A model generated the notes under the pieces. The model ran no database searches, was not told where the DNA came from, and worked only from the letters and a program-made list of their open reading frames with translations. From Sphingomonas sp. EC-HK361 (lineage in GTDB: Bacteria; Pseudomonadota; Alphaproteobacteria; Sphingomonadales; Sphingomonadaceae): a DNA stretch of 64,000 nt. A program made the position numbers and the translations under genes. The stretch is from positions 806,724 through 870,723 of the forward strand of contig NZ_LR701493.1 in assembly GCF_902498785.1 (NCBI RefSeq). The letters run 5' to 3'. Positions 1-64,000 of this stretch are shown in pieces; the stretch's first letter is position 1; every line of letters begins with the position of its first letter.

Positions 1-26
1 GGCGGGTGGTGCGGTTCCTCGAGGGC

Positions 27-63
27 GACCCACCCCCGACCCCTCCCTTCCAGGGAGGGGAGA
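27..63. repeat. Intergenic GC-rich repeat, right arm only (family A)
   Basis: A run of CCCACCCCC followed by CCCCTCCCTTCCAGGGAGGGG. It matches the right arm of the paired repeats at 21041-21193 and 63555-63662. The left arm, if present, lies before the window start. It sits just downstream of the rsmI stop codon and may act as a 3' hairpin. Confidence 0.7.
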
Positions 64-77
64 AAGCGGGCGCTTCT

Positions 78-923
78 TCACGCCTTCATCGCCATCGCCC
101 GCGCGTAGAGGGCTTTGCGGTCGAGGCCGAATTTCTTTGCGATCTCCCCCGCGGCCTTTGAGGCGGGGAGGCGGGTGAGGGCTTCGGCGAGGGCTGCGTC
201 GGCATCCTCGATGGCGGGCGGGGGCGCGTCGCCCGGCGGGGCGATGACGATCGCGATCTCGCCGCGTGGGGGGGCGTCGGCGTAGCGGGCGGCGAGGGAG
301 GAGAGGGTGCCGGTCACCGCCTCCTCGAACTTCTTGGAGATCTCGCGCGTGACCGCGGCGTCGCGGTCGCCCAGCCCGCCGGCGAGCGCGGACAGCGATG
401 CGGCCAGACGGGGTCCGCTTTCGTAGAGGACGAGCGTTGCCCTGATCCCGGCCAGCTCGGCGATGGCGGTCGTGCGGGCGCCGGCCTTGGAGGGCAGGAA
501 GCCGGCGAAGAGGAAACGATCGGTCGGCAAGCCGGCGAGGGTGAGCGCGGCGATGGCGGCGCAGGGGCCGGGAATGGTCACGATCGTATGGCCAGCCGCG
601 CGGGCGTCGCGGACGAGCTTGTAGCCGGGATCGGAGATCAGCGGCGTGCCGGCATCGGAGACGAGCGCGACCGCCTCGGTGCCCATCCGCGCGATGAGGC
701 CGGGGCGCACGCCTTCCGCATTGTGATCGTGATAGGGGAGCATCGGGCGCTTCACGCCGATGTGGCGGAGCAGGCCGGCGGTGACCCGGCTGTCTTCCAC
801 CGCGACCACATCGGCGCGCGAAAGTATGTCGGCGGCGCGCGGAGAGAGGTCTCCGAGATTGCCGATCGGGGTCGCGACGATGTAGAGGCCGGGTTCAAGA
901 GGATTTTCCACGAGGGGTGTCAT
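78..923 (-). CDS. rsmI: 16S rRNA (cytidine(1402)-2'-O)-methyltransferase RsmI
   Basis: 281 aa. SAM-dependent enzyme that 2'-O-methylates C1402 of 16S rRNA. The N-terminus reads GLYIVATPIGNLGDLSPRA, followed by VVAVEDSR, ALVSDAGTPLISDPGYKLV and TIPGPCAAIAALTLAGLPTDRF, all hallmarks of the tetrapyrrole-methylase-fold RsmI family. The open frame continues upstream to about 1271, but family homology begins at the ATG at 923, which is therefore chosen. That start codon shares bases with the divergent start of the LpoA-like gene (CATG, 921-924). An rsmI/lpoA neighbourhood is known from other proteobacteria. The C-terminal RKALYARAMAM tail is also typical. Confidence 0.95.
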   Translation of the reverse strand: MTPLVENPLEPGLYIVATPIGNLGDLSPRAADILSRADVVAVEDSRVTAGLLRHIGVKRPMLPYHDHNAEGVRPGLIARMGTEAVALVSDAGTPLISDPGYKLVRDARAAGHTIVTIPGPCAAIAALTLAGLPTDRFLFAGFLPSKAGARTTAIAELAGIRATLVLYESGPRLAASLSALAGGLGDRDAAVTREISKKFEEAVTGTLSSLAARYADAPPRGEIAIVIAPPGDAPPPAIEDADAALAEALTRLPASKAAGEIAKKFGLDRKALYARAMAMKA

Positions 924-2151
924 GGCAGAGGCAGCGATCCTTCCGCAACCGGCGACGGGCGTGCGGATCGGCGAAGAGCGTCGTTGGGGGCGAGAGATCG
1001 CCCGGACGGTCGCGGTGGCGGCGGCGCTGCTGCTCGGCGCGTGCCAAACGCTGGTGCCGCGCGGGCCGACGAGCGCGCCGCAACAGACGACGCGTCCCGA
1101 ACAGACGCGGCCCGAGACCGTCGAGGAAGGCCTGCCGCGCGATACCGAGCGCAACCGCGTCGCGCTGCTGGTGCCGCTGTCGGGGCCGAACGCCGGCGTC
1201 GGGCGGAGCCTTGCGAACGCAACGATGCTCGCGCTGCTGGATACGAAGAACCAGAAGGTCCGGATCACCAACTACGATACTGCGACGGGGGCGGGCGTGG
1301 CCGCGCAGCGCGCGATTGCGGAAGGCGCGCAGCTGATTCTCGGTCCGCTGCTGTCGGAGGACGTTCGCGCGGTTGCGCCGATCGCGCGGGCCGCACGGGT
1401 GCCGGTGCTCAGTTTCTCGAACGATGTCGGGGTGGCCGGGGACGGCGCCTATGTGATGGGCTATGTCCCCTCGCAGTCGATCGAGCGGGTGGTGCAATAT
1501 GCCCGCGGGCGCGGCGTTTCGAACTTCGGCGGGCTGGTGCCCAACGCGCTCTACGGCACGCGCGCCTCGACGGTGTTCCTGCGCGCGGTGGAGGCGGCGG
1601 GCGGCAAGGTCGTGTCGCTGCAGACCTATGACCGGTCGGGCGGCGGGGTGGCCGCCGCGGTCAACCGCATGGCGAAGGACGCGCCATTCGATGGCGTGCT
1701 GATCGCGGACGGCGCGAGCAACGCCGCCGCCGCGGTGCCGCTGCTGAAGCGGGCGAGCCCCTCGACGCGGATCCTCGGCACGGAATTGTGGAATTCGGAC
1801 ACGGGGGTCGCGAGCAAGGCGGCGCTGAACGGCGCGTGGTTCGCGAGCGTATCGGACGGACTCTACCGCCAATATGCGGGCAAATACCGCGCCCGGTTCG
1901 GCGCGGCGCCCTATCGCCTGTCGAGCCTCGGCTATGATTCGGTGCTGTTGACGGTGCGCATCGCGCGCGACTGGAGGGTTGGCACACCGTTCCCCGAGGC
2001 GAAGCTGCGCGCGGCGGATGGCTTTGCCGGGATCGACGGCGCCTTCCGCTTCAACCGCGACGGCGTGGCCGAGCGCGCGCTGGAGGTGCAGGAGATCCGC
2101 GGCGGCGCGACGGTGACGGTGTCGCCCGCGCCGACCGGGTTCGGGGGGTGA
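922..2151 (+). CDS. LpoA-like penicillin-binding protein activator lipoprotein
   Basis: 409 aa from ATG 922, which has GAGGGG 5 nt upstream. The GTG at 961 would give a more usual lipoprotein signal peptide, so the start is uncertain. A hydrophobic stretch ends in the lipobox LLLGAC (Cys41 from the ATG). The mature part resembles a periplasmic-binding-protein fold: VALLVPLSGPNAGVGRSLANA, QLILGPLLSEDV, VPVLSFSNDVGV, ILGTELWNSD. LpoA proteins activate class A PBPs from the outer membrane; this one lacks the long TPR half of the enterobacterial protein. The position next to rsmI matches the lpoA locus of other proteobacteria. Family assignment is good; the exact role is inferred. Confidence 0.8.
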   Translation: MAEAAILPQPATGVRIGEERRWGREIARTVAVAAALLLGACQTLVPRGPTSAPQQTTRPEQTRPETVEEGLPRDTERNRVALLVPLSGPNAGVGRSLANATMLALLDTKNQKVRITNYDTATGAGVAAQRAIAEGAQLILGPLLSEDVRAVAPIARAARVPVLSFSNDVGVAGDGAYVMGYVPSQSIERVVQYARGRGVSNFGGLVPNALYGTRASTVFLRAVEAAGGKVVSLQTYDRSGGGVAAAVNRMAKDAPFDGVLIADGASNAAAAVPLLKRASPSTRILGTELWNSDTGVASKAALNGAWFASVSDGLYRQYAGKYRARFGAAPYRLSSLGYDSVLLTVRIARDWRVGTPFPEAKLRAADGFAGIDGAFRFNRDGVAERALEVQEIRGGATVTVSPAPTGFGG

Positions 2152-2182
2152 TGGCGGGAAGGGAAATCCGACACCGTTTGCA

Positions 2183-2290
2183 CTGAACCCTTCGGCGAAG
2201 GGTTCAGGACATGCTTGTCGAAGTGCCGTTCTCCTCTGCTATCGGACAAGAAGGACAACGGGGCTTCGACAGGCTCAGCCCGAACGGGTT
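2183..2290. repeat. Compound intergenic repeat between lpoA-like gene and hemW
   Basis: Begins with an 11-bp perfect inverted repeat (CTGAACCCTTC at 2183-2193, GAAGGGTTCAG at 2197-2207). It ends with GCTTCGACAGGCTCAGCCCG and AACGGG, a sequence type I recall as frequent between genes in sphingomonads. It fills the gap between the convergent ends of the LpoA-like gene and hemW and could serve as a bidirectional 3' structure. No T-run is present. Confidence 0.6.
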
Positions 2291-2292
2291 GA

Positions 2293-3441
2293 TTATGCGA
2301 AGGCAGGCGTTGTCGTTCGTACCACCTCGGGCAAAATCGAATCGAGCAGCAGCATGCCTGCGTCGGTGACGGTCAGGCGGTCGCCGGCGCGGGTGATGAG
2401 GCCGTGGCCGGCAAGGCGATCGACCGCGGCGAGATCGACATGATCCGCGCCGATCCGTGACAGGTCCACGCCTTCGCGCAGGCGCAGCCCCATGACCAGC
2501 GCCTCGGTCGCGCGGGTGGGCGGGTCGAGCGGGTCTTCGCTCTGCGCACCGTGCCCGTTGCGCGCGATGGCGTTCATCCAGTTCTCCGGCTTTCTGTGGC
2601 GCACCGTCGCCACCCCGGCGCGCCGGCCATGCGCACCGGGACCGACGCCGAGATAGTCCTGATACCGCCAATAAGTGAGGTTGTGGCGGCTCTCCGCGCC
2701 TGCCTTCGCGTGGTTCGAGATTTCGTAAGCCGGGAGGCCGGCTGCGGCGGTGAGGGCGCGGGTCGTCTCGAACAGGTCGGCGCCGGCGTCGCCGTCCGGG
2801 ATGACCAGCCGTCCGGCAGCCGCCTCGGTCGCGAAGCGCGTGCCGGGTTCGATGGTGAGCTGGTAGAGCGACAGGTGCTCGGTCCCGACGGCGAGCGCGC
2901 GGGCGAGTTCGGCCTCCCACGCGGCGAGCGACTGATCGGGGCGGGCGTAGATGAGGTCGAAGCTGATCCGCGCGAACGTCGCCTGCGCCACCTCTAGCGC
3001 CGCCAGCCCTTCCGTCACGTCGTGGGCGCGGCCGAGAAAGCGCAGCGCGTCGTTGTCGAGCGCCTGCAGGCCGAGCGACACGCGGTTCACGCCCGCCACC
3101 GCGAGATCGCCGAACCGTGCCGCCTCGACCGAGGAGGGGTTCGCCTCGAGCGTGATCTCGATATCGGGGGCGAAGCCGAAATGGTGCTCTGCCGCATCGA
3201 GGATCGCGGCGGCGGTGGCGGGGGGCATCAGCGACGGCGTGCCGCCACCGAAGAAGATCGAGCTGAGCGGGCGGCGGGGCGCCACGCTCGCCTCATAGGC
3301 GAGGTCGGCGAGGAGCGCGGCGCGCCATGCGTCCTGATCGACGCCGTCGCGGACATGGCTGTTGAAGTCGCAATAGGGGCATTTCGACACGCAGAACGGC
3401 CAGTGGACGTAGAGGGCGAGCGGGGCATTGTCGGGGGTCAT
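2293..3441 (-). CDS. hemW: Radical SAM heme chaperone HemW (coproporphyrinogen III oxidase-like)
   Basis: 382 aa. The CX3CX2C radical-SAM cluster motif is at Cys17, Cys21 and Cys24 (FCVSKCPYCDFNSH). It is followed by FFGGGTPSLM, ITLEANPSSVE, RVSLGLQALD and GEHL/YQLTIEPGT segments typical of HemW/HemN-like proteins. The DFN after the third cysteine fits HemW rather than true HemN. A longer frame to 3528 exists, but homology starts at the ATG at 3441. In relatives this gene commonly follows rdgB; here a TonB receptor gene with its own terminator lies between, so hemW needs a promoter in about 3442-3527. Confidence 0.93.
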   Translation of the reverse strand: MTPDNAPLALYVHWPFCVSKCPYCDFNSHVRDGVDQDAWRAALLADLAYEASVAPRRPLSSIFFGGGTPSLMPPATAAAILDAAEHHFGFAPDIEITLEANPSSVEAARFGDLAVAGVNRVSLGLQALDNDALRFLGRAHDVTEGLAALEVAQATFARISFDLIYARPDQSLAAWEAELARALAVGTEHLSLYQLTIEPGTRFATEAAAGRLVIPDGDAGADLFETTRALTAAAGLPAYEISNHAKAGAESRHNLTYWRYQDYLGVGPGAHGRRAGVATVRHRKPENWMNAIARNGHGAQSEDPLDPPTRATEALVMGLRLREGVDLSRIGADHVDLAAVDRLAGHGLITRAGDRLTVTDAGMLLLDSILPEVVRTTTPAFA

Positions 3442-3526
3442 GGCGCGCCCGATATGGCGGGGATGACGGCGGAAGGCCACCGCTGTGGTGCGGGCACCAT
3501 GACCCATGTCCTCCCATCTCATCGAC

Positions 3527-3557
3527 AAAAAGGGGCGGCATCTCGCGATGCCGCCCC
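3527..3557 (-). terminator. Intrinsic terminator of the TonB receptor gene
   Basis: On the minus strand, directly after the receptor stop codon: an 11-bp perfect stem (GGGGCGGCATC at 3532-3542, GATGCCGCCCC at 3547-3557), a 4-nt loop and a run of five U (A-run at 3527-3531). This is the clearest rho-independent terminator on the left side of the window. It separates the receptor from hemW. Confidence 0.92.
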
Positions 3558-3578
3558 AATGATCAAATGTTTCGGCTC

Positions 3579-6500
3579 TTAGAACTTGGCCGTCGTATTT
3601 ACGAAGAACGTGCGTCCGACATAATCATAACCGGAATACAGCGGTGCGTTGCCGATCAGGCTATACGCCCCAGCCGTGATACGCGGCGGATGCTTGTCGA
3701 GCATGTTGCGAACACCGACGGTCATCTGGAACTTCTTCTGAACATCGAACTGGATCGAAGCCGAGTGGAGGAAATAGCTCGGGACCTCCAGATAATAGTT
3801 GTCGCGCAAGAACTGCTCATAGGACGGATCGATCTCGCCAGTCGTCGTATCCTTGGCGAGATAGCGATAGGTGCGATCGCGATCACCGTTGATCCAATCG
3901 AGACCATAGCGAAGCGAAGCGCCGCCGAAGTTGAAGAACGCCTCAAACGTTCCGGACCAGTCCGGCGTCGTGATCGTGCCGTTGGCATCGATCAATGCAT
4001 CGGTCGGGAAGCGCTGAAGCGACTGTTCGGTATATTTGGTTACCAGCGCGTTGAACCGGATGTTTCCGGCCCCGACATCGTGAGCATAACGAAGGTTGAC
4101 CTCGAACCCTTTGCGCTTTTCGGTCGAGAGGTTGACGTAGTTGTCGAAAACCGTGAGCGCGTTCGTCGTCGGATCACGATCCACGAAATTGCAGTAGCCG
4201 CCATTCGGATTGAAGTTTGCGGCGGCATAGCAGAGGCTCAGAATCCCGGCCGCACCCGCACGGCTGACCTCGTTGTTGACGGTAATCGCGAAATAATCGA
4301 GCGAAACCGATAGATCTCCGAAGGCCTTGCCCAATACCGGCGTCAAAACGACCCCCGCCGAGAAGTTCTTGGACGTCTCCGCCTTCAGGCCACCGCTTGC
4401 ACCGCCGCCGCTGAGGACGGTGACGCCATTGGTTTGCACGAAGTCGGCCGGCAGCCCCAACGCGGCGCAATTGCGCTGAATGATCGGGTTCTGGCTGTTG
4501 CCATAATCATCGCAAGGATCGGTGTTACTGCCGAGGAACCCCGACGTGGCGCCGAGAAACTGCTCGAACAGGGCCGGCGCACGATAGGACGTGCCGTAAT
4601 TGGCCCGCAGCCCGAAACCCCGGAACGGCTGGTAATCAGCGGAAACCTTATACGTCCAGCCACCACCGTAGGAACGATAGTGCGTGTATCGGCCCGATGC
4701 GTCGAGATTGAGGCTGTAAGCCAGCGGCACATTCGCCAGCAGCGGCATGTAGAGCTCGCCATAAGCCTCCCACACCTCGTCCGAACCGACCGTGGGCGCT
4801 GCCGAGGTCAGGTTATAGAGATCGCCGGCGACGCTCTCGGGCGGCGGCTGGTCGTTGATCGACGAGTGACGGTATTCCGCACCCAGGCTGGCCTTCACCT
4901 TGCCGCCAGGCAGCGAGAAGAGCGAGCCGTCGACGTTGAGCGACGCGATATATTCGCGGAACTTGGTCGTCCCGGTGACCGTGTCCGTGATGAAATTGCG
5001 ATAAGCGTCGCTGAGGTTGCCCCCGATCGACGCCGCATTCACTGCCGGCGCCGCGACGCAATTGTTCGACGCATCCACGCAGGCGAACGAACCATCGGCG
5101 TTCTGCACGACGTTTAGCGACTGGGCGAGACGGCTGGTCAGGAAGGTGTCGGACGAATAGCGCGCGTCGGTCCAGCTGCGGCTGCCATACAGATCGTACC
5201 GCCAGTCACCGACGTTGATGTCGCCACGCAGCCCGACAGCGGTGCGGTAGAAATCGACGCGCTGCGCACTGTTCAGCTGGCCATAGCCGATGAAAGAGCG
5301 AACGGCGGTCGCCTGACCATTGGTCAGCTCCGATCCGCCGGCCGGCAGGAATACACCGTTGCGGAAGATCGTCGGGACAAGCGGGCTGCCGGTCGCATAG
5401 TCCAGCGTCAGCTGACGGTAGCCGGGCGACGTGGACTCGCGGCGATTGCCAAGCAGTTCGACATACAGTTCCGCATTGCCCAGAACCCCGGTGTCGTAGC
5501 CGGCCTGAAGATAGCCGGTGTAGGTCTGAACGGGCGTAACCAGCGGATCCTGCAGCGTCCGCGGATCGAAGGTGTCGCGGGTGTAATAGCCAACGCCTTC
5601 ATAGCCCGGGGTGGCCCCGGTCGTTATTGCGGCGTTTGGACGCAAGCGGTTGAAAAGCGTGCCGGTTTCACCAGGGGCGGGCGTCGCGGTTCGGGTCGGA
5701 ACGCCGAGTGTGTTGATCGTCACACCGCCATTGTCGAGCGTGAAGCATGCAGGCTTGCCAGTCGCCGGGTCGATATAGTCGCCCGAGCCGAATGCCGTTC
5801 CTTCGCCGGTCAGATAGCCGGCGATCGGGCAGCGGGCGAAGGGCACGTCACCCGTCGTTACGATGCTGCGCTTGTAATATTCGGCCGAGCCGATGACCCG
5901 CCAGCGATCGCCATGCGTCCCATAAGAAGCGGAAAGGCGTTCAGACGAACCAGCGCCGATTTCGGGGAAATTGACCTGCGCGTCGAGCACCAAGCCGTCC
6001 AGCTTGCTATCGGTGATGATGTTCACCACGCCGGCAACCGCGTCCGACCCGTAGATCGACGACGCGCCAGCCTTGAGAACCTCGATGCGCTCGATCAGCG
6101 CACTCGGCAGGACGTTCGTGTCGACCGAGCCGACCGAGCCGCGCGTGCCGGCCGGCGCGAGCCGGTGACCATTGAGCAGGACCAACGTGCGCGTCGGCCC
6201 AAGCCCGCGCAGGCTGACCGTGTTCGCGCCGGTGCCGCCATCGGTGACAAAGCCGCCGTAATAGTTGTTGATCTGCGACGCGCCCTGCGTGATCGCATTG
6301 CTTTGCAACGCGTCGGTGGCCGAGCTGAAGCCTGCCTGGGTCATCTCACTGCGCGTGATGACCGTTAGCGGCTCTGTGGAATTGAAGTTGCTGCGACGGA
6401 TGCGCGAGCCGGTAACCACGATTTCGCCCGCGGCATTGGAAGAACCGTCTGCTGCGGTGGTTTCGGAGGCGGGTAGGCCGTCCTGCGTCTGGCTCGTCGT

Positions 6501-6626
6501 CGGGGCATCGGTGCCGGACGTCCCGAGGGTTTGCTGCGCGAACGCCGGCGAAGCGACCAGCACCACGCCCGCCATCGAGAGACTGGTCGCACAACGCAAC
6601 GCGGCTTTCGTCAGCGAATTCTTCAT
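3579..6626 (-). CDS. TonB-dependent outer-membrane receptor
   Basis: 1015 aa. A signal peptide ends at PAFA-QQ (about residue 30), followed by a Q/T/S/A-rich spacer and a TonB-box-like EIVVTGSRI. The plug domain includes SLRGLGPTRTLVLLNGHRL, IERIEVLKAGASSIYGSDAV and AGVVNIIT. A long beta-barrel ends in an aromatic C-terminal strand (VGRTFFVNTTAKF). The substrate cannot be told. The 172-bp upstream region (6627-6798) carries AAAGGGG as a good ribosome-binding site just before the ATG. The gene separates rdgB from hemW, normally neighbours, so it looks like a lineage-specific insertion. No TonB, ExbB or enzyme gene is adjacent. Confidence 0.93.
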   Translation of the reverse strand: MKNSLTKAALRCATSLSMAGVVLVASPAFAQQTLGTSGTDAPTTSQTQDGLPASETTAADGSSNAAGEIVVTGSRIRRSNFNSTEPLTVITRSEMTQAGFSSATDALQSNAITQGASQINNYYGGFVTDGGTGANTVSLRGLGPTRTLVLLNGHRLAPAGTRGSVGSVDTNVLPSALIERIEVLKAGASSIYGSDAVAGVVNIITDSKLDGLVLDAQVNFPEIGAGSSERLSASYGTHGDRWRVIGSAEYYKRSIVTTGDVPFARCPIAGYLTGEGTAFGSGDYIDPATGKPACFTLDNGGVTINTLGVPTRTATPAPGETGTLFNRLRPNAAITTGATPGYEGVGYYTRDTFDPRTLQDPLVTPVQTYTGYLQAGYDTGVLGNAELYVELLGNRRESTSPGYRQLTLDYATGSPLVPTIFRNGVFLPAGGSELTNGQATAVRSFIGYGQLNSAQRVDFYRTAVGLRGDINVGDWRYDLYGSRSWTDARYSSDTFLTSRLAQSLNVVQNADGSFACVDASNNCVAAPAVNAASIGGNLSDAYRNFITDTVTGTTKFREYIASLNVDGSLFSLPGGKVKASLGAEYRHSSINDQPPPESVAGDLYNLTSAAPTVGSDEVWEAYGELYMPLLANVPLAYSLNLDASGRYTHYRSYGGGWTYKVSADYQPFRGFGLRANYGTSYRAPALFEQFLGATSGFLGSNTDPCDDYGNSQNPIIQRNCAALGLPADFVQTNGVTVLSGGGASGGLKAETSKNFSAGVVLTPVLGKAFGDLSVSLDYFAITVNNEVSRAGAAGILSLCYAAANFNPNGGYCNFVDRDPTTNALTVFDNYVNLSTEKRKGFEVNLRYAHDVGAGNIRFNALVTKYTEQSLQRFPTDALIDANGTITTPDWSGTFEAFFNFGGASLRYGLDWINGDRDRTYRYLAKDTTTGEIDPSYEQFLRDNYYLEVPSYFLHSASIQFDVQKKFQMTVGVRNMLDKHPPRITAGAYSLIGNAPLYSGYDYVGRTFFVNTTAKF

Positions 6627-6798
6627 CCCACATTCCCCTTTAAACGCGATTCCGCGGACTTAGCGTCCGGCTGATTGGCAATGTTTCTGACCTAATTTGC
6701 GGAAGCGCAATCGCCACGCTGCAATTTTGTGACGACGTTGCGTTGCTGCCACTTCAGGGCCGAACCGGGTGTTTTGGTGTGGTTTTAACTCGTCCGGT

Positions 6799-7437
6799 TT
6801 AAAACACCGCCGCAACCAGCTTCGCGAACGCGTCCGCGCGGTGGCTGATCGCGTGTTTTTCCGCCGGATCGAGCTCGGCGTAGCTGCGGTTATGGCCTAG
6901 CGGCACGAAGACGGGGTCGTAGCCGAAGCCGGCTTCGCCGCGCGGGGGCCAGGTTAGCGTGCCGTCGGAGCGGCCTTCGAACCATTCGATGTGGCCGTCG
7001 GGCCACGCCAGTGCGAGGGCGCAGACGAAGTGGGCGGAGCGGCTTGCCTCCGGGCCTTTGGTCGCCAGCGCGTCTTCGACCTTTTGCATCGCCATCTGCC
7101 AGTCGCGGGTGCCGTCCGCGCGTTCGGCCCAGTTGGCGGTGTAGACGCCGGGATCGCCGTTCAGCGCCTCGACGCACAGCCCGCTGTCGTCGGCAAGCGC
7201 GGGGAGGCCGGAGAGGTCCGCCGCCGCGCGCGCCTTCAGTTCGGCGTTTGCGACGAAGGTGGTGCCGGTTTCCTCGGGCTCGGGCAGGTCGAGCGCCTTG
7301 GCCGAGATCGGCTCGATACCATAGGGCGCGAGGAGATCGCGGATTTCACGGACCTTGCCTTCGTTATGGCTGGCGATGACGAGCTTGCCGGGGGCGAGCT
7401 TCCGGATCGCCTGCGGGGGAAGGCCTTCCCGGCTCAT
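6799..7437 (-). CDS. rdgB: Non-canonical purine NTP pyrophosphatase RdgB/HAM1
   Basis: 212 aa. Hydrolyses dITP, dXTP and ITP to the monophosphate and PPi, cleaning the nucleotide pool. The substrate loop SHNEGK is at residues 23-28. [27 protein letters not shown] and [10 protein letters not shown] are family signatures, and the conserved C-terminal SHRADAF is present. The first about 16 residues are an extension; a start nearer KLVIASHN is possible, but the ATG at 7437 overlaps the rph stop by 4 bp (ATGA), supporting translational coupling with rph. Confidence 0.95.
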
Positions 7438-8150
7438 GTGCGCACGGCCTTGTCCTGCGCGGCGAAGATGTCGGCGCAGCCCATGCGGGCGAGACGGAGC
7501 AGGCGGAGGAGCGCTTCCTCGTCATAGGTCGCACCCTCGGCGGTCGCCTGCGCCTCGGCGATGTTGCCGTTTTCGAGGAGCACGAAGTTGGCGTCGGCGT
7601 CGGCGTTCGAATCCTCGTCATAGTCGAGGTCGAGGACGGGGGTGCCCTTGTAGATGCCGCAGCTGACCGCGGCGACCTTCTGGGTCAGCGGATCGCTCGT
7701 CAGCTTGCCGCTGGAGAGCAGGCCGTTGACGGCGAGGCGCAGCGCGACCCAGGCGCCGGAGATCGACGCGGTGCGGGTGCCGCCATCGGCCTGGATGACG
7801 TCGCAATCGAGGACGATCTGGCGCTCGCCGAGCAGTTTCAGGTCGGTGACTGCGCGCAAGGAACGGCCGATAAGCCGCTGGATTTCCTGGGTGCGGCCGG
7901 ACTGCTTGCCCTTCGCCGCCTCCCGGTTGCCGCGGGTGTGGGTCGCACGGGGCAGCATGCCGTATTCGGCGGTGACCCAGCCCTCGCCCTTGCCGCGCAG
8001 GAACGGCGGCACGCGCTCCTCGACCGAGGCGGTGACCAGCACCTTCGTGTCGCCGAAGCCGATGAGCACCGATCCCTCGGCATGGCGGGTGAAGCGCGGT
8101 TCGATGGTGATCGCGCGCATCTGGTCTGGGGTACGGCCGCTGGGGCGCAT
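7434..8150 (-). CDS. rph: Ribonuclease PH
   Basis: 238 aa, the usual length. Phosphorolytic 3'-5' exoribonuclease that trims tRNA 3' ends. Motifs: [11 protein letters not shown] at the N-terminus, [58 protein letters not shown] and [15 protein letters not shown]. It is the first gene of the rph-rdgB unit and overlaps rdgB by 4 bp. It is divergent from homoserine dehydrogenase across a 146-bp gap that must hold both promoters. Confidence 0.96.
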
Positions 8151-8296
8151 GTCTGGTCCTTCGTCAAGTTTGCCCGTGCCCTAGCGCCGCGGCCCCGCGC
8201 GCGCCAGTGCGTTGCCCGTGCGGGCGGGCATTGCGGCGGGCGACCGACATCCTTAGGCGCGGGCGTAGGCGCTGGGGCGAGCAAGGGAGGCAGGCG

Positions 8297-9583
8297 ATGG
8301 CGGACGTGTTGCGGGTGGCGTTGGCCGGGCTGGGGACGGTCGGCGGCGGGGTGATCCGGCTGCTCGACGCCAATCGCGAGCTGATCGCGCGGCGTGCGGG
8401 GCGCCCGATCGAGGTGGTGGCGGTGTCCGCGCGGGACCGCGGCAAGGATCGCGGGGTCGATATCGGGCGCTTCGCGTGGATCGACGATACGACCGCGCTT
8501 GCGCATGCGGAGGCCGATGTCGTCGTCGAGCTGATCGGCGGATCGGACGGCCCGGCGCTGACGCTGGCGCGCGCGACGCTTGGGGCGGGCAAGGGCTTCG
8601 TCACCGCGAACAAGGCGATGCTGGCGCATCACGGGCTCGAACTGGCGCAGGTGGCGGAACAGGCCGGCGTGCCGCTGAAGTTCGAGGCGGCGGTCGCGGG
8701 CGGCATTCCCGTCATCAAGGGTTTGCGCGAAGGCGCGGCGGCCAACGCGATCGCGCGCGTCTACGGCATCCTCAACGGCACCTGCAATTTCATCCTGTCG
8801 ACGATGGAGGAGGAAGGCCGCGACTTTGCCGAGGTGCTCGCCGAGGCGCAGGCGAAGGGGTTTGCCGAGAGCGATCCTAGCTTCGATATCGACGGGGTGG
8901 ACGCGGCGCACAAGCTGTCGATCCTCGCCAGCCTGGCGTTCGGAACGCGGCCGGCGTTCGACGCGGTCGCGATCAGCGGCATCCGCCATGTCATCGCGGC
9001 GGATATCGCGGAGGCGGCGGCGCTTGGGTATCGCATCCGGCTCGTTGGGATCGCCGAGGAAGGACCGCACGGCCTGTTCCAGCGCGTTCACCCGCATCTG
9101 GTGCCGATGAGCCACCCGCTCGCACATGTCTCTGGATCGACCAACGCGGTCGTCGCAGAAGGCAATTTCGTCGGGCGGCTGCTGTTTCAGGGCGCGGGGG
9201 CCGGCGACGGCCCGACCGCAAGCGCGGTGGTTGCCGACCTGATCGATATCGCGCGCGGCGAATTCGGCCCGCCTTACGCGATGCCGGCCGCGGCACTCGC
9301 CGACGTGAAGCCGGCCGATAGCGGGCAGCGGCGCGGGCGGGCCTATCTGCGCTTCACGGTGGCGGACCGGGTCGGCGTGCTGGCCGAGATCGCGGCGGCG
9401 ATGCGCGATGCGGGCGTGTCGATCGAAAGCCTGATCCAGCGCGGCATCATGGCGGACGGCAGCGTCCTCGTCGCGATCGTGACGCATGAGGGGCCGGAGA
9501 GCGCGGTCGCGGCGGCGCTGGAGCGGCTGCGCGGGTCGCAGAGCCTTTCGGGCGAGCCGATGTGGATGCATATCCTGGGGTGA
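8297..9583 (+). CDS. hom: Homoserine dehydrogenase
   Basis: 428 aa. NAD(P)-dependent reduction of aspartate semialdehyde to homoserine, on the threonine/methionine branch. N-terminal Rossmann motif ALAGLGTVGGGV; ANKAMLAHHG; catalytic-domain signatures AGGIPVIKGLREG, NGTCNFILSTM and DIDGVDAAHKLSILA. The C-terminus is an ACT domain (LRFTVADRVGVLAEIAAAM) that usually senses threonine. There is no aspartokinase fusion. The ATG at 8297 is chosen because AGGGAGG lies 6 nt upstream and homology begins there; the frame is open 90 nt further upstream. Confidence 0.95.
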   Translation: MADVLRVALAGLGTVGGGVIRLLDANRELIARRAGRPIEVVAVSARDRGKDRGVDIGRFAWIDDTTALAHAEADVVVELIGGSDGPALTLARATLGAGKGFVTANKAMLAHHGLELAQVAEQAGVPLKFEAAVAGGIPVIKGLREGAAANAIARVYGILNGTCNFILSTMEEEGRDFAEVLAEAQAKGFAESDPSFDIDGVDAAHKLSILASLAFGTRPAFDAVAISGIRHVIAADIAEAAALGYRIRLVGIAEEGPHGLFQRVHPHLVPMSHPLAHVSGSTNAVVAEGNFVGRLLFQGAGAGDGPTASAVVADLIDIARGEFGPPYAMPAAALADVKPADSGQRRGRAYLRFTVADRVGVLAEIAAAMRDAGVSIESLIQRGIMADGSVLVAIVTHEGPESAVAAALERLRGSQSLSGEPMWMHILG

Positions 9584-9601
9584 GGGCGGGCGATCGACAC
9601 G

Positions 9602-9716
9602 ATCCTCCCCTGCAAGGGGAGGTGTCGCGCATGCGCCGGAGGGGTGTCGCGCTATCGAGAGGACGATACCCCTCCGTCAGCGCTGCGCGCTGCCACCTCC
9701 CCTTGCAGGGGAGGAT
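9602..9716. repeat. Intergenic inverted repeat unit (family B)
   Basis: Two perfectly complementary 23-bp arms (9602-9624 and 9694-9716). Each is itself a small hairpin around CCTCCCCTGCAAGGGGAGG. Inside lies a second inverted pair built on GGAGGGGTGTCGC / GATACCCCTCC. The same unit recurs at 18248-18365, and a lone hairpin relative is at 13640-13660. It lies between the convergent hom and 9724-10203 genes. Confidence 0.85.
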
Positions 9717-9723
9717 GATTTGC

Positions 9724-10203
9724 TCACGGCTGTGCGGGCTGCGGCACCGGGTCGTCGAGGGGGATGTCGATGCGGGGGCGTTTGTCGCGGGGCGGCTTCT
9801 TCGCGAAGGCGCCCTTGATCAGATCGACCGCCGCCCTTTGCGCGACGTTCAGGAGGTAATCGCCGCCGGCGACGGGGCAGTTCTCGCCATAGACGCCGCA
9901 TTCGTTGTTGTCCGGGCCGTTCAGCGCGACCGAGGCGAGCATGTCGGGGTTCGAGGGGCCGGCCTTTTTCGACGGGATCTGGTTGCGGAAGGGAACGGCC
10001 TGCGAGGGTAGCGCGTCGGCGCACACGACGATATCCTCCTTGTCGCTCGCCGGCTGGCCCGGAGCGGGCGGCGGCGGCTTGCGGGTGCAGCGTTCGTTGG
10101 GCACGGGCGCGAGGATCGAGAAGCGCTCGCCAGCGTGCGCGGCGGGCGCTGCGGCCTGGAGGGCGAGAGCGAGCAGCAGCGGCATGGGGTGACGCTGCGC
10201 CAT
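9724..10203 (-). CDS. Putative secreted protein of unknown function
   Basis: 159 aa. A clear signal peptide (PLLLALALQAAAPAAHA, cleavage near residue 24). The mature part has a Pro-rich stretch (KPPPPAPGQPA), IVVCADALPSQAVPFRNQIP, then NNECGVYGENCPVAGGDYLLNVAQRAAVDLIKGAF. Four cysteines in the mature part suggest two disulfides in the periplasm. No enzyme motif is recognised. The ORF is bounded by a family-B repeat at its 3' end and stands alone on this strand. Confidence 0.75.
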   Translation of the reverse strand: MAQRHPMPLLLALALQAAAPAAHAGERFSILAPVPNERCTRKPPPPAPGQPASDKEDIVVCADALPSQAVPFRNQIPSKKAGPSNPDMLASVALNGPDNNECGVYGENCPVAGGDYLLNVAQRAAVDLIKGAFAKKPPRDKRPRIDIPLDDPVPQPAQP

Positions 10204-10304
10204 TCCGGCCCGCGCGTAAAGCCCTGCGCGGCCTCGATTGTTTGCAAAGCGGTTAACCGTCTTCGTGCGCGGTCGCGAAGGTAATGGTGCGGCAAGGTGA
10301 GGCC

Positions 10305-10499
10305 ATGCGCATCACGCGGGTCTTTCGCAGCCGCTGGAACGCCCTGGTCTGGGCGGGCGGGGTGCTGTGGTTCGCCTATGACGTGGCGAACGCGCAGCCG
10401 CAGCAACCGGCCAACACCGAAGCCGCCGCCGCGACCGACGCGGCGGGGAGTTCGGTCGATAACGCTGACCTGTCGGTGCTCGCCAACGCGATGCGCTGA
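10305..10499 (+). CDS. Small single-pass membrane or exported protein
   Basis: 64 aa. Basic N-terminus (MRITRVFRSRW), one hydrophobic segment (NALVWAGGVLWFAYDVANAQ) that could be a signal peptide with an ANA-Q cleavage site, then a Gln/Ala/Thr-rich tail. The ATG at 10305 is preferred over an in-frame start at 10284 because GGTGAG sits just upstream. Its stop codon abuts the stop codon of the MliC-type lipoprotein on the other strand with no base between them. Function unknown. Confidence 0.55.
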   Translation: MRITRVFRSRWNALVWAGGVLWFAYDVANAQPQQPANTEAAAATDAAGSSVDNADLSVLANAMR

Positions 10500-11372
10500 T
10501 CAGGCGGTGCAGGCGCGGGACTTGCCGCCGGGGCCGGTCAGCGTCGCGGCATTGCCCTTGCCGCGCAGCTCGAAACCGTCGCCGCGATACCAGATGCCTG
10601 ATGCGGCGCGTTGCTGGGTGAGGGTGGCGAAGGGCTTGCCGCCCCTATTGAGCGTGACCGTGCCGGCGCGATTGTCGAAGCGGGCGACGAAACGCGAGCC
10701 GTCTTCGCAGGCGTAGCGCGCGACCGCGTTTGCTGGTCGGCCGTCGCCGCTGGCGGCGTCAGCGGGGCGGGGCTTGAGATCGGACGTGTTGATCCGCCAG
10801 CTCTTCTGCTCGGCCGTCGCCCCGTCGATATCGCCGGTGCGGTGGAGCGTCACGTCGCCGTCCATCGCGAAGGGCTTGCCGGTCTTGAGCGTGCCATAGG
10901 TCTTGACCGGCACGGTGACATACCGCTGGCCGGCACCGGCATCGATGCGGCCGGGCGCGCCGACTTCGGCGTGATACTCGGCATATTTGGCGAAGCTCTG
11001 CGCAAAGGCCGGGGCGCTCATTCCCGATCCCTTGCCGCCGTCACGCCACAGCGCCCATGCCTGGCGATATTTGCCCGCCTCGATCAGCGCGAAATAGGTC
11101 TGGACGACATTCGCCGCCCCTTGCGCGCTGTCATCGGTGAAGGGCGCTTCCGACACGGTCTCGGGTGGCGGCGAGGGGATCGCCGCGGGCGTCGGAGGCG
11201 CCGTCACTGGCGTTTCCGTCGGCGCGGCGTCCGGTTCGTCGATCGCGACGGTGGTGCCATTTTCGGTCGTGGCGGTCGTGGTCGCATTGTCCGCGACCAC
11301 GGTGTCGTTCCCCGGCGCCGGCTGACCGCACGCGGCCAGCAGCGCGAAAGGTGTCGTCCAGAGCAGCTTCAC
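10500..11372 (-). CDS. Lipoprotein with C-terminal MliC-like (lysozyme inhibitor) domain
   Basis: 290 aa. Lipobox LLAAC (Cys15), then a low-complexity Thr/Ala/Pro region to about residue 75. A middle domain (VVQTYFALIEAGKYRQAWALWRDG) looks NTF2-like. The C-terminal about 75 residues (YACEDGSRFVARFDN, GGKPFATLTQQRAASGIWY, GNAATLTGPGG, a final Cys) resemble MliC, the membrane-bound inhibitor of c-type lysozyme. It likely sits in the outer membrane facing the periplasm. It overlaps the upstream acidic-protein gene by 4 bp (ATGA), so the two are probably co-translated. The domain call is by eye; lysozyme inhibition is inferred. Confidence 0.75.
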   Translation of the reverse strand: MKLLWTTPFALLAACGQPAPGNDTVVADNATTTATTENGTTVAIDEPDAAPTETPVTAPPTPAAIPSPPPETVSEAPFTDDSAQGAANVVQTYFALIEAGKYRQAWALWRDGGKGSGMSAPAFAQSFAKYAEYHAEVGAPGRIDAGAGQRYVTVPVKTYGTLKTGKPFAMDGDVTLHRTGDIDGATAEQKSWRINTSDLKPRPADAASGDGRPANAVARYACEDGSRFVARFDNRAGTVTLNRGGKPFATLTQQRAASGIWYRGDGFELRGKGNAATLTGPGGKSRACTA

Positions 11373-11707
11373 GGGCGCAGCGCGGTGTCGTCGCGGTCGT
11401 CGAGCTCATCCTCGTCGACGCTGCCGTCGTCGAGTTCGTCCTGCACCGTATCTTCGTCGATATCATCCTCGTCCTGATCGGCATCGTCGTCCTGCTCGGC
11501 GACCTGACCGTCGGACATTTCGAGGTCGTCCTCGTCCTCTTCGCTGTCGTCCTCGCCGACATCGGGGTCGAGATCGACGATCACGTTGCCGTCGGTCGGT
11601 CCGTCGCGGGTCGCCTCGAGGATCTCGGCGCGCTGGCTCTCGTCATAGCCGTCCTCGTCATAGCCGTCGTCGCCGGAGCCGTGGCCCGAAACCTGATGTC
11701 CGCCCAT
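11369..11707 (-). CDS. Highly acidic low-complexity protein
   Basis: 112 aa, of which 49 are Asp or Glu by direct count (about 44%), with runs such as EDDSEEDEDDLE and DDDADQDEDDIDED. There is no signal peptide, membrane segment or recognised domain. The N-terminus has Gly/His (MGGHQVSGHGSG). The ATGA overlap with the MliC-like lipoprotein gene supports real translation. It could be a cation- or protein-binding acidic protein, but nothing in the sequence decides that. Confidence 0.6.
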   Translation of the reverse strand: MGGHQVSGHGSGDDGYDEDGYDESQRAEILEATRDGPTDGNVIVDLDPDVGEDDSEEDEDDLEMSDGQVAEQDDDADQDEDDIDEDTVQDELDDGSVDEDELDDRDDTALRP

Positions 11708-11765
11708 CGAAACGATCCTTTGCTGTTCCTGAGCGCGAACGGCGGAAGGCGGGGCGCGGTTCCCT

Positions 11766-13013
11766 TCAGGGCGTGTCGGGATGGACCGGCTGGAACAGCC
11801 GCCCGCGCTCCGTCACGAAGACGCTGGCCAGCGCCGCGACGCCCATCAGCAGGAATCCCCCGGTGAGCGGTGCCGTCGATCCGTCGAAAGCCTGGCCGAT
11901 GACCGCGCCGATCGCTGCGCCGAAGGTGACGCTCGCGAAGCCCTGCACCGACGACGCGGTGCCGGCGATATGGCCCATATTCTCCATCGCCATTGCGGAG
12001 AAATTGGAGGTGGCGAGGCCGAAACAGCCCATGGTGATCGCCTGCAGGACGGCGAAGGTGAGCAACGTCTCGACGCCTGCCAGCGCGAGCGCGAGGTGCA
12101 GCGCGCTGCTGACGATGAGCACGCAGAGCGCGCCGTGGCTGATCCGCCGCGTGCCCAGCCGCATGACGAGGCGCGCGTTGAAGAAATTGGCAAGCGCCAT
12201 CGTCGCCGCGGTCGTCGCGAAGATGACGACGAGGAGCGCGGGGCGGTGGAAGACGTCCGCCATGATCTGCTGGATCGAATTGAGATAGCCGTAGAGCGCG
12301 CCGAGCAGCGCCGCCGACGCCAGCGTGTAGCCCAGCGACCAGCGGTCCCCCAGCGTCACCTTCCAGCCGTCGACGATCCGCGCGGCGTCGATCGGGTGGC
12401 GATCCTCCTCGTGCAGCGTTTCGGGCATGCGCAGATAATACCAGGCGAAGACGCCGATGCTGACGACCGCGATCGTCCAGAAGATCGCGCGCCAGTTGCC
12501 GAACAGCAGCACGAACCAGCCGAAGCTGGGCGCGAGCACCGGCACGATCATGAAGACGATGAACGCGATCGACATGACCCGCGCCATCGCGCGGCCCGAA
12601 TAGCAATCGCGGACCATCGCGACGGTCGATACGCGGGTCGCCGCGATGGCGATCCCGCCACAGGCGCGCGCCGCGAGGAGCAGCGCGAAGCTCGCCGAGA
12701 TCGCGCACAGCACGTTGGCGATGGCGTAGGCCGCGAGCGACACGAGCAGCGTCGTGCGGCGACCAAAGCGATCCGAGAGCGGGCCGTGGACGAGCTGGGC
12801 GAGGCCGAAGCCGATGACGAAGGCGGTGATGATGTATTGCCGCGCATTCTCGCTCTCGACGCCGAGCGACGTTCCCATCGCGGGCAGCGCGGGGAGCATC
12901 GAATCGATCCCGAGCGCGCCGAGCGCCAGGAGCGAGGCGATGAGCGCGACGAATTCGGCGAAGCCGATCGGCGCGGTGTCCTTGGCGAGCGGCTGGGAGA
13001 CGGGGGCATTCAT
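11766..13013 (-). CDS. MFS drug-resistance transporter, Bcr/CflA type
   Basis: 415 aa with about 12 hydrophobic segments. The N-terminus (FVALIASLLALGALGIDSMLPALPAM) is typical of the Bcr/CflA DHA1 subfamily. Motif A (GPLSDRFGRR) lies between TM2 and TM3, and ARACGGIAIAATRVSTVAMVRD matches TM4. Expected to be a proton-driven exporter of drugs or metabolites in the inner membrane; the substrate is unknown. The gene is transcribed toward the acidic-protein gene with a 58-bp gap and is divergent from the lipoprotein gene at 13118. Confidence 0.9.
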   Translation of the reverse strand: MNAPVSQPLAKDTAPIGFAEFVALIASLLALGALGIDSMLPALPAMGTSLGVESENARQYIITAFVIGFGLAQLVHGPLSDRFGRRTTLLVSLAAYAIANVLCAISASFALLLAARACGGIAIAATRVSTVAMVRDCYSGRAMARVMSIAFIVFMIVPVLAPSFGWFVLLFGNWRAIFWTIAVVSIGVFAWYYLRMPETLHEEDRHPIDAARIVDGWKVTLGDRWSLGYTLASAALLGALYGYLNSIQQIMADVFHRPALLVVIFATTAATMALANFFNARLVMRLGTRRISHGALCVLIVSSALHLALALAGVETLLTFAVLQAITMGCFGLATSNFSAMAMENMGHIAGTASSVQGFASVTFGAAIGAVIGQAFDGSTAPLTGGFLLMGVAALASVFVTERGRLFQPVHPDTP

Positions 13014-13117
13014 GATGCGCGTGCCCTAGCGTCAATCGCCCGCGCGCGACACCCGTTGCATCGCGCCACGCATTCGAATACGTGTATTGTCAAAGCAACA
13101 CACAAAGGATGCCGCCA

Positions 13118-13615
13118 ATGTCTCGCCGTGCCCTGATCATACCTCTTGCCGCGCTGGCGCTGGTGGCCTGCGACCGCTCGGGCGACGGAACGTCGATCTC
13201 GATCAACGCCGATGGCGGCAACGTGCTCGGCGCGATCGATGGCAAGTCGGGCGAGATGAAGATCGACGTGCCCGGCTTCAAGGGCGCGATCACCATGCCC
13301 AGGATCAAGCTGAACGCCGAGAATTTCGATATCGACGGGGTGCATCTCTATCCCGGATCGACGATCGAGGGGATGAACATCGCAGGCGATACGGGCAAGG
13401 ACGGCAAGGGCGGAGTCCGGGTGTCATTCTCGAGCCCTGGCAATGCCGATACGGTGCGCAACTGGTTCGTCGAGCGGCTCGGAAAGGCCGGCGGGACCTA
13501 CCGGGTCGAGGGCGAGTCGATCGTTGGGAAGACGAAGGACGACGAGGCGTTCCGGATGGATATTGCGGGGTCCGGGAGCGACCGGGCGCGCGGGACGATC
13601 GTGGTCGGGGAGTAG
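13118..13615 (+). CDS. Predicted lipoprotein of unknown function
   Basis: 165 aa from the ATG at 13118 (RRALIIPLAALALVAC, lipobox Cys18). The mature protein has repeated glycine-rich short strands (ISINADGGNVLGAIDGKSGEMKI, FDIDGVHLYPGSTIEGMNI) and ends SGSDRARGTIVVGE, suggesting a small beta-rich periplasmic fold. No catalytic motif is seen. An in-frame ATG 36 nt upstream is less likely because it would bury the signal peptide. It is monocistronic, with a hairpin 25 bp downstream. Confidence 0.75.
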   Translation: MSRRALIIPLAALALVACDRSGDGTSISINADGGNVLGAIDGKSGEMKIDVPGFKGAITMPRIKLNAENFDIDGVHLYPGSTIEGMNIAGDTGKDGKGGVRVSFSSPGNADTVRNWFVERLGKAGGTYRVEGESIVGKTKDDEAFRMDIAGSGSDRARGTIVVGE

Positions 13616-13639
13616 GCGGGGACCTTCGCGGGCTCTTGA

Positions 13640-13660
13640 TCCTCCCCTTCCAGGGGAGGA
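13640..13660. repeat. Short hairpin related to family B
   Basis: Perfect 9-bp inverted repeat TCCTCCCCT / AGGGGAGGA around a 3-nt loop. It has the same core as the longer units at 9602 and 18248. It lies between the convergent ends of the lipoprotein and aldo/keto reductase genes and could act as a shared 3' hairpin; no U-tract. Confidence 0.7.
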
Positions 13661-13662
13661 TT

Positions 13663-14613
13663 CTACGCCCCTGCCGCGTCGAGCTGTGCCAGTTGCGCCT
13701 CGTTCAGCGTCAGGTCCATCGCCGGCAGCAGTTCCTCGATCTGCTTCGCGCTCGTGGCACTCGCGATGGGGGCGGTGACGCCTGGCTGGGCCATCAGCCA
13801 TGCGAGCGCGACTTGCGCGAGCGTCGCGCCGGTTTCCGCCGCGACGGCATCCATCGCGGCCAGCACCGCCTTGCCCTTGCCGGCGAGAAGATCGCCCATC
13901 CGGCCGCCGCGCACGCTCTTCGACAGGTCTTCGCGCGAGCGGTATTTGCCGGTCAGGAATCCCGATGCGAGCCCGTAATAGGTCACGACCCCGATATTTT
14001 CGGCGACGCAATAGTCCTGCAGCTCGCCCTCGAATTTCTCGCGGGACACCAGATTATATTCGGGCTGGAGCACATGATAGCGCGGCAGGCTGGCGGCTGA
14101 CGCGGCGTCGTTCGCCGATTTGAGCCGCGCGGCGTGGAAGTTCGACGCGCCGATGACCCGGACCTTGCCCGCATCGACGAGTTTCCCGAACGCTTCGAGC
14201 GCGGCGTCCTGCGGGGTCGCCTCGTCGTCCTGATGCGCGAAATAGAGGTCGATCCGGTCGGTGCCGAGCCGCTTCAGCGACGCGTCGCAGGCCGCAGCGA
14301 TGCGCGCGGGGGCAAGTTTCTCGCCGCCCTCACCGGGCAGCATCCCGACCTTTGTCGCGAGGAGAACGGAGTCGCGCTTGCCGCTTACCTTCAGCCATTC
14401 GCCGATCATCGCCTCGGATTCGCCGCCCTTGTGGCCGGGAACCCAGGCGGAATAGACGTCGGCGGTGTCGATCATCGTGCCGCCGCCAGCGACGAACGCG
14501 TCGAGGACGGCGAAGCTGGCGTCGCGATCCGCGGTCCAGCCGAAGACGTTGCCGCCGAGGACCAGCGGCGCGATCTTCAGGTCGGTAGCGCCGAGGCGCC
14601 GTAGCTGGGTCAT
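13663..14613 (-). CDS. Aldo/keto reductase
   Basis: 316 aa. NAD(P)H-dependent carbonyl reductase of the TIM-barrel AKR superfamily. Starts RLGATDLKIAPLVLGGNVFG. Catalytic residues are visible as Asp and Tyr (MIDTADVYSAW), Lys (VLLATKVG) and His (DLYFAHQDD). Also present are GASNFHAARL, LQPEYNLVSR and the C-terminal cofactor segment PIASATSAKQIEELL. The layout fits the YhdN/Tas-like branch; the substrate is unknown. Its start overlaps the stop of the small lipoprotein gene upstream by 4 bp. Confidence 0.93.
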   Translation of the reverse strand: MTQLRRLGATDLKIAPLVLGGNVFGWTADRDASFAVLDAFVAGGGTMIDTADVYSAWVPGHKGGESEAMIGEWLKVSGKRDSVLLATKVGMLPGEGGEKLAPARIAAACDASLKRLGTDRIDLYFAHQDDEATPQDAALEAFGKLVDAGKVRVIGASNFHAARLKSANDAASAASLPRYHVLQPEYNLVSREKFEGELQDYCVAENIGVVTYYGLASGFLTGKYRSREDLSKSVRGGRMGDLLAGKGKAVLAAMDAVAAETGATLAQVALAWLMAQPGVTAPIASATSAKQIEELLPAMDLTLNEAQLAQLDAAGA

Positions 14614-14783
14614 GGCCGCGCTGTCCCGTTGTCGGTGGTCATCACCGCGTTCGCATCGACGCTGTTGGCATCGAGCATCGCGGCGGCGTCGTTCAGTTGC
14701 TGTGCCTCCTCGGGCGTAACCGCGCCGGGATCGTCGGGTTGCGACGAGCAGGCAGCGGCGACAAGGAGGGCAGGGGCAATCAT
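14610..14783 (-). CDS. Small lipoprotein, 57 aa
   Basis: MIAPALLVAAAC followed by SSQPDDPGAVTPEEAQQLNDAAAMLDANSVDANAV: a lipobox (AAAC) and a short polar tail. A GTG 39 nt upstream would add RRAARLRWRDA and make a more usual signal-peptide n-region, so the start is unsettled. The stop overlaps the aldo/keto reductase ATG (ATGA), implying coupling. Only the tail of a much longer open frame is coding. Unknown function. Confidence 0.6.
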   Translation of the reverse strand: MIAPALLVAAACSSQPDDPGAVTPEEAQQLNDAAAMLDANSVDANAVMTTDNGTARP

Positions 14784-14784
14784 T

Positions 14785-14851
14785 GCGTCACGCCAGCGAA
14801 GGCGAGCGGCTCTCCGCACGGGGAAGACGCCGCGGTTCGCTGGCGTGACGC
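14785..14851. repeat. 16-bp perfect inverted repeat
   Basis: GCGTCACGCCAGCGAA at 14785-14800 and TTCGCTGGCGTGACGC at 14836-14851, with a 35-nt loop. It lies in the short gap between two small lipoprotein genes on the same strand. The left arm runs up to the ATG of the downstream gene and falls inside that gene if the upstream GTG is used. It may be a REP-like unit or an attenuating hairpin. Confidence 0.75.
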
Positions 14852-14860
14852 GGCTCACCC

Positions 14861-15184
14861 TCAATCCTTCAGGCTCTTGCCCGCCTTTTCCAGCGTATTG
14901 CCGGTGGCGTCGAGCGCGCGGTCGGTGCCGTTGGCGATGCTGTCGCCGATCCGGTCGGCATGCGCATCGACGTCCTTCTGGGCGTTGTCGATCGACGCGC
15001 CGGCCTTGTCGAGCGCGCGGTCGGTCGCCGCATCGACATCGCTGATCGCGTTGGACGTGGTCGCGGCGGTATCGGCGGCGATGGCGTTGCCGGCCTCGGC
15101 GGTTTCGTTCTGCGCCTTCTGGCTGCAGGCGGCTGCACCCATCATGGCGACGGCGGCGGCACTGGCAATGAGGATACGCTTCAT
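14861..15184 (-). CDS. Small lipoprotein with Ala/Asp-rich amphipathic repeats
   Basis: 107 aa. Signal peptide and lipobox (AVAMMGAAACS, Cys20). The mature part is low in complexity and likely helical, with recurring units such as DAATDRALDKAGASIDNA and GTDRALDATGNTLEKAGKSL. This resembles entericidin-like or apolipoprotein-like lipoproteins. Divergent from the ArsR-methyltransferase gene with about 109 bp between starts. Unknown function. Confidence 0.75.
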   Translation of the reverse strand: MKRILIASAAAVAMMGAAACSQKAQNETAEAGNAIAADTAATTSNAISDVDAATDRALDKAGASIDNAQKDVDAHADRIGDSIANGTDRALDATGNTLEKAGKSLKD

Positions 15185-15257
15185 CTGGGATACTCCCTGT
15201 AGTTGGCGAACGGCCCAACGCTACGGCAATCGATTTGGGTCCGCAACGAATGCTCCG

Positions 15258-15286
15258 TTGACCCCATATAAAGATATCTTTATATC
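15258..15286 (+). promoter_or_regulatory. Promoter with 20-bp palindromic operator for the methionine operon
   Basis: The perfect palindrome ATATAAAGATATCTTTATAT occupies 15266-15285. It overlaps a good sigma70-type promoter: -35 TTGACC at 15258-15263, a 17-bp spacer and -10 TATATC at 15281-15286. Predicted initiation near 15293 places the GTG start (15294) at or next to the transcript 5' end, and no Shine-Dalgarno is visible, so the message may be leaderless. An ArsR-family repressor encoded by the first gene is the obvious ligand (autoregulation). The operator is seen directly; regulator identity is inferred. Confidence 0.85.
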
Positions 15287-15293
15287 TTTTCGC

Positions 15294-16262
15294 GTGACTG
15301 AGGCTCTCGAAATCTTCCGCGCGCTCGCCGATCCGACACGGTTGCGGATGCTCGCCTTGCTGCGCTCGATGGAGTTGTCGGTGGGGGAGCTTGCGCAGGT
15401 GCTCGGGCAGAGCCAGCCACGGGTAAGCCGGCATGTGAAGATCCTGTGCGACGCCGGGCTCGCCGAACGCCGCAAGGAAGGAAGCTGGGTGTTCGTGGCG
15501 CTGGGCGATGCCGAGCGGGTGACGCCGGTCGCCGGCGCGATCGATGCGCTGAACGCGGGGGAACCCGATCGCTGGGCGATCGCCGATGCCGCGCGCCTCG
15601 CGGCGGTGCGCGCCGACCGCGCGGCGAGCGCGGCGGCGTGGTTCGAGGGGAATGCCGGCGAGTGGGATGCGATCCGATCGCTCCATGTCGCGGAGGACCA
15701 GGTCGAAGTCGCGATGGGCGCGGTCATCGGCGATACGCCGATCGGGCGGCTGATCGATATCGGCACCGGCACGGGGCGGATGCTTGAGCTGTTCGCCGGT
15801 CGCGCGCGCACCGCGCTCGGTATCGACCGCTCGTCGGAAATGCTGCGGCTGGCGCGCGCGAAGCTGGCGGGCATCGGCAATGCGGAACTGCGTCAGGCCG
15901 ATCTCTACGCGCTCCCGCTCGACAATGGCGCGGCCGACGTCGCGATCCTGCATCATGTGCTCCACTTCGCGCAGCAACCGGGTGCTGCGATTGCGGAGGC
16001 GGCGCGCGTGCTCAGCCCCGGCGGGCGGCTGCTGATCGCCGATTTCGCGCCGCACGACCGCGAGGAACTGCGTCAGCGCGACGCGCACGTCCGGCTCGGC
16101 TTTTCGGACGATCAGATTGCGGGCTGGTTCGACGCGGCGGGCCTTGCGCTCTCGCGAACCGAGACGCTGGAGGGCGGGGAGCTGACGGTGAAATTGTGGC
16201 TTGGCCGGCGTGCCGAGAAGCTGGATGGGCTCGCGGCCCTGCATGAGGTGAAGGCGGCATGA
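15294..16262 (+). CDS. ArsR-family regulator fused to a SAM-dependent methyltransferase
   Basis: 322 aa from GTG 15294. Residues 1-85 form an ArsR winged helix (LEIFRALADPTRLRMLALLRSME, GQSQPRVSRHVKILCDAGL, RRKEGSWVF) without the metal-site ELCVCDL motif. From about residue 145 there is a class I methyltransferase (LIDIGTGTGRMLELFA, ALGIDRSSEML, ALPLDNGAADVAILHHVLHF, EAARVLSPGGRLLIADF). Heading metF-metH, it fits regulators of methionine/SAM metabolism of the SahR type known in proteobacteria, where SAH or SAM could be sensed. The stop overlaps the metF ATG by 4 bp. The methyltransferase domain may be a ligand sensor or an enzyme. Confidence 0.88.
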   Translation: MTEALEIFRALADPTRLRMLALLRSMELSVGELAQVLGQSQPRVSRHVKILCDAGLAERRKEGSWVFVALGDAERVTPVAGAIDALNAGEPDRWAIADAARLAAVRADRAASAAAWFEGNAGEWDAIRSLHVAEDQVEVAMGAVIGDTPIGRLIDIGTGTGRMLELFAGRARTALGIDRSSEMLRLARAKLAGIGNAELRQADLYALPLDNGAADVAILHHVLHFAQQPGAAIAEAARVLSPGGRLLIADFAPHDREELRQRDAHVRLGFSDDQIAGWFDAAGLALSRTETLEGGELTVKLWLGRRAEKLDGLAALHEVKAA

Positions 16263-17200
16263 CGTTATCGGTGGATCAGCTCGCGGAGGCGCGCGTCGCC
16301 CTAGACGCGCCGCTCTATGCCGATGTCGCGGGCGATATCGACGTCAGCTTCGAGTTCTTCCCGCCAAAGACGGAGAAGATGGAAGAGACGCTGTGGCGAT
16401 CGATCGCGACGCTCGCGCCGCTCGCCCCGCGCTTCGTGTCGGTCACCTACGGCGCGGGCGGTTCGACGCGCGAGCGCACGCACGCGACGGTCGCGCGGAT
16501 CGCGCGGGACACCGCGATTCCGGCGGCGGCGCACCTGACCTGTGTCGAGGCGACGCGCGAGGAGATCGATTCGGTCGCGCAGGAATATTGGGCGGCCGGG
16601 GTGCGCCACATCGTCGCGCTGCGCGGCGATCCGCCGGTGCAGGGCGCGCGCTATGCCGCGCATCCGGGCGGATATGAGAATGCGGCTGCGCTGGTTGCGG
16701 GGCTCCGGCGGCTGCATCCGTTCGAGATTTCGGTCGCGGCCTATCCGGAATGCCATCCCGATTCCGGCGATGCGACGGTCGATCTGGACAATCTGAAGCG
16801 CAAGATCGATGCCGGCGCCGGCCGCGCGATCACCCAGTTCTTCTTCGAGCCGGAGACGTTTTTTCGCTTCCGTGATGCCGCGGCGAAGGCGGGGATCGCC
16901 GCGGAAATCGTGCCGGGCATCATGCCGGTCAGCAACTTCGCCGCGGTCCAGCGGATGTCGGCGATGTGCGGGACGGATGTTCCGGCTTGGATGGGCCGGC
17001 TGTTCGAGGGGCTGGACGACCTGCCCGATGCGCGCCAGCTCGTCGCCGCGACGCTGACCGCGGAGCTTTGCCGCAAGCTGTATGCGGGCGGGGTGAAGCA
17101 GTTCCATTTCTACACGCTCAACCGGGCCGAGCTCAGCTATGCGATCTGCCATTTGCTGGGGCTTCGTGCGCGGTTTGCAACCAAGGTCGAAGCTGCATGA
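16259..17200 (+). CDS. metF: 5,10-methylenetetrahydrofolate reductase
   Basis: 313 aa. FAD-dependent reduction of methylene-THF to methyl-THF, the methyl donor for MetH. Signatures: SFEFFPPKTEKMEETLW, FVSVTYGAGGSTRERT, AHLTCVEATREEI, IVALRGDPP, YPECHPDS, TQFFFEPETFFRF and PGIMPVSNF. It sits between the ArsR-methyltransferase gene and the first metH gene with 4-bp overlaps on both sides (ATGA), so the three are one translationally coupled unit. Confidence 0.97.
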   Translation: MTLSVDQLAEARVALDAPLYADVAGDIDVSFEFFPPKTEKMEETLWRSIATLAPLAPRFVSVTYGAGGSTRERTHATVARIARDTAIPAAAHLTCVEATREEIDSVAQEYWAAGVRHIVALRGDPPVQGARYAAHPGGYENAAALVAGLRRLHPFEISVAAYPECHPDSGDATVDLDNLKRKIDAGAGRAITQFFFEPETFFRFRDAAAKAGIAAEIVPGIMPVSNFAAVQRMSAMCGTDVPAWMGRLFEGLDDLPDARQLVAATLTAELCRKLYAGGVKQFHFYTLNRAELSYAICHLLGLRARFATKVEAA

Positions 17201-18243
17201 CTCCACGCGAACGATTGAACGCAGAGGCCGCGAAGCGAATCCTCATCACCGATGGGGCCTTCGGCACCGAAATCCAGAACTGGAAGCTGGACGAGGCCGC
17301 GTATCGCGGATCGCTGACGCTTGGCCACGACCAGAAGGGCAACAACGACATTCTCGCGATCACCAAGCCGGAAGTACCCGAAGCGATCACGCGCGCGTAT
17401 CTGGAGGCTGGGTCGGATATCGTGTCGACCAACACGTTCAGCGCGAACGTCATCAGCCAGGCGGATTACGGCGCCGAGGCATTGGTGCGCGAGATCAATG
17501 TCGAGAGCGCGACGATCGCACGGGCGTTGGCGGACGAGTATGAGGCGAAGGATGGCCGCCCACGTTTTGTTGCGGGCGCCATCGGGCCGACGAACAAGAC
17601 GCTGTCGCTGTCGCCCGACGTGAACGATCCGGGCTTTCGCGAGATCGACTTCGACTATCTGAAGGGTGTGTACCGCGACCAGATCGACGCGCTCGTCGAG
17701 GGTGGGGTCGATTTCGTGCTGATCGAGACGGTGTTCGATACGCTGAACGCCAAGGCCGGGGTGATGGCGGCGATCGAGGCGGGAAACGACCTTGGTCGCG
17801 ATCTGCCGATCATGCTGTCGATGACGCTGACCGATCTCTCCGGGCGCAATCTGTCGGGGCACACAGTCGAGGCGTTCTGGCACGCGGTGCGGCATGCGAA
17901 GCCGGTGACGATCGGGCTGAACTGCTCGTTCGGCGCGGAGCAGCTGCGCCCGCATGTGAAGACGCTGAGCGAGATCGCGGATACGCTCATCATGGTCTAT
18001 CCCAATGCGGGGCTGCCCAACGAGCTCGGCGCGTATGACGAGGCGCCGGCGACGACCGCGGGGCTGGTCGGCGAGTGGGCCGAGGCGGGGCAGGTCAACA
18101 TCCTGGGCGGGTGCTGTGGATCGACGCCGGAGCATATCAAGGCGATCGCGGACGGTGTGCGCGGGTTGGCGCCGCGGGTGGTCACGACGCCCGAGGTGCG
18201 GACGCGGCTGGCTGGGCTGGAGCCGTTCACGATGGCGGCGTGA
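17197..18243 (+). CDS. metH: Methionine synthase, homocysteine-binding module (split MetH, part 1)
   Basis: 348 aa. The N-terminal homocysteine S-methyltransferase barrel of cobalamin-dependent methionine synthase as a separate protein. Zinc ligands are visible as Cys243 ([10 protein letters not shown]) and Cys306-Cys307 ([11 protein letters not shown]), matching the spacing in full-length MetH. The start [14 protein letters not shown] is also typical. The ATG at 17197 overlaps the metF stop. The remaining MetH domains are encoded by the next gene after a 136-bp gap holding a family-B repeat. Confidence 0.95.
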
Positions 18244-18247
18244 GGTC

Positions 18248-18365
18248 ATCCTCCCCTGCAAGGGGAGGTGGCAGCGCACAGCGCTGGTGGAGGGGTATCG
18301 CCCTCTCGAGAGCGCGACACCCCTCCACCAGCTTCGCTGGTCCCCCTCCCCTTGCAGGGGAGGAT
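18248..18365. repeat. Intergenic inverted repeat unit (family B) inside the met operon
   Basis: Arms at 18248-18270 and about 18343-18365, complementary apart from one mismatch, each a CCTCCCC / GGGGAGG hairpin. An inner pair is GGTGGAGGGGTATCGC / GCGACACCCCTCC. It is nearly the same unit as at 9602-9716. It lies between the two metH genes without an apparent terminator U-run, so transcription probably continues through it. Confidence 0.85.
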
Positions 18366-18379
18366 TTGAGAAGAAGACA

Positions 18380-21031
18380 ATGACCCAATCCTCCACCAAT
18401 TTCGTCAACATCGGCGAGCGCACCAACGTCACCGGATCGGCGGCGTTCAAGAAGCTCATCATGGCGGGCGATTACACGAAAGCGGTCGAGGTCGCGCGCA
18501 GCCAGGTGGAGAACGGCGCGCAGGTCATCGACGTCAACATGGACGAAGGTCTGCTCGACGCGGTCGAGGCGATGACGACCTTCCTGAAGCTGATCGCCGC
18601 CGAACCCGACATCGCGCGGGTGCCGGTGATGGTCGACAGCTCGAAATGGGACGTCATCGAAGCGGGGTTGAAGTGCGTTTCGGGCAAGCCGATCGTCAAT
18701 TCGATCAGCATGAAGGAAGGCGAGGCGCCGTTCATCCACCATGCGCGGCTGTGCATGGCTTACGGCGCGGCCGTCGTCGTGATGGCGTTCGACGAAACGG
18801 GGCAGGCAGACACCGAGGCGCGCAAGGTCGAGATCTGCGAGCGTGCCTACACGCTGCTGACCGGGATCGGCTTCCCGCCCGAGGATATCATCTTCGATCC
18901 CAACGTCTTCGCGGTGGCGACGGGGATCGAGGAGCATAACAATTACGCGGTCGACTTCATCGAGGCGACGCGCGCAATCAAGGCGCGCTGCCCGCACGTC
19001 CATATCTCGGGCGGGCTGTCGAACCTGTCGTTCAGCTTTCGCGGCAACGAGCCGGTGCGCCGCGCGATGCATTCGGTGTTCCTTTACCACGCCATCCCCG
19101 CGGGGATGGACATGGCGATCGTCAACGCAGGCCAGCTCGACGTCTACGACACGATCGATCCTGAACTCAGGACCGCGTGCGAGGACGTCATCCTCAACCG
19201 CGATCCCGAAGCCGGCGACCGGCTCGTCGCGCTCGCCGAGAAGTATCGCGGCACCGATGCGGTGGCGGAGAAGGCCGCGGCGGAATGGCGCAGCCTGCCG
19301 GTGACGAAGCGGCTGGAATATGCGCTGGTCAAGGGCATCGACGCGCATGTCGTCGAGGACACCGAAGAGTGCCGCCTGGCATTCGCACGGCCGATCGAGG
19401 TCATCGAGGGGCCGCTGATGGACGGGATGAACGTCGTCGGCGACCTGTTCGGCAGCGGCAAGATGTTCCTGCCGCAAGTGGTGAAATCGGCGCGCGTGAT
19501 GAAGAAGGCGGTCGCGCACCTGCTGCCCTTCATCGAGGCCGCGAAGGAGCCCGGCGCAAAGGGCAAGGGCAAGGTCGTGATGGCGACCGTGAAGGGCGAC
19601 GTCCACGATATCGGCAAGAATATCGTCGGCGTGGTGCTCCAGTGCAACGGGTTCGAGGTCGTCGATCTGGGCGTCATGGTACCGTGGTCGAAGATTCTCG
19701 AAGCCGCGAACGAGAATGACGCCGACATGATCGGGTTGTCGGGGCTCATCACGCCGAGCCTCGACGAGATGGTGACCGTCGCCGAGGAGATGAAGCGCGC
19801 GAAGATGACGATGCCGCTGCTCATCGGCGGCGCGACGACATCGAAAGTCCACACCGCGCTCAGGATCGCGCCGGCCTATGACGGGCCGGTCGTCCATGTC
19901 CTCGACGCGAGCCGCGCGGTCGGCGTTGCGACGACGCTGGTCAGCGACACGATCCGCGACGACTTCGTGGCGAAGACCGACGCGGATTATGCCGCGGTGC
20001 GCGCGGCGCGCGAGGGCAAGGGACAGAACGAGCTGCTGCCGATCGCCAAGGCACGTGCGAACCCGTTCGTCGCCGACATGGCGCTGAAGCCGGGCGCGCC
20101 GGCGAAGCCCGGGGTGCACGTGTTCCGCAGCTGGGATCTGTCCGATCTGCGCGAGGCGATCGACTGGACGCCGTTCTTTCGCGCCTGGGAACTGGCCGGC
20201 AATTTCCCGGCGATCCTGGACGATGCGGTCGTCGGGGACAGCGCGCGGTCGCTATATGCCGATGCCAACGCGATGCTCGACCGGATCATCGCGGAGAGAT
20301 GGCTGACCGCGCGCGGGGTCGCCGGGCTGTGGCCGTGCGCGCGTTACGAGGACGACGTGGTCGTCGACCTGAAGGGCGACTTCAACGCCGACGAGCTGCG
20401 CGGCTTCGACATGCTGAACCTTGTCGAGGGCACCGATATCGTCCGCCTGCCGTTCCTGCGCCAGCAGATCGTCAAGCGCGAGGGCCGCGCGAACATGTGC
20501 CTTGCCGACTTCATCGACGAGAGGGGCGACTGGATCGGCGGGTTCGCGGTGTCGATCCACGGCATCGAGCCGCATCTGGCGCGGTTCAAGGCGGGGATCG
20601 ACGATTACAGCGACATCCTGCTGAAGGCGCTTGCCGATCGTCTGGCCGAGGCGCTGGCCGAGCGGCTGCACCAGCATGTCCGCACCGACCTGTGGGGCTA
20701 TGCGCCCGACGAGCAGCTGACCAACGAGGCGCTGATCCGCGAGCAGTATCGCGGCATCCGGCCGGCGCCGGGCTATCCGGCCTGCCCGGAGCACAGCCTG
20801 AAGGTGAAGCTGTTCGAGATGCTCGACGCGCACCGCGCGACCGGCGCGAGCCTGACCGAAAGCTTTGCGATGCTGCCGACGGCTGCGGTGTCCGGCTTCT
20901 ATTTCGGCCATCCGCAGGCGGAGTATTTCGGCGTCGCGCGGATCGGGCGCGATCAGCTGGAGGAATATGCGGGGCGGCGCGGGGTCAGCGCGGAACTTGC
21001 CGAACGCTGGTTGCGGCCGAATCTGGATTGA
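18380..21031 (+). CDS. metH: Methionine synthase, pterin/B12/activation modules (split MetH, part 2)
   Basis: 883 aa. Begins [20 protein letters not shown] (pterin-binding domain), with [24 protein letters not shown] and [16 protein letters not shown]. Next are the cobalamin cap and Rossmann domains with the B12 ligand His409 in [14 protein letters not shown] and [11 protein letters not shown]. The C-terminus is the SAM-dependent reactivation domain with [13 protein letters not shown]. Transfers methyl from methyl-THF to homocysteine bound by part 1. The ATG at 18380 is chosen by homology with AGAAG upstream; an open frame from 18005 only reads through the part-1 tail and the repeat. B12 need links it to the btu operon at 35.5 kb. 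Confidence 0.96.
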
Positions 21032-21040
21032 GCGCCATCT

Positions 21041-21193
21041 ACTCCCCTCCCTGACAAGGGAGGGGCTGGGGGTGGGTTGTTCTCGATCGTCCGCAAGCGC
21101 GCCGCAAGGGCGTGACGGTGGAATTGCCGGACGGCCAGGCGTGCTCTCGCCGGCCTACCCACCCCCGACCCCTCCCTTGTCAGGGAGGGGAGG
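21041..21193. repeat. Intergenic inverted repeat unit (family A)
   Basis: Left arm 21041-21076 (CTCCCCTCCCTGACAAGGGA and GGGG, then GGGGGTGGG). Right arm 21158-21193 is its near-perfect reverse complement. About 80 bp of unpaired core separates them. It lies between the convergent ends of metH part 2 and the flavodoxin-like gene. Same family as 63555-63662. Confidence 0.85.
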
Positions 21194-21196
21194 ACG

Positions 21197-21805
21197 TCAC
21201 GCGGCGCCCGGAATGGGATTGTCCTTGAGCAGCTTCGCGAGATGCGCGGCGTTGGTCGCGACCATGCCGGCGGTTTCGAGCACCTTTTTGGGCGTTTCCT
21301 TCAGGTCCTTGAAATCGGTCGACCCCATCGCCTCGCCGACCCAGTAACAGGCGGCGACGGGCGGGATCGTCCAGCCAGTGTCGTTGAGTGATTGAAACGC
21401 CTGTGCGGAAGAGAAATGGGCGCCGTCCTCGTTGCCGACGATCGCCATCACCGCGACCTTGCCGTAGCTTGGCATGCGGCCCGCATCGTCGGTCTCGGAC
21501 AGGAACGCGTCCATCCGCTCTAGCACGCGCTTCGCGACGCTGCCCAGCTGACCCATCCAGATCGGGCCGCCGAGGATGAGGATATCATGGGCGAGGATCT
21601 TTTCGCGGATTGCGGGCCAGGCGTCGCCGTCGCCCTCGTCGCTGGTGACCCCCGGCTTGACGTCATGCGCGGCGACGCGGATCGTCTCCGTCACCTCGAC
21701 ATTGGCCTTGTTGAAGGCATCTGTCAGCACGCCGATCATGACGTCGGTCGAGCTCTCGCCCTCGGGTTTCAGGGTGCAGTTGAGCGCTATCGCCTTGATC
21801 GTCAT
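21197..21805 (-). CDS. Flavodoxin-fold NAD(P)H-dependent oxidoreductase
   Basis: 202 aa from ATG 21805. Starts TIKAIALNCTLKPEGESSTD (an FMN phosphate-loop-like region), then AHDILILGGPIWMGQLGSVAKRVLERMD and VMAIVGNEDGAHFSSAQAF, typical of the flavodoxin / NADPH-dependent FMN reductase superfamily. A longer frame to 21871 lacks homology upstream of this Met. Probably a soluble quinone- or FMN-reductase-like flavoprotein; the substrate is unknown. The starts of this gene and the secreted-protein gene are divergent, 116 bp apart. Confidence 0.85.
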   Translation of the reverse strand: MTIKAIALNCTLKPEGESSTDVMIGVLTDAFNKANVEVTETIRVAAHDVKPGVTSDEGDGDAWPAIREKILAHDILILGGPIWMGQLGSVAKRVLERMDAFLSETDDAGRMPSYGKVAVMAIVGNEDGAHFSSAQAFQSLNDTGWTIPPVAACYWVGEAMGSTDFKDLKETPKKVLETAGMVATNAAHLAKLLKDNPIPGAA

Positions 21806-21921
21806 CGGGGAACTCCGTGCGGTGTCCGGCAAAGGACGCGCGGGAGGGTCGAGGGGTTCCGGCGGAACCACGGGCGATCGTTACGGGTTTCGCGCTGATC
21901 CTGTCTGAAGGAGCAACGCCA

Positions 21922-22371
21922 ATGCAGTCGTTCAAGCTCAGTCTCGCCGTCGCGCTCGCCGCGGTCGCGCTTCCCGCCGTCGCACAGACGACCACCGCCG
22001 ATCCCGGCACGCCGCACAAGCCGCTTCCCTATGATCGCGGCTATGACAAGGATACGCCGCGCACCCGCGCGATCAACGACGCGGCGCGCCCCGGTGTGGA
22101 GAGCGCCAATGCCGAGGTGCTGGCCAGCGCGCAGGCGCAGACCAGCGGCGGCACAGCCGACAGCGCGCAATATTCGCGCGACATGGCCGCCTATCGCCAG
22201 GCGCTGCGCACGCGTCGGCATGTCGCCAACGCCGATATGCGCCGCTACGACCGGCAGCAGCGGGCCTATGCCGATGCGATGCGCGATTGGCGGCGGCAGA
22301 GCTATGCCTGCCACCACGGCAGCCGGCGGGCGTGCCGGGCGCCGACGCCGAACCCCGCGAATTACTGGTGA
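21922..22371 (+). CDS. Small secreted protein of unknown function
   Basis: 149 aa. Signal peptide KLSLAVALAAVALPAVAQ with cleavage after AVA. The mature part is polar and Tyr/Arg/Ala-rich, with likely helical segments DMAAYRQALRTRRHVANADMRRYDRQQRAYADAM and a C-terminal pair of cysteines (YACHHGSRRACR). An in-frame start at 21817 is rejected because the signal peptide begins at 21922, with AAGGAG upstream. It shares a convergent terminator with the HlyD gene. Confidence 0.75.
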   Translation: MQSFKLSLAVALAAVALPAVAQTTTADPGTPHKPLPYDRGYDKDTPRTRAINDAARPGVESANAEVLASAQAQTSGGTADSAQYSRDMAAYRQALRTRRHVANADMRRYDRQQRAYADAMRDWRRQSYACHHGSRRACRAPTPNPANYW

Positions 22372-22373
22372 CG

Positions 22374-22415
22374 TGAAACCAAGCGCCGTGCGGGAAGACG
22401 CGGCGCTGGGTTTCA
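22374..22415. terminator. Bidirectional hairpin between convergent genes
   Basis: TGAAACCAAGCGCCG at 22374-22388 and CGGCGCTGGGTTTCA at 22401-22415 pair with one mismatch. The right arm overlaps the HlyD stop codon. Placed between convergent gene ends, it probably ends both transcripts. No long U-run is present, so termination strength is uncertain. Confidence 0.65.
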
Positions 22416-23774
22416 GTGCTCGCGAAAGGACGACCAGAAGCTGCCGATCAGCGGCTCGAGGGCGTAGTCGAGCGCGGTTCGCTTTCTCAGCGGGATCAGC
22501 AGCTCCACCGGCATGCCCGCGCGCAGGGCGAAGTCTCTGCCGCGGGCGCGCCGGATCAGGCCGAGCTGGCGTTCGGGGACGGTGACTTCGCCGGTGAAAT
22601 AGCTTTGCCCCGTCTTCTCGTCGGTGAAGCTGTCGGCGGAGAGCCGGGTGAGCGTGCCTTCCAGGTCGGGCAGTGAGCGATCGTGCAGGCCGGGAAACTT
22701 CACGAGCGTTCGCTGGCCGACATTCAGGTCGTCAGCATCGTCGGGCGCGATGCGTGCCTGGATGCGCAGCGGTTCATGCTCGGGGACAATATCCATGAGC
22801 TTCTGGCCGGGCGCGATCACCCCGCCGGGGGTGAAGACGGACAGGCCGACGACCGCCCCCGTCGCGGGCGCGCGGATCGCGGTGCGTTCCAGCTGGTCGC
22901 GCGCGGCGGTCCATTTGGGGAGGATTTCGCCAAGCTTGTCCTCGACATCGCGCAGATCGGCGGCGGTGCGCTCGCGAAAGCTACGCTGCGCCTCCAACGC
23001 CTGGATTTCGCTTTCCCGCGCCGCGCCGCGGGTCTGCGATACGCTTGCGGTGTACTGGCCGCGCTGGCCTTCGAGTTCGGCGCGGGCGCGCTCCAGCTCG
23101 CGCATGCGGGTTGCCGAGACATAGCCCTTGTCGGCGACGGGGCGCAGCGCCGCGATCTGCTCGTCGATGAGGCGTAGCTGCTCGCGTGCGGACCGCGCCT
23201 GCTCGTCATAGCCGCGGCCCTGCTCGCCCGACTGCGCGACCCGCTGGCCGAGCGCGCCGCGCTGCGCGGAGAGGACCGCGGTGCGCGCGGCGAGTTCGGT
23301 GCGCTGGAGCTTCATCGCGAGCGCCGCCTCGGGGCGATCTTCCGGGGCGAGATCGGCGAATTCGCGCGGGGCCGGAATGTCGCTGCGGCCGAGCTCTTCC
23401 GATTCGAGCCGCGCGCGCTGGGCGAGGAGGCGGATGGCCTGCGAGGCGAGGGCGCGTTCCTGCGCGCGGACCTCCGCGGCGGCGAGCGTCATCAGCAATT
23501 GCCCGCGCATCACCCGCTGGCCCTCGCGGACATGGATCACCCCGATGACGCCGCCGTCGCGGTGCTGGACCGACTGGCGCTGGCCGGATACGACGAGCGT
23601 GCCCGGCGCATAGGCCGCCGCGTCGAGCCGGGCGAACGCCGCCCAGCCGAGAAAACCGATGAAGAACAGCGCGGCGACGATCGCGCCGATGCGGATATCG
23701 CGCGCCGGGTCCGCGATCTCGACGGCGCGTGGCGTGGCCGCGCCCCGGGGTGGCAGGATAACGGCGTCGCTCAT
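22413..23774 (-). CDS. Type I secretion periplasmic adaptor, HlyD family
   Basis: 453 aa. A single N-terminal membrane segment (IGAIVAALFFIGFLGWAAFARL, about residues 28-49). Then a barrel-sandwich half (GTLVVSGQRQSVQHRDGGVI, IHVREGQRV), a long coiled-coil hairpin (about residues 90-280), and the second half with TAIRAPATGAVVGLSVFTPGGVIAPGQKLMDIVP. PrtE/HlyD-type membrane fusion protein linking the ABC transporter to an outer-membrane TolC channel. Its ATG overlaps the ABC gene stop by 4 bp. No TolC gene or RTX substrate gene lies nearby. Confidence 0.93.
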   Translation of the reverse strand: MSDAVILPPRGAATPRAVEIADPARDIRIGAIVAALFFIGFLGWAAFARLDAAAYAPGTLVVSGQRQSVQHRDGGVIGVIHVREGQRVMRGQLLMTLAAAEVRAQERALASQAIRLLAQRARLESEELGRSDIPAPREFADLAPEDRPEAALAMKLQRTELAARTAVLSAQRGALGQRVAQSGEQGRGYDEQARSAREQLRLIDEQIAALRPVADKGYVSATRMRELERARAELEGQRGQYTASVSQTRGAARESEIQALEAQRSFRERTAADLRDVEDKLGEILPKWTAARDQLERTAIRAPATGAVVGLSVFTPGGVIAPGQKLMDIVPEHEPLRIQARIAPDDADDLNVGQRTLVKFPGLHDRSLPDLEGTLTRLSADSFTDEKTGQSYFTGEVTVPERQLGLIRRARGRDFALRAGMPVELLIPLRKRTALDYALEPLIGSFWSSFREH

Positions 23775-25504
23775 GATGCTCTCGCGGCCGGCGGCGGGGG
23801 TACGACGCGCCGGACATTGGCGGGCGCGATCCGTGGCAATACCTCTTCGCGCGGGCCGAACATCTCGACCCGTCCGTCGCGCAGGACGAGGATGCGATCG
23901 ACGACGGGGAGGATGCCGAGCTTGTGCGAGACGATGAGGATCGTGCGCCCTTTCGCCTTGAGCGCGCCGAGCGCCGCGACGAGCGCGGCGTCGCCCTCGG
24001 CATCGAGATGCGCGTTGGGTTCGTCGAGGATGAGGATCTGCGGGTTGCCGTAGACCGCGCGGGCGAGCGCGATGCGCTGCGCCTGGCCGGCCGAAATCCC
24101 GCGTCCGCCGAGGCGAAGCTGGTGATCGTAGCCGTTCGTCATGCGCCGGATGAGCGGATCGGCGCCGACGCTGGTCGCGGCTGCGACGATGGCGGCATCG
24201 ACACCCTCGCGCGGGGCGCCGATCTCGCCATCGAACCGCGCGATATTCTCTGCGATGGAGCCTGCGAACAGCGCAGAGTCCTGCGGGAGATAGCCGATAT
24301 GCCGCGCGAGGCGCTCCGGGTCCCAGTCGCGGGCATCGGCGCCGTCGAAGCGCACGGTGCCGCGGTCGGGAAGCAGCGCTCCGGCGATCGCCCGGACCAG
24401 GGTGGACTTGCCCGCGCCGCTCGGCCCGACGATCGCGACGACTTCGCCCGGCGCCACTGAAAGAGTGATGGCCTGCAGCAGCGCGCCGTCGCGCGCGTCG
24501 TTGAGGACGGTCACGCCCTCGAGCGATACGGCGCCCCGCGGGGGCGGGAGGTGGGTCGAGGCGGCGAGGGGCGGGGCGGTATCGAGAAGCGTTTCGAGGC
24601 TGCGATAGCTTTGCCGCGACTGGATGATCGGCCGCCACGTGCCGATCAGCTGCTCGATCGGGGCGAGCGCGCGCGCGATCAGGAAGGACGACGCGAAGAT
24701 CGCGCCAGCGGAGATGAGGTTGTCGACGGCGAGCAGCGCGCCGAGGCCGAGCGCGAGCGACTGGAGCGCGAGGCGGACGAACTTGGTGAGAGTCAGGAAC
24801 CCGCCGGCGGCGAAGTTGGCCTCGGTCTGCGCGACCAGCATCGCCTCGCGCTGGCGCAGCTGGCGGGCGACGAGCGCGCGCCGCATGCCGAGCGCACGGA
24901 CCGTGTCGGCCGATCCGAGCAGCGTCTCCTGCGCGGCATAGGAGGCGCCTGCGACCACCTGCGCCCGGTCCAGCCGTGTCCGCGTCGCGCGTTCGTTGGC
25001 AAGCGCGATGAGCGGGAGGGCGATACAGCCGAGGAGCGCGACGAGGCCGATCCAGGGATGCACGAGGAAGCAGACGAGGACGTAGATCGGCACCCACGGC
25101 GCATCGAAAAGCGCGAGGATGCCGGGGCCGGTGAGCGTCTGGCGCATCGCATCGAATTCGCGCAGCGCCGCGCGTGCGACGGGGAGATCGGGCCGGCCGA
25201 GCGTCGCGTCGAGGACAAGGGGCGCGAGCGCGGCGTCGATCTGCACGCCGGCGCGAACCAGCAGGCGCGCGCGGATCCGGTCGAGCAGGGCGAGCGTCGC
25301 GAGGGCGAACAGCAGCACGACGGTCAGGAAGAGAAGCGTCTGAATCCCGCGCGTCGGCACCACGCGGTCATAGACCTGGAGCATGTAGAGCGTCGGGACG
25401 ATGTAGAGCAGGTTGACGAGCGCGCTGAACCCCGCCGCTGCGACAAAGTGCCGCCGGCACAGCGCGAGCGCGCCGCGCATCGCTCCCAGAGGGTCCGCCG
25501 CCAT
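23771..25504 (-). CDS. Type I secretion ABC transporter (permease/ATPase, PrtD type)
   Basis: 577 aa from ATG 25504. An N-terminal transmembrane domain with about six segments (FSALVNLLYIVPTLYMLQVY, LLFLTVVLLFALATLALL and so on), no C39 peptidase domain. The ATPase domain has Walker A GPSGAGKSTL, Q-loop YLPQDSALF, an ABC-signature variant ISAGQAQRIALARAV, Walker B ILILDEPNAHLD and the H-loop IVSHK. Length and VYDRVVPTRG after TM2 fit the PrtD/AprD family, which exports proteins with C-terminal signals. The frame is open to 25945, but homology starts at AADPLGAMRGAL. Confidence 0.93.
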   Translation of the reverse strand: MAADPLGAMRGALALCRRHFVAAAGFSALVNLLYIVPTLYMLQVYDRVVPTRGIQTLLFLTVVLLFALATLALLDRIRARLLVRAGVQIDAALAPLVLDATLGRPDLPVARAALREFDAMRQTLTGPGILALFDAPWVPIYVLVCFLVHPWIGLVALLGCIALPLIALANERATRTRLDRAQVVAGASYAAQETLLGSADTVRALGMRRALVARQLRQREAMLVAQTEANFAAGGFLTLTKFVRLALQSLALGLGALLAVDNLISAGAIFASSFLIARALAPIEQLIGTWRPIIQSRQSYRSLETLLDTAPPLAASTHLPPPRGAVSLEGVTVLNDARDGALLQAITLSVAPGEVVAIVGPSGAGKSTLVRAIAGALLPDRGTVRFDGADARDWDPERLARHIGYLPQDSALFAGSIAENIARFDGEIGAPREGVDAAIVAAATSVGADPLIRRMTNGYDHQLRLGGRGISAGQAQRIALARAVYGNPQILILDEPNAHLDAEGDAALVAALGALKAKGRTILIVSHKLGILPVVDRILVLRDGRVEMFGPREEVLPRIAPANVRRVVPPPPAARAS

Positions 25505-25610
25505 CGCGCGAAGCCTAGCGTGAAATCGGACAGGCTGGCGAGGGAGAAAGGCTGGGTCGAGGGCTAATCCTGTCCGGCCGACTAATCCCTTTTCGCGCGA
25601 CCCCTGTCCG

Positions 25611-25624
25611 AAAGTCTTAGCCTG
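25611..25624 (+). promoter_or_regulatory. Motif AAAGTCTTAGCCTG upstream of cysD
   Basis: Fourteen bases that recur with one change at 28612-28625 upstream of the FdhF/YdeP gene; TGTC precedes both by two bases. It lies 147 bp before the cysD start, beyond a pair of CTAATCC direct repeats (25564 and 25582). Could be an operator shared by the sulfur-assimilation genes and the oxidoreductase. Only two copies were noticed, so it is tentative. Confidence 0.35.
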
Positions 25625-25681
25625 TGTGTGGCTTGGCTGAATGCGGATGTCGGGTTGATAGACAAGCTCCGGTTGACCGGA

Positions 25682-25792
25682 ATGAGAAAAAGCCATGCGA
25701 CGATGGCGGGATATCGGCGATATTGCCCCGGTGTGCGCCGGCTTGCCGCCGTCGCCCGAGGATCGACCGTATGCGCCACGCCAGCCCGCTGA
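25682..25792 (+). CDS. Possible 36-aa leader peptide upstream of cysD
   Basis: An ATG with a weak ribosome site (CCGGA) opens a short frame with [13 protein letters not shown], two cysteines (CPGV, VCATPAR) and many arginines. It overlaps the first 22 bases of cysD in another frame and stops at 25790-25792. Cys-containing leaders can couple cysteine supply to sulfur genes in other bacteria. Here there is no homology evidence and chance is quite possible. Confidence 0.2.
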
Positions 25793-26682
25793 CCCATCTG
25801 CAACGCCTCGAGTCCGAGAGCATCCACATCCTGCGCGAGGTCGTGGCCGAGGCGGAGCGGCCGGTGATGCTCTATTCGGCGGGCAAGGATTCGGCGGTGA
25901 TGCTGCATCTGGCGCGCAAGGCGTTCCACCCCGCACCGCCGCCATTCCCGCTGCTGCATGTCGATACGACGTGGAAGTTCCGCGCCATGTACGCTGCGCG
26001 CGACGAGGCGGCCGCTGCCGCTGGCATGGAATTGATCGTCCACCGCAACCCCGACGCGGTGGCGCGCGGCATCAACCCGTTCGATCACGGCAGCAGCGTC
26101 CATACCGATCTGTGGAAGACGCAAGGGCTGAAGCAGGCGCTCGACGCGCACGGCTTCGATGCGGCGTTCGGCGGCGCCCGGCGCGACGAGGAGAAGAGCC
26201 GGGCGAAGGAACGCATCTTTTCCTTCCGCTCCGCCGCGCACCGCTGGGACCCGCGGGCGCAGCGGCCCGAGCTCTGGCATCTCTACAATGCGCGCAAGGC
26301 GAGGGGAGAGAGCATGCGCGTCTTCCCGCTGTCGAACTGGACCGAGCTCGACATCTGGCAATATATCCATCTGGAAAACATCGCGATCGTGCCGCTCTAC
26401 TTCGCGGCAATGCGGCCGACGGTGGAGCGCGACGGCATGATCGTGATGGTCGACGACGACCGCTTCCGGCTGGCACCCGGCGAGGTGCCGGTCGATCGAT
26501 CGATCCGGTTCCGGACGCTCGGCTGCTATCCGCTGACCGGCGCGGTCGAGAGCGAGGCGACGACCTTGCCGCAGATCATCCAGGAAATGCTGCTCGCGAC
26601 CGGCTCCGAGCGGCAGGGCCGCGCGATCGACCACGACCAGAGCGCGTCGATGGAGCGCAAGAAGCAGGAGGGCTATTTCTGA
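25771..26682 (+). CDS. cysD: Sulfate adenylyltransferase subunit 2 (ATP sulfurylase, CysD)
   Basis: 303 aa. PP-loop N-type ATP pyrophosphatase that, with CysN, makes adenosine 5'-phosphosulfate from sulfate. Motifs: [18 protein letters not shown] at the N-terminus, PP-loop [57 protein letters not shown] and [14 protein letters not shown]. The ATG at 25771 is chosen by homology. Its stop overlaps the cysNC start by one base (TGATG), so the pair is coupled. Upstream are a conserved motif and a possible short leader. Confidence 0.96.
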
Positions 26683-28580
26683 TGAGCGGACCCTACCGCC
26701 CCGATGCGCTGATCGCGGAGGATATCGACGCCTATCTCGCGCGGCACCAGCGCAAGACGATGTTGCGCTTCATTACCTGCGGGTCGGTGGACGACGGCAA
26801 GTCCACGCTCATCGGGCGGCTCCTCTATGACAGCCGGATGATCTTCGACGACCAGCTCGCGGCGCTGGAGGCGGACAGCAAGCGGATCGGGACCCAAGGA
26901 CAGGGCATCGACTTCGCGCTGCTGGTCGACGGGCTGGCAGCGGAGCGCGAGCAGGGAATCACGATCGACGTCGCCTACCGCTTCTTCGCGACCGACCGGT
27001 GCAAGTTCATCGTCGCGGATACGCCGGGGCACGAGCAATATACGCGCAACATGGCGACGGGCGCATCGACCGCCGACCTCGCGGTGATCCTGATCGATGC
27101 GCGCAAGGGCGTGCTGACTCAGACGCGGCGGCATTCCTATCTGGCGCATCTGATCGGCATTCGCCACGTCGTGCTGGCGGTGAACAAGATGGATCTCGTC
27201 GGGTACGACCGCGACACCTATGACGCGATCGTTGCCGATTATGCCGCGTTCGCAGAGCGGATCGGGATCGACGCATTTACCGCCATCCCGATTTCCGGGA
27301 TCAACGGCGACAATATCAGCGCGCGATCGGACGCGATGCCGTGGTTCTACGGGCCGACGCTGATCGAGCATCTCGAGACCGTCGATCTTGGCGACGATAC
27401 GGCGCGCGACCGGCCGTTCCGCATGCCGGTGCAATGGGTCAACCGGCCCGATCTCGATTTTCGCGGGTTCGCCGGCACGATCGCGCAAGGGGCGGTCGCG
27501 CCGGGCGACAGCATCCGGATCGTGCCGTCAGGCAGGACAGCCAGGGTCCAGCGCATCGTCACCTTCGACGGCGACCTCGATCGCGCGGTGGCGGGGCAGG
27601 CGGTGACGCTGACGCTCGACGGCGACCTCGATTGCGCGCGCGGCGACGTGATCGCTGCCGCCGACGCGCCGCCGGAGGCCGCCGACCAGTTCGAGGCGAC
27701 GATCGTGTGGCTGGCCGACGAGCCGATGCTGCCGGGGCGCGGCTACACGTTGAAGCTGGCGGCGCAAACCGTCGGCGCGCAAGTGCAGCAGCCGAAATAC
27801 GAGATCAACGTCAACAGCTTCGAACAGCTGGCGGCAAAAACGCTGGAGCTGAACGCGATCGGGGTCGCGACGGTGACCACCGATATGCCGCTGGTGTTCG
27901 AGCCCTATGCCGACAGCCGCGAGCTTGGCGGATTCATCCTCATCGACCGGGTCACCAACGCGACGGTCGCGGCCGGGATGCTGCACTTCGCGCTGCGCCG
28001 CGCGCAGAACGTCCACTGGCAGCCGACCGACCGCTCGCGCGAGCATCACGCCGCGATGAAGCATCAGGCGCCGGCGGTGCTGTGGTTCACCGGGCTGTCG
28101 GGCGCGGGCAAATCGACGATCGCGAACCTCGTCGAGAAGAAGCTCGCGCGGATGAACCGCCACACCTTCCTGCTCGACGGCGACAATGTGCGCCACGGGC
28201 TGAACAAGGACCTGGGCTTCACCGATGCCGACCGGATCGAGAATATCCGCCGCGTGGGTGAGGTCGCCCGGCTGATGTCCGATGCGGGGCTGATCGTGCT
28301 CACTGCCTTCATCTCGCCGTTTCGCGCCGAACGCGCGATGGTGCGCGCGATGATGGCGCCCGGCGAGTTCATCGAAGTGCATATCGATACGCCGCTCGCC
28401 GAGGCGGAGGCGCGCGACGTGAAGGGACTCTACGCCAAGGCGCGCAGCGGGGCGCTGAAGAACTTCACCGGCATCGACAGCGCCTATGAAGCGCCCGAGG
28501 CGCCGGAAATCCGGATCGACACCACCATGATGACCGCGGACGAAGCGGCGGACCTGATCGTGAAGCGGCTCATTCCCTGA
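26682..28580 (+). CDS. cysNC: Bifunctional sulfate adenylyltransferase subunit 1 / adenylylsulfate kinase
   Basis: 632 aa. Residues about 25-440 are the EF-Tu-like GTPase CysN: G1 GSVDDGKST (34-42), G3 [18 protein letters not shown]4 NKMD. From about 455 it is APS kinase CysC with Walker [10 protein letters not shown] (471-479), [16 protein letters not shown] and FISPFRAER. It activates sulfate to APS and then PAPS. A fused CysNC is common in alphaproteobacteria. The same frame is open back to 25695 through cysD, but that part is a shadow. No PAPS or sulfite reductase genes lie in this window. Confidence 0.96.
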
Positions 28581-28611
28581 AAACGACCGCGCGCGGAACC
28601 GGGCTTGTCGC

Positions 28612-28625
28612 AAAGTCTTATCCTG
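28612..28625 (+). promoter_or_regulatory. Motif AAAGTCTTATCCTG upstream of the FdhF/YdeP gene
   Basis: Second copy of the motif at 25611-25624, 43 bp before the ATG at 28668. A TTGTCG at 28605-28610 overlaps it as a possible -35 element, with AATAGT 17 bp on as a weak -10. Suggests shared control with cysD-cysNC; unproven. Confidence 0.35.
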
Positions 28626-28667
28626 CAATAGTCGCGCTGCCCGAACGGCAGGAGTGCAAGGAACGCC

Positions 28668-30971
28668 ATGGCCGACGAGAAGACGCTGCCCCATTCGTCC
28701 GGCCCCGCGGGGGGATGGGGGTCGCTGAAGGGGATCGCGCGGATCTTCGGCGAGACATGGGCGGGGCCGCAGACACTCGCGACGCTCGGCAAGCTCAACA
28801 AGCCGAAGGGCGTGATGTGCGTGTCGTGCGCTTGGCCGAAACCCGCCAATTATTCTGCGTTCGAATTCTGCGAGAACGGCGCCAAGGCGACGCTGTGGGA
28901 AATGACGAGCGCGCGGTGCACGCCCGAATTCTGGGACGAGGACGGGCACAGCGTCACCGCGCTGCGATCATGGCGTGACCATGATCTCGAGAAGACCGGC
29001 CGGCTGACCCATCCGCTGCGTTACGATCCCGCGACCGATCGGTATCGCCCGGTCGGCTGGGACAAGGCGTTTGCCGAGATCGGCGCGGAATTGCGCAAGG
29101 TGCAGCCGGACGAGGCGGTCTTCTATGCCTCCGGCCATGCGGGGCTCGAGGCATCGTATCTCTACGCTCTGCTCGCCCGCGCGTTCGGGACGAACAACCT
29201 GCCGCAAAGCTCGAACATGTGCCACGAAACGACGTCGGTCGGGCTGACCAAGGTCATCGGATCGCCGGTCGGGACGATCGTGTGGGACGACCTGCGCCAA
29301 GCCGATGCGTTCTTCTTCTTCGGGCAGAATCCGGGGACGAACAGCCCGCGGTTCCTTCATCCGCTGAAGGAGGCAAAGGATCGCGGCGCGAAGATCGTGA
29401 CCTTCAATCCGGTGATCGAGCAGGGGCTGGTGTCCTTCGTCGATCCGCAAAGCCCGGCGGCGATGCTGACCGGCAAGGCCACCGTCATTTCCGATCAATA
29501 TCACCAAGTGCGTGCCGGGGGCGACATCGCGGCCCTGCTCGGCATGTGCAAATGCGTGGTAGAGGCCGACGACGCGGAAAAGGCGGCGGGCAAGGCTGAG
29601 GTCATCGACCACGGCTTTGTTGCGCAGCATACGACGGGGTTCGACGTGTTCATCGGCGCGTGCCGGGGTGCCGATTGGGCCGATATCACGCATGAAAGCG
29701 GGCTGGACGAGGCCGCAATCCGCGCCGCGGCGGAGGTGTATATGAAGGCCGAGCGGGTCATCGGCGTATACGGCATGGGGCTGACCCAGCATGCCCATGG
29801 CGCGCTCAACATCGCGATGCTGGTCAACCTGCTGCTGCTGCGCGGCAACATCGGCCGGGCCGGCGCGGGATGCTGCCCGGTGCGCGGGCACAGCAACGTG
29901 CAGGGCCAGCGCACCGTCGGCATCGCGGAAAAGGTGCATCTGGTGCCGGTGGACAAGCTGAAAGCGCTCTTCGGTGTCGAGACTCCGGCCAAGGACGGTT
30001 TCAATATCGTCGAGGCGGTGGAGGGGCTGTTTGCCGACAAGGTCCGCGCGTTTGTTTGCTTGGGCGGCAATTTGCTGCGCGCCGTTCCCGATCAGGAGCG
30101 GATGGAAAAGGCGTGGGCGGCGCAGGACCTGACCGTGATGGTGTCGACGAAGCTCAACCGCAGCCACCTGTTCCCCGGCAAGGTCGCCTATATCCTGCCA
30201 TGTCTGGGCCGGATGGAAGCGGATGAGCAGGCCGGGGGTCGCCAGACGGTGACGAGCGAGGACAGCTTTTCGATGATCAACGGATCGATCGGCAATCGCA
30301 AACCGCCGTCCGACATGTTGAAGAGCGAGCTCGCGATTGTCGCCGGGATCGCGAAGACTGCCCTCGCCCCCAATCCGAAGCTGACATGGGACGCGTGGAC
30401 CGGCGATTACGGTCTTGTCCGCGATCTGATCGAGAAGACCTATCCGGACGATTTCCGCGACTACAACAAGCGGATGTATGACGCCGGCGGCTTCTACCGG
30501 GGCAATGCGGCGCATGAGCGGGTGTGGAAGACCGAGTCCGGCAAGGCCGTATTCACGACGCCCGACGAGGCGAACGCGATCGGCTTCGCGGACGCGCCGG
30601 GGCGTTACCGGCTCGTCACGCTGCGATCGAACGACCAGTTCAACACGACGATCTACGGCTATTCGGACCGCTTTCGCGGAATCGAGGGCACCCGCGACGT
30701 GCTGTTGATGAACCCCGATGACATCGCCGAGGCGGCGCTGGTGGACGGGCAGACGGTGCGGCTGATCACCGATGTCGACGACGGACAACACCGCGCGCTG
30801 GGTGGCTTGAAACTCACTGCGTACAAGCTGCCGCGCGGGACAGTTGCGTCCTATTATCCGGAGTGCAACGTGCTGGTGCCGATCGGGCATCACGACCAGC
30901 TTTCAAAGACGCCCGCATCGAAATCGATTCCGGTGCGGATCGAGGCGGATCGCGAGGCTAAGGGAGCCTGA
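28668..30971 (+). CDS. FdhF/YdeP family molybdopterin oxidoreductase
   Basis: 767 aa. Bis-MGD oxidoreductase fold. The N-terminal Fe-S region has CVSCAWPKP and FEFCENGAKATLWE, where the spacing of Cys differs from classical formate dehydrogenases but matches the YdeP branch. Also seen are YRPVGWDKAFAEIGAEL, NNLPQSSNMCHETTSVGL, FFFGQNPGTNSPRFLHPL, RGNIGRAGAGCCPVRGHSNVQGQRT and a C-terminal MopB-type barrel (RYRLVTLRSNDQFNTTIYG, ECNVLVPIGHHD). The substrate is unknown; YdeP proteins are linked to acid resistance in E. coli. The 87-bp gap after cysNC and the shared upstream motif suggest a sulfur-related setting. AAGGA precedes the ATG. Confidence 0.92.
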   Translation: MADEKTLPHSSGPAGGWGSLKGIARIFGETWAGPQTLATLGKLNKPKGVMCVSCAWPKPANYSAFEFCENGAKATLWEMTSARCTPEFWDEDGHSVTALRSWRDHDLEKTGRLTHPLRYDPATDRYRPVGWDKAFAEIGAELRKVQPDEAVFYASGHAGLEASYLYALLARAFGTNNLPQSSNMCHETTSVGLTKVIGSPVGTIVWDDLRQADAFFFFGQNPGTNSPRFLHPLKEAKDRGAKIVTFNPVIEQGLVSFVDPQSPAAMLTGKATVISDQYHQVRAGGDIAALLGMCKCVVEADDAEKAAGKAEVIDHGFVAQHTTGFDVFIGACRGADWADITHESGLDEAAIRAAAEVYMKAERVIGVYGMGLTQHAHGALNIAMLVNLLLLRGNIGRAGAGCCPVRGHSNVQGQRTVGIAEKVHLVPVDKLKALFGVETPAKDGFNIVEAVEGLFADKVRAFVCLGGNLLRAVPDQERMEKAWAAQDLTVMVSTKLNRSHLFPGKVAYILPCLGRMEADEQAGGRQTVTSEDSFSMINGSIGNRKPPSDMLKSELAIVAGIAKTALAPNPKLTWDAWTGDYGLVRDLIEKTYPDDFRDYNKRMYDAGGFYRGNAAHERVWKTESGKAVFTTPDEANAIGFADAPGRYRLVTLRSNDQFNTTIYGYSDRFRGIEGTRDVLLMNPDDIAEAALVDGQTVRLITDVDDGQHRALGGLKLTAYKLPRGTVASYYPECNVLVPIGHHDQLSKTPASKSIPVRIEADREAKGA

Positions 30972-31053
30972 AATTCGACCTGGGCGGTGTCTTGCCGGGT
31001 TAGCGCAGCGGCCCTAGGGTCGCGGCTTCCAACCGTCGCAAGGACCGCTCCCT

Positions 31054-32889
31054 TTGTCGCTCAAGCTAATTTTCGCCGCGGCGCTGCTCGCCGGTGTCGC
31101 TACCCCCATTCTCGCGCAGAGCACGCCGACCCCGCCCGCCGCGCCGGGGGACGTCCCGGAGGACGCGAAGCTGAAGCAGCTGTTCCACGACAGCGACGAG
31201 GCGAGCCTGAAGCGCAACCCGGTGCAGGCGATCTTCCGCGGCGACCTGCGCTATGCCGACCATCTCGGCGATTTCCTGTCGGACGCCTATTTCGCGGGCG
31301 AGCGCAAGGCAGGGGAGGCGGACCTTGCGGCGCTCCACCGGATCGACCGGGCGAAGCTGACCGCGACCGACAAGATCGCGTATGACGTCTTCCAGAACCA
31401 GACAGAAGTCGCGTTAAAGGGGCTCTCCCCCGATATGCTCGCGCTGACCGCGGTGCGGCCGATCGATCATTTCTATGGTTTCCAGACCTTCTATCCGGAT
31501 TTCGCGTCGGGGCAGGGCGCGGCGCCGTTCAAGACGCTGGCCGATTACGAGAATAACCTGAAGCGCAGCGCGCAATATGCCGCGCTGCTCGACGAGGCGA
31601 TCGTGCGCTTCCGGCAAGGCATGAAGACTGGCGTCGTCCAGCCCAAGCTCGTCGTGCGCAACATGATCGGGCAGTTCGACAACCTCATCAAGGAAGGCGT
31701 CGAGACGTCGACCTTCTATGGCCCGGTCAAGACCTTCCCCGCGAGCATTTCTGCCGCCGACCAGGCGCGGCTGCGCGCCGCCTATGCGGCACAGATCCGC
31801 GACGTCATCATTCCGGCCGAACAGCGGATGCGCGATTTCCTGGCGAACACCTATCTGGCGGCAGCGCGCGAAAGCGTCGGGCTGTCGGGAATGCCGGGCG
31901 GCGACAAGCTCTACGCCTACCTGATAGAATCGAACACCACGCTGCCGTTGAAGGCCGAGGACGTCCACCAACTCGGCCTGAGCGAAGTCGCGCGCATCCT
32001 GAAGGAAATGGAAGTCCAGAAGGCGAAGGTCGGCTTCAAGGGGACGCTTCCCGAATTCTTCACCTTCCTGCGCACCGACAAGCAGTTCCAGCCGACATCG
32101 GCCGAGCAGCTGCGCAAGGGGTATGAGGCGATCGGCAAGCGCGTCGATGCGCGTGTGGGCGAGCAGTTTTCGCTGATCCCAAAGACCCGGCTCGAGATCC
32201 GGCCCGTCCCGGCGTTCAAGGAAAAGGGCGAGGCCGGCGGCTCCTATCAGGGCGGCACGCCCGACGGATCGCGGCCTGGGGTGTTCTACTACAATACCTA
32301 CGACCTGCCATCGCGCTACATGTGGGAAATGGAGACGCTGTATCTCCACGAGGCGGTGCCGGGGCATCACTTCCAGATCAGCCTTGCGCAGGAAAACACC
32401 GCGCTGCCCGCCTTCATGCGGTTCGGCGGGAACACGGCCTATGCGGAAGGCTGGGCGCTCTACACCGAGTCGCTTTGGCCCGAACTCGGCATGGAGACCG
32501 ATCCGTATCAGCGGATGGGTGGGCTGTCGGACGAGATGCTGCGCGCGATGCGCCTCGTCGTCGACACCGGCATCCATGCCAAGGGTTGGACGCGCGATCA
32601 GGCGATCGACTACATGCTCGCGAACTCGCCGATGGCGAAGACCGATGCGACAGCCGAGGTGGAACGCTACATCGCGATCCCGGGCCAGGCGCTCGCCTAC
32701 AAGATCGGGCAGCTGACGATCAGCCGCGCCAAGGCCAAGGCGAAGGCGGCGCTGGGTGCCGGGTTCGATCCGCGCGCCTTCCATGCGCAGGTGCTCGATA
32801 CCGGCGCGCTGCCGATGCCGGTGCTGGAAAGGAAGATCGACGACTGGGTCGTTCTGACCAAGGGCCGTATCGCGGGTGGCGCCAAGTGA
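31054..32889 (+). CDS. DUF885 family secreted protein, probable metallopeptidase
   Basis: 611 aa from a TTG start (AAGGA 10 nt upstream). Signal peptide LKLIFAAALLAGVATPILAQ. The hallmark is YLHEAVPGHHFQ with His432-Glu433 and His438-His439, a variant zinc-binding motif typical of DUF885, followed by RFGGNTAYAEGWALYTESL (a candidate third ligand Glu) and AIPGQALAYKIGQ. A periplasmic peptidase role is inferred for the family. Its stop overlaps the start of the S10 peptidase gene (GTGA). Confidence 0.88.
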   Translation: MSLKLIFAAALLAGVATPILAQSTPTPPAAPGDVPEDAKLKQLFHDSDEASLKRNPVQAIFRGDLRYADHLGDFLSDAYFAGERKAGEADLAALHRIDRAKLTATDKIAYDVFQNQTEVALKGLSPDMLALTAVRPIDHFYGFQTFYPDFASGQGAAPFKTLADYENNLKRSAQYAALLDEAIVRFRQGMKTGVVQPKLVVRNMIGQFDNLIKEGVETSTFYGPVKTFPASISAADQARLRAAYAAQIRDVIIPAEQRMRDFLANTYLAAARESVGLSGMPGGDKLYAYLIESNTTLPLKAEDVHQLGLSEVARILKEMEVQKAKVGFKGTLPEFFTFLRTDKQFQPTSAEQLRKGYEAIGKRVDARVGEQFSLIPKTRLEIRPVPAFKEKGEAGGSYQGGTPDGSRPGVFYYNTYDLPSRYMWEMETLYLHEAVPGHHFQISLAQENTALPAFMRFGGNTAYAEGWALYTESLWPELGMETDPYQRMGGLSDEMLRAMRLVVDTGIHAKGWTRDQAIDYMLANSPMAKTDATAEVERYIAIPGQALAYKIGQLTISRAKAKAKAALGAGFDPRAFHAQVLDTGALPMPVLERKIDDWVVLTKGRIAGGAK

Positions 32890-34373
32890 GGGCGATCGCG
32901 TTCGCCGCGGTCGCGCTGCTGGTGGCGCCGCCGGTCTACGCGCAGGACAAGCAGACGACGACGGTTGAGAAGAAGACCGACGACGATGCCATGAAGCTGC
33001 CGCCGCTGCCGGAGGACAGGACGATCCGGCAGTCGGCGACGGTCGGCGGGCGCGCGGTCGCCTATGACGCGACGGTCGGCAAGATCACGGTGCGCGACGA
33101 CAAGGGCAAGGCGATCGGCGAGGTTGTCTACACCGCCTATGTCGCACCGGGGCGCGATCCGTCGCGTCCCGTGACGTTCGCGTTCAACGGCGGGCCGGGC
33201 GCGTCGTCCGTCTATCTCAACATGGGCGCGATCGGGCCTAAGCATGTCCAGTTCGGCGCACAGGGCGATGCGCCCTCCGACGCGCCGATCGCTCGCGACA
33301 ATCCGAACAGCTGGATCGATTTCACCGATCTCGTCTTCATCGATCCGGTCGGGACCGGCTTCAGCCGCAGCCTCGTCGATGAGGACAAGACGAAGAAGGC
33401 GTTCTACGCCAACGATCCCGACATCAAATATTTGTCGAAGGTCGTCTATGACTGGCTGGTGAAGGCGGGGCGGCTGCGTTCGCCCAAATACCTCGTCGGC
33501 GAAAGCTATGGCGGCTACCGCGTGCCGCGCATCGCCTATGAGCTGCAATCGCAGATTGGTGTCGGCGTCAACGGCATCGTGATGGTGTCGCCCTATCTCG
33601 ATCCCGCGTCGGGGGACGGCGCGACCGCGCTGTCGCCGCTGCCGTGGATGATCGACCTGCCGTCGATGGCGGCGGCCAATCTCGAGCGCAAGGGTCAGCT
33701 GACCCCGGCCGCGATGGCACAGGTCGAGGCCTATACCCGCGGTGCGTTCGCGTCTGATCTGCTGAAGGGCCGGTCCGATCCGCAGGCGACCGCGCGCATC
33801 GTGGCGAAGGTGACCGAGCTGACCGGGCTCGACCCCACGCTGGTGCGCAACCTGGGCGGGCGCGTCGATTCGCGGACCTATCTTCGCGAGGTGCACCGCG
33901 CCGATGGCAAGATCGGCAGCGTCTATGATTCGAACGTGACCGCGTTCGATCCCTTTCCCTGGTCGCCACGTCAGCAATCGAACGATCCGATCCTCGACGC
34001 GCTGATCGCGCCGACGACGAGCGCGATGGTCGATTTCGTGACGCGCGAGGTCGGCTGGAAGACCGACGCGCGCTACAATGCGCTGTCCTATGCGGTGAAC
34101 GTGGCGTGGGACCGCGGCAAGCCCGATGATTCCCCCGTCAGCGATCTGCGCAAGGCGATCGCCAACGACCCCAAGATGTCGGTGATGATCGCGCATGGCT
34201 GGGACGATCTGTCCTGCCCGTTTTTCGCTTCGCGGCTGATCGTCGACCAGATGCCCGATTTCGGCGCGGCCGACCGGGTGAAGCTGGACGTCTATCCGGG
34301 CGGCCACATGTTCTACAGCCGGTCCGACAGCGGCGCGGCGTTCAAGCGGGATGCGCGCGCGATGTATCGCTGA
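32886..34373 (+). CDS. Secreted S10 family serine carboxypeptidase
   Basis: 495 aa from GTG 32886. Signal peptide AIAFAAVALLVAPPVYAQ. Oxyanion and nucleophile regions are TFAFNGGPGASSVYLNMGAIGP and LVGESYGGYRVPR (Ser in GESYGG). The Asp is in AHGWDDLSCPFFAS and the His in YPGGHMFY. Alpha/beta-hydrolase fold of the carboxypeptidase Y family, likely periplasmic in this organism. The upstream frame open to 32322 overlaps DUF885 and is not coding. The GTGA overlap links the two peptidases in one transcript, suggesting joint breakdown of peptides. Confidence 0.92.
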   Translation: MRAIAFAAVALLVAPPVYAQDKQTTTVEKKTDDDAMKLPPLPEDRTIRQSATVGGRAVAYDATVGKITVRDDKGKAIGEVVYTAYVAPGRDPSRPVTFAFNGGPGASSVYLNMGAIGPKHVQFGAQGDAPSDAPIARDNPNSWIDFTDLVFIDPVGTGFSRSLVDEDKTKKAFYANDPDIKYLSKVVYDWLVKAGRLRSPKYLVGESYGGYRVPRIAYELQSQIGVGVNGIVMVSPYLDPASGDGATALSPLPWMIDLPSMAAANLERKGQLTPAAMAQVEAYTRGAFASDLLKGRSDPQATARIVAKVTELTGLDPTLVRNLGGRVDSRTYLREVHRADGKIGSVYDSNVTAFDPFPWSPRQQSNDPILDALIAPTTSAMVDFVTREVGWKTDARYNALSYAVNVAWDRGKPDDSPVSDLRKAIANDPKMSVMIAHGWDDLSCPFFASRLIVDQMPDFGAADRVKLDVYPGGHMFYSRSDSGAAFKRDARAMYR

Positions 34374-34423
34374 CCGCGCCGGCCTATAACGAAGCGGATG
34401 CGAATCGGCGAAAGGGATCGGCG

Positions 34424-35185
34424 ATGACGGAAGGACAGCGGGACGCGCTCAGCAAGGTGCCCGCCGTGACGCTGGGGTTCTGGATCATCAAGATCCTGGC
34501 GACGACCTTCGGCGAGACGGCGGGCGATACCGTCAGCATGACGTTGAACCTCGGCTATCTCGTCGGCACGGCGATCTTCCTGGTCGTGCTGGCTGCGTTC
34601 GTGGCGTGGCAGATCGCGGCGAAGCGATTCCATCCGATGCTCTATTGGGCGACGATTATCGCCTCGACGACGGCGGGCACGACGCTTGCCGACTTTGCGA
34701 CGCGCTCGCTCGGCATCGGTTATGCGGGCGGCTCGACGCTGCTGCTGGGCGGGGTGCTCGCTTCGCTCTTGGTCTGGCACCGCGTGATGGGATCGGTGTC
34801 TGTCGAGACCGTGCGCGAGCCGCGGGTCGAGATGTTCTACTGGGCGACGATCACGCTTTCGCAGACGCTGGGCACCGCGCTCGGCGACTGGACGGCCGAC
34901 AGCATGGCGTCGGGCTATCTCGGTGCGGCAGCGGTCTTCGGCACGCTGCTCGCGGTGCTGGCGGTGCTGTATTTCTTCACCGGCATCAGCCGGGTCTTCC
35001 TGTTCTGGGCAGCGTTCATCCTCACGCGCCCGCTGGGTGCGACGGTCGGCGATTTCCTCGACAAGCCGGTCGATCATGGCGGGCTGGATTTCAGCCGGCC
35101 GCTCGCGTCGGCGGTGCTGGCGGCGGCGATCCTGGCGCTCGTCCTCATCCTGCCGCAGCGGGCCGGGGCGCATCCCGCACACTGA
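34424..35185 (+). CDS. COG4705-type membrane protein with four internal repeats
   Basis: 253 aa with about eight hydrophobic helices. Four copies of a motif recur: GFWIIKILATTFGETAGD (about 18), LYWATIIASTTAGTTLADF (72), FYWATITLSQTLGTALGDW (136) and LFWAAFILTRPLGATVGDF (190). The pattern is aromatic-Trp, Thr-x2-Gly and a closing Asp, so four acidic residues may face one another in the membrane. I recall such proteins as uncharacterised COG4705 membrane-anchored proteins. AAAGGGA precedes the ATG. A transporter or cation-binding role is speculation. Confidence 0.8.
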   Translation: MTEGQRDALSKVPAVTLGFWIIKILATTFGETAGDTVSMTLNLGYLVGTAIFLVVLAAFVAWQIAAKRFHPMLYWATIIASTTAGTTLADFATRSLGIGYAGGSTLLLGGVLASLLVWHRVMGSVSVETVREPRVEMFYWATITLSQTLGTALGDWTADSMASGYLGAAAVFGTLLAVLAVLYFFTGISRVFLFWAAFILTRPLGATVGDFLDKPVDHGGLDFSRPLASAVLAAAILALVLILPQRAGAHPAH

Positions 35186-35211
35186 CGCTTGCCAGCGGCG
35201 CTCGGTGCGGA

Positions 35212-35400
35212 CTACAGCTCACCGCGTGAACGGTTCCCCGCGAGGGGATCAAAAGGGAAGACCGGTGTGGGGCAACCCAAGGCCGGCGCTGCCCCCGCAA
35301 CTGTGACCGGATAGCCGGCACTCCATCATGCCACTGGGCCGTCGGGCCTGGGAAGGCGGAGTGTCGGCGGTGACCCGGGAGCCAGGAGACCTGCCGTCCA
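35212..35400 (+). ncRNA. Cobalamin (AdoCbl) riboswitch
   Basis: Core elements appear in order: CGCGAGGGGATCAAAAGGGA, AGACCGGTG, GCTGCCCCCGCAACTGTGA, GCCACTGGGCC, GGGAAGGC, then the B12 box GCCAGGAGACCTGCC (35381-35395). Edges are approximate. It precedes btuB by about 112 nt. That stretch (35401-35512) contains GC-rich short complementary segments such as CTCGTGCGAG and is the likely expression platform. This is the only gap over 300 bases without a protein gene. When B12 binds, btuB and the overlapping btuFCD genes should be turned down. Confidence 0.95.
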
Positions 35401-35512
35401 CGGTCGATCCATTCGCGCGGGCGGGGTGCACCGGGCGGTCGAGGCAAGTTCCTCGTGCGAGCGACGTCGGTGGTCATCCGATGGTCGGGTGGCCCGAGCG
35501 AGGACGTGCCCA

Positions 35513-37399
35513 ATGCTGAAATCCCTGATTCCCCTGATCGCCGCCGGTGTCGCGGCGCCTGCCGTCGCGCAGGATCTGCCCGACGACGCGTCGATCGTCG
35601 TCACCGCTTCGCGCGTGCCGCAGGACAGCCGCGAGGTCGGGCAGGCGGTGACCGTGATCGACCGCACCACGATCGATGCGCGCCAGACGACCGTCGTCTC
35701 CGACCTGCTGGCGACGACGCCGGGCGTGTCGGTGACGCGCAACGGCGGGCTCGGCAGCTTCACCGGCGTGCGCATCCGCGGCGCCGAGGCCGAGCAGACG
35801 CTGGTCGTCATCGATGGGGTTCGGGTGAACGATCCGTCGTCACCGGGCGGCGGGTTCGACTTCGCGAACCTGCTGGCGGGCAGCGTCGAGCGGATCGAGG
35901 TGCTGCGCGGGCCGAACGCGGTGCCGTGGGGCAGCCAGGCGATCGGCGGCGTCGTCAATATCGTCACCACGACGCCTGAGGAGGGCGTGCAGGCGCGGGC
36001 GCGGGCGGAATATGGCTATGCCGATACGCTGTTCGCGAGCGGCGGGATCGCAGGGAAGAGCGGTGCGGTTTCGGGCGCGCTCAACGCAGGGTATCTGCGC
36101 AGCGACGGCATTTCGGCCGCAGCGGACGGCAGCGAGCGGGACGGCTACCGCCAATACGGCGCGAGCGGGAAGCTGGGCGTCGCGATCGCGCCGGGCGTCA
36201 GCGTCGATTTGCGCGGTTACTGGGCGGACAGCCGGGTCGACCTCGATGGCTTTCCGCCGCCCAACTACACGTTCGCGGATACGAACGAGTATTCCAAGAC
36301 GCAGGAAATCTATGGCTATGCCGGGCTGAATGCCGCGTTCGGCGCGCTGCATAACCGCGTCGCGTTCACCATCGCCGACATCAACCGCGACAATTTCGAT
36401 CCGAGCTTCGGCACCGAGCCTTCGTTCATCGGGCGCGGGCGGAGCGAGCGCTACGAGTATCAGGGCGACTATCGGCTGAGCAGCGCGGTGCGGCTGGTCG
36501 CGGGGGTCGAGCGCGAGAACACGCGCTTCGTCGACGACAGCGCGGTGAAGCGATCGACCGGCGTGACGAGCCTGTGGGGCGAAGCGATCGTCAAGCCCAT
36601 CACCGCGCTGACGCTGACCGGCGGGGTGCGGCATGACGATCATGATGCGTATGGTGGGCAGACGACCTTCGGCGCAGACGCAGCGCTGGCACTGACGCGG
36701 GGCACGACGCTGCGGGCGAGTTACGGCGAGGGCTTCAAGGCGCCGACGCTGTATCAGCTTTACGGCGCCTATGGTTTTGGCGGGCTCATCCCCGAGCGCG
36801 CGCGTAACGTCGATATCGGGATCGACCAGACTGCGCTTGGCGGGCGGTTGCGTGCATCGGTGACCTATTTCGACCGGGTGACGCGCAACCAGATCGTGTT
36901 TCGCTCGTGCAGTGCCGCGGAGCAGGCGGTCGCGGGCGGCATTTGTAACGCGCGGCCGTTCGGCGTCTATGACAATATCGCGCGGACGACCGCGCGCGGG
37001 GTCGAGCTTGGGCTGGCGCTCACGCCGATCGACCCGCTGACGTTCAGCGCGAACTACACCTTCATCGACGCCGAGAACCGCACGCCGGGCGCCGATTTCG
37101 GCAAGCCGCTCGCGCGTCGGCCGCGGCAACTTGCGAACGCCAGTGTCGATTACCGATTGCCGTTCGGGCTGTCGCTCGGCGCGACGGTCAGCCTGGTCGG
37201 CGACAGCTTCGATGATGGCGGCAACTTCACGCGGCTGGACGGCTATGCGCTGGCGAGCGTGCGCGCGGAATTGCCGATCGGTGACCGGTTCGCGCTCTAT
37301 GGCCGCGTGGAGAATATCGCCGACGCGCGCTATCAGACGGTCGCCGGCTACGGCACCTATGGCCGCGCGGCCTATGGCGGGGTGCGGATAAAGCTGTGA
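35513..37399 (+). CDS. btuB: TonB-dependent vitamin B12 receptor BtuB
   Basis: 628 aa from ATG 35513. Signal peptide KSLIPLIAAGVAAPAVAQ, TonB box region DDASIVVTASRV, plug with DLLATTPGVSVTRNGGLGSFTGVRIRG, LVVIDGVRVNDPSSPGGGFDF, RIEVLRGPNAVPWGSQAIGGVVNIVT, and a 22-strand-type barrel ending AAYGGVRIKL. Outer-membrane cobalamin uptake is supported by length, the upstream cobalamin riboswitch and the overlapping btuF gene. The frame is open to 35426, but the signal peptide fixes the start. Confidence 0.95.
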   Translation: MLKSLIPLIAAGVAAPAVAQDLPDDASIVVTASRVPQDSREVGQAVTVIDRTTIDARQTTVVSDLLATTPGVSVTRNGGLGSFTGVRIRGAEAEQTLVVIDGVRVNDPSSPGGGFDFANLLAGSVERIEVLRGPNAVPWGSQAIGGVVNIVTTTPEEGVQARARAEYGYADTLFASGGIAGKSGAVSGALNAGYLRSDGISAAADGSERDGYRQYGASGKLGVAIAPGVSVDLRGYWADSRVDLDGFPPPNYTFADTNEYSKTQEIYGYAGLNAAFGALHNRVAFTIADINRDNFDPSFGTEPSFIGRGRSERYEYQGDYRLSSAVRLVAGVERENTRFVDDSAVKRSTGVTSLWGEAIVKPITALTLTGGVRHDDHDAYGGQTTFGADAALALTRGTTLRASYGEGFKAPTLYQLYGAYGFGGLIPERARNVDIGIDQTALGGRLRASVTYFDRVTRNQIVFRSCSAAEQAVAGGICNARPFGVYDNIARTTARGVELGLALTPIDPLTFSANYTFIDAENRTPGADFGKPLARRPRQLANASVDYRLPFGLSLGATVSLVGDSFDDGGNFTRLDGYALASVRAELPIGDRFALYGRVENIADARYQTVAGYGTYGRAAYGGVRIKL

Positions 37400-38202
37400 C
37401 GCGCCGGGCGATCCTGCCGCTGCTGTTGCTCGCGGGATGCGCGCCTGCACACCCCGCGGTGCGGGGCGGCGGGATCGTCTCGACCAATCCGTGCGCCGAT
37501 GCGATTTTGCTGCGTTTTGCTGCGCCCGATCGGATCGCAGCAATCAGCCGCTATTCGCAGGATCCGGCCGCGACCTCGATCGATCTCGAGACCGCCCGTA
37601 AATTTCGGGGGGTCGCGGGGACGGCGGAGGAGGTCATCGCGCTGAAACCGGCGCTGGTGCTCACGTCCAGCTTCACCCCGGCGGCGACGCGGCGCGCCTA
37701 TGCGCGGGCAGGCTTGCGCCTATTGTCGCTCGACGCGCCGGCGACGATCGCCGCCAGCGAAGCGCAGGTGATGCAGATCGCCGACGCAATTGGCGAACCG
37801 GCGAAGGGCAGGGCGATGGTCGCGGAGATCGAGGCCTCGGTCACCCCGCAGCCATCCGGGCAGGAACCCTCGGCGCTGCTGTTCATCGGCGGTAATCTCG
37901 TCAATGGGTCGGGGACCCTGCTCGACGCGATGATGCGCCGCGCCGGGTTCCGCAACGCTGCGGCGGATTACGGACTCGCGTTTACCGGCACGCTGCCGAC
38001 CGAGACGATCGTGCGGCGACCGCCCGATATCGTGATCGCGCCCGAAGGGACGACGCGAAGCGGGACGCTGCGCACCCATGTGCTGGCGGCGACCGGCGCG
38101 CGAGTCCCGCAGGCGGCATTTCCGCGAAGGCTGATCAATTGCGGCGGACCGACGATCCCGGTGGCGATGGCGCGGTTGCGCGCGATCCGGGCAGGAATGT
38201 GA
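37396..38202 (+). CDS. btuF: Cobalamin-binding periplasmic lipoprotein, BtuF type
   Basis: 268 aa from GTG 37396. Lipobox LLLLAGC (Cys15), so probably membrane-tethered rather than free. Class III substrate-binding fold: GGIVSTNPCADAILLRFAAPDRIAAIS, EEVIALKPALVLTSSF, RAGLRLLSLDAP, LLFIGGNLVNGSGTLLDAMMRRAGFRN, RPPDIVIAPEG. It hands cobalamin from BtuB to BtuCD. The start overlaps the btuB stop by 4 bp and the stop overlaps the btuC ATG by 1 bp. Confidence 0.92.
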   Translation: MTRRAILPLLLLAGCAPAHPAVRGGGIVSTNPCADAILLRFAAPDRIAAISRYSQDPAATSIDLETARKFRGVAGTAEEVIALKPALVLTSSFTPAATRRAYARAGLRLLSLDAPATIAASEAQVMQIADAIGEPAKGRAMVAEIEASVTPQPSGQEPSALLFIGGNLVNGSGTLLDAMMRRAGFRNAAADYGLAFTGTLPTETIVRRPPDIVIAPEGTTRSGTLRTHVLAATGARVPQAAFPRRLINCGGPTIPVAMARLRAIRAGM

Positions 38203-39164
38203 TGAGGGTGCGGCTCGCCATTCTCGTGCTGGTGACGGTTGCGGCCTTCGCGCTGTCGATCGCTGCGGGCAAGGTGTGGATCGCGCCGTGGGCATGGCTT
38301 TCGGGTGGGTCGACGGGTGCGATCCTGTTCGAACTGCGCCTTCCCCGCGCTCTGCTCGGCTTCGCGGTGGGCGCGATCCTTGGCCTGTCGGGCGCTGTGT
38401 TGCAGGGATATCTGCGCAATCCGCTGGCGGACCCGGCGGTCGTCGGCGTGTCGTCGAGCGGCGCGCTTGGCGCGGTGGCGGTGCTGCTGCTGGGGCTTGG
38501 CGGATCGCTGATCGCGGTTTTTGCAGGGGCGATGGCGACCGCCGGGGGCGCGATGGCGCTGCTCGCGGTGCTGACGTGGCGTAATCCGAGTACGGTGCAG
38601 TTCATCCTCGCCGGCACCGTGCTGGCGACGCTCGCGGGCGCGCTGACCGCTTTCCTCATCAGCCTCGCGCCCAATCCCTATGCGGTCGCCGAAGTGATCG
38701 ACTGGCTGATGGGCGCGCTGACCGATCGCGGGATGGACGAGGTGACGCTGGCGCTGCCGTTCATCGCAGTTGGCGCCATCGCGCTCGCGCTGACCGCGCC
38801 CTCGCTGGATGCGCTTGCGCTCGGCGAAGACGCCGCGCGGTCGCTGGGCGTGCGGCTCGGGCGGCTGCAGGCGCTGGTCGTGCTCGGCACCGGGCTTGGC
38901 GTCGGAGCGAGCGTCGCGGTGACCGGGGTCGTCGGTTTCGTCGGGCTCGTCGTGCCGCATCTGCTGCGCCCCGTTTTCGGCTACCGGCCATCGGCGCTGC
39001 TGCTGCCGAGCGCGCTTGGCGGGTCGGCGCTGGTGCTGGTTGCGGATAGCCTGTGCCGGCTTGCGCCGGGGGTCGGCGAAGTTCGTCTCGGCGTGGCGAT
39101 GGCGCTCATCGGCGCGCCCTTCTTCCTCCTGCTGCTGGTGCGGGGGAGGGCGGTGTGGAACTGA
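38202..39164 (+). CDS. btuC: Cobalamin ABC transporter permease, BtuC/FecCD family
   Basis: 320 aa with about ten membrane helices. Signature segments: LRLPRALLGFAVGAILGLSGAVLQGYLRNPLADPAVVGVSSSGALGAV, IDWLMGAL and VVGFVGLVVPHLLRPVFG (coupling helix for the ATPase). The substrate is inferred from operon position behind the cobalamin riboswitch; the fold alone would also fit iron-siderophore permeases. ATG 38202 is chosen; a GTG at 38199 is possible. Confidence 0.92.
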   Translation: MRVRLAILVLVTVAAFALSIAAGKVWIAPWAWLSGGSTGAILFELRLPRALLGFAVGAILGLSGAVLQGYLRNPLADPAVVGVSSSGALGAVAVLLLGLGGSLIAVFAGAMATAGGAMALLAVLTWRNPSTVQFILAGTVLATLAGALTAFLISLAPNPYAVAEVIDWLMGALTDRGMDEVTLALPFIAVGAIALALTAPSLDALALGEDAARSLGVRLGRLQALVVLGTGLGVGASVAVTGVVGFVGLVVPHLLRPVFGYRPSALLLPSALGGSALVLVADSLCRLAPGVGEVRLGVAMALIGAPFFLLLLVRGRAVWN

Positions 39165-39919
39165 CGCTCGATGACGTGACGCTGACGCTCAGCGGGCGCA
39201 CCGTGCTGTCGGATGCGCATGTCGCATTCCGTCCCGGCCGTGTCACGGTGATCGTCGGCCCCAACGGGGCGGGGAAATCCAGCCTCGTGCGGGCCGCCGC
39301 CGGCCTTTTGTCGCCGGCGACGGGGCATATACGGGTCGGCGTCGATGATCTCGCGACGCTCGATCCGCGCGCGCGGGCGCGGCTGATCGGCTATCTCCCG
39401 CAGGAGGCGAGCGTCCACTGGAACGTGCCGGCGCGGGAGGTCGTGGCGCTCGGCCGCCTGCCGCACCGGTCGCCTTTTGCTGCTCCCGCGCCGGAGGATC
39501 GCGCGGCGATCGACCATGTGCTCGCGCTCACCGATACCACGGCCTTTGCCGACCGTCCGGTCCATACACTCTCGGGCGGCGAGCGGGCGCGGGTGCTGTT
39601 CGCGCGCGTGCTGGCGGGGCGCCCGCGCTGGTTGATCGCCGACGAGCCGCTCGCCAGCCTCGATCCGGCGCACCAGTTCGCGCTGCTTGATCTCGCACGC
39701 AGGGCCGCGGACGATGGTGCAGGCGTTGTCCTCGTATTGCACGATCTGGCGCATGCAGCGCGGATCGCGGACGATGTGCTGATCCTGCGCGACGGCCGGG
39801 TCGTCGGCTTCGGGCCGGTCGAAAAAGTCCTCACACCGGACGCGGTAGAAACGGTGTTCGGTGTATCCGCGCGGCGGATCGATGGCGCGTTGATTATCGA
39901 GGGTCCGCTCAGCCGATAG
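39155..39919 (+). CDS. btuD: Cobalamin ABC transporter ATPase, BtuD type
   Basis: 254 aa from GTG 39155, overlapping btuC by 10 bp. Walker A GPNGAGKSSL, Q-loop YLPQEASVHWNV, signature LSGGERARVLFARVL, Walker B WLIADEPLASLD, H-loop VLVLHDLAHAARIADD. HmuV/FecE/BtuD-type ATPase driving BtuC. Upstream in-frame ATG codons lie inside btuC and are rejected. Its 3' end overlaps the convergent LysR gene by 11 bp. Confidence 0.92.
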   Translation: MELTLDDVTLTLSGRTVLSDAHVAFRPGRVTVIVGPNGAGKSSLVRAAAGLLSPATGHIRVGVDDLATLDPRARARLIGYLPQEASVHWNVPAREVVALGRLPHRSPFAAPAPEDRAAIDHVLALTDTTAFADRPVHTLSGGERARVLFARVLAGRPRWLIADEPLASLDPAHQFALLDLARRAADDGAGVVLVLHDLAHAARIADDVLILRDGRVVGFGPVEKVLTPDAVETVFGVSARRIDGALIIEGPLSR

Positions 39920-40775
39920 CGGGCGCCAGCGCGCGCAGCCAGCCGCTCACCGCCTGGATGCGCGGGGTCTGGTGGCCGTCGGCGTGGGTTACCAACCAGA
40001 AGCTGCGGGTCAGCGTCACGGCGGGCAGGATCGCGGTCAGCGCTGGATCGCGAGCGCCGATGAAATCCGGGAGAATGCCGATCCCCGCGCCCGATCGGAT
40101 CATCGCATGCTGCACGTTGATGCTGGTGCTGCGCAGCCGTGCGACGAGGCCGTCATGCACCTCCGACAGATAATCGAGTTCGGGCGCATGGATGTGTTCG
40201 GGGACGTAGCCGGTAAGGACGTGGGTCGCGAGATCGGCGGCAGCGTCCGGCAGCCCATGTTGCGCAACATAGCGAGGCGTCGCGTAGAGGCGCAGGCGGT
40301 AGTCGGCGAGGCGACCGGCGCGGAGCTGTCGGTTGCGCGGGCGGGCGAGCATGACCGCGATATCGGCTTCGCGCTTCGACGGGTCGAGGAAACCCGATGC
40401 GGTGATGAGGTCGAGCCGGATATTGGGATGACCTTCGCGAAACCCCGCCAGTTGCGGCGCGACGACGTGGGTGGCGAGGCCCTCCGCAATGCTCATCCGG
40501 ACATGGCCCGCGATCCCGGCCCCGCCCGGCGCGTCGGTTGCCGACAGGACCGCCGCATCGATCGTCTCGGCATGGTGGAGCAGCGCCTGCCCCGCTTCGC
40601 TCAACCGCCGCTCGCCAGCCAGCGTCTCGAACAGCGGCACGCCCATCTCGCGCTCCAGCCGGGTGAGGCGCCTGCCAACCGTCGTCGCGTCGATGCCGAG
40701 CGCCCGTGCCGCCGGCGCCACCCGCCCGGCATGCGCGACGGCGAGGAATATTCGCAGGTCGTCCCAGTTGCGCAC
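39909..40775 (-). CDS. LysR-family regulator, likely of the valine-degradation operon
   Basis: 288 aa from GTG 40775, preceded by GAGAAGGGGG as ribosome site. N-terminal winged helix (NWDDLRIFLAVAHAGRVAPAARALGIDATTVGRRLTRLEREMG) and a LysR substrate-binding domain (IRLDLITASGFLDPSKREADIAVML, RSGAGIGILPDF). Divergent from mmsA with 107 bp between starts, the usual arrangement for a LysR activator controlling the neighbouring operon. A longer ATG start at 40865 would extend into the mmsA leader and is less likely. The inducer is not predictable from sequence. Confidence 0.88.
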   Translation of the reverse strand: MRNWDDLRIFLAVAHAGRVAPAARALGIDATTVGRRLTRLEREMGVPLFETLAGERRLSEAGQALLHHAETIDAAVLSATDAPGGAGIAGHVRMSIAEGLATHVVAPQLAGFREGHPNIRLDLITASGFLDPSKREADIAVMLARPRNRQLRAGRLADYRLRLYATPRYVAQHGLPDAAADLATHVLTGYVPEHIHAPELDYLSEVHDGLVARLRSTSINVQHAMIRSGAGIGILPDFIGARDPALTAILPAVTLTRSFWLVTHADGHQTPRIQAVSGWLRALAPAIG

Positions 40776-40882
40776 CCCGACCCCCTTCTCCCGCAAAAAT
40801 GCATGGCACTTTGGCGAATATGGAGGGTTGTGTGCAGAAATGCGGGGAGGATACAAGCCCGCCAAACATTCGGAGAGGCTGC

Positions 40883-42382
40883 ATGCGTATCATCGACCAT
40901 GTCATCGTCGGTCATCAGGGCGGCGGCGGCGCGCGAACTGGCGACGTTTTCGATCCCAACACCGGCAAGGTGCAGGCGTCGGTCGCGTTCGGAACGCTGG
41001 CCGATCTCGACACGGCGGTGGCCGCTGCGCAGAAGGCGCAACCGGGCTGGGCGGCGACCAACCCGCAGCGCCGCGCCCGCGTGATGTTCGAGTTCAAGCG
41101 GCTGGTCGAAGCGAATATCGACGAACTGGCGCACATGCTTTCGTCCGAGCACGGCAAGGTGATCGCCGACGCGAAGGGCGACGTGCAGCGCGGGCTCGAT
41201 GTGATCGAGTTCGCGTGCGGCGTGCCGCACGTCTTGAAGGGCGAATATACGCAAGGCGCCGGCCCGGGCATCGACGTCTATTCGATGCGCCATCCGCTTG
41301 GTATCGGCGCCGGCATCACACCGTTCAACTTTCCCGCGATGATCCCGATGTGGATGTTCGGCGTCGCGATCGCATGCGGCAATGCGTTCATCCTGAAGCC
41401 GTCCGAGCGCGACCCGTCGGTGCCGGTGCGGCTGGCCGAGCTGATGCTCGAGGCCGGCGCGCCCGAGGGCATCCTGCAGGTCGTCCACGGCGACAAGGAG
41501 ATGGTCGACGCGATCCTCGATCACCCAGGGATCAGCGCGGTCAGCTTCGTCGGATCGTCCGACATCGCGCATTATGTCTATCGCCGCGGCGTCGATGCCG
41601 GAAAGCGCGTCCAGGCGATGGGCGGCGCGAAAAACCACGGCATCGTCATGCCCGACGCCGATCTCGATCAGGTCGTCGCCGATCTGGCGGGCGCCGCCTT
41701 CGGGTCGGCGGGCGAGCGCTGCATGGCGCTGCCCGTCGTCGTGCCGGTGGGCGAGAAGACCGCCGAGGCGCTGCGAGACAAGCTGATCCCAGCGATCGAT
41801 GCGCTTAGGGTCGGCGTATCGACCGACAACGACGCGCATTACGGGCCGGTCGTGAATGCTGCGCACAAAGCTCGCGTCGAAAACTGGATCCAGACCGGTG
41901 TCGATGAGGGCGCGGAACTCGTCGTCGATGGTCGCGGCTTCAAGCTGCAGGGGCATGAGGAAGGCTTTTTCATCGGCCCGAGCCTGTTCGATCACGTCAC
42001 GCCCGAGATGCAATCCTACAAGGAGGAGATTTTCGGGCCGGTCCTCCAGATCGTCCGCGCGGCCGATTTCGAGCATGCGGTGCGCCTGCCGAGCGAGCAT
42101 CAATACGGGAACGGGGTCGCGATCTTCACGCGCAACGGTCATGCGGCGCGCGAATTCGCAGCACGCGTCAATGTCGGGATGGTCGGCGTCAACGTGCCGA
42201 TCCCGGTGCCGGTCGCCTATCACACCTTTGGCGGGTGGAAGCGCAGCGCGTTCGGCGACACCAACCAGCACGGCATGGAAGGCGTGAAGTTCTGGACGAA
42301 GGTGAAGACCATCACCCAGCGCTGGCCCGATGGTGGGACGGGCGACGCCGCCAACGCCTTCGTCATCCCGACGATGGGGTGA
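40883..42382 (+). CDS. mmsA: CoA-acylating methylmalonate-semialdehyde dehydrogenase
   Basis: 499 aa. Oxidises methylmalonate or malonate semialdehyde to propionyl- or acetyl-CoA, the last step of valine catabolism. Signatures: PWxxTNPQRRARVMFEFKRLVE region, HPLGIGAGITPFNFPAMIPMWM, GNAFILKPSERDPSVP, FVGSSDIAHYVYRRG, QAMGGAKNHGIVMPDAD and AAFGSAGERCMALPVVV (catalytic Cys in GERC), and the C-terminal NVPIPVPVAYHTFGGWKRS. The MmsA-specific GERCMA distinguishes it from other ALDHs. ATG 40883 has GGAGAGG 5 nt upstream. First gene of the operon. Confidence 0.96.
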   Translation: MRIIDHVIVGHQGGGGARTGDVFDPNTGKVQASVAFGTLADLDTAVAAAQKAQPGWAATNPQRRARVMFEFKRLVEANIDELAHMLSSEHGKVIADAKGDVQRGLDVIEFACGVPHVLKGEYTQGAGPGIDVYSMRHPLGIGAGITPFNFPAMIPMWMFGVAIACGNAFILKPSERDPSVPVRLAELMLEAGAPEGILQVVHGDKEMVDAILDHPGISAVSFVGSSDIAHYVYRRGVDAGKRVQAMGGAKNHGIVMPDADLDQVVADLAGAAFGSAGERCMALPVVVPVGEKTAEALRDKLIPAIDALRVGVSTDNDAHYGPVVNAAHKARVENWIQTGVDEGAELVVDGRGFKLQGHEEGFFIGPSLFDHVTPEMQSYKEEIFGPVLQIVRAADFEHAVRLPSEHQYGNGVAIFTRNGHAAREFAARVNVGMVGVNVPIPVPVAYHTFGGWKRSAFGDTNQHGMEGVKFWTKVKTITQRWPDGGTGDAANAFVIPTMG

Positions 42383-42440
42383 GCGTGACAGCATGAGCGT
42401 CATCGGATAAGCCGAACCCGTGACCCGCAAAGATGCCGCA

Positions 42441-42830
42441 ATGACCTACCGGATCCGGTTCGATCCGGATCGCGCCATGCTCGTCATTGCAGCCGAGGGG
42501 TTCTGGGACCGGTCGATGCTCGATCGCTTCGGCGACGAGTTGCTGCGGGAGATGCGAGCGCTCGGCGCGACGGGCAAACGCTTCACCGTGTTGGCCGACG
42601 CTCGGGAATTCCCGGTTCAGTCGATACCGGTCAGCGCGGGCTTCATGGGCATCGTCAACCGTATCGAGGACGGCCTGCTCGTCCCCACGGCGATCGTCAC
42701 CGGCGGCGGGTTGCTGAAGCTTCAGGCGTTGCGCGTGCTGGTCGCCCCCCATATCCGCGTGTTCAACGACTATGCCGCCGCGCTGGCGTGGCTGACCGAA
42801 TCCCGCACTGGAATGACCGAAGAGCAATGA
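42441..42830 (+). CDS. STAS/SpoIIAA-like small protein in the valine operon
   Basis: 129 aa from ATG 42441; a GTG at 42420 would add 7 residues. Pattern: RIRFDPDRAMLVIAAEGFWDRSMLDRFGDELLREM, RFTVLADAREFPVQ, ALRVLVAPHIRVFNDYAAALAWL, consistent with the alternating beta-alpha SpoIIAA/STAS-like fold. Its stop overlaps the acyl-CoA dehydrogenase ATG by 4 bp, so it is co-translated with catabolic enzymes. No catalytic residues are recognised. It may be a regulatory or lipid/CoA-binding partner, which is speculative. Confidence 0.7.
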   Translation: MTYRIRFDPDRAMLVIAAEGFWDRSMLDRFGDELLREMRALGATGKRFTVLADAREFPVQSIPVSAGFMGIVNRIEDGLLVPTAIVTGGGLLKLQALRVLVAPHIRVFNDYAAALAWLTESRTGMTEEQ

Positions 42831-43972
42831 CCGACCAATTCGACCTCACCGACGACCAGCGCGAGATCCAGGACCTCGCGCGCAAGTTCACCGCCGACCG
42901 GATCACGCCGTTCGCCGCCGAGTGGGACGAGAAGCACCATTATCCCGTCGATGTGTGGAAGGCCGCGGGCGAGCTTGGCTTCGGCGCGATCTATGTCGGC
43001 GAGGAATCGGGCGGGATCGGGCTCGGCCGGCTGGAAGCGGCGCTGATCATGGAGGCGATGGCCTATGGCTGCCCCGCGACCAGCGCCTATATCTCGATCC
43101 ACAACATGGCGACGTGGATGATCGACCGCTTCGGCGGGCAGGCGATCAAGGACCGGTTCCTTCCCGATCTGGTCAGCATGAACAGGATCGCGAGCTATTG
43201 CCTGACCGAGCCGGGTTCGGGCTCCGATGCTGCCGCGCTGAAGACGACCGCGCGGCTGGACGGCGATCATTACGTGCTCAACGGCACGAAGCAGTTCATC
43301 TCGGGCGCGGGCTACAACGACCTCTATGTCTGCATGGTGCGCACCGGCGACGAGAAGGCGAAGGGCATTTCGTGCCTGGTCGTCGAGAAGGACACGCCCG
43401 GCCTGTCCTTCGGCGCGCCGGAGCGTAAGCTTGGCTGGAATGCCTCGCCGACCGCGCAGGTGATCTTCGAGGATTGCCGCGTGCCGGTGGAGAACCGCGT
43501 CGGTGCCGAGGGGGACGGCTTCCGTTTCGCGATGGCGGGGCTCGACGGCGGGCGGCTCAACATCGGCGCCTGCTCGCTCGGCGGGGCGCAGCGCTGCCTC
43601 GATGAATCGGTGAAATATACCAAGGAACGGCAGCAGTTCGGCCAGCCGGTCGCCGATTTCCAGAACACGCAGTTCATGCTCGCCGACATGGCGACCGATC
43701 TGGAGGCGGCGCGCGCGCTGCTCTATATCGCGGCGGCAAAGGTGACGGCGAACGCGCCCGACAAGTCGCGCTTTTCGGCGATGGCGAAGCGGCTGGCGAC
43801 CGACAATGGCAGTTCCATCGTCGACCGCGCGCTCCAGCTGCATGGCGGCTACGGCTATCTGATGGACTATCCAATCGAGCGTTTCTGGCGCGACCTGCGG
43901 GTGCATTCGATCCTTGAGGGAACGAACCAGGTGATGCGGATGATCGTCGGTCGGGACCTGATCCGCCAATGA
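42827..43972 (+). CDS. Acyl-CoA dehydrogenase, probably isobutyryl-CoA dehydrogenase
   Basis: 381 aa. FAD-dependent alpha,beta-dehydrogenation of isobutyryl-CoA in valine degradation. Motifs: FDLTDDQREIQDLARKF, YCLTEPGSGSDAAALKT, FISGAGYND, LDGGRLNIGACSLGGAQRCLDES, LQLHGGYGYLMDYPIERFWRD and ILEGTNQVMRMIVGRDL. The assignment to isobutyryl-CoA relies on mmsA, HIBYL-CoA hydrolase and mmsB in the same operon. ATGA overlaps on both ends. Confidence 0.94.
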   Translation: MTDQFDLTDDQREIQDLARKFTADRITPFAAEWDEKHHYPVDVWKAAGELGFGAIYVGEESGGIGLGRLEAALIMEAMAYGCPATSAYISIHNMATWMIDRFGGQAIKDRFLPDLVSMNRIASYCLTEPGSGSDAAALKTTARLDGDHYVLNGTKQFISGAGYNDLYVCMVRTGDEKAKGISCLVVEKDTPGLSFGAPERKLGWNASPTAQVIFEDCRVPVENRVGAEGDGFRFAMAGLDGGRLNIGACSLGGAQRCLDESVKYTKERQQFGQPVADFQNTQFMLADMATDLEAARALLYIAAAKVTANAPDKSRFSAMAKRLATDNGSSIVDRALQLHGGYGYLMDYPIERFWRDLRVHSILEGTNQVMRMIVGRDLIRQ

Positions 43973-45018
43973 CACCCGATCTCATCGTCGAAGCAAGCGG
44001 CCCGGTCGGCCGTATCCGGCTCAACCGGCCAAAGGCGCTCCACGCGCTGAACACGGCGATGTGCGAGGGCGTGCTGGAAGCGCTCGAATCATGGCGCGGC
44101 GACGAGGCGATCCGCGCGGTGATGATCGACCATGCGGAGGGACGCGGTTTCTGCGCGGGCGGCGATATCCGGATGCTCGCCGATAGCGGGGCGACGGACG
44201 GGGAGGCGGCGCGGGCGTTCTTCCACACCGAATACCGCATGAACCACCGGCTCTTTACCTATGTGAAGCCGACGATCGCGTTCATGGACGGGATCACGAT
44301 GGGCGGCGGGGTTGGTATCGCGCTGCCGTGCAAATACCGCGTGGCGACCGAGAACACGAAGCTGGCGATGCCCGAAACGGGGATCGGGCTGTTTCCCGAT
44401 GTGGGCGGCGGCTGGTATCTTTCGCGCCTGCCGGGTCGGATCGGGCAATATCTGGCGCTGACCGGGCACCGGCTCGACGGGGCGGAATGTCTTGCGCTCG
44501 GCCTCGCGACGCATTTCCTGCCGAGTGAACGTCTTGAGGAGGCGAAGCGGCGGATCACGGGCGAGCCGGCGGCGATCGAGGCGATCCTCGACGAGCTCTC
44601 TGCGCCAGCCGCCAGCGCTGCGATTCTGGAGCGCCGCGAGACGATCGACCGTCTGTTCGAGTCCGATCGGCTCGAGGACATTTTCGCCGCGCTGGAACGC
44701 GATGTCAGCGAATGGGCCACCGCAACGCTTGCCACGCTGAAAACCAAGTCTCCGCAGACGATGAAGGTGTCGCTGCGCCTGCTGAAGGACGGCGCGGCGA
44801 TGGCAAGCTTCGCGGACGAGATGCGTAAGGAATATGCCGTCGGCGCGCGGGTGGTGCAGCGGCATGATTTCCTGGAAGGCGTCCGCGCGGTGATCGTCGA
44901 CAAGGACAATGCGCCGCGCTGGGACCCGGCGACGCCGGAGGGCGTGACCGACCACGTCATCGACCAGATTTTCGCGCCATTGCCCGACAACGAGGCGTGG
45001 ACCCCCGACGACCGCTGA
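43969..45018 (+). CDS. 3-hydroxyisobutyryl-CoA hydrolase (ECH_2 type)
   Basis: 349 aa, longer than a typical hydratase and typical of HIBYL-CoA hydrolases. Crotonase fold: GRIRLNRPKALHALNTAMC, GRGFCAGGDIRMLA, TIAFMDGITMGGGVGIALPCKYRVATENTKLAMPETGIGLFPDVGGGWYLSRL, then the C-terminal ECH_2 extension with SPQTMKVSLRLLKDG and EYAVGARVVQRHDFLEGVRAVIVDKDNAPRWDP. Releases 3-hydroxyisobutyrate for MmsB. Overlaps the preceding gene by 4 bp. Confidence 0.94.
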   Translation: MTPDLIVEASGPVGRIRLNRPKALHALNTAMCEGVLEALESWRGDEAIRAVMIDHAEGRGFCAGGDIRMLADSGATDGEAARAFFHTEYRMNHRLFTYVKPTIAFMDGITMGGGVGIALPCKYRVATENTKLAMPETGIGLFPDVGGGWYLSRLPGRIGQYLALTGHRLDGAECLALGLATHFLPSERLEEAKRRITGEPAAIEAILDELSAPAASAAILERRETIDRLFESDRLEDIFAALERDVSEWATATLATLKTKSPQTMKVSLRLLKDGAAMASFADEMRKEYAVGARVVQRHDFLEGVRAVIVDKDNAPRWDPATPEGVTDHVIDQIFAPLPDNEAWTPDDR

Positions 45019-45030
45019 ATGGAGAGCGAC

Positions 45031-45807
45031 GTGGCTGAATACGAAACCATCCTTGTGGAACAGCGCGGCGCGGTGACGCTCGTCACGCTCAACCGTCCGC
45101 AGGCGCTGAACGCGCTCAATAGCCAGGTGCTCGCCGATCTGCTCGCCGCGTTCGCTGCGTTCGATGCTGACGAAACACAGGGCTGTGCCGTGCTGACTGG
45201 CAGCGACAAGGCGTTCGCGGCCGGCGCCGACATCAAGGAGATGTCGGGCCAGGGCTTCGCCGCGATGTATGGCGGCAATTTCTTCGGTGGTTATGAGCGC
45301 TTCACCGCGACCCGCAAGCCGATCATCGCGGCGGTCGCCGGCTATGCGCTCGGTGGCGGGTGCGAGCTGGCGATGATGTGCGACTTCATCCTCGCCGCCG
45401 ACACCGCGAAGTTCGGACAACCCGAGATCAAGCTCGCGGTTTCGCCCGGCATGGGCGGATCGCAGCGGCTGACCCGTGCGGTCGGCAAGGCCAAGGCGAT
45501 GGAGATGTGCCTGACCGGGCGGATGATGGACGCCGCCGAAGCGGAGCGCGCCGGGCTGGTGAGCCGTATCGTCCCCGCCGCCGATCTGGTCGAGGATGCG
45601 GTGAAGACCGCGGCGACGATCGCGGCGATGGCGCCGCTTGCGGTCAAGGCGAACAAGGAAATGGTCAACGCCGCGTTCGAGACGGGTTTGGCGATGGGCG
45701 TCCAGTTCGAGCGGCGGCTGTTCCACGGGCTGTTCGGGACCGAGGACCAGAAGGAAGGAATGGCGGCCTTCGTAGAGAAGCGTCCGGGGAACTGGACGGG
45801 GAAGTAA
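45031..45807 (+). CDS. Enoyl-CoA hydratase
   Basis: 258 aa. Hydrates methacrylyl-CoA or similar in valine degradation. Motifs: [36 protein letters not shown] (oxyanion), [37 protein letters not shown] with catalytic Glu in GGGCELA and in [12 protein letters not shown]. The GTG at 45031 is preferred because GGAGAG is 4-6 nt upstream; an ATG at 45019, directly after the upstream stop codon, lacks a ribosome site but would add only four residues. Confidence 0.92.
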
Positions 45808-45834
45808 GGCGTGATGTGCTCCTGCGAAGGGCTT

Positions 45835-45897
45835 CCCTTCAAAGTAGTATTTTGAAGGGGTCCGAAGGCGGGAGCCCAGTCTGGGTCCCCGCCTTCG
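45835..45897. repeat. Two adjacent hairpins between enoyl-CoA hydratase and mmsB
   Basis: Hairpin 1: CCCTTCAAA at 45835-45843 with TTTGAAGGG at 45851-45859. Hairpin 2: CGAAGGCGGGAGCCCAG at 45863-45879 with CTGGGTCCCCGCCTTCG at 45881-45897 (two mismatches). The second belongs to the GGTCCCCGCCTTCGCGGGGAC-type repeat. Neither has a U-run, so mmsB is probably still expressed with the operon, at altered level. Confidence 0.75.
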
Positions 45898-45920
45898 CGG
45901 GGACACAAGGAGAGTAGATA

Positions 45921-46802
45921 ATGGCACGCGTCGCATTCATCGGACTTGGCAATATGGGCGGCGGAATGGCCGCCAATCTCGCGAAGAAGGGGCACGATGT
46001 CCGCGCCTTCGATCTGTCCGCCGAGGCGCTGGAGCGAGCCAGGGCCGCCGGATGCCTGGTCGCCGAGAGCGCTGCCGCTGCGTGCGATGGCGCCGAAGCG
46101 ATCATCACGATGCTGCCCGCCGGCACCCATGTCGAGCAGGTCTATGCCGACAGCATCTTCGGTGCGGCGCCCGCATCGGCGATCCTGATCGACTGTTCGA
46201 CGATCGACGTCGCTACTGCGAAGCGCGTGGCAGAAGCCGCGCAGGCGAAGGGCTTTGCCGCGGTCGATGCGCCGGTGTCGGGCGGGATCGCGGCTGCGAA
46301 CGGGGGCACGCTGACGTTCATGGTCGGTGGCAGCGAAGCCGCGTTCAAGCGCGCCGAGCCGTTCCTCGCCGATATGGGCAAGGCGGTGATCCGCGCGGGT
46401 GTCGCAGGCGCGGGCCAGGCCGCGAAGATCTGCAACAACATGATCCTCGGCGCGACGATGATCGCGACGTGCGAGGCGTTCGTGCTCGCCGAAAAACTGG
46501 GCCTCGATGCGCAGGCGTTCTTCGATATCGCGAGCGTCTCTTCGGGGCAAAGCTGGTCGATGACGAGCTATTGCCCGGTCCCCGGCGTCGGCCCCGAAAC
46601 GCCCGCGGATCGTGGCTATGAGGGCGGCTTCGCGACGGCACTGATGCTGAAGGATCTGCGGCTTGCGATGGCAGCGGCGCAGGATGTGGGCGCGGACACC
46701 CCGATGGGCGCAAAGGCAGCCGAGCGGTATGAAGCCTTTGCGGCGGCGGGTGAGGGCGGCAAGGACTTCTCGGCGATCATCACCGCGCTGCGGGAAACGT
46801 AA
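45921..46802 (+). CDS. mmsB: 3-hydroxyisobutyrate dehydrogenase
   Basis: 293 aa. NAD-dependent oxidation of 3-hydroxyisobutyrate to methylmalonate semialdehyde, feeding MmsA. N-terminal Rossmann GLGNMGGGMAANLAKKGHDV, substrate loop DAPVSGGIAAANGGTLTFMVGG, catalytic-Lys segment GAGQAAKICNNMILG, and DLRLAMAAAQDVG near the C-terminus. AAGGAG lies 10 nt before the ATG. Last gene of the valine set, set off by a 113-bp gap with hairpins. Confidence 0.95.
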   Translation: MARVAFIGLGNMGGGMAANLAKKGHDVRAFDLSAEALERARAAGCLVAESAAAACDGAEAIITMLPAGTHVEQVYADSIFGAAPASAILIDCSTIDVATAKRVAEAAQAKGFAAVDAPVSGGIAAANGGTLTFMVGGSEAAFKRAEPFLADMGKAVIRAGVAGAGQAAKICNNMILGATMIATCEAFVLAEKLGLDAQAFFDIASVSSGQSWSMTSYCPVPGVGPETPADRGYEGGFATALMLKDLRLAMAAAQDVGADTPMGAKAAERYEAFAAAGEGGKDFSAIITALRET

Positions 46803-46827
46803 GTTCGTCTTCGCGGGGTGACGGGCG

Positions 46828-47415
46828 CTAGAACACGCCCGGCACGAAGCGCCTGACTCGTGCAGCATATGCGCCATACTCGTCGCCGAACATCGCGCGC
46901 AGCAGGCGTTCCTCTTCGCTGATCCTGAGCCACGTCCCGATCGCGAAGAGCGGCACGCCGATCAGGAGCGCGCGCTCATGGCCGAGCGCGATGCTGGTGG
47001 CGAGCATGGTAAGCGCCATCGCGACATAGATGGGATGGCGGACATGGGCGAACGGGCCGGTCGTCACGAGTTCGTGGTCGGAGCGGGTGCGCGCGACGAG
47101 GCTCCAGTTGCGCCCCATGGTGCGCGATGACCAGACGAACAGCGTGACCGATGCGGCCATCAGGAGCGTCACGACCGCCGCTTCGCCGGCCGCGACTGCC
47201 CCGAGCGGATCGAGGCGAACGCTGACCGGGCCGATGAACACCAGCGCCATTCCGAGGCCCTGCACCACGATCCCCGCGATCGAGCGCGACGATCGCTTGC
47301 CCCCGCTTTCGCGTTCGCGCCGCGAGCGGGCGACGATCAGCGCGAGGAAAAAGGCCAACCCGCCCGCCGCGAGGGCGGCCAGGCCGGGAAGGCCGACGGG
47401 TGCCAGTCCCATCAT
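46828..47415 (-). CDS. Isoprenylcysteine carboxyl methyltransferase-like membrane protein
   Basis: 195 aa with four or five membrane segments. The C-terminal ICMT/PEMT signature is seen as TTGPFAHVRHPIYVAMALTMLATSIAL and SEEERLLRAMFGDEYGAYAARVRRFVPGVF. Such bacterial proteins methylate small thiols, phospholipid head groups or unknown substrates using SAM. Its ATG overlaps the M1 peptidase stop by 4 bp, but a functional link is not evident. Confidence 0.85.
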   Translation of the reverse strand: MMGLAPVGLPGLAALAAGGLAFFLALIVARSRRERESGGKRSSRSIAGIVVQGLGMALVFIGPVSVRLDPLGAVAAGEAAVVTLLMAASVTLFVWSSRTMGRNWSLVARTRSDHELVTTGPFAHVRHPIYVAMALTMLATSIALGHERALLIGVPLFAIGTWLRISEEERLLRAMFGDEYGAYAARVRRFVPGVF

Positions 47416-49142
47416 TTGGGCTTTTTCGCCTGCGCGGCCTTCCAGGCCTGAAATGCATCGATCGCAGGATTGCTGCGCAGCACCCGCGCCATCGGATCGA
47501 CGACGACATGCGCGCCTGCCGGCGCAGCGACGAACCCGCGCCCGTCAGCCATGGCGACGCGTTGCACCTTGCCATCGACGGCGACGTCGATCGGCATCGG
47601 GAAGGCCGATTTGCCCTGCGTCGTCCAGGTGAGGCGGTAGCCGCCGCCTTCCCGCGTCATCGTCAAGGCCGGCAGCGCGGCCTGGCGCAGATACACGTCG
47701 AAGAACCAGCCATAGTCCTTGCCGGTGACCTGCCGCACGATCCCCTCGAACTCACGCGTCGAGCCGAAGCGTGGCGTGAAGTTGCCGGGTTTGGGGTCGG
47801 GCCTGCCATAGACGATGCGCCGCGTCGCGTCGAAGAACGCCTTGTCGCCGATGAGGCCGCGCAACGTGTGGAGCATCCACGACGCCTTGTTGTAGATGTC
47901 GAGCCCGGCGCCGCCCTTCGACGGCTCGTAGACCTCCTCCTCGGTCATCAGCCGGTCGCGGACGATCGGTGCCTTGTTGAGAATGCCGTTGCGCTCTCCG
48001 TCGAGCATCACCGCGTAGCGAATGTCGCCCTCGCGCCATTGGCCGTAGAGCGGCTGCATGTAGGTGCCGAAGCCTTCGTGGAGCCAGTAATCGTCCCAGT
48101 TCGCCGCGGTCAGCTGGTTGCCGAACCACTCATGCGCGAATTCGTGCTGGAACAGCCAGTCGAAGCCCTCGGGCGCCTTGGCATAGGCGTTGCCGTAGGC
48201 GTTGATGGTCTGGTGCTCCATGCCCTTGTGCGGCGTCTCGACCACGCCGACCTTCTCGTCGCCGAAGGGGTAAGGGCCGATCATGGTTTCGAAGAAATCG
48301 AGCGTCGGCGCGAACTCGGCGAACAGCGCCTGGGCCTGCGCCTTTTCGCCCGGCAGATACCAGTAGAACATCGGGATCGTGTTGCCGAAGCGGCTCTTGT
48401 AGGTGCCGCTGATCTCCTCATACGGCCCGACATTGAGCGCGATCGCGTAGGTATTGGGGTGCTTCGTCTCCCAGTTCCACCGCGTCCGGCCGTCAGCGAG
48501 CGTATCGACGCCAAGCAGGCGGCCGTTGGACGGCGCCTTCAGGCCCCTGGGCACGGTGATGTGGAGCGTCACCTTGCCGGGTTCGCCCATGGGGAAATCG
48601 AGGCAGGGCCAGAACAGGTCGCAGCCATAGCCCTCCGCGGTCGTCGCGAACCATGTGCGGCCGTCGGGCGTCTTCGACCAGACGACTCCGTCGTCCCACG
48701 GCGCGTTGACCGCGACGTGCGGGGTGCCGCCATAGGTGATCCGCGCGGTGACGCGGTCGCCCCTGGCCAGCGGGTTGGGCAGGGTGATCGTCAGCTGGCC
48801 TTGCGGATTCGACCAGGCCGAGCGCGCGAGGGGCGCTCCGTCGATAACGATCGCGCTGATCGGCAGGTTACGGTCGAGGTCGATCACCAGCCGGTTCAGC
48901 GGTGACCTGGCGGTAAAACCAAGTGTCGCGACTCCGTTCAGCACGTGCGTGTCGGGCACCACCTCGAACGCGAGATCGGCCGAATCGAACGTCATCGCCA
49001 ATTGCTCGGCGGGGCGCTGGCCACCGGACTTCATCGTCTGCTCGGTCAGCGGCGGCTCGCCCTTGCCCGGCACGCTGGCGGCACACAGGAAGGCGGCGCC
49101 GAGCGCGAGCCCAACGACATGATTGATGGATTTCACGCGCAC
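47412..49142 (-). CDS. Secreted M1 family metallopeptidase (aminopeptidase N-like)
   Basis: 576 aa from GTG 49142; a second GTG two codons on is equally possible. Signal peptide NHVVGLALGAAFLCAASVPG. Gluzincin zinc site His333-Glu334 and His337 (HEFAHEWFG) with Glu356 after 18 residues (WLHEGFGTYM). The exopeptidase motif appears as HKGMEHQT rather than GAMEN, which occurs in divergent M1 enzymes. An N-terminal beta domain precedes it (DSADLAFEVVPDTHVLNGVATLGF). Likely a periplasmic peptidase. Divergent from lon; the starts are 49 bp apart. Confidence 0.9.
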   Translation of the reverse strand: MRVKSINHVVGLALGAAFLCAASVPGKGEPPLTEQTMKSGGQRPAEQLAMTFDSADLAFEVVPDTHVLNGVATLGFTARSPLNRLVIDLDRNLPISAIVIDGAPLARSAWSNPQGQLTITLPNPLARGDRVTARITYGGTPHVAVNAPWDDGVVWSKTPDGRTWFATTAEGYGCDLFWPCLDFPMGEPGKVTLHITVPRGLKAPSNGRLLGVDTLADGRTRWNWETKHPNTYAIALNVGPYEEISGTYKSRFGNTIPMFYWYLPGEKAQAQALFAEFAPTLDFFETMIGPYPFGDEKVGVVETPHKGMEHQTINAYGNAYAKAPEGFDWLFQHEFAHEWFGNQLTAANWDDYWLHEGFGTYMQPLYGQWREGDIRYAVMLDGERNGILNKAPIVRDRLMTEEEVYEPSKGGAGLDIYNKASWMLHTLRGLIGDKAFFDATRRIVYGRPDPKPGNFTPRFGSTREFEGIVRQVTGKDYGWFFDVYLRQAALPALTMTREGGGYRLTWTTQGKSAFPMPIDVAVDGKVQRVAMADGRGFVAAPAGAHVVVDPMARVLRSNPAIDAFQAWKAAQAKKPK

Positions 49143-49149
49143 CCCATAT
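49122..49149 (+). promoter_or_regulatory. Possible heat-shock (sigma32-type) promoter of lon
   Basis: CCCCATAT at 49142-49149 matches the sigma32 -10 element, with ATTGAT at 49122-49127 as a partial -35 (consensus CTTGAA) 14 bp upstream. It lies 42 bp before the lon ATG and overlaps the start region of the divergent peptidase gene. lon is a heat-shock gene in many proteobacteria. Confidence 0.5.
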
Positions 49150-49191
49150 ATGATCCGAACGGCGCCCTGTCGGCGCTGTGCGGAGTTTTGA

Positions 49192-51597
49192 ATGATCCAG
49201 ACCTACCCCGTCCTGCCGCTGCGGGACATCGTCGTCTTCCCGCACATGATCGTGCCGTTGTTCGTCGGCCGCGACAAGTCGGTCGCCGCGCTCGAGGCTG
49301 CGATGGCGGCGGACAAGGAAATCTTCCTCGTGGCGCAGCTCGATCCCGGCGAGGATGATCCCGACCGCGACGACCTCTATTCGATCGGCGTCACCGCGAC
49401 CGTCCTACAGCTGCTGAAGCTGCCCGACGGCACGGTGCGCGTGCTTGTCGAGGGCAAGGCGCGAGGCACACTGGAAACCATGCGCGAGGGCGACGGCTAT
49501 CTGACCGCCGATATCGTGCCGCTGGAGGACAAGCCGGTCGAAGGACCGGAAGCCGCGGCGCTGATGCGCTCCGTCGTCGACCAGTTCGAAAATTACGCGA
49601 AACTCAACCGCAAGCTGCCGGCCGAAACGCCGGTGCAGCTGCGCGAGCTGCTGGAGACCGCCGAGGCGTCGCGGCTGTCGGACGCGATCATGGCGAACAT
49701 CTCGGTCAAGGTCGCCGAGAAGCAGGCGCTGCTCATGGAGAGCGATCCCATGAAGCGGCTGGAGATGTCGTTCGCACTGATGGAAGGCGAGCTCGGCGTT
49801 CTGCAGGTCGAGAAGAAGATCAAGAGCCGCGTCAAACGCCAGATGGAGAAGACGCAGCGCGAATATTACCTCAACGAGCAGTTGAAGGCGATCCAGCGCG
49901 AGCTCGGCAATGAGGGCGAGGAAGGCGAGGGCGACGAGATCGCCGAGCTGACCCAGAAGATCGCGACGCTGAAGCTGTCGAAGGAAGCGCGTTCGAAGGC
50001 GACCGCGGAGCTGAAGAAGCTGAAGACGATGGCGCCGATGTCGGCCGAGGCGACGGTGGTGCGCAACTATCTCGACGTGCTGCTCGGGCTGCCGTGGGGG
50101 AAGAAGTCGAAGCTGAAGAGGGATATCGCGGCGGCGCAGGCGGTGCTCGACGAGGATCATTATGCGCTGGAGAAGGTGAAGGACCGGATCGTCGAATATC
50201 TGGCAGTGCAGGCGCGGACCAATAAGCTGAAGGGCCCGATCCTGTGTCTCGTCGGGCCGCCGGGCGTCGGCAAGACCTCGCTCGGCAAGTCGATCGCCAA
50301 GGCGACGGGGCGCGAGTTCATCCGCCAGTCGCTGGGCGGGGTGCGCGACGAGGCGGAGATCCGCGGCCACCGGCGGACCTATATCGGGTCGCTGCCGGGC
50401 AAGATCGTGACGAACCTGAAAAAGGCCGGCGCATCGAACCCGCTGTTCCTGCTCGACGAGATCGACAAGCTGGGGCAGGATTTCCGCGGCGATCCGGCGT
50501 CGGCGCTGCTCGAGGTGCTCGATCCGGAGCAGAACAACAAGTTCAACGACCATTATCTCGAGATCGATATCGATCTGTCCGACGTGATGTTCGTGACGAC
50601 CGCGAACACGCTAAACCTGCCGCAGCCGTTGCTCGACCGGATGGAGATCATCCGGCTGGAGGGCTATACCGAGGACGAGAAGGTCGAGATCGCCGAGCGG
50701 CACCTCATTGCCAAGCAGATCGAGGCGCACGGGCTGAAGGCCGGCGAATTCACGCTGACCAATGAGGGCCTGCGCGCGCTGATCCAGCGCTACACGCGCG
50801 AGGCGGGTGTGCGGACGCTGGAGCGCGAAATCGCGAAGCTGGCGCGCAAGGCGCTGCGCCGCATTCTGGAGGGCAAGGCGGAGTCGGTGACGATCACGCC
50901 GGAAAATCTCCACGAGTTCGCCGGCGTCCAGAAATATCGCCACGGTCTGTCGGAAGAAGAGAACCAGATCGGCGCAGTGACCGGACTCGCTTGGACCGAG
51001 GTGGGCGGCGAGTTGCTGACGATCGAAAGCGTGACCGTCGGCGGCAAGGGCGCGGCGAAGGTCACCGGCAAGCTCGGCGACGTGATGAAGGAATCGATCG
51101 AGACCGCGTTCAGCTTCGTCAAGGCGCGCGCCCCGAGCTACGGCATTCGTCCCAGCATCTTCGCGCGCAAGGATATCCACATCCACCTTCCCGAAGGCGC
51201 CGTCCCCAAGGACGGACCGTCGGCCGGCATCGGCATCGTCACCTCGATCGTTTCGACCCTGACCGGGGTGCCGGTGCGGCGCGAGGTGGCGATGACCGGC
51301 GAGGTCACGCTGCGCGGCCGGGTGCTCCCGATCGGCGGCCTGAAGGAAAAGCTGCTCGCGGCACTGCGCGGCGGGATCGAGACGGTGCTGATCCCGAAGG
51401 AGAACGAGAAGGACCTCGCCGACGTGCCGGCGTCGATCAAGGACGGGCTGAAGATCGTGCCCGTCGCCCATGTCGACGAAGTGCTGAAACTGGCGCTCGT
51501 CGATCCGCTGGAGGCGATCGACTGGACCGAGGCCGACGAGCTGGCGGCCTATCCGCCGGCGCCGATCGCGCCTGCCGGTGGCGAACTGCACCACTGA
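49192..51597 (+). CDS. lon: ATP-dependent protease Lon
   Basis: 801 aa. N-terminal substrate domain ([26 protein letters not shown]), coiled-coil linker, AAA+ module with Walker [10 protein letters not shown] (from residue 355) and the [24 protein letters not shown] segment, Walker [13 protein letters not shown]. The C-terminal protease domain has catalytic Ser677 in PKDGPSAG and a Lys near 720 ([10 protein letters not shown]). Hexameric cytosolic quality-control protease. A terminator follows, and HU, a known Lon-neighbour, is next. Confidence 0.98.
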
Positions 51598-51617
51598 TCG
51601 TCGCACCTGAGACACGC

Positions 51618-51656
51618 AAGCCGCCGCCTGGGACACCCCGCGCGGCGGTTTCGTTT
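51618..51656 (+). terminator. Intrinsic terminator after lon
   Basis: AAGCCGCCGC at 51618-51627 pairs with GCGGCGGTTT at 51642-51651, followed by CGTTT. Ten-base stem with a 14-nt loop, 20 bp after the lon stop codon. Confidence 0.7.
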
Positions 51657-51761
51657 GACTCGCGCGGGCCAACCCTCCTTATTGGAGGTTCGGCACTGCG
51701 CCGCGATTCCATTCTTATTCCACGCTAATCCATCACGTCGTGTTTTTGGGGGTCTACGAGT

Positions 51762-52034
51762 ATGAACAAGCAGGAACTGATTGCGTCCGTGGCCGATGCG
51801 TCCGGGCTCGCCAAGGGCGATGCGATGCGCGCCGTCGAGGCGGTGTTCGACACGATTTCGGGTTCGCTCAAGAAAGGCGACGAAGTGCGCCTCGTGGGCT
51901 TCGGCACCTTTTCGGTTTCCAAGCGCAAGGCATCGACCGGCCGCAACCCGCGCACCGGCGAGCCGATGACGATCAAGGCATCCACCCAGCCCAAGTTCAA
52001 GGCGGGCAAGGGGCTGAAGGACTCGGTCAACTGA
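51762..52034 (+). CDS. hup: DNA-binding protein HU
   Basis: 90 aa, the standard HU length. NKQELIASVADASGLAKGDA, GDEVRLVGFGTFSVSKRKASTGRNPRTGEPMTIKAS and PKFKAGKGLKD are the family signature. Nucleoid-associated, dimeric, sequence-independent. Whether it is the alpha or beta form cannot be told; gene order lon-hupB is common. The ribosome site is GGGGG 10 nt upstream. Confidence 0.97.
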   Translation: MNKQELIASVADASGLAKGDAMRAVEAVFDTISGSLKKGDEVRLVGFGTFSVSKRKASTGRNPRTGEPMTIKASTQPKFKAGKGLKDSVN

Positions 52035-52111
52035 TTGCGCGCGTCGGGGGTGGACAGCGGCGCTGACGCCCCCTAAACGCGCGCTTCCCGGATCGTTTCG
52101 GCAAGAGACAC

Positions 52112-52186
52112 GGGCGCGTAGCTCAGCGGTAGAGCACACCCTTCACACGGGTGGGGTCACAGGTTCAATCCCTGTCGCGCCCACCA
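52112..52186 (+). tRNA. tRNA-Val(CAC)
   Basis: Acceptor stem GGGCGCG / CGCGCCC, D arm GCTCAGCGGTAGAGC, anticodon stem CACCC / GGGTG with loop TTCACAC (anticodon CAC, decodes GUG), T arm ACAGGTTCAATCCCTGT, and encoded CCA (ending 52186). All helices pair. Placed after lon-HU, as commonly seen. Confidence 0.97.
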
Positions 52187-52192
52187 TTTTCA

Positions 52193-52222
52193 CCCCCGCG
52201 CGGCATACCGCGCGGGGGTTTT
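52193..52222 (+). terminator. Intrinsic terminator after tRNA-Val
   Basis: Perfect 11-bp stem CCCCCGCGCGG / CCGCGCGGGGG with loop CATA (52193-52218), then TTTTGGTTTT. Starts 7 nt after the tRNA end. Confidence 0.93.
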
Positions 52223-52324
52223 GGTTTTGGGCTTTGTCGCAAGGGATCGAAGCCTCAAGCGAGGTGGCGTCGTACGGCGCGCAGCTTTCCGTCGATCGTA
52301 ACGCCTGGAAGCTTTGCGCCTCCG

Positions 52325-52349
52325 CCGTCATCCCCGCGCAGGCGGGGGT
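52325..52349. repeat. Left arm of an intergenic repeat split by the IS element
   Basis: GTCATCCCCGCGCAGGCGGGG, a common hairpin type. Its partner arm lies across the insertion at about 53440-53466 (GGTCCCTGCCTCCGCAGGGA, then CGACGG), in inverted orientation. Confidence 0.6.
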
Positions 52350-52355
52350 GTGAAT

Positions 52356-53354
52356 TCACGTTTGAAGTGCACCGGTTGAGATGCGGAGGAATGCCTCGGC
52401 GGGGGTCTGGAAGTCGAGACATTTTCTTGGGGTGTCGTTGAGGCGCTGTGGGTAGGCGCGCAGTTGTTCGGGTGAGAGTGTGTCGAGGTTGGTTTTGCGG
52501 GGCAGCAGGCGTCGCAGGCGGCCGATGGTGTTTTCGACCCCGCCCTTTTGCCAGGGGCTGCGCACGTCGCAAAAGAAGGTCTGCAGGCCGAGGTGATGCA
52601 GGCGGTGATGTTGGGCGAACTCGGTGCCATTGTCGAAGCTGATGGTGCGGCGCAGGTCCTGCGGGAGGCCGCACAACCGGCGTGCCAGGCGCTGTGCGGT
52701 CATCGCGGCCTTGCGGTGTGGTGGGTGGTCGAGAAGCGTGAAGCGGGTGGCGCGTTCGTGCAGGACGAGGACGCCTTGGCCATAGGCGGCGAACAGCATG
52801 TAGTCGGCTTCCCAATGGCCTGGTTGCCGGCGCGTATCGGCTTCGGGCGTGCGCTCGGTGATGGGGCGACGATGCTTGATGAAGCTGGCCGGGCTGCCGC
52901 CGTGCATACGGTATCGGCCGCGCCGGGACTTGGCGCGCGGCAGCAGGCGGTGCCAATAATCCTTCTGGGCGGAGCGGTGGTAGACGAAGCGGTAGATTGA
53001 CTCGTGGCTGATGACGGTGCGACCAGCCTCACGCGCCAGTCGGCCGGCGATCTGCTCGGGCGAATGTCCCATCGCAAGGCTTTGCCGGACGCGGTCCTGC
53101 AGGTCCGGCTGGCGCACCAGCTTGAACCGGCAGTCCCATCGTCGACGTCGCACCGCCAACTCCTGTGCGCGCACCGGTGCATAACCATCCGACCACAGCT
53201 TGGTGGCGCGACTGTTACGGCTTACCTCCCGGCTCACCGTCGTGTGGCTGCGCCCGATCGCCGCGCCGATCCGACGCAACGACCAGCCTGCCTCCTTCAG
53301 CCGCGCAACCTCGATACACTCGTCAAGGCTGAGCTGCCTATACCCTCGTCCCAT
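52356..53354 (-). CDS. IS30-family transposase
   Basis: 332 aa. N-terminal helix-turn-helix (YRQLSLDECIEVARLKEAGWSLRRIGAAIGRSHTTVSREVSRN), a middle region with GHSPEQIAGRLAREAG and SHESIYRFVY, and a DDE catalytic core: Asp in HWEADYM, Asp in SFDNGTEFAQHH, Glu in KGGVENTIGRLRRLLPR. Length and motifs fit IS30. The frame is intact, so the element may be active. Confidence 0.95.
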   Translation of the reverse strand: MGRGYRQLSLDECIEVARLKEAGWSLRRIGAAIGRSHTTVSREVSRNSRATKLWSDGYAPVRAQELAVRRRRWDCRFKLVRQPDLQDRVRQSLAMGHSPEQIAGRLAREAGRTVISHESIYRFVYHRSAQKDYWHRLLPRAKSRRGRYRMHGGSPASFIKHRRPITERTPEADTRRQPGHWEADYMLFAAYGQGVLVLHERATRFTLLDHPPHRKAAMTAQRLARRLCGLPQDLRRTISFDNGTEFAQHHRLHHLGLQTFFCDVRSPWQKGGVENTIGRLRRLLPRKTNLDTLSPEQLRAYPQRLNDTPRKCLDFQTPAEAFLRISTGALQT

Positions 53355-53392
53355 CGCGCCACCACACTATCAGTGGTGCACTTCTTTCGTGA
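52356..53392 (-). mobile_element. IS30-family insertion sequence, about 1.04 kb
   Basis: Imperfect terminal inverted repeats: TCACGTTTGAAGTGCACC at 52356-52373 and its counterpart at 53375-53392 (TCACGAAAGAAGTGCACC when read on the minus strand), identical except for three central bases. They bracket a single intact transposase gene whose stop codon lies in the left repeat. No clear target duplication is seen by eye. The element is inserted in a repeat-rich gap between tRNA-Val and the TonB receptor gene. Confidence 0.88.
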
Positions 53393-53403
53393 GTCCGCCG
53401 AAT

Positions 53404-53466
53404 CCATGTCTGCAAGTTCCGCGCGAATGCGACAGACATGGGTCCCTGCCTCCGCAGGGACGACGG
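53404..53466. repeat. Right part of the repeat interrupted by the IS
   Basis: CCATGTCTG at 53404-53412 pairs with CAGACATGG at 53433-53441; the latter runs into GGTCCCTGCCTCCGCAGGGA and CGACGG, which is complementary in kind to the arm at 52325-52349. Confidence 0.6.
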
Positions 53467-53520
53467 AGAGGCTTGCGTCGCGTCCTAGAGCGAAAAAAGG
53501 GTGGCTGGAATCACCACCTC

Positions 53521-53594
53521 CGTTCGTTTCGAGCGACGTCGAGAAACGCTGAACAGCGGCTGGAAACGTTTCTCGACTACGCTCGAAACAAACG
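53521..53594. repeat. 28-bp inverted repeat (CGAGCGACGTCGAG type)
   Basis: Left arm 53521-53548 (CGTTCGTTTCGAGCGACGTC, GAGAAACG) and right arm 53567-53594 (CGTTTCTCGACTACGCTCGA, AACAAACG), nearly complementary with an 18-nt loop. It lies 26 bp past the TonB receptor stop and may protect or end that transcript. Confidence 0.8.
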
Positions 53595-53619
53595 GGAGAA
53601 TCAACTCAGGTCGAAAACG

Positions 53620-56334
53620 CTAGAACGTCACGCCCAGCCCGATCTGGAACGAGGCGCCGACCTTGTAGAGGTTGTAATAGTTCCGGTTGTCGCCGACCTG
53701 CTGATATTCCTGATATTTCGTGCCGGTGATGTTGCGCGCCTCGAACTTCACGGTCGTATCGACGCCCGCGATGGTCAGGCCTTCGCGCGCCACGAAATCG
53801 AGGTGGAAGCCGGGAATTTCGTAGATGTCGGGCAGGCCGACCGCGCCGCGGCTCGTCACCCGCTTGCTGGCATAGGTGAGCAGGAAGGTCTGCTGCGACA
53901 GGCCACTCTTGTCCTCCAGTCCGAACTGCAGGTTGGCGATGTGATCCGACTGGCCGGTCAGCGGCGCCCCATCGCGGAAGAAGTTCGTGGCGGGCTGCGG
54001 CGTGGTGCCGAAGACGTTCACGATATCGCCGTCGCCGACTTTGATCTTCGACTTGGTGTAGGTGTAGTTCGCGATGAACACGCCGCGCCGCGTGCCCCAG
54101 AAGGGATCGCTGCCACCGCCGATGCCGGACAGGTCGAAATATTTCTGCAGCTCGAACTCGCCGCCATAGAGATTGGCCTTGGGGGCGTTTGCGAAGCTCG
54201 TCTGCGGCTGGTTGTCCGAAAAGCCGGTGAACGCCTCGATCGGGTTGTCGATGCGCTTGAAGAATCCGGCGAGCGAGACGCGCTGGTCCTTGGCGAAATA
54301 CCACTCCCACCGCGCTTCGGCGTTGTAGAGCTGGCTGTCGATGAGCAGCGGGTTGCCGCGATATTGACGGTTCGTTTCCGGATCATAATATTGCTGGAAG
54401 ATGAGTTCGCGGAACTGAGGCCGCGCGATCGTCTTCGATGCGTTGAGGCGGACCTGCATCTGCGGCGCGACCGTCCAGGTGAGCGTGGCGCCCGGCAGCC
54501 AATAGTCGCGGTTGATCCGGGTCGAGGCCAGCGAGTTGCTCGGCGTGGTGAACACGCGGGCGGGATCGACCGACTGCTCACCCTTTTCATAGCGCACGCC
54601 GAGATCGAGATCGAACGCATCGAACAGCGTCGCGCGGACCTTGGCATAGCCCGCCTGCGTCTTCAGCCGCGCGTTGAACGCGGGATCGGACTCGGTCGTC
54701 TCGACGAGGTTGATGTTGAACGCGTTGATGACCGATGGCTGGAGCAGCAGATCGGGGCGGAACAGATCGACCCCGTTCGGAAAGTTGCTCGGCGCGATGA
54801 ACTGGAATTCGCGGCGCGAGGAAAAGCGCTTCGTGTCGCTGAACGCCCAGCCGACCGTTGCCGTCACCTTGTCGAGGATCGGGTAGGAGAGATCGACCCC
54901 GGCGGAATACAGGTCCTCGTTCAGCTTGGAAAACGCGACCGACGCGCTGCCAAGCTGTCCGTTGTTCAGCCGGTTGACGAAATACTGGCCGAACGGATCG
55001 TTCGCGCGGTTGGTGCGAACATAGCCGTAGGACAGCTCGAACGGGGCATCGCGCTTCGTGTTGGCATAGCCGCCGCGCGTCTCCAGCTTGAAGTCGCCGA
55101 GCTTGAACTCGCCGGTGAACTGCGTGTCGAACAGCTGGCGCTGATACCAGGCGGTATCCTGTTCCAGGCGGGTGAATCCGCTCGTCGCCTCGAACCCCTG
55201 GCCCAGACGCGTCTGCTTCAGCGTATCGCGCACGAAGAGGTTGGTGACGCGAATCTTGTTCTCGTCCCATTCGAGGCCGAGCCCGAGCAGGCCGTTCACG
55301 ACGATACGGTTGTCGGTGATGACCCGCTGGAAATCGAGCTCCTTCTGGCTGAGGTCCAGCGTCGACGGCGTTTGCTGCGTCGTATCGCGGGTCTGCCACT
55401 TGTTGCTGATCCCGGCGGTCGCGATGACGCCGAGCAGCGCGCCGCCGACGTCGAACGACTTGCCGCCGGTGATGTTGCCGGTGAAGTTTGCGGGAAGCTG
55501 GCTGATCCGCTGCGCGATGCTGTTGCGACCGGTGACGATCTGGCTCGCGATCGCCTTGGTATCGACGGTGCCGTCACCGATCCGCGCACCGCTCTTGAAG
55601 AAGGCGTCGAGCGCGGGTGGCAGGCTGCGATTGCCGTTGTCGAAGCCGGTCCAGTCGGTCTTGCTGCCATAATAGGTGTAGCCGAGCCGGGCGGTCGTCT
55701 CGCTGTCGCCGCCGACCCCGCCCGAGATCGTCAGGAACGCGTCGCGCGGTGCTGCGATCGTGGTCAGGTTGATGACGCCGCCGCCGAATTCACCGGGGAA
55801 GTTTGCCGAATAGCTTTTCTGGACGAGGCTGGACGCGATGACATTGGTCGGGAAGATGTCGAGCGGGACGACGCGCTTGAGCGGTTCCGGGCTTGGCAGC
55901 GGCGAGCCGTTGAGGAGCGCGAGACTGTAGCGATCACCCAGCCCGCGGACGTAGACGAAGCCGTTACCGACGACGCTGAGGCCCGTCACGCGGGCGAGCG
56001 CGCCGGCGATATTGCCTTCGCCGGTGCGCGCGATATCGGCGGTCGACAGCACCGAGACGACCTGCGGCGAGGTGGCCTGCACATTGGCGGTGCGGCGACC
56101 GGTGACGACGATGTCGGCGCCGCCGGGAATGGAGACGTCAGGCGCCTGGTCCTGCGCGGCGGGAGCGGCGGTCTGATCGGCCGGCGTGCCCTGCGCCGTA
56201 TCGGTCGATTGCGGCGCGGGCTGGCCGCTGGGATTGGACGATGCGGTGTTCGTGGTCTGGGCGGCGGCGAGCGCCGGCATCACCAGCGCGGTGGAGACGA
56301 GTAGCAGGCCGGCAAGGCGCGACGGCTTGGTCAT
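53620..56334 (-). CDS. TonB-dependent receptor linked to the type II secretion locus
   Basis: 904 aa. Signal peptide LAGLLLVSTALVMPALAAAQ, then an unusually long Q/T/P/A-rich spacer (about 27-66) before the TonB-box-like ADIVVTGRR. Plug has GNGFVYVRGLGDRYSLALLNG, PSPEPLKRVVPLDIFPTNVI and SYSANFPGEFGGGVINLTT; long barrel ends YKVGASFQIGLGVTF. The substrate is unknown. It lies 77 bp downstream of the lipoprotein gene on the same strand, separated by a strong hairpin. The neighbourhood of a secretion system and Pho-box-like repeats suggests uptake of a phosphorus compound, as an inference only. Confidence 0.93.
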   Translation of the reverse strand: MTKPSRLAGLLLVSTALVMPALAAAQTTNTASSNPSGQPAPQSTDTAQGTPADQTAAPAAQDQAPDVSIPGGADIVVTGRRTANVQATSPQVVSVLSTADIARTGEGNIAGALARVTGLSVVGNGFVYVRGLGDRYSLALLNGSPLPSPEPLKRVVPLDIFPTNVIASSLVQKSYSANFPGEFGGGVINLTTIAAPRDAFLTISGGVGGDSETTARLGYTYYGSKTDWTGFDNGNRSLPPALDAFFKSGARIGDGTVDTKAIASQIVTGRNSIAQRISQLPANFTGNITGGKSFDVGGALLGVIATAGISNKWQTRDTTQQTPSTLDLSQKELDFQRVITDNRIVVNGLLGLGLEWDENKIRVTNLFVRDTLKQTRLGQGFEATSGFTRLEQDTAWYQRQLFDTQFTGEFKLGDFKLETRGGYANTKRDAPFELSYGYVRTNRANDPFGQYFVNRLNNGQLGSASVAFSKLNEDLYSAGVDLSYPILDKVTATVGWAFSDTKRFSSRREFQFIAPSNFPNGVDLFRPDLLLQPSVINAFNINLVETTESDPAFNARLKTQAGYAKVRATLFDAFDLDLGVRYEKGEQSVDPARVFTTPSNSLASTRINRDYWLPGATLTWTVAPQMQVRLNASKTIARPQFRELIFQQYYDPETNRQYRGNPLLIDSQLYNAEARWEWYFAKDQRVSLAGFFKRIDNPIEAFTGFSDNQPQTSFANAPKANLYGGEFELQKYFDLSGIGGGSDPFWGTRRGVFIANYTYTKSKIKVGDGDIVNVFGTTPQPATNFFRDGAPLTGQSDHIANLQFGLEDKSGLSQQTFLLTYASKRVTSRGAVGLPDIYEIPGFHLDFVAREGLTIAGVDTTVKFEARNITGTKYQEYQQVGDNRNYYNLYKVGASFQIGLGVTF

Positions 56335-56360
56335 GAAGACCCCCTTTGAAAAATCCGAAA

Positions 56361-56395
56361 GGGGCGGGGCGCGACCATCGCCGCACCCCGCCCCC
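56361..56395 (-). terminator. Hairpin between the lipoprotein and TonB receptor genes
   Basis: On the minus strand GGGGCGGGG pairs with CCCCGCCCC, followed by TTTCGGATTTTT and then the receptor's ribosome site (AAAGGGGG). It resembles a partial terminator and could lower receptor expression relative to the lipoprotein. Confidence 0.6.
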
Positions 56396-56411
56396 GTTCA
56401 ACAACCGACGA

Positions 56412-57986
56412 TCAGGTGGTGGGGAGCGAGGTGCAGCTGCTGCCCGAACCGAAGCTTGCGACCGAGCTGTCGCAGGTCCAGCCCTTGTACCAGGTGTCGT
56501 TCGCGTCCCGCACCGCGCCGACATAGGTCGTCGTGTCGAAGAACGCGTTGACCGTCTTCGCGTTGAATGCGGTCGCCGCGGCTTCGGTCGCGCCGTTGAT
56601 GAACAGGCTGGCAAGGGTCGGCGTGTAGGTGTCGCTGTTGCCGTTCGCGCCCGCACCGAAGATCGCCTGGGTCTGCGCGGCGGTGACGCCGTTGGTGCCC
56701 AGATACTTGGTCGATCCGCACTGCATGAGGACCGAGCGGAAGACGGGGGCGCCGAGTTCGTCGATCGATGCGTCCGCCGTGGTCGAGGCAGTCTGCGGAC
56801 GGCTGATGTTCAGGCACGGATAGTTCGGCGAGACGAGCAGGCCGTTATACAGGCCGTAATCGGTGCCGCCGCGCAGCAGGACTGCGGCTGCGTCCGGGCC
56901 GCCCGGCGAACGATACAGGAAGGTGAAGTTCACGACCTGCGTGTTCTGCCGCGGGGTATTGCCGTCCGCCGCGTTGTCCGAATCGGCTTCGATGATCGCG
57001 TCGCCGATCGAGGTGCGCTGCGCGACGATGGCATACTGGATGTTGGCCTTCACGCCGGTATCGGTGTCGAGATTGTCGTCCTCTGCGCCGACCGCGACGA
57101 AATACTTCATGTTCACGCGCCCGCCGAACATTTCGACCGCGTCGTCCGAGCTGTTGAACGACATGATGTGATCGAGCTGGGTGCCCGATCCGATGCCTTC
57201 GGTCGTCAGCGACTGAAGCTCGTTGTTCGCGGACAGGACATAGCCGGAATAACGGATCTGGACGTAGCTCATCTTGCCGCTGTTGTCGGCTGTCTGGGTG
57301 CCGCCGTAGATTGCGGGATCGACGGCGCCTTCGGTCTGGCGTTCGCACTGCGCGCTGCCCGGGGTCGCGGCCGGCGCGACGGTGCAGTCGGTGACGGGCG
57401 CGCGGCCCATCAGCACGACGCCGCCCCACTGGCCCGACGAATTGTCGTTGTTCAGCCCCAGGATGTTGTCGCGGCTGGTAAAGATGATCGGCTGGGTCGC
57501 GGTGCCGACCGCGTTGATCTGGTTGCCGCGGTTGACCGCCAGCCACGACACGCCGGTGCCGCCATAGACGATGACGCCCGGATCGATCGTCAGGACGACG
57601 TTGGTGCTGGTCGAGGTGGCGCCCTGATCGGTGCCGACATCGACGCGGCCGCCGAGCTGGTAGAGAAGCCCTGCGACCTTCGTCAGGCGAACGCTGGTGT
57701 TGATGCGCGCGGGCAGCGTGCAGACGCGGTAGGTGCCGGTCGGTCCGGTGATCGTGCCGGCGTCGGTCAGGCCCTGCGGATCGGCGATCGTCGGGCAGCC
57801 GGTGGCCGGCGTTACCAGCGATGCGGTCGGGGTCGGGGTCGGCGACGGCGCGGGAGTCGGTGCGGGATAGCTGATATTGACGTTGCCGCCGGTGCCGGGC
57901 GACGCGATGTCGTCGGCGCCGCAGCCGCCGAGCGCGAGGAGTGAAGTCGATACGATAAGCGCACGGCGCACGTTGAAACTACGCAT
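56412..57986 (-). CDS. Large lipoprotein with repeat-rich (beta-helix-like) body
   Basis: 524 aa. Lipobox LALGGC (Cys22), then a Pro/Thr linker PAPTPAPSPTPTPT (41-54). The body is rich in Asn, Gly, Ser and Thr with short strands (GVIVYGGTGVSWLAVNRGNQINAVGTATQPIIFTSRDN, GKMSYVQIRYSGYVLSANNELQSLT, SSDDAVEMFGGRVNMKYFVAVGAEDDNLD), suggesting a right-handed parallel beta-helix. C-terminal Cys residues may form disulfides. Its position beside gsp genes recalls Caulobacter ElpS, a lipoprotein exported by type II secretion under phosphate starvation; homology to ElpS was not tested. Pho-box-like repeats lie 111-172 bp upstream of its start. Confidence 0.8.
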   Translation of the reverse strand: MRSFNVRRALIVSTSLLALGGCGADDIASPGTGGNVNISYPAPTPAPSPTPTPTASLVTPATGCPTIADPQGLTDAGTITGPTGTYRVCTLPARINTSVRLTKVAGLLYQLGGRVDVGTDQGATSTSTNVVLTIDPGVIVYGGTGVSWLAVNRGNQINAVGTATQPIIFTSRDNILGLNNDNSSGQWGGVVLMGRAPVTDCTVAPAATPGSAQCERQTEGAVDPAIYGGTQTADNSGKMSYVQIRYSGYVLSANNELQSLTTEGIGSGTQLDHIMSFNSSDDAVEMFGGRVNMKYFVAVGAEDDNLDTDTGVKANIQYAIVAQRTSIGDAIIEADSDNAADGNTPRQNTQVVNFTFLYRSPGGPDAAAVLLRGGTDYGLYNGLLVSPNYPCLNISRPQTASTTADASIDELGAPVFRSVLMQCGSTKYLGTNGVTAAQTQAIFGAGANGNSDTYTPTLASLFINGATEAAATAFNAKTVNAFFDTTTYVGAVRDANDTWYKGWTCDSSVASFGSGSSCTSLPTT

Positions 57987-58096
57987 TTTTCCCGGTCTCC
58001 AGCCCTGAATGCCGACGCTGATGTCGGCCCCTGTTCGGCAAGGCCCCCGTGAGTCGTGCCCACGAAGCCTCCGATGGCCCGGTCCTAGGAACGCAA

Positions 58097-58158
58097 TGTT
58101 ACACGCAGCGGTGATTCCGGTGACGGAACGGTAACGAAACGGTGACGCTTATGTGACG
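58097..58158 (-). promoter_or_regulatory. Tandem 11-bp direct repeats, Pho-box-like
   Basis: On the plus strand GGTGACG at 58119, GGTAACG at 58130, GGTGACG at 58141 and TGTGACG at 58152 begin exactly 11 bp apart; TGTTACA at 58097 keeps the phase with one unit degenerate. Read on the minus strand the units are CGTCACA / CGTCACC / CGTTACC / CGTCACC. The 7+4 architecture is that of PhoB sites (CTGTCAT-type). They are upstream of the lipoprotein gene in its direction. Confidence 0.7.
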
Positions 58159-58174
58159 CCGTATCGGCGGCGGG

Positions 58175-58855
58175 CTATGCCCAGACCCGTTCGCGATACC
58201 ATTTGGTGATGACGTATTTCGTGCCGGCCCGCACCTTCATCCCCTGGTGGATCGTCGCCGGGTTCGGCGTGCCGTCCGCGCGCAGATTGTTCCACGCGAG
58301 AAGCTTGCCGGTTTCGGGCTGGACGATCTTGTCGATCGTCTTGAAGCGCGTCGCGCCGCCGGCTTCGGGCAGATTCAGATAGATCATCGCGGTCCAGGTG
58401 CGGTTTCCGGCGACCGAACAGTAGCGTGCGAAGTCGATGCCCTGCGGATCGAAATAGTCGGTATGGCCTTTGAACTCCTGCCCCACGGCATAGCGCTGTC
58501 CCTGGAGCGGCTCGCCATAAACTGGGTCGAGGCCGAGAAAATCCGCGATTCGCGCGTCGATCGCCGCGGCAACGGGGTCATCGGCGCGCAGATCACAGGT
58601 TTCGCTGGTGCGAAAGGCTGCGTCACCGTTGAAGTCGGACACGGTGGATGGGCGCCGTTCGGCATCGATTCGCTCCACGAGCGCGGCGCATTCATCGGTG
58701 CGGAGGAAGTCGCGCTTGATGAACAATGTCAGCTTCGGGCTGGGCACGCGCTGAATGCCGGGCTGCTGTAAAAGGTGTGTAACGACCGGCTCGGAAGGGT
58801 GGCCCGAGCCGTATGGGCGGGGTGACGGTTGGGTGGGTGGCAGGGCGTCGATCAT
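58175..58855 (-). CDS. 2-oxoglutarate/Fe(II) oxygenase, prolyl-4-hydroxylase type
   Basis: 226 aa from ATG 58855 (a GTG three codons upstream is possible). P4Hc-type double-stranded beta-helix: iron ligands His131 and Asp133 (GHTDYFD) and His203 (TIHQGMKVRAGTKYVITKW), with Lys213 for 2-oxoglutarate. Also TWTAMIYLNLPEAGGATRF. No signal peptide, so cytoplasmic. Bacterial members hydroxylate proline in proteins or peptides. The neighbouring lipoprotein and GspC both carry Pro-rich linkers, which are possible substrates (inference). It lies between two Pho-box-like regions. Confidence 0.88.
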   Translation of the reverse strand: MIDALPPTQPSPRPYGSGHPSEPVVTHLLQQPGIQRVPSPKLTLFIKRDFLRTDECAALVERIDAERRPSTVSDFNGDAAFRTSETCDLRADDPVAAAIDARIADFLGLDPVYGEPLQGQRYAVGQEFKGHTDYFDPQGIDFARYCSVAGNRTWTAMIYLNLPEAGGATRFKTIDKIVQPETGKLLAWNNLRADGTPNPATIHQGMKVRAGTKYVITKWYRERVWA

Positions 58856-58894
58856 GGCGTGCACGCTTATATCACCGCAGCCCCACGAGAAATA

Positions 58895-58923
58895 TTACAC
58901 AAGCCTGCAACGCCACTGTAACA
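58895..58923 (+). promoter_or_regulatory. Degenerate Pho-box-like repeats before gspC
   Basis: TTACACA at 58895, TGCAACG at 58906 and TGTAACA at 58917 begin at exact 11-bp intervals, in the gap between the divergent oxygenase and gspC starts, 41-69 bp upstream of the gspC ATG. Weaker than the array at 58097-58158. Confidence 0.5.
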
Positions 58924-58963
58924 TGGCGCTCATAGCGCGGGACCGCGGGGACGGGTCACTCGA

Positions 58964-59806
58964 ATGCGATTGAAGTTCGACGCCCGCACGCGGGCCATCT
59001 TCCGGCGGGTGCCGGTCATCAATGTCTATTCGCTGGCGGAACTCGCGCTGCTGGCGCTGCTTGCGCTCCAGACGGCGCGGCTGGTGTGGGCGGTGCTGAC
59101 CCCGGTATCGCCGCTCGGCGAATGGAAGCTCGCCGCGGTCGGTGCGCCCGGCTCGCCGGCGGACATCCTGAAGGGTTTCGATCCCTTCTTCCGCTCCGCA
59201 CAGGTCGCCGGCCCTTCCACCGTCACGTCATTGCAGCTGAAGCTGTTCGGCACGCGGATCGACGAGGCGATGGGCCGCGGGTCTGCGATCATCGCTGGGC
59301 CGGACGGGCTGCAGAAGAGCGTTGCGGTGGGCGAGGAGATCGTCCCCGGCGTGAAGCTGAAATCGGTCGCGTTCGACCATGTCGTCCTAGATCGCGGTGG
59401 CGCGGACGAGGATCTGTTCCTCGATCAGTCCGGCGGCGCGACCCCGGTTTCGCCCGATGCCGGCGCACCGTCCGCTGCCCCGCTGCCGGCCGATCCGTCC
59501 GCCCCGCCGGGAGGCGGCCCCGGTGTCAGCGTGCAGCAGCTCCAGTCGGATATCGGGTTCATCCCGCGGCTCGACGGCGGGCGGATCAGCGGGCTCGTGG
59601 TCCGGCCGCAAGGGACCGGAGCGACCTTCCGCAGCGCAGGGCTTCGCGACGGCGACATCATCACCGCGATCGGCGGCCGCCCGGTGACCGGGCAGGGCGA
59701 CCTCGACCGGGTGGCCGCGGATATGGCAAAGGGCGGCACGCTTTCCATCACGGTCGAACGCGGCGGCCAGACGCTGCCGATCGCCATCAGCATCAAGGCA
59801 CAATGA
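58964..59806 (+). CDS. gspC: Type II secretion inner-membrane protein GspC
   Basis: 280 aa. One N-terminal membrane helix (VYSLAELALLALLALQTARLVWAVLTPV). HR domain about residues 95-155 (TVTSLQLKLFGTRIDEAMGRGSAIIAGPDG, VGEEIVPGVKLKSVAFDHVVLDRGG). A Pro/Ala/Gly-rich linker (155-190), then a PDZ domain (LVVRPQGTGATFRSAGLRDGDIITAIGGRPVTG). It links the inner-membrane assembly platform to the GspD secretin. The ATG overlaps nothing upstream; its stop overlaps the gspD ATG by 4 bp. Confidence 0.92.
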   Translation: MRLKFDARTRAIFRRVPVINVYSLAELALLALLALQTARLVWAVLTPVSPLGEWKLAAVGAPGSPADILKGFDPFFRSAQVAGPSTVTSLQLKLFGTRIDEAMGRGSAIIAGPDGLQKSVAVGEEIVPGVKLKSVAFDHVVLDRGGADEDLFLDQSGGATPVSPDAGAPSAAPLPADPSAPPGGGPGVSVQQLQSDIGFIPRLDGGRISGLVVRPQGTGATFRSAGLRDGDIITAIGGRPVTGQGDLDRVAADMAKGGTLSITVERGGQTLPIAISIKAQ

Positions 59807-62007
59807 CCCGAAACCTTCTCATTCCGGCGGTCGCGCTCGTACTCGCCGCGCCTGCGATCGCGCAGACCACGCTCAACGTGCGAGACGCCGATATCCGCGC
59901 GTTCATCGCCGATGCCGCCAAGGTGACGGGGCGGACCTTCATCATCGACGCGCGCGTGCAGGGGAAGGTGACGGTCGTCACCGACCGGCCGCTCAGCCGC
60001 TCCGAATATTTCGAGGTCTTCCTGTCCACGCTGCGCGCCAACGGGCTGGTCGCGGTGCCGACCGGCAACGGCGCGCTGCGGGTGCAGCCGATCGATAACG
60101 CCGCGAGCCAGCCGAGCCGCGTCGGCGTGGCGGGGGCGGCGCGGAACAGCTTCGTGACCGAGATCGTCCGGCTGCGCGCGATCGATGCGCAGAGCGCTGT
60201 CGACACGGTGCGCCCGCTGGTGAGCGCGCAAGGATCGGTGACCGCGAACCGCGGCGGGAATTCGCTGGTCGTCGTCGATTTCGCCGACAATATCCGCCGC
60301 ATCCGCGAGGTGCTGCGCAAGATCGACGCGGACGGCAACGCGACGCGGGTGGTTGCGCTGAAGAACGCCAATGCCAAGGAAATCGCGGCCGCGCTCCAGT
60401 CGCTCGGTGGCGCTGGGGGCGGTGCGCCGGGGCAGCCCGCGGCGGCGGGCGGCGTGTCGGTCGTCGCGATCGACAGCTCCAATTCGGTTGCGCTCAGGGG
60501 TGATCCGTCGTCGGTCGCGCGGCTCGCGCAGGTGGCGCTGGAACTCGACCAGAAGGCCAAGAGCGGCACCGAGATCAAGGTCGTGTTCCTCGAGAATGCC
60601 GATGCCGGGCAGCTGCTGCCGGTGCTCCAGCAGCTTGTCGGGCAGCAGCCCGATGCGGTGCCGGAGCAGGCGCTGTCGCAGTCGAATTTCGGATCGAACG
60701 GGACGAACGGCAGCAATGGCGCCGGCCAGACCTTCGGGTCGCAGCGCAACCAGCCGCAGCCGCAGGCGACGCCGCAGACCGGCAATGCTCCCGCACAAGC
60801 CGCGATCACGACGCAGGGCGGGCGCACCGCGGCGGTCGTCACGCGATTTGCGGGCGCGAACGCGATCGTCATCGCGGCGCCTGCCGATATTCAGCGGCAA
60901 TTGACCGAAGTGATCCGCCAGCTCGACACGCGGCGCGAGCAGGTGCTGGTCGAGGCGATCGTTGCCGAAGTTTCGGATTCCACCGTGCGGCGACTGGGCG
61001 CGCAGTTCCTGCTTGGCAACCTGAGCGGCGGCGCGTTCGCGGCATCGACGTTCAGCAATTCGGCGCCCAACATTCTCCAGATCGCCGGCGCGATCGGCGC
61101 GCGGTCGCTGGCCACGACGACGACCACGACCAATGGCAACGTGACGACGACGGGCACCGATACGACCATCAGCGATCAGCTCGCACAGTCGGCGATCCAG
61201 TCGATCCTTTCGAGCAGCGGCGGGTTCGGCGGGTTCGGGACCAAGATCGGCGACACGATCTTCGGTGCGATCATCAATGCGGTGAAAAGCGACACGACGT
61301 CGAACCTGCTCCAGGTGCCGCACCTCGTCACGCTGGACAACCAGGAAGCGCACAGCCTGGTCGGGCAGGAAATCCCGATCACGACCGGCCAGGCGCTCAG
61401 CAACAATTTCGACAATGCGTTTCGCACCACCCAGCGCGAGAATGTGGGCATCGAGCTGACGGTGCGCCCGCAGGTCAATTCCAGCGGCACGGTGAAGCTG
61501 AACCTGCGTCTGGAAGTCAGCTCGATCGCGGGGCCGGTGTCGAGCGACAACAGCGACCTCATCCTCAACAAGCGCGAGGTCGAGACGGTGCGCACCGTCG
61601 ACGACGGCCAGATCGCGGTCATCAGCGGCTTGCTCGACGATAATGAGCGCCGGACGATCGAGAAGATTCCGCTGCTCGGCGATATCCCGGTCCTCGGCAA
61701 CCTGTTCAAGTCGAAGGCGAAAGAGCGGACGAAGACCAATCTGATGATCTTCATTCGTCCCACGATCATCCGCAATGCCGATGACAGCCGCAAGATCACC
61801 GAGCAGCGTTACGGCTATCTGCGGCTTCAGCAGGGGCTGGCCGATCCGACGCGCGAGCCGACGATCGACGAGTTGATCCGCAACTATATGGGCGCAGCAC
61901 CGCCGATCCCCTCGGCACCGTTGCCAGGCAATATCGAGGACCCGCGGGTCAACGTGCCGATCGTCACGACGACGAGCACCGTGCGGGTGAAGCGGCGGAA
62001 GCAATGA
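59803..62007 (+). CDS. gspD: Type II secretion secretin GspD
   Basis: 734 aa. Signal peptide LLIPAVALVLAAPAIAQ. N0 domain (LNVRDADIRAFIADAAKVTGRTFIIDARVQGKVTVV), N1-N3 repeats with KNANAKEIAAALQSLG and LENADAGQLLPVLQQLVGQQPDAV; an N/Q/G-rich insert follows. The secretin core has VLVEAIVAEVSDSTVRRLGAQF, LVGQEIPITTGQALS, GIELTVRPQVNSSGTVKLNL and the closing VISGLLDDNERRTIEKIPLLGDIPVLGNLFKS. It forms the outer-membrane channel. The start is set by homology; the upstream frame is antisense-like noise inside gspC. ATGA overlaps on both ends. Confidence 0.96.
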   Translation: MTRNLLIPAVALVLAAPAIAQTTLNVRDADIRAFIADAAKVTGRTFIIDARVQGKVTVVTDRPLSRSEYFEVFLSTLRANGLVAVPTGNGALRVQPIDNAASQPSRVGVAGAARNSFVTEIVRLRAIDAQSAVDTVRPLVSAQGSVTANRGGNSLVVVDFADNIRRIREVLRKIDADGNATRVVALKNANAKEIAAALQSLGGAGGGAPGQPAAAGGVSVVAIDSSNSVALRGDPSSVARLAQVALELDQKAKSGTEIKVVFLENADAGQLLPVLQQLVGQQPDAVPEQALSQSNFGSNGTNGSNGAGQTFGSQRNQPQPQATPQTGNAPAQAAITTQGGRTAAVVTRFAGANAIVIAAPADIQRQLTEVIRQLDTRREQVLVEAIVAEVSDSTVRRLGAQFLLGNLSGGAFAASTFSNSAPNILQIAGAIGARSLATTTTTTNGNVTTTGTDTTISDQLAQSAIQSILSSSGGFGGFGTKIGDTIFGAIINAVKSDTTSNLLQVPHLVTLDNQEAHSLVGQEIPITTGQALSNNFDNAFRTTQRENVGIELTVRPQVNSSGTVKLNLRLEVSSIAGPVSSDNSDLILNKREVETVRTVDDGQIAVISGLLDDNERRTIEKIPLLGDIPVLGNLFKSKAKERTKTNLMIFIRPTIIRNADDSRKITEQRYGYLRLQQGLADPTREPTIDELIRNYMGAAPPIPSAPLPGNIEDPRVNVPIVTTTSTVRVKRRKQ

Positions 62008-63545
62008 TGATCCGGCCGGGTTCCGTGGTGGACGAAGAGGGGGCGGCCGCGGCTGAGCCGGTCCTCGCGCATCCGTTGCCGATCCTCCCCTATATCTTTG
62101 CGCGCAAGTTCGGCGTGGTGCTCGACGGCGAGCGCGTCGCGATGCGCGACGGGGCCGATCCCAAGGTGCTGATCGAGGTGCGCCGCTTTCTCGAACGCCC
62201 GTTCGACGTCACCTTCGTGGAGGCGACGGCGTTCGATCGGCTGTTGTCGGATGCCTATGCGATGGACGGCCAGGCAAACGCGCTCGCCGCAGTCGGGATG
62301 GGCGACGAGCTGGACAGTCTCGCGGGCGATCTGCCGACTGCGGAGGACCTGCTCGACACCGCCGACGATGCGCCGGCGATCCGGCTCATCAACGGCGTGA
62401 TCGCGGACGCGGCGCGCAACGGCGTGTCGGATATTCATATCGAGCCCTACGAAAGCGGCCTCGTCGTGCGGATGCGGATCGACGGGGTGCTGCGCGAGAC
62501 GCTCCGGATGCCGCCGCATGTCGCGCCCGTGGTCGTAAGCCGTGTGAAGGTGATGGCGCGGCTCGACATCGCCGAACGCCGCGTGCCGCAGGACGGGCGG
62601 ATGGGGCTGACGCTCGGTGGCAAGCTGCTCGACGTGCGCGTCTCGACGCTCCCCAGCCGCGCGGGTGAACGCGTGGTTCTGCGCATTCTTGACAAGGATA
62701 ATGCGGGGATCGATCTCGACGCGCTCGGCATGGCGCCGGCGATGCACGCGCTGCTCGACGGCGCGGTGCACGAGCCCAACGGCATCGTGCTGGTGACCGG
62801 CCCGACCGGCAGCGGCAAGACGACGACGCTCTACGCGGCGCTGCGCCTGCTGAACGACGGCAGCCGCAACATCCTTACGGTCGAGGACCCGGTGGAGTAT
62901 GCGGTCGACGGGGTCGGGCAGACGCAGGTCAACGCCAAGGTCGGGCTGACCTTCGCGGCGGGGCTGCGCGCGATCCTGCGGCAGGACCCCGACGTGGTGA
63001 TGGTCGGCGAAATCCGCGACCGCGAAACCGCCGAGATTGCGGTGCAGGCATCGCTCACCGGGCATCTGGTGCTCTCCACCGTCCACACCAACGACGCGGT
63101 CGGCGCGATCACGCGGATGCGCGACATGAAGGTCGAGCCGTTCCTGCTCGCCTCCACCCTGCGCGCGGTGATCGCGCAGCGGCTGGTGCGGCGGCTGTGC
63201 CCGAATTGCCGCAAGCCGGTGAAGGCGGGGGAGGGCGTCGCCGCGCTCCTCGGGATTGCGGACGATGTGACGGTGTACGAGCCGGTCGGCTGCGACCAGT
63301 GCGGGCGCACGGGCTTCAAGGGGCGGATCGGCGTGTTCGAGGCGGTACGCGTCGATGAGACGATCCGCCGGCTCATCAACGAGGGCGGCGACGAAAGCGC
63401 GATCGCGGCGCATGCGTTTGCGCGCGGCGATACACTGGCGGATGCGGCGAGGCGGCTGGTGGAGAGCGGGCAGACGACGGCCGAGGAAGCGGTGCGTGTT
63501 TCGCGGCGCGATGCGATGGATGTGGCGGAGGTTGTGGATGCTTAG
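62004..63545 (+). CDS. gspE: Type II secretion ATPase GspE
   Basis: 513 aa. N-terminal GspL-binding region, then the secretion ATPase: Walker A GPTGSGKT (266-273), Asp box ILTVEDPVEYAVDG, Walker B DPDVVMVGEIRDRETA and His box STVHTNDA. Tetracysteine zinc motif Cys399-Cys402 (CPNC) and Cys430-Cys433 (CDQC) typical of GspE. Hexameric cytoplasmic motor for pseudopilus assembly. Followed by a family-A repeat before gspF. Confidence 0.96.
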   Translation: MMIRPGSVVDEEGAAAAEPVLAHPLPILPYIFARKFGVVLDGERVAMRDGADPKVLIEVRRFLERPFDVTFVEATAFDRLLSDAYAMDGQANALAAVGMGDELDSLAGDLPTAEDLLDTADDAPAIRLINGVIADAARNGVSDIHIEPYESGLVVRMRIDGVLRETLRMPPHVAPVVVSRVKVMARLDIAERRVPQDGRMGLTLGGKLLDVRVSTLPSRAGERVVLRILDKDNAGIDLDALGMAPAMHALLDGAVHEPNGIVLVTGPTGSGKTTTLYAALRLLNDGSRNILTVEDPVEYAVDGVGQTQVNAKVGLTFAAGLRAILRQDPDVVMVGEIRDRETAEIAVQASLTGHLVLSTVHTNDAVGAITRMRDMKVEPFLLASTLRAVIAQRLVRRLCPNCRKPVKAGEGVAALLGIADDVTVYEPVGCDQCGRTGFKGRIGVFEAVRVDETIRRLINEGGDESAIAAHAFARGDTLADAARRLVESGQTTAEEAVRVSRRDAMDVAEVVDA

Positions 63546-63554
63546 GCGCGACCT

Positions 63555-63662
63555 GCTCCCCTCCCTGAAAGGGAGGGGTTGGGGGTGGGTTGGTCCGCGA
63601 GGGAGCGTCGCGTCTGGCCCCCGGCGAGCCCACCCCCACCCCCTCCCTTTCAGGGAGGGGAG
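63555..63662. repeat. Intergenic inverted repeat unit (family A) within the gsp operon
   Basis: Left arm 63555-63588 (CTCCCCTCCCTGAAAGGGAG with GGGGGTGGG) and right arm about 63629-63662, near-perfect complements, with a 40-nt core. The right arm ends GGGAGGGGAG, 2 nt before the gspF TTG start, so it also supplies the ribosome-binding site. Confidence 0.88.
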
Positions 63663-63664
63663 AC

Positions 63665-64000
63665 TTGCCTGACTTCGATTACCTCGCGATCGACACCCGC
63701 GGCAACGAGACGCGCGGACATGTCGCCGCCGACAGCATCGATGCGGCGCGCAGCACGCTCGATCGCAAGCGCCTTTACGTCGTGCGGATCGAACCCGGTT
63801 CGGCGCCCGCCACCAAGGGCCGGCCGCTGTTCGGGCTGCAACTCGGCCGCGCGAAGATGTCGGCCAAGCAGCTGACGCTCTTCACCCGCCAGCTCGCGAC
63901 GCTCAACCGTGTCTCGCCGCTGGAAGAATCGCTGCGCACGATCACGCGCCAGACCGAGCAGGAAAGCGTCCGCGCGATCGTATCCACGGTCCATGCCGGC
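63665..64000 (+). CDS. gspF: Type II secretion inner-membrane protein GspF (5' part)
   Basis: 112 codons from TTG 63665 to the window end, still open. The protein starts PDFDYLAIDTRGNETRGHVAADSIDAARSTLDRKRLYVVRIEP and continues SAKQLTLFTRQLATLNRVSPLEESLRTI, typical of the N-terminal cytoplasmic half of GspF. The GGAGG in the flanking repeat lies 6 nt upstream. The remaining pseudopilin and platform genes should follow outside the window. Confidence 0.92.
   Translation, partial: MPDFDYLAIDTRGNETRGHVAADSIDAARSTLDRKRLYVVRIEPGSAPATKGRPLFGLQLGRAKMSAKQLTLFTRQLATLNRVSPLEESLRTITRQTEQESVRAIVSTVHAG

Follow-up and report, generated by a model that had tools for sequence, protein, structure and literature searches.

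From the presence of P4H-A, a prolyl 4-hydroxylase-like 2OG-Fe(II) oxygenase, one can predict that the surface lipoprotein ElpS has an alternating (Ala/Ser/Thr-Pro)n tether after its lipobox. The gene of P4H-A was located in a 64,000-nucleotide stretch of Sphingomonas sp. EC-HK361 (contig NZ_LR701493.1), and this whole stretch is called the window below. P4H-A is probably a dedicated ElpS-modifying enzyme, which hydroxylates the tether; its gene stands here in an ElpS/TonB receptor locus in which elpS is most likely switched on by PhoB and the type II secretion system (T2SS) is non-obligatory. The combination of lipoprotein, receptor and T2SS is already known as the ElpS locus (PMC2996285), while the association of P4H-A with the tether is new. 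In a literature search, mostly of titles and abstract openings, no paper connected ElpS or any lipoprotein tether with a prolyl hydroxylase from bacteria.

Organization of the ElpS Locus

The window probably holds the ElpS locus known from Caulobacter in a sphingomonad form, which also includes a prolyl hydroxylase gene. The TonB-dependent receptor (904 aa; 53620..56334, minus strand) matched the Pfam families Plug and TonB_dep_Rec_b-barrel, and TIGR01782 scored 165.5 bits on it, below the cut-off of 310. This cc0171-type partner of ElpS adjoins elpS (524 aa; 56412..57986, minus strand), which was recognized from its open reading frame and from homologues with the same neighbours; in each of the 30 loci L001-L030, the receptor gene lay immediately 3' of elpS. 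The gene of P4H-A (229 aa; 58175..58864, minus strand) was identified by PF13640 and by matches to prolyl 4-hydroxylases in the PDB. The start of the T2SS operon adjoins the elpS/P4H side in divergent orientation, all on the plus strand: gspC (58964..59806; PF11356, T2SSC), the secretin gene gspD (59803..62007; TIGR02517, 536 bits against a cut-off of 351) and the ATPase gene gspE (62004..63545; PF00437 above the Pfam cut-off, TIGR02533 at 621 bits against a cut-off of 630). An open frame cut by the window end, with an unsettled start codon (63590..64000, plus strand), is a putative gspF by position only. The gene identities given in the preliminary description were borne out by open reading frames and Pfam/NCBIfam, gspF being putative.

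In Caulobacter crescentus, cc0170 is described as elpS, cc0171 as the TonB receptor gene and cc0172-cc0184 as gspC-N, and Sphingomonas alaskensis was already listed with an ElpS-type locus by the same authors (PMC2996285). The Caulobacter parallel drawn in the preliminary description was right and nearly literal, as the published order is elpS, TonB receptor, gspC. Both loci place a lipoprotein gene with a lipobox, a receptor gene and gspC side by side, and a phosphate-type control of elpS is predicted in the window as well. In contrast, the window has the extra prolyl hydroxylase, and its elpS and receptor genes face away from gspC. Homologues of ElpS at E 1e-40 or better were found in 115 of 150 Caulobacterales, and most of those examined bear Gly-rich tethers, compared with the proline tether of the window.

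Features of the ElpS Lipoprotein

ElpS carries the lipobox LGGC with Cys22, and no Pfam or NCBIfam family was matched by the protein. Its residues 41-54 (codons at 57825..57866, minus strand) read PAPTPAPSPTPTPT, an alternating X-Pro repeat like those of hydroxyproline-rich glycoproteins (HRGP), and form the predicted hydroxylation site. Strands dominate the AlphaFold model (mean pLDDT 85.6), and residues 31-54 fell below pLDDT 50. A Foldseek search with the model gave only matches above E 0.001, the best at E 1.4e-3; these weak matches were chiefly to tailspikes and enzymes with a beta-helix. The beta-helix proposed earlier therefore agreed with the mostly stranded model, the matches to known folds being weak, and a predicted beta-helix is supported for the mature domain. 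No catalytic role is claimed for ElpS because the only fold matches were these weak ones. In the window sequence, GspC and the N-terminus of the receptor likewise hold Pro/Ala-rich stretches.

Association of P4H-A with the Tether Type

From the search for ElpS, the 150 places listed were used, further matches lying outside the sample. Among 185 loci examined for tethers, 7 had an unreadable one. Before the 162-genome count, the following were dropped: L003, which has a frame break; L099, whose tether runs off the contig; L029 (distant, two-domain frame, with no P4H and a non-alternating tether); L011, L023 and L031-L035 (genomes outside the P4H search); and second copies per genome. The tests also leave out two genomes whose P4H scores were intermediate. 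The cut-off for P4H-A (E < 1e-68) was set on a score gap after viewing the data, the tether classes were fixed after about 65 tethers had been viewed, and the thresholds likewise after part of the data. Genomes G007 (match with an in-frame stop) and G008 (partial match) were counted as P4H bearers.

Within a fixed 37-residue tether stretch, the median count of P[AST]P was 5.5 with P4H-A (n = 126) and 0 without it (n = 34). Four or more such motifs were present in 108 of the 126 genomes with P4H-A and in 7 of the 34 without it, the tethers of the latter being mostly poly-Pro. By tether class, the exceptions were alternating tethers in 10 genomes without P4H-A and poly-Pro tethers in 4 genomes with it; some of the P4H-A absences may reflect incomplete assemblies.

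Shared ancestry or drift of codon repeats could generate such a pattern with no link between enzyme and substrate, the locus then being the known ElpS/TonB receptor/T2SS locus beside an unrelated oxygenase gene. A few clades of the tree do supply much of the raw count, and proline repeats are prone to slippage. However, in 18 independent pairs on the ElpS-domain tree (built on the last 455 residues, with 1-9 residues of the tether end included in 8 of 162 rows), the larger P[AST]P count belonged to the P4H-A bearer in 14.7 pairs and to its partner in 3.0, with a median p of 0.0075, and stricter pair tests gave p 0.03-0.06. For 10 independent pairs differing in tether type, P4H was concordant in 5.7, opposite in 0.0 and equal in 4.3 (median p 0.031). 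For 12 pairs differing in P4H, the tether was concordant in 5.3, opposite in 0.1 and equal in 6.6, and this borderline result (median p 0.0625) leaves some room for ancestry. In addition, the same genomes gave no link between GspD and the tether: GspD had no effect within the P4H classes (p 0.32 and 0.68), whereas P4H had an effect within both GspD classes (p 9e-8 and 1e-6). These stratified counts ruled out the T2SS as a hidden cause of the tether type. Furthermore, of the 93 genomes with listed places for both genes, only 18 had P4H-A no more than 10 kb from elpS, so chromosomal linkage does not explain the association; P4H-A is mostly unlinked to elpS and still predicts the tether. Ancestry or drift was accordingly judged quite unlikely.

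A proteome-wide proline habit was rejected as the cause. Runs coding for poly-Pro were present in 41 of 41 genomes, 17 with a poly-Pro tether and no P4H-A and 24 with P4H-A (raw counts including overlapping hits), so the tether switch does not simply follow such a habit.

The enzyme also adjoins elpS in a second order, which argues against drift as well. P4H at E 1e-35 or better was found in only 6 of 150 Caulobacterales, and 4 of these 6 genes (L236-L239) lie directly 5' of elpS, with the order elpS-TonB receptor common to the four loci; elpS was not nearby at the other two. The ElpS tethers at the four loci are Pro-rich, of the PTPTT, PPPTT and PPPTS types and not strictly alternating, while those of relatives are mostly Gly-rich (30 tether rows; L210 and L212-L214, with misplaced tethers, not counted, and the other rows judged by eye). 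The four cases are probably near kin and therefore one event.

Properties and Proposed Role of P4H-A

The iron site of P4H-A (His134-Asp136-His206) and the 2OG-binding Lys216 were identical in all 55 sequences of the comparison. In the 55-row tree, P4H-A alone had a branch support of 87, and the paralogue P4H-B was split off from P4H-A and the elpS-linked P4H of Caulobacterales by a branch with support 99*. The nearest solved structures by phmmer were the prolyl 4-hydroxylases 3itq and 5hv0 (E 5e-18) and 2jig and 3gze (E 1e-12), which we take to be the enzyme of Bacillus anthracis and P4H-1 of Chlamydomonas, respectively. P4H-A has the same single catalytic domain with His-x-Asp...His...Lys as these low-mass enzymes, but, unlike them, it is tied at the genome level to a lipoprotein of the bacterial surface whose tether has alternating prolines. 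The algal P4H-1 serves hydroxyproline-rich glycoproteins with Ser-Pro repeats.

Among 298 genomes, P4H-A followed ElpS and not the T2SS, which is a new observation. ElpS was found in 163 of 192 P4H-A genomes (Fisher 6e-14, uncorrected for kinship), and P4H-A showed no association with GspD (p 0.80, also uncorrected). The hydroxylase, introduced in the preliminary description as an added part, is indeed present; it is no mere extra but rather the informative component. No ElpS was detected at threshold in 29 of the 192 genomes, and therefore either other substrates exist or ElpS was missed there.

P4H-A may accordingly act elsewhere, on EF-Tu or on other proline-rich surface or T2SS proteins, with the ElpS tether as one target or an incidental one. 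In agreement with this, PPHD of Pseudomonas, which is kin to the HIF prolyl hydroxylases, is described as hydroxylating the protein EF-Tu (PMC4543633); by description, PPHD and P4H-A are both of the bacterial 2OG prolyl hydroxylase type. The genomes with no detected ElpS and the Pro/Ala-rich stretches of GspC and the receptor point the same way. So does the finding that P4H-A adjoins gspC in several sphingomonads. In the adjacency count over the 93 genomes, the figure for P4H next to gspD is a lower bound from 17 typed GspD places, and the 20 P4H neighbourhoods inspected had been picked for P4H being away from elpS. Nevertheless, P4H-A tracks ElpS and its tether and not GspD, the L236-L239 genes adjoin elpS, and EF-Tu, being universal, would not predict a tether type. 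Action mainly on other substrates was thus considered rather unlikely.

In the preferred reading of P4H-A as an ElpS-modifying enzyme, phosphate shortage would most likely turn on elpS through PhoB. P4H-A would 4-hydroxylate the prolines of the (Ala/Ser/Thr-Pro)n tether in the cytoplasm, ahead of Sec export, and ElpS would be lipidated, reach the cell surface and partner with the TonB receptor dedicated to it. The T2SS next to them would serve secretion or release without being obligatory. The tether would be the joint between the lipid anchor and the beta-helix domain; once modified, it would form a rod in the extended polyproline-II conformation, which may carry sugars and withstand the protease releasing ElpS. 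Lineages lacking the enzyme mostly have other tethers in its place, of poly-proline, TTP/TNP/NP repeats or glycine, which would need no enzyme.

On balance, we favour the broader view that Alphaproteobacteria make HRGP-like hydroxyproline tethers, in which P4H-A would modify the linker of the phosphate-starvation protein ElpS, the linker would evolve with gain and loss of the enzyme, and the modification would set stiffness, glycosylation or protease release. Judged from sequence comparison, some bacteria may thus carry hydroxyproline tethers on their surface. If so, a theme of plant and algal cell walls would extend to bacteria, and a further control step would act on ElpS, which Caulobacter cuts near the place of the tether at release. 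To our knowledge, protein targets have been identified for few prolyl hydroxylases of bacteria, EF-Tu being one such target. The comparative signal names the enzyme, the protein and even the residues, so that the existence of a hydroxyproline-rich surface protein in bacteria can be tested directly.

Probable Phosphate Control of elpS and the Contribution of the T2SS

Four PHO-box-like half-sites (GTGAC/GTAAC/GTGAC/GTGAC at 58120, 58131, 58142 and 58153; 58120..58157, minus strand) stand 5' of elpS at the exact 11-bp spacing noted earlier, and their score was reached by 0 of 1000 shuffles. Two half-sites with this spacing were present in 81 of 162 elpS upstream regions, compared with 0.8 in shuffles. 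Phosphate control of elpS via these repeats is supported by the upstream sequences, and the Caulobacter PhoB regulon, as outlined in PMC11208175 (2024), is consistent with it.

A weak repeat, CTGCAAC-N4-CTGTAAC (58905..58922, plus strand), lies in the gap between P4H and gspC. It is present as had been claimed, with p 0.014 for two half-sites and 0.002 for three against shuffles of its own 99-bp gap. However, its two-half-site score was equalled by 16 of 1279 window stretches, it is not conserved (2 of 12 gspC upstream regions), and the window's own gap fails the stricter pattern. The comparison of upstream regions gave no conserved PHO box 5' of gspC or P4H, and PHO control of these genes is not supported; the phosphate control proposed earlier is supported for elpS only.

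The preliminary description had united the locus into a single phosphate-controlled, four-part module for secretion and uptake, with the T2SS exporting the lipoprotein. Such a module is very improbable. GspD did occur in 99 of 208 ElpS genomes, above chance (Fisher 5e-6, uncorrected for kinship), and PMC11208175 (2024) counts the T2SS of Caulobacter among the members of the PhoB regulon. On the other hand, conserved PHO-like boxes are absent 5' of gspC and P4H, ElpS, P4H-A and GspD occurred jointly in only 71 of 298 genomes, and 109 of the 208 ElpS genomes lacked a GspD close by; these counts ruled out an obligate four-part module. Export by the T2SS is also contradicted by Caulobacter, where ElpS is described as reaching the surface without the T2SS, which is needed for release, probably via a secreted protease (PMC2996285). 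Therefore, unchanged surface localisation without GspD would be no argument against the idea. Release of Caulobacter ElpS was described as cleavage at residue 38, behind the lipobox Cys20 (PMC2996285). By comparison, InvL of Acinetobacter is described as a T2SS/GspN-dependent surface lipoprotein which the T2SS carries across the outer membrane (PMC12802150); like ElpS, it combines a lipoprotein with a T2SS, with a sorting motif just behind the lipobox, whereas Caulobacter ElpS is independent of the T2SS for reaching the surface.

Gene Organization of the Locus

On the minus strand of the window lie the genes of a TonB-dependent receptor (53620–56334), a 524-aa ElpS-type lipoprotein (56412–57986; hereafter ElpS) and a prolyl 4-hydroxylase (P4H)-type 2OG-Fe(II) oxygenase (58175–58864), and from 58964 gspC, gspD, gspE and the start of another frame at the place of gspF run on the opposite strand to elpS. 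In the lipoprotein, the lipobox LGGC (Cys22) is followed by GADDIASPG and PAPTPAPSPTPTPT (residues 41–54), C-terminal to which a beta-helix domain is predicted; the stretch between lipobox and domain is referred to as the tether. The oxygenase matched solved prolyl 4-hydroxylase structures, including those of the Bacillus anthracis and Chlamydomonas enzymes, with E-values of 5e-18 and 1e-12, respectively. An inverted repeat noticed by eye between gspE and the gspF-place frame (cctccctgaaagggagggg... ccctccctttcagggagg, about 63556–63664) resembles either a terminator or a REP-type element of the dispersed kind.

The locus as set out in the preliminary description is already known. The Caulobacter order is elpS (cc0170), TonB receptor (cc0171) and gspC (cc0172) onwards, and a comparable arrangement was stated for Sphingomonas alaskensis, Xanthomonas campestris and Hyphomonas (Le Blastier et al. 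2010, PMC2996285). When genome contigs were scanned with this window's lipoprotein, 35 loci were obtained. The receptor was directly 3' of elpS in 30 of 30 loci (L001–L030), and in the five most distant it was kilobases off, upstream, or not found. The order was elpS> receptor> <P4H gspC> in the seven loci that contain every part (L006, L015, L017, L020, L026, L027, L030), whereas in the window the elpS–receptor pair is inverted, so that P4H, elpS and receptor share one direction. Locus L004 resembled the window in this, with no gsp match within its 21.6 kb. An IS30-family transposase gene (NF033563; 52356–53354, minus strand), about 270 bp past the receptor gene end, could have helped to invert the pair. 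Distant ElpS-domain homologues (29–34% identity) occurred in Bacteriovoracia-type MAGs and Flaviaesturariibacter (L031–L034 and L035), with a receptor match some kilobases away in L031–L033 and L035.

Co-occurrence of ElpS, GspD and P4H-A

ElpS (E ≤ 1e-30) was detected in 208 of 298 family genomes, close GspD (E ≤ 1e-100) in 117, and P4H-A, the group of the window oxygenase (E < 1e-68, plus one partial copy by hand), in 192, cut-offs that divergent copies may escape. ElpS was found with GspD in 99 and with P4H-A in 163, and P4H-A with GspD in 74. Fisher tests that ignore kinship gave 5e-6 for ElpS–GspD, 6e-14 for P4H–ElpS and 0.80 for P4H–GspD. The synteny claim held in part: elpS, receptor, P4H and gsp lie together in the window and the seven loci, and ElpS, P4H-A and GspD were all present in 71 of the 298 genomes.

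Association of Tether Type with P4H-A

The stretch after the lipobox was readable in 178 of 185 loci, reduced to 162 genomes. With P4H-A, 117 tethers were alternating, i.e., (Ala/Ser/Thr-Pro)n, four were proline runs (poly-Pro) and four were other, and one more alternating tether accompanied a partial P4H; without P4H-A, the counts were 10, 21 and 3. Besides the prevailing poly-Pro, single P4H-A-less genomes had TNPTNP, TTPTTP, NPNPNP or Gly/Asp runs. Both genomes with intermediate P4H scores had alternating tethers. In a fixed 37-residue stretch, the median P[AST]P count was 5.5 with P4H-A (n = 126) versus 0 without (n = 34; Mann–Whitney 1.3e-11, kinship ignored), and at least four were present in 108/126 versus 7/34 genomes. 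Second ElpS-type copies in two P4H-A genomes (L179, L181; genomes G035, G114) had tethers of PGPTPGPTP form, which is another alternating-Pro variant.

The ElpS-domain tree (FastTree, last 455 residues) shows 18 changes of state for P4H and 11 for the tether. Across 18 independent pairs, the P[AST]P count was higher in the P4H bearer in 14.7 and lower in 3.0 (mean of 300 pairings; sign test, median p 0.0075, 5–95% 0.004–0.031). A stricter test (treekit) was confined to starred branches. There, among 10 pairs differing in tether, P4H differed in the same direction in 5.7, in the other in 0.0 and not at all in 4.3 (median p 0.031); among 12 pairs differing in P4H, the corresponding values for the tether were 5.3, 0.1 and 6.6 (median p 0.0625).

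GspD was ruled out as the explanation of tether type by stratified counts of the 137 genomes of the 298 with alternating or poly-Pro tethers. GspD holders numbered 32/0 (alternating/poly-Pro) with P4H-A and 3/10 without it, and genomes lacking GspD 74/4 and 5/9; within the two P4H classes, no GspD effect on the tether was found (p 0.32 and 0.68). As a control, poly-Pro-coding DNA was present in 41/41 genomes of both kinds. Chromosomal linkage is not the cause of the association either, since P4H-A lay within 10 kb of elpS in only 18 of 93 genomes compared. In 20 neighbourhoods selected for P4H not near elpS, a gsp gene was also absent from 17. P4H-A away from elpS and gsp (L186–L198, L203–L205) was often in a conserved neighbourhood, whose genes resemble BamA, OmpH/Skp, FabZ and RseP (assigned by eye).

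P4H Family and Caulobacterales

In a 55-sequence P4H tree, which carries a long-branch warning, a 99* branch parted P4H-A and the elpS-linked Caulobacterales P4H from the paralogue group P4H-B, on whose side one further Caulobacterales P4H fell; P4H-A alone had a support of 87. His134, Asp136, His206 and Lys216 were conserved in all 55 sequences.

Of 150 Caulobacterales, 115 had ElpS (E ≤ 1e-40) and six had P4H (E ≤ 1e-35). In four of the six, P4H directly preceded elpS, which was followed by receptor, gspC and gspD, all in the same direction; for the remaining two, no elpS was found within the 12–13 kb fetched. The four tethers (PAPAPVTPPPTTPPPPT, PAPTPTTPTPTTPTPTTPTP, PPPTTTPPPTTPPTTPPPT, PPPTVSPPPTSPPPTSPPP) were Pro-rich, not strictly alternating, and the four look like near kin and therefore count as one event. 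Among 27 loci without P4H, 23 were readable, of which three had TTP or TAP repeats and the rest were mainly Gly-rich (by eye). A tandem two-domain ElpS encoded by one frame of some 930 codons, beside one TonB receptor, was seen in eight Caulobacterales loci (L222–L224, L227, L229, L232–L234).

Predicted Hydroxylation of the Tether

Most simply, P4H-A would be the hydroxylase of the ElpS tether, a predicted modification. The enzyme would act ahead of Sec export, because no signal peptide was evident by eye in P4H-A. Hydroxyproline occurs in polyproline-II helices, and in plants and algae it can bear sugars (PMC11015965). A poly-Pro tether would reach the same shape without the enzyme, which fits the poly-Pro replacement observed in P4H-A-less genomes. 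In Caulobacter, ElpS reaches the surface without requiring the type II secretion system (T2SS), and its release requires the T2SS, probably via a secreted protease, the cut falling just ahead of residue 38 (PMC2996285). Predicted tether hydroxylation may affect how ElpS is displayed on the surface, contacts its receptor or is released by the protease. Other substrates of P4H-A are possible, since ElpS was not detected in 29 of 192 P4H-A genomes. A literature search of titles and abstract openings found no prior report linking a bacterial prolyl hydroxylase to ElpS or a lipoprotein tether, and the link is open to direct test.

Probable Phosphate Control of elpS

Scoring used the PHO half-site consensus. 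Upstream of the window elpS, four GTRAC half-sites (58120, 58131, 58142, 58153) were spaced exactly 11 bp apart; their score was reached by 0 of 1000 dinucleotide shuffles and equalled in 4 of 679 overlapping window stretches. Two half-sites 11 bp apart occurred in the direction of transcription in 81 of 162 elpS upstream regions (window counted) and against it in 11, with a mean of 0.8 and a maximum of 3 in shuffled regions and a background of 63/5911 stretches of 300 bp. The pair was found in 2 of 12 regions upstream of gspC, in none of 10 forward and one reverse upstream of gsp-adjoining P4H, and in 0 of 18 upstream of P4H located elsewhere. Being frequent upstream of elpS and rare upstream of gspC and P4H, the conserved signal is that of elpS. 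The phosphate control proposed for the whole module was supported for elpS but not for gspC or P4H. The sole result favouring the second repeat, claimed upstream of gspC, came from a looser score in the window P4H–gspC gap (p 0.014 for two half-sites, 0.002 for three).

Phosphate starvation leads to ElpS synthesis in Caulobacter, and a signal conserved at elpS agrees with the constitutive T2SS and induced elpS described in the 2010 paper (PMC2996285). In contrast, a 2024 PhoB regulon paper places the Caulobacter T2SS under PhoB control (PMC11208175). Among the other spacings from 7 to 17, each was found in at most five elpS upstream regions, except for 8 and 9 bp (43/162 and 29/162), an unusual layout of PHO-like half-sites that was also far over the shuffles.
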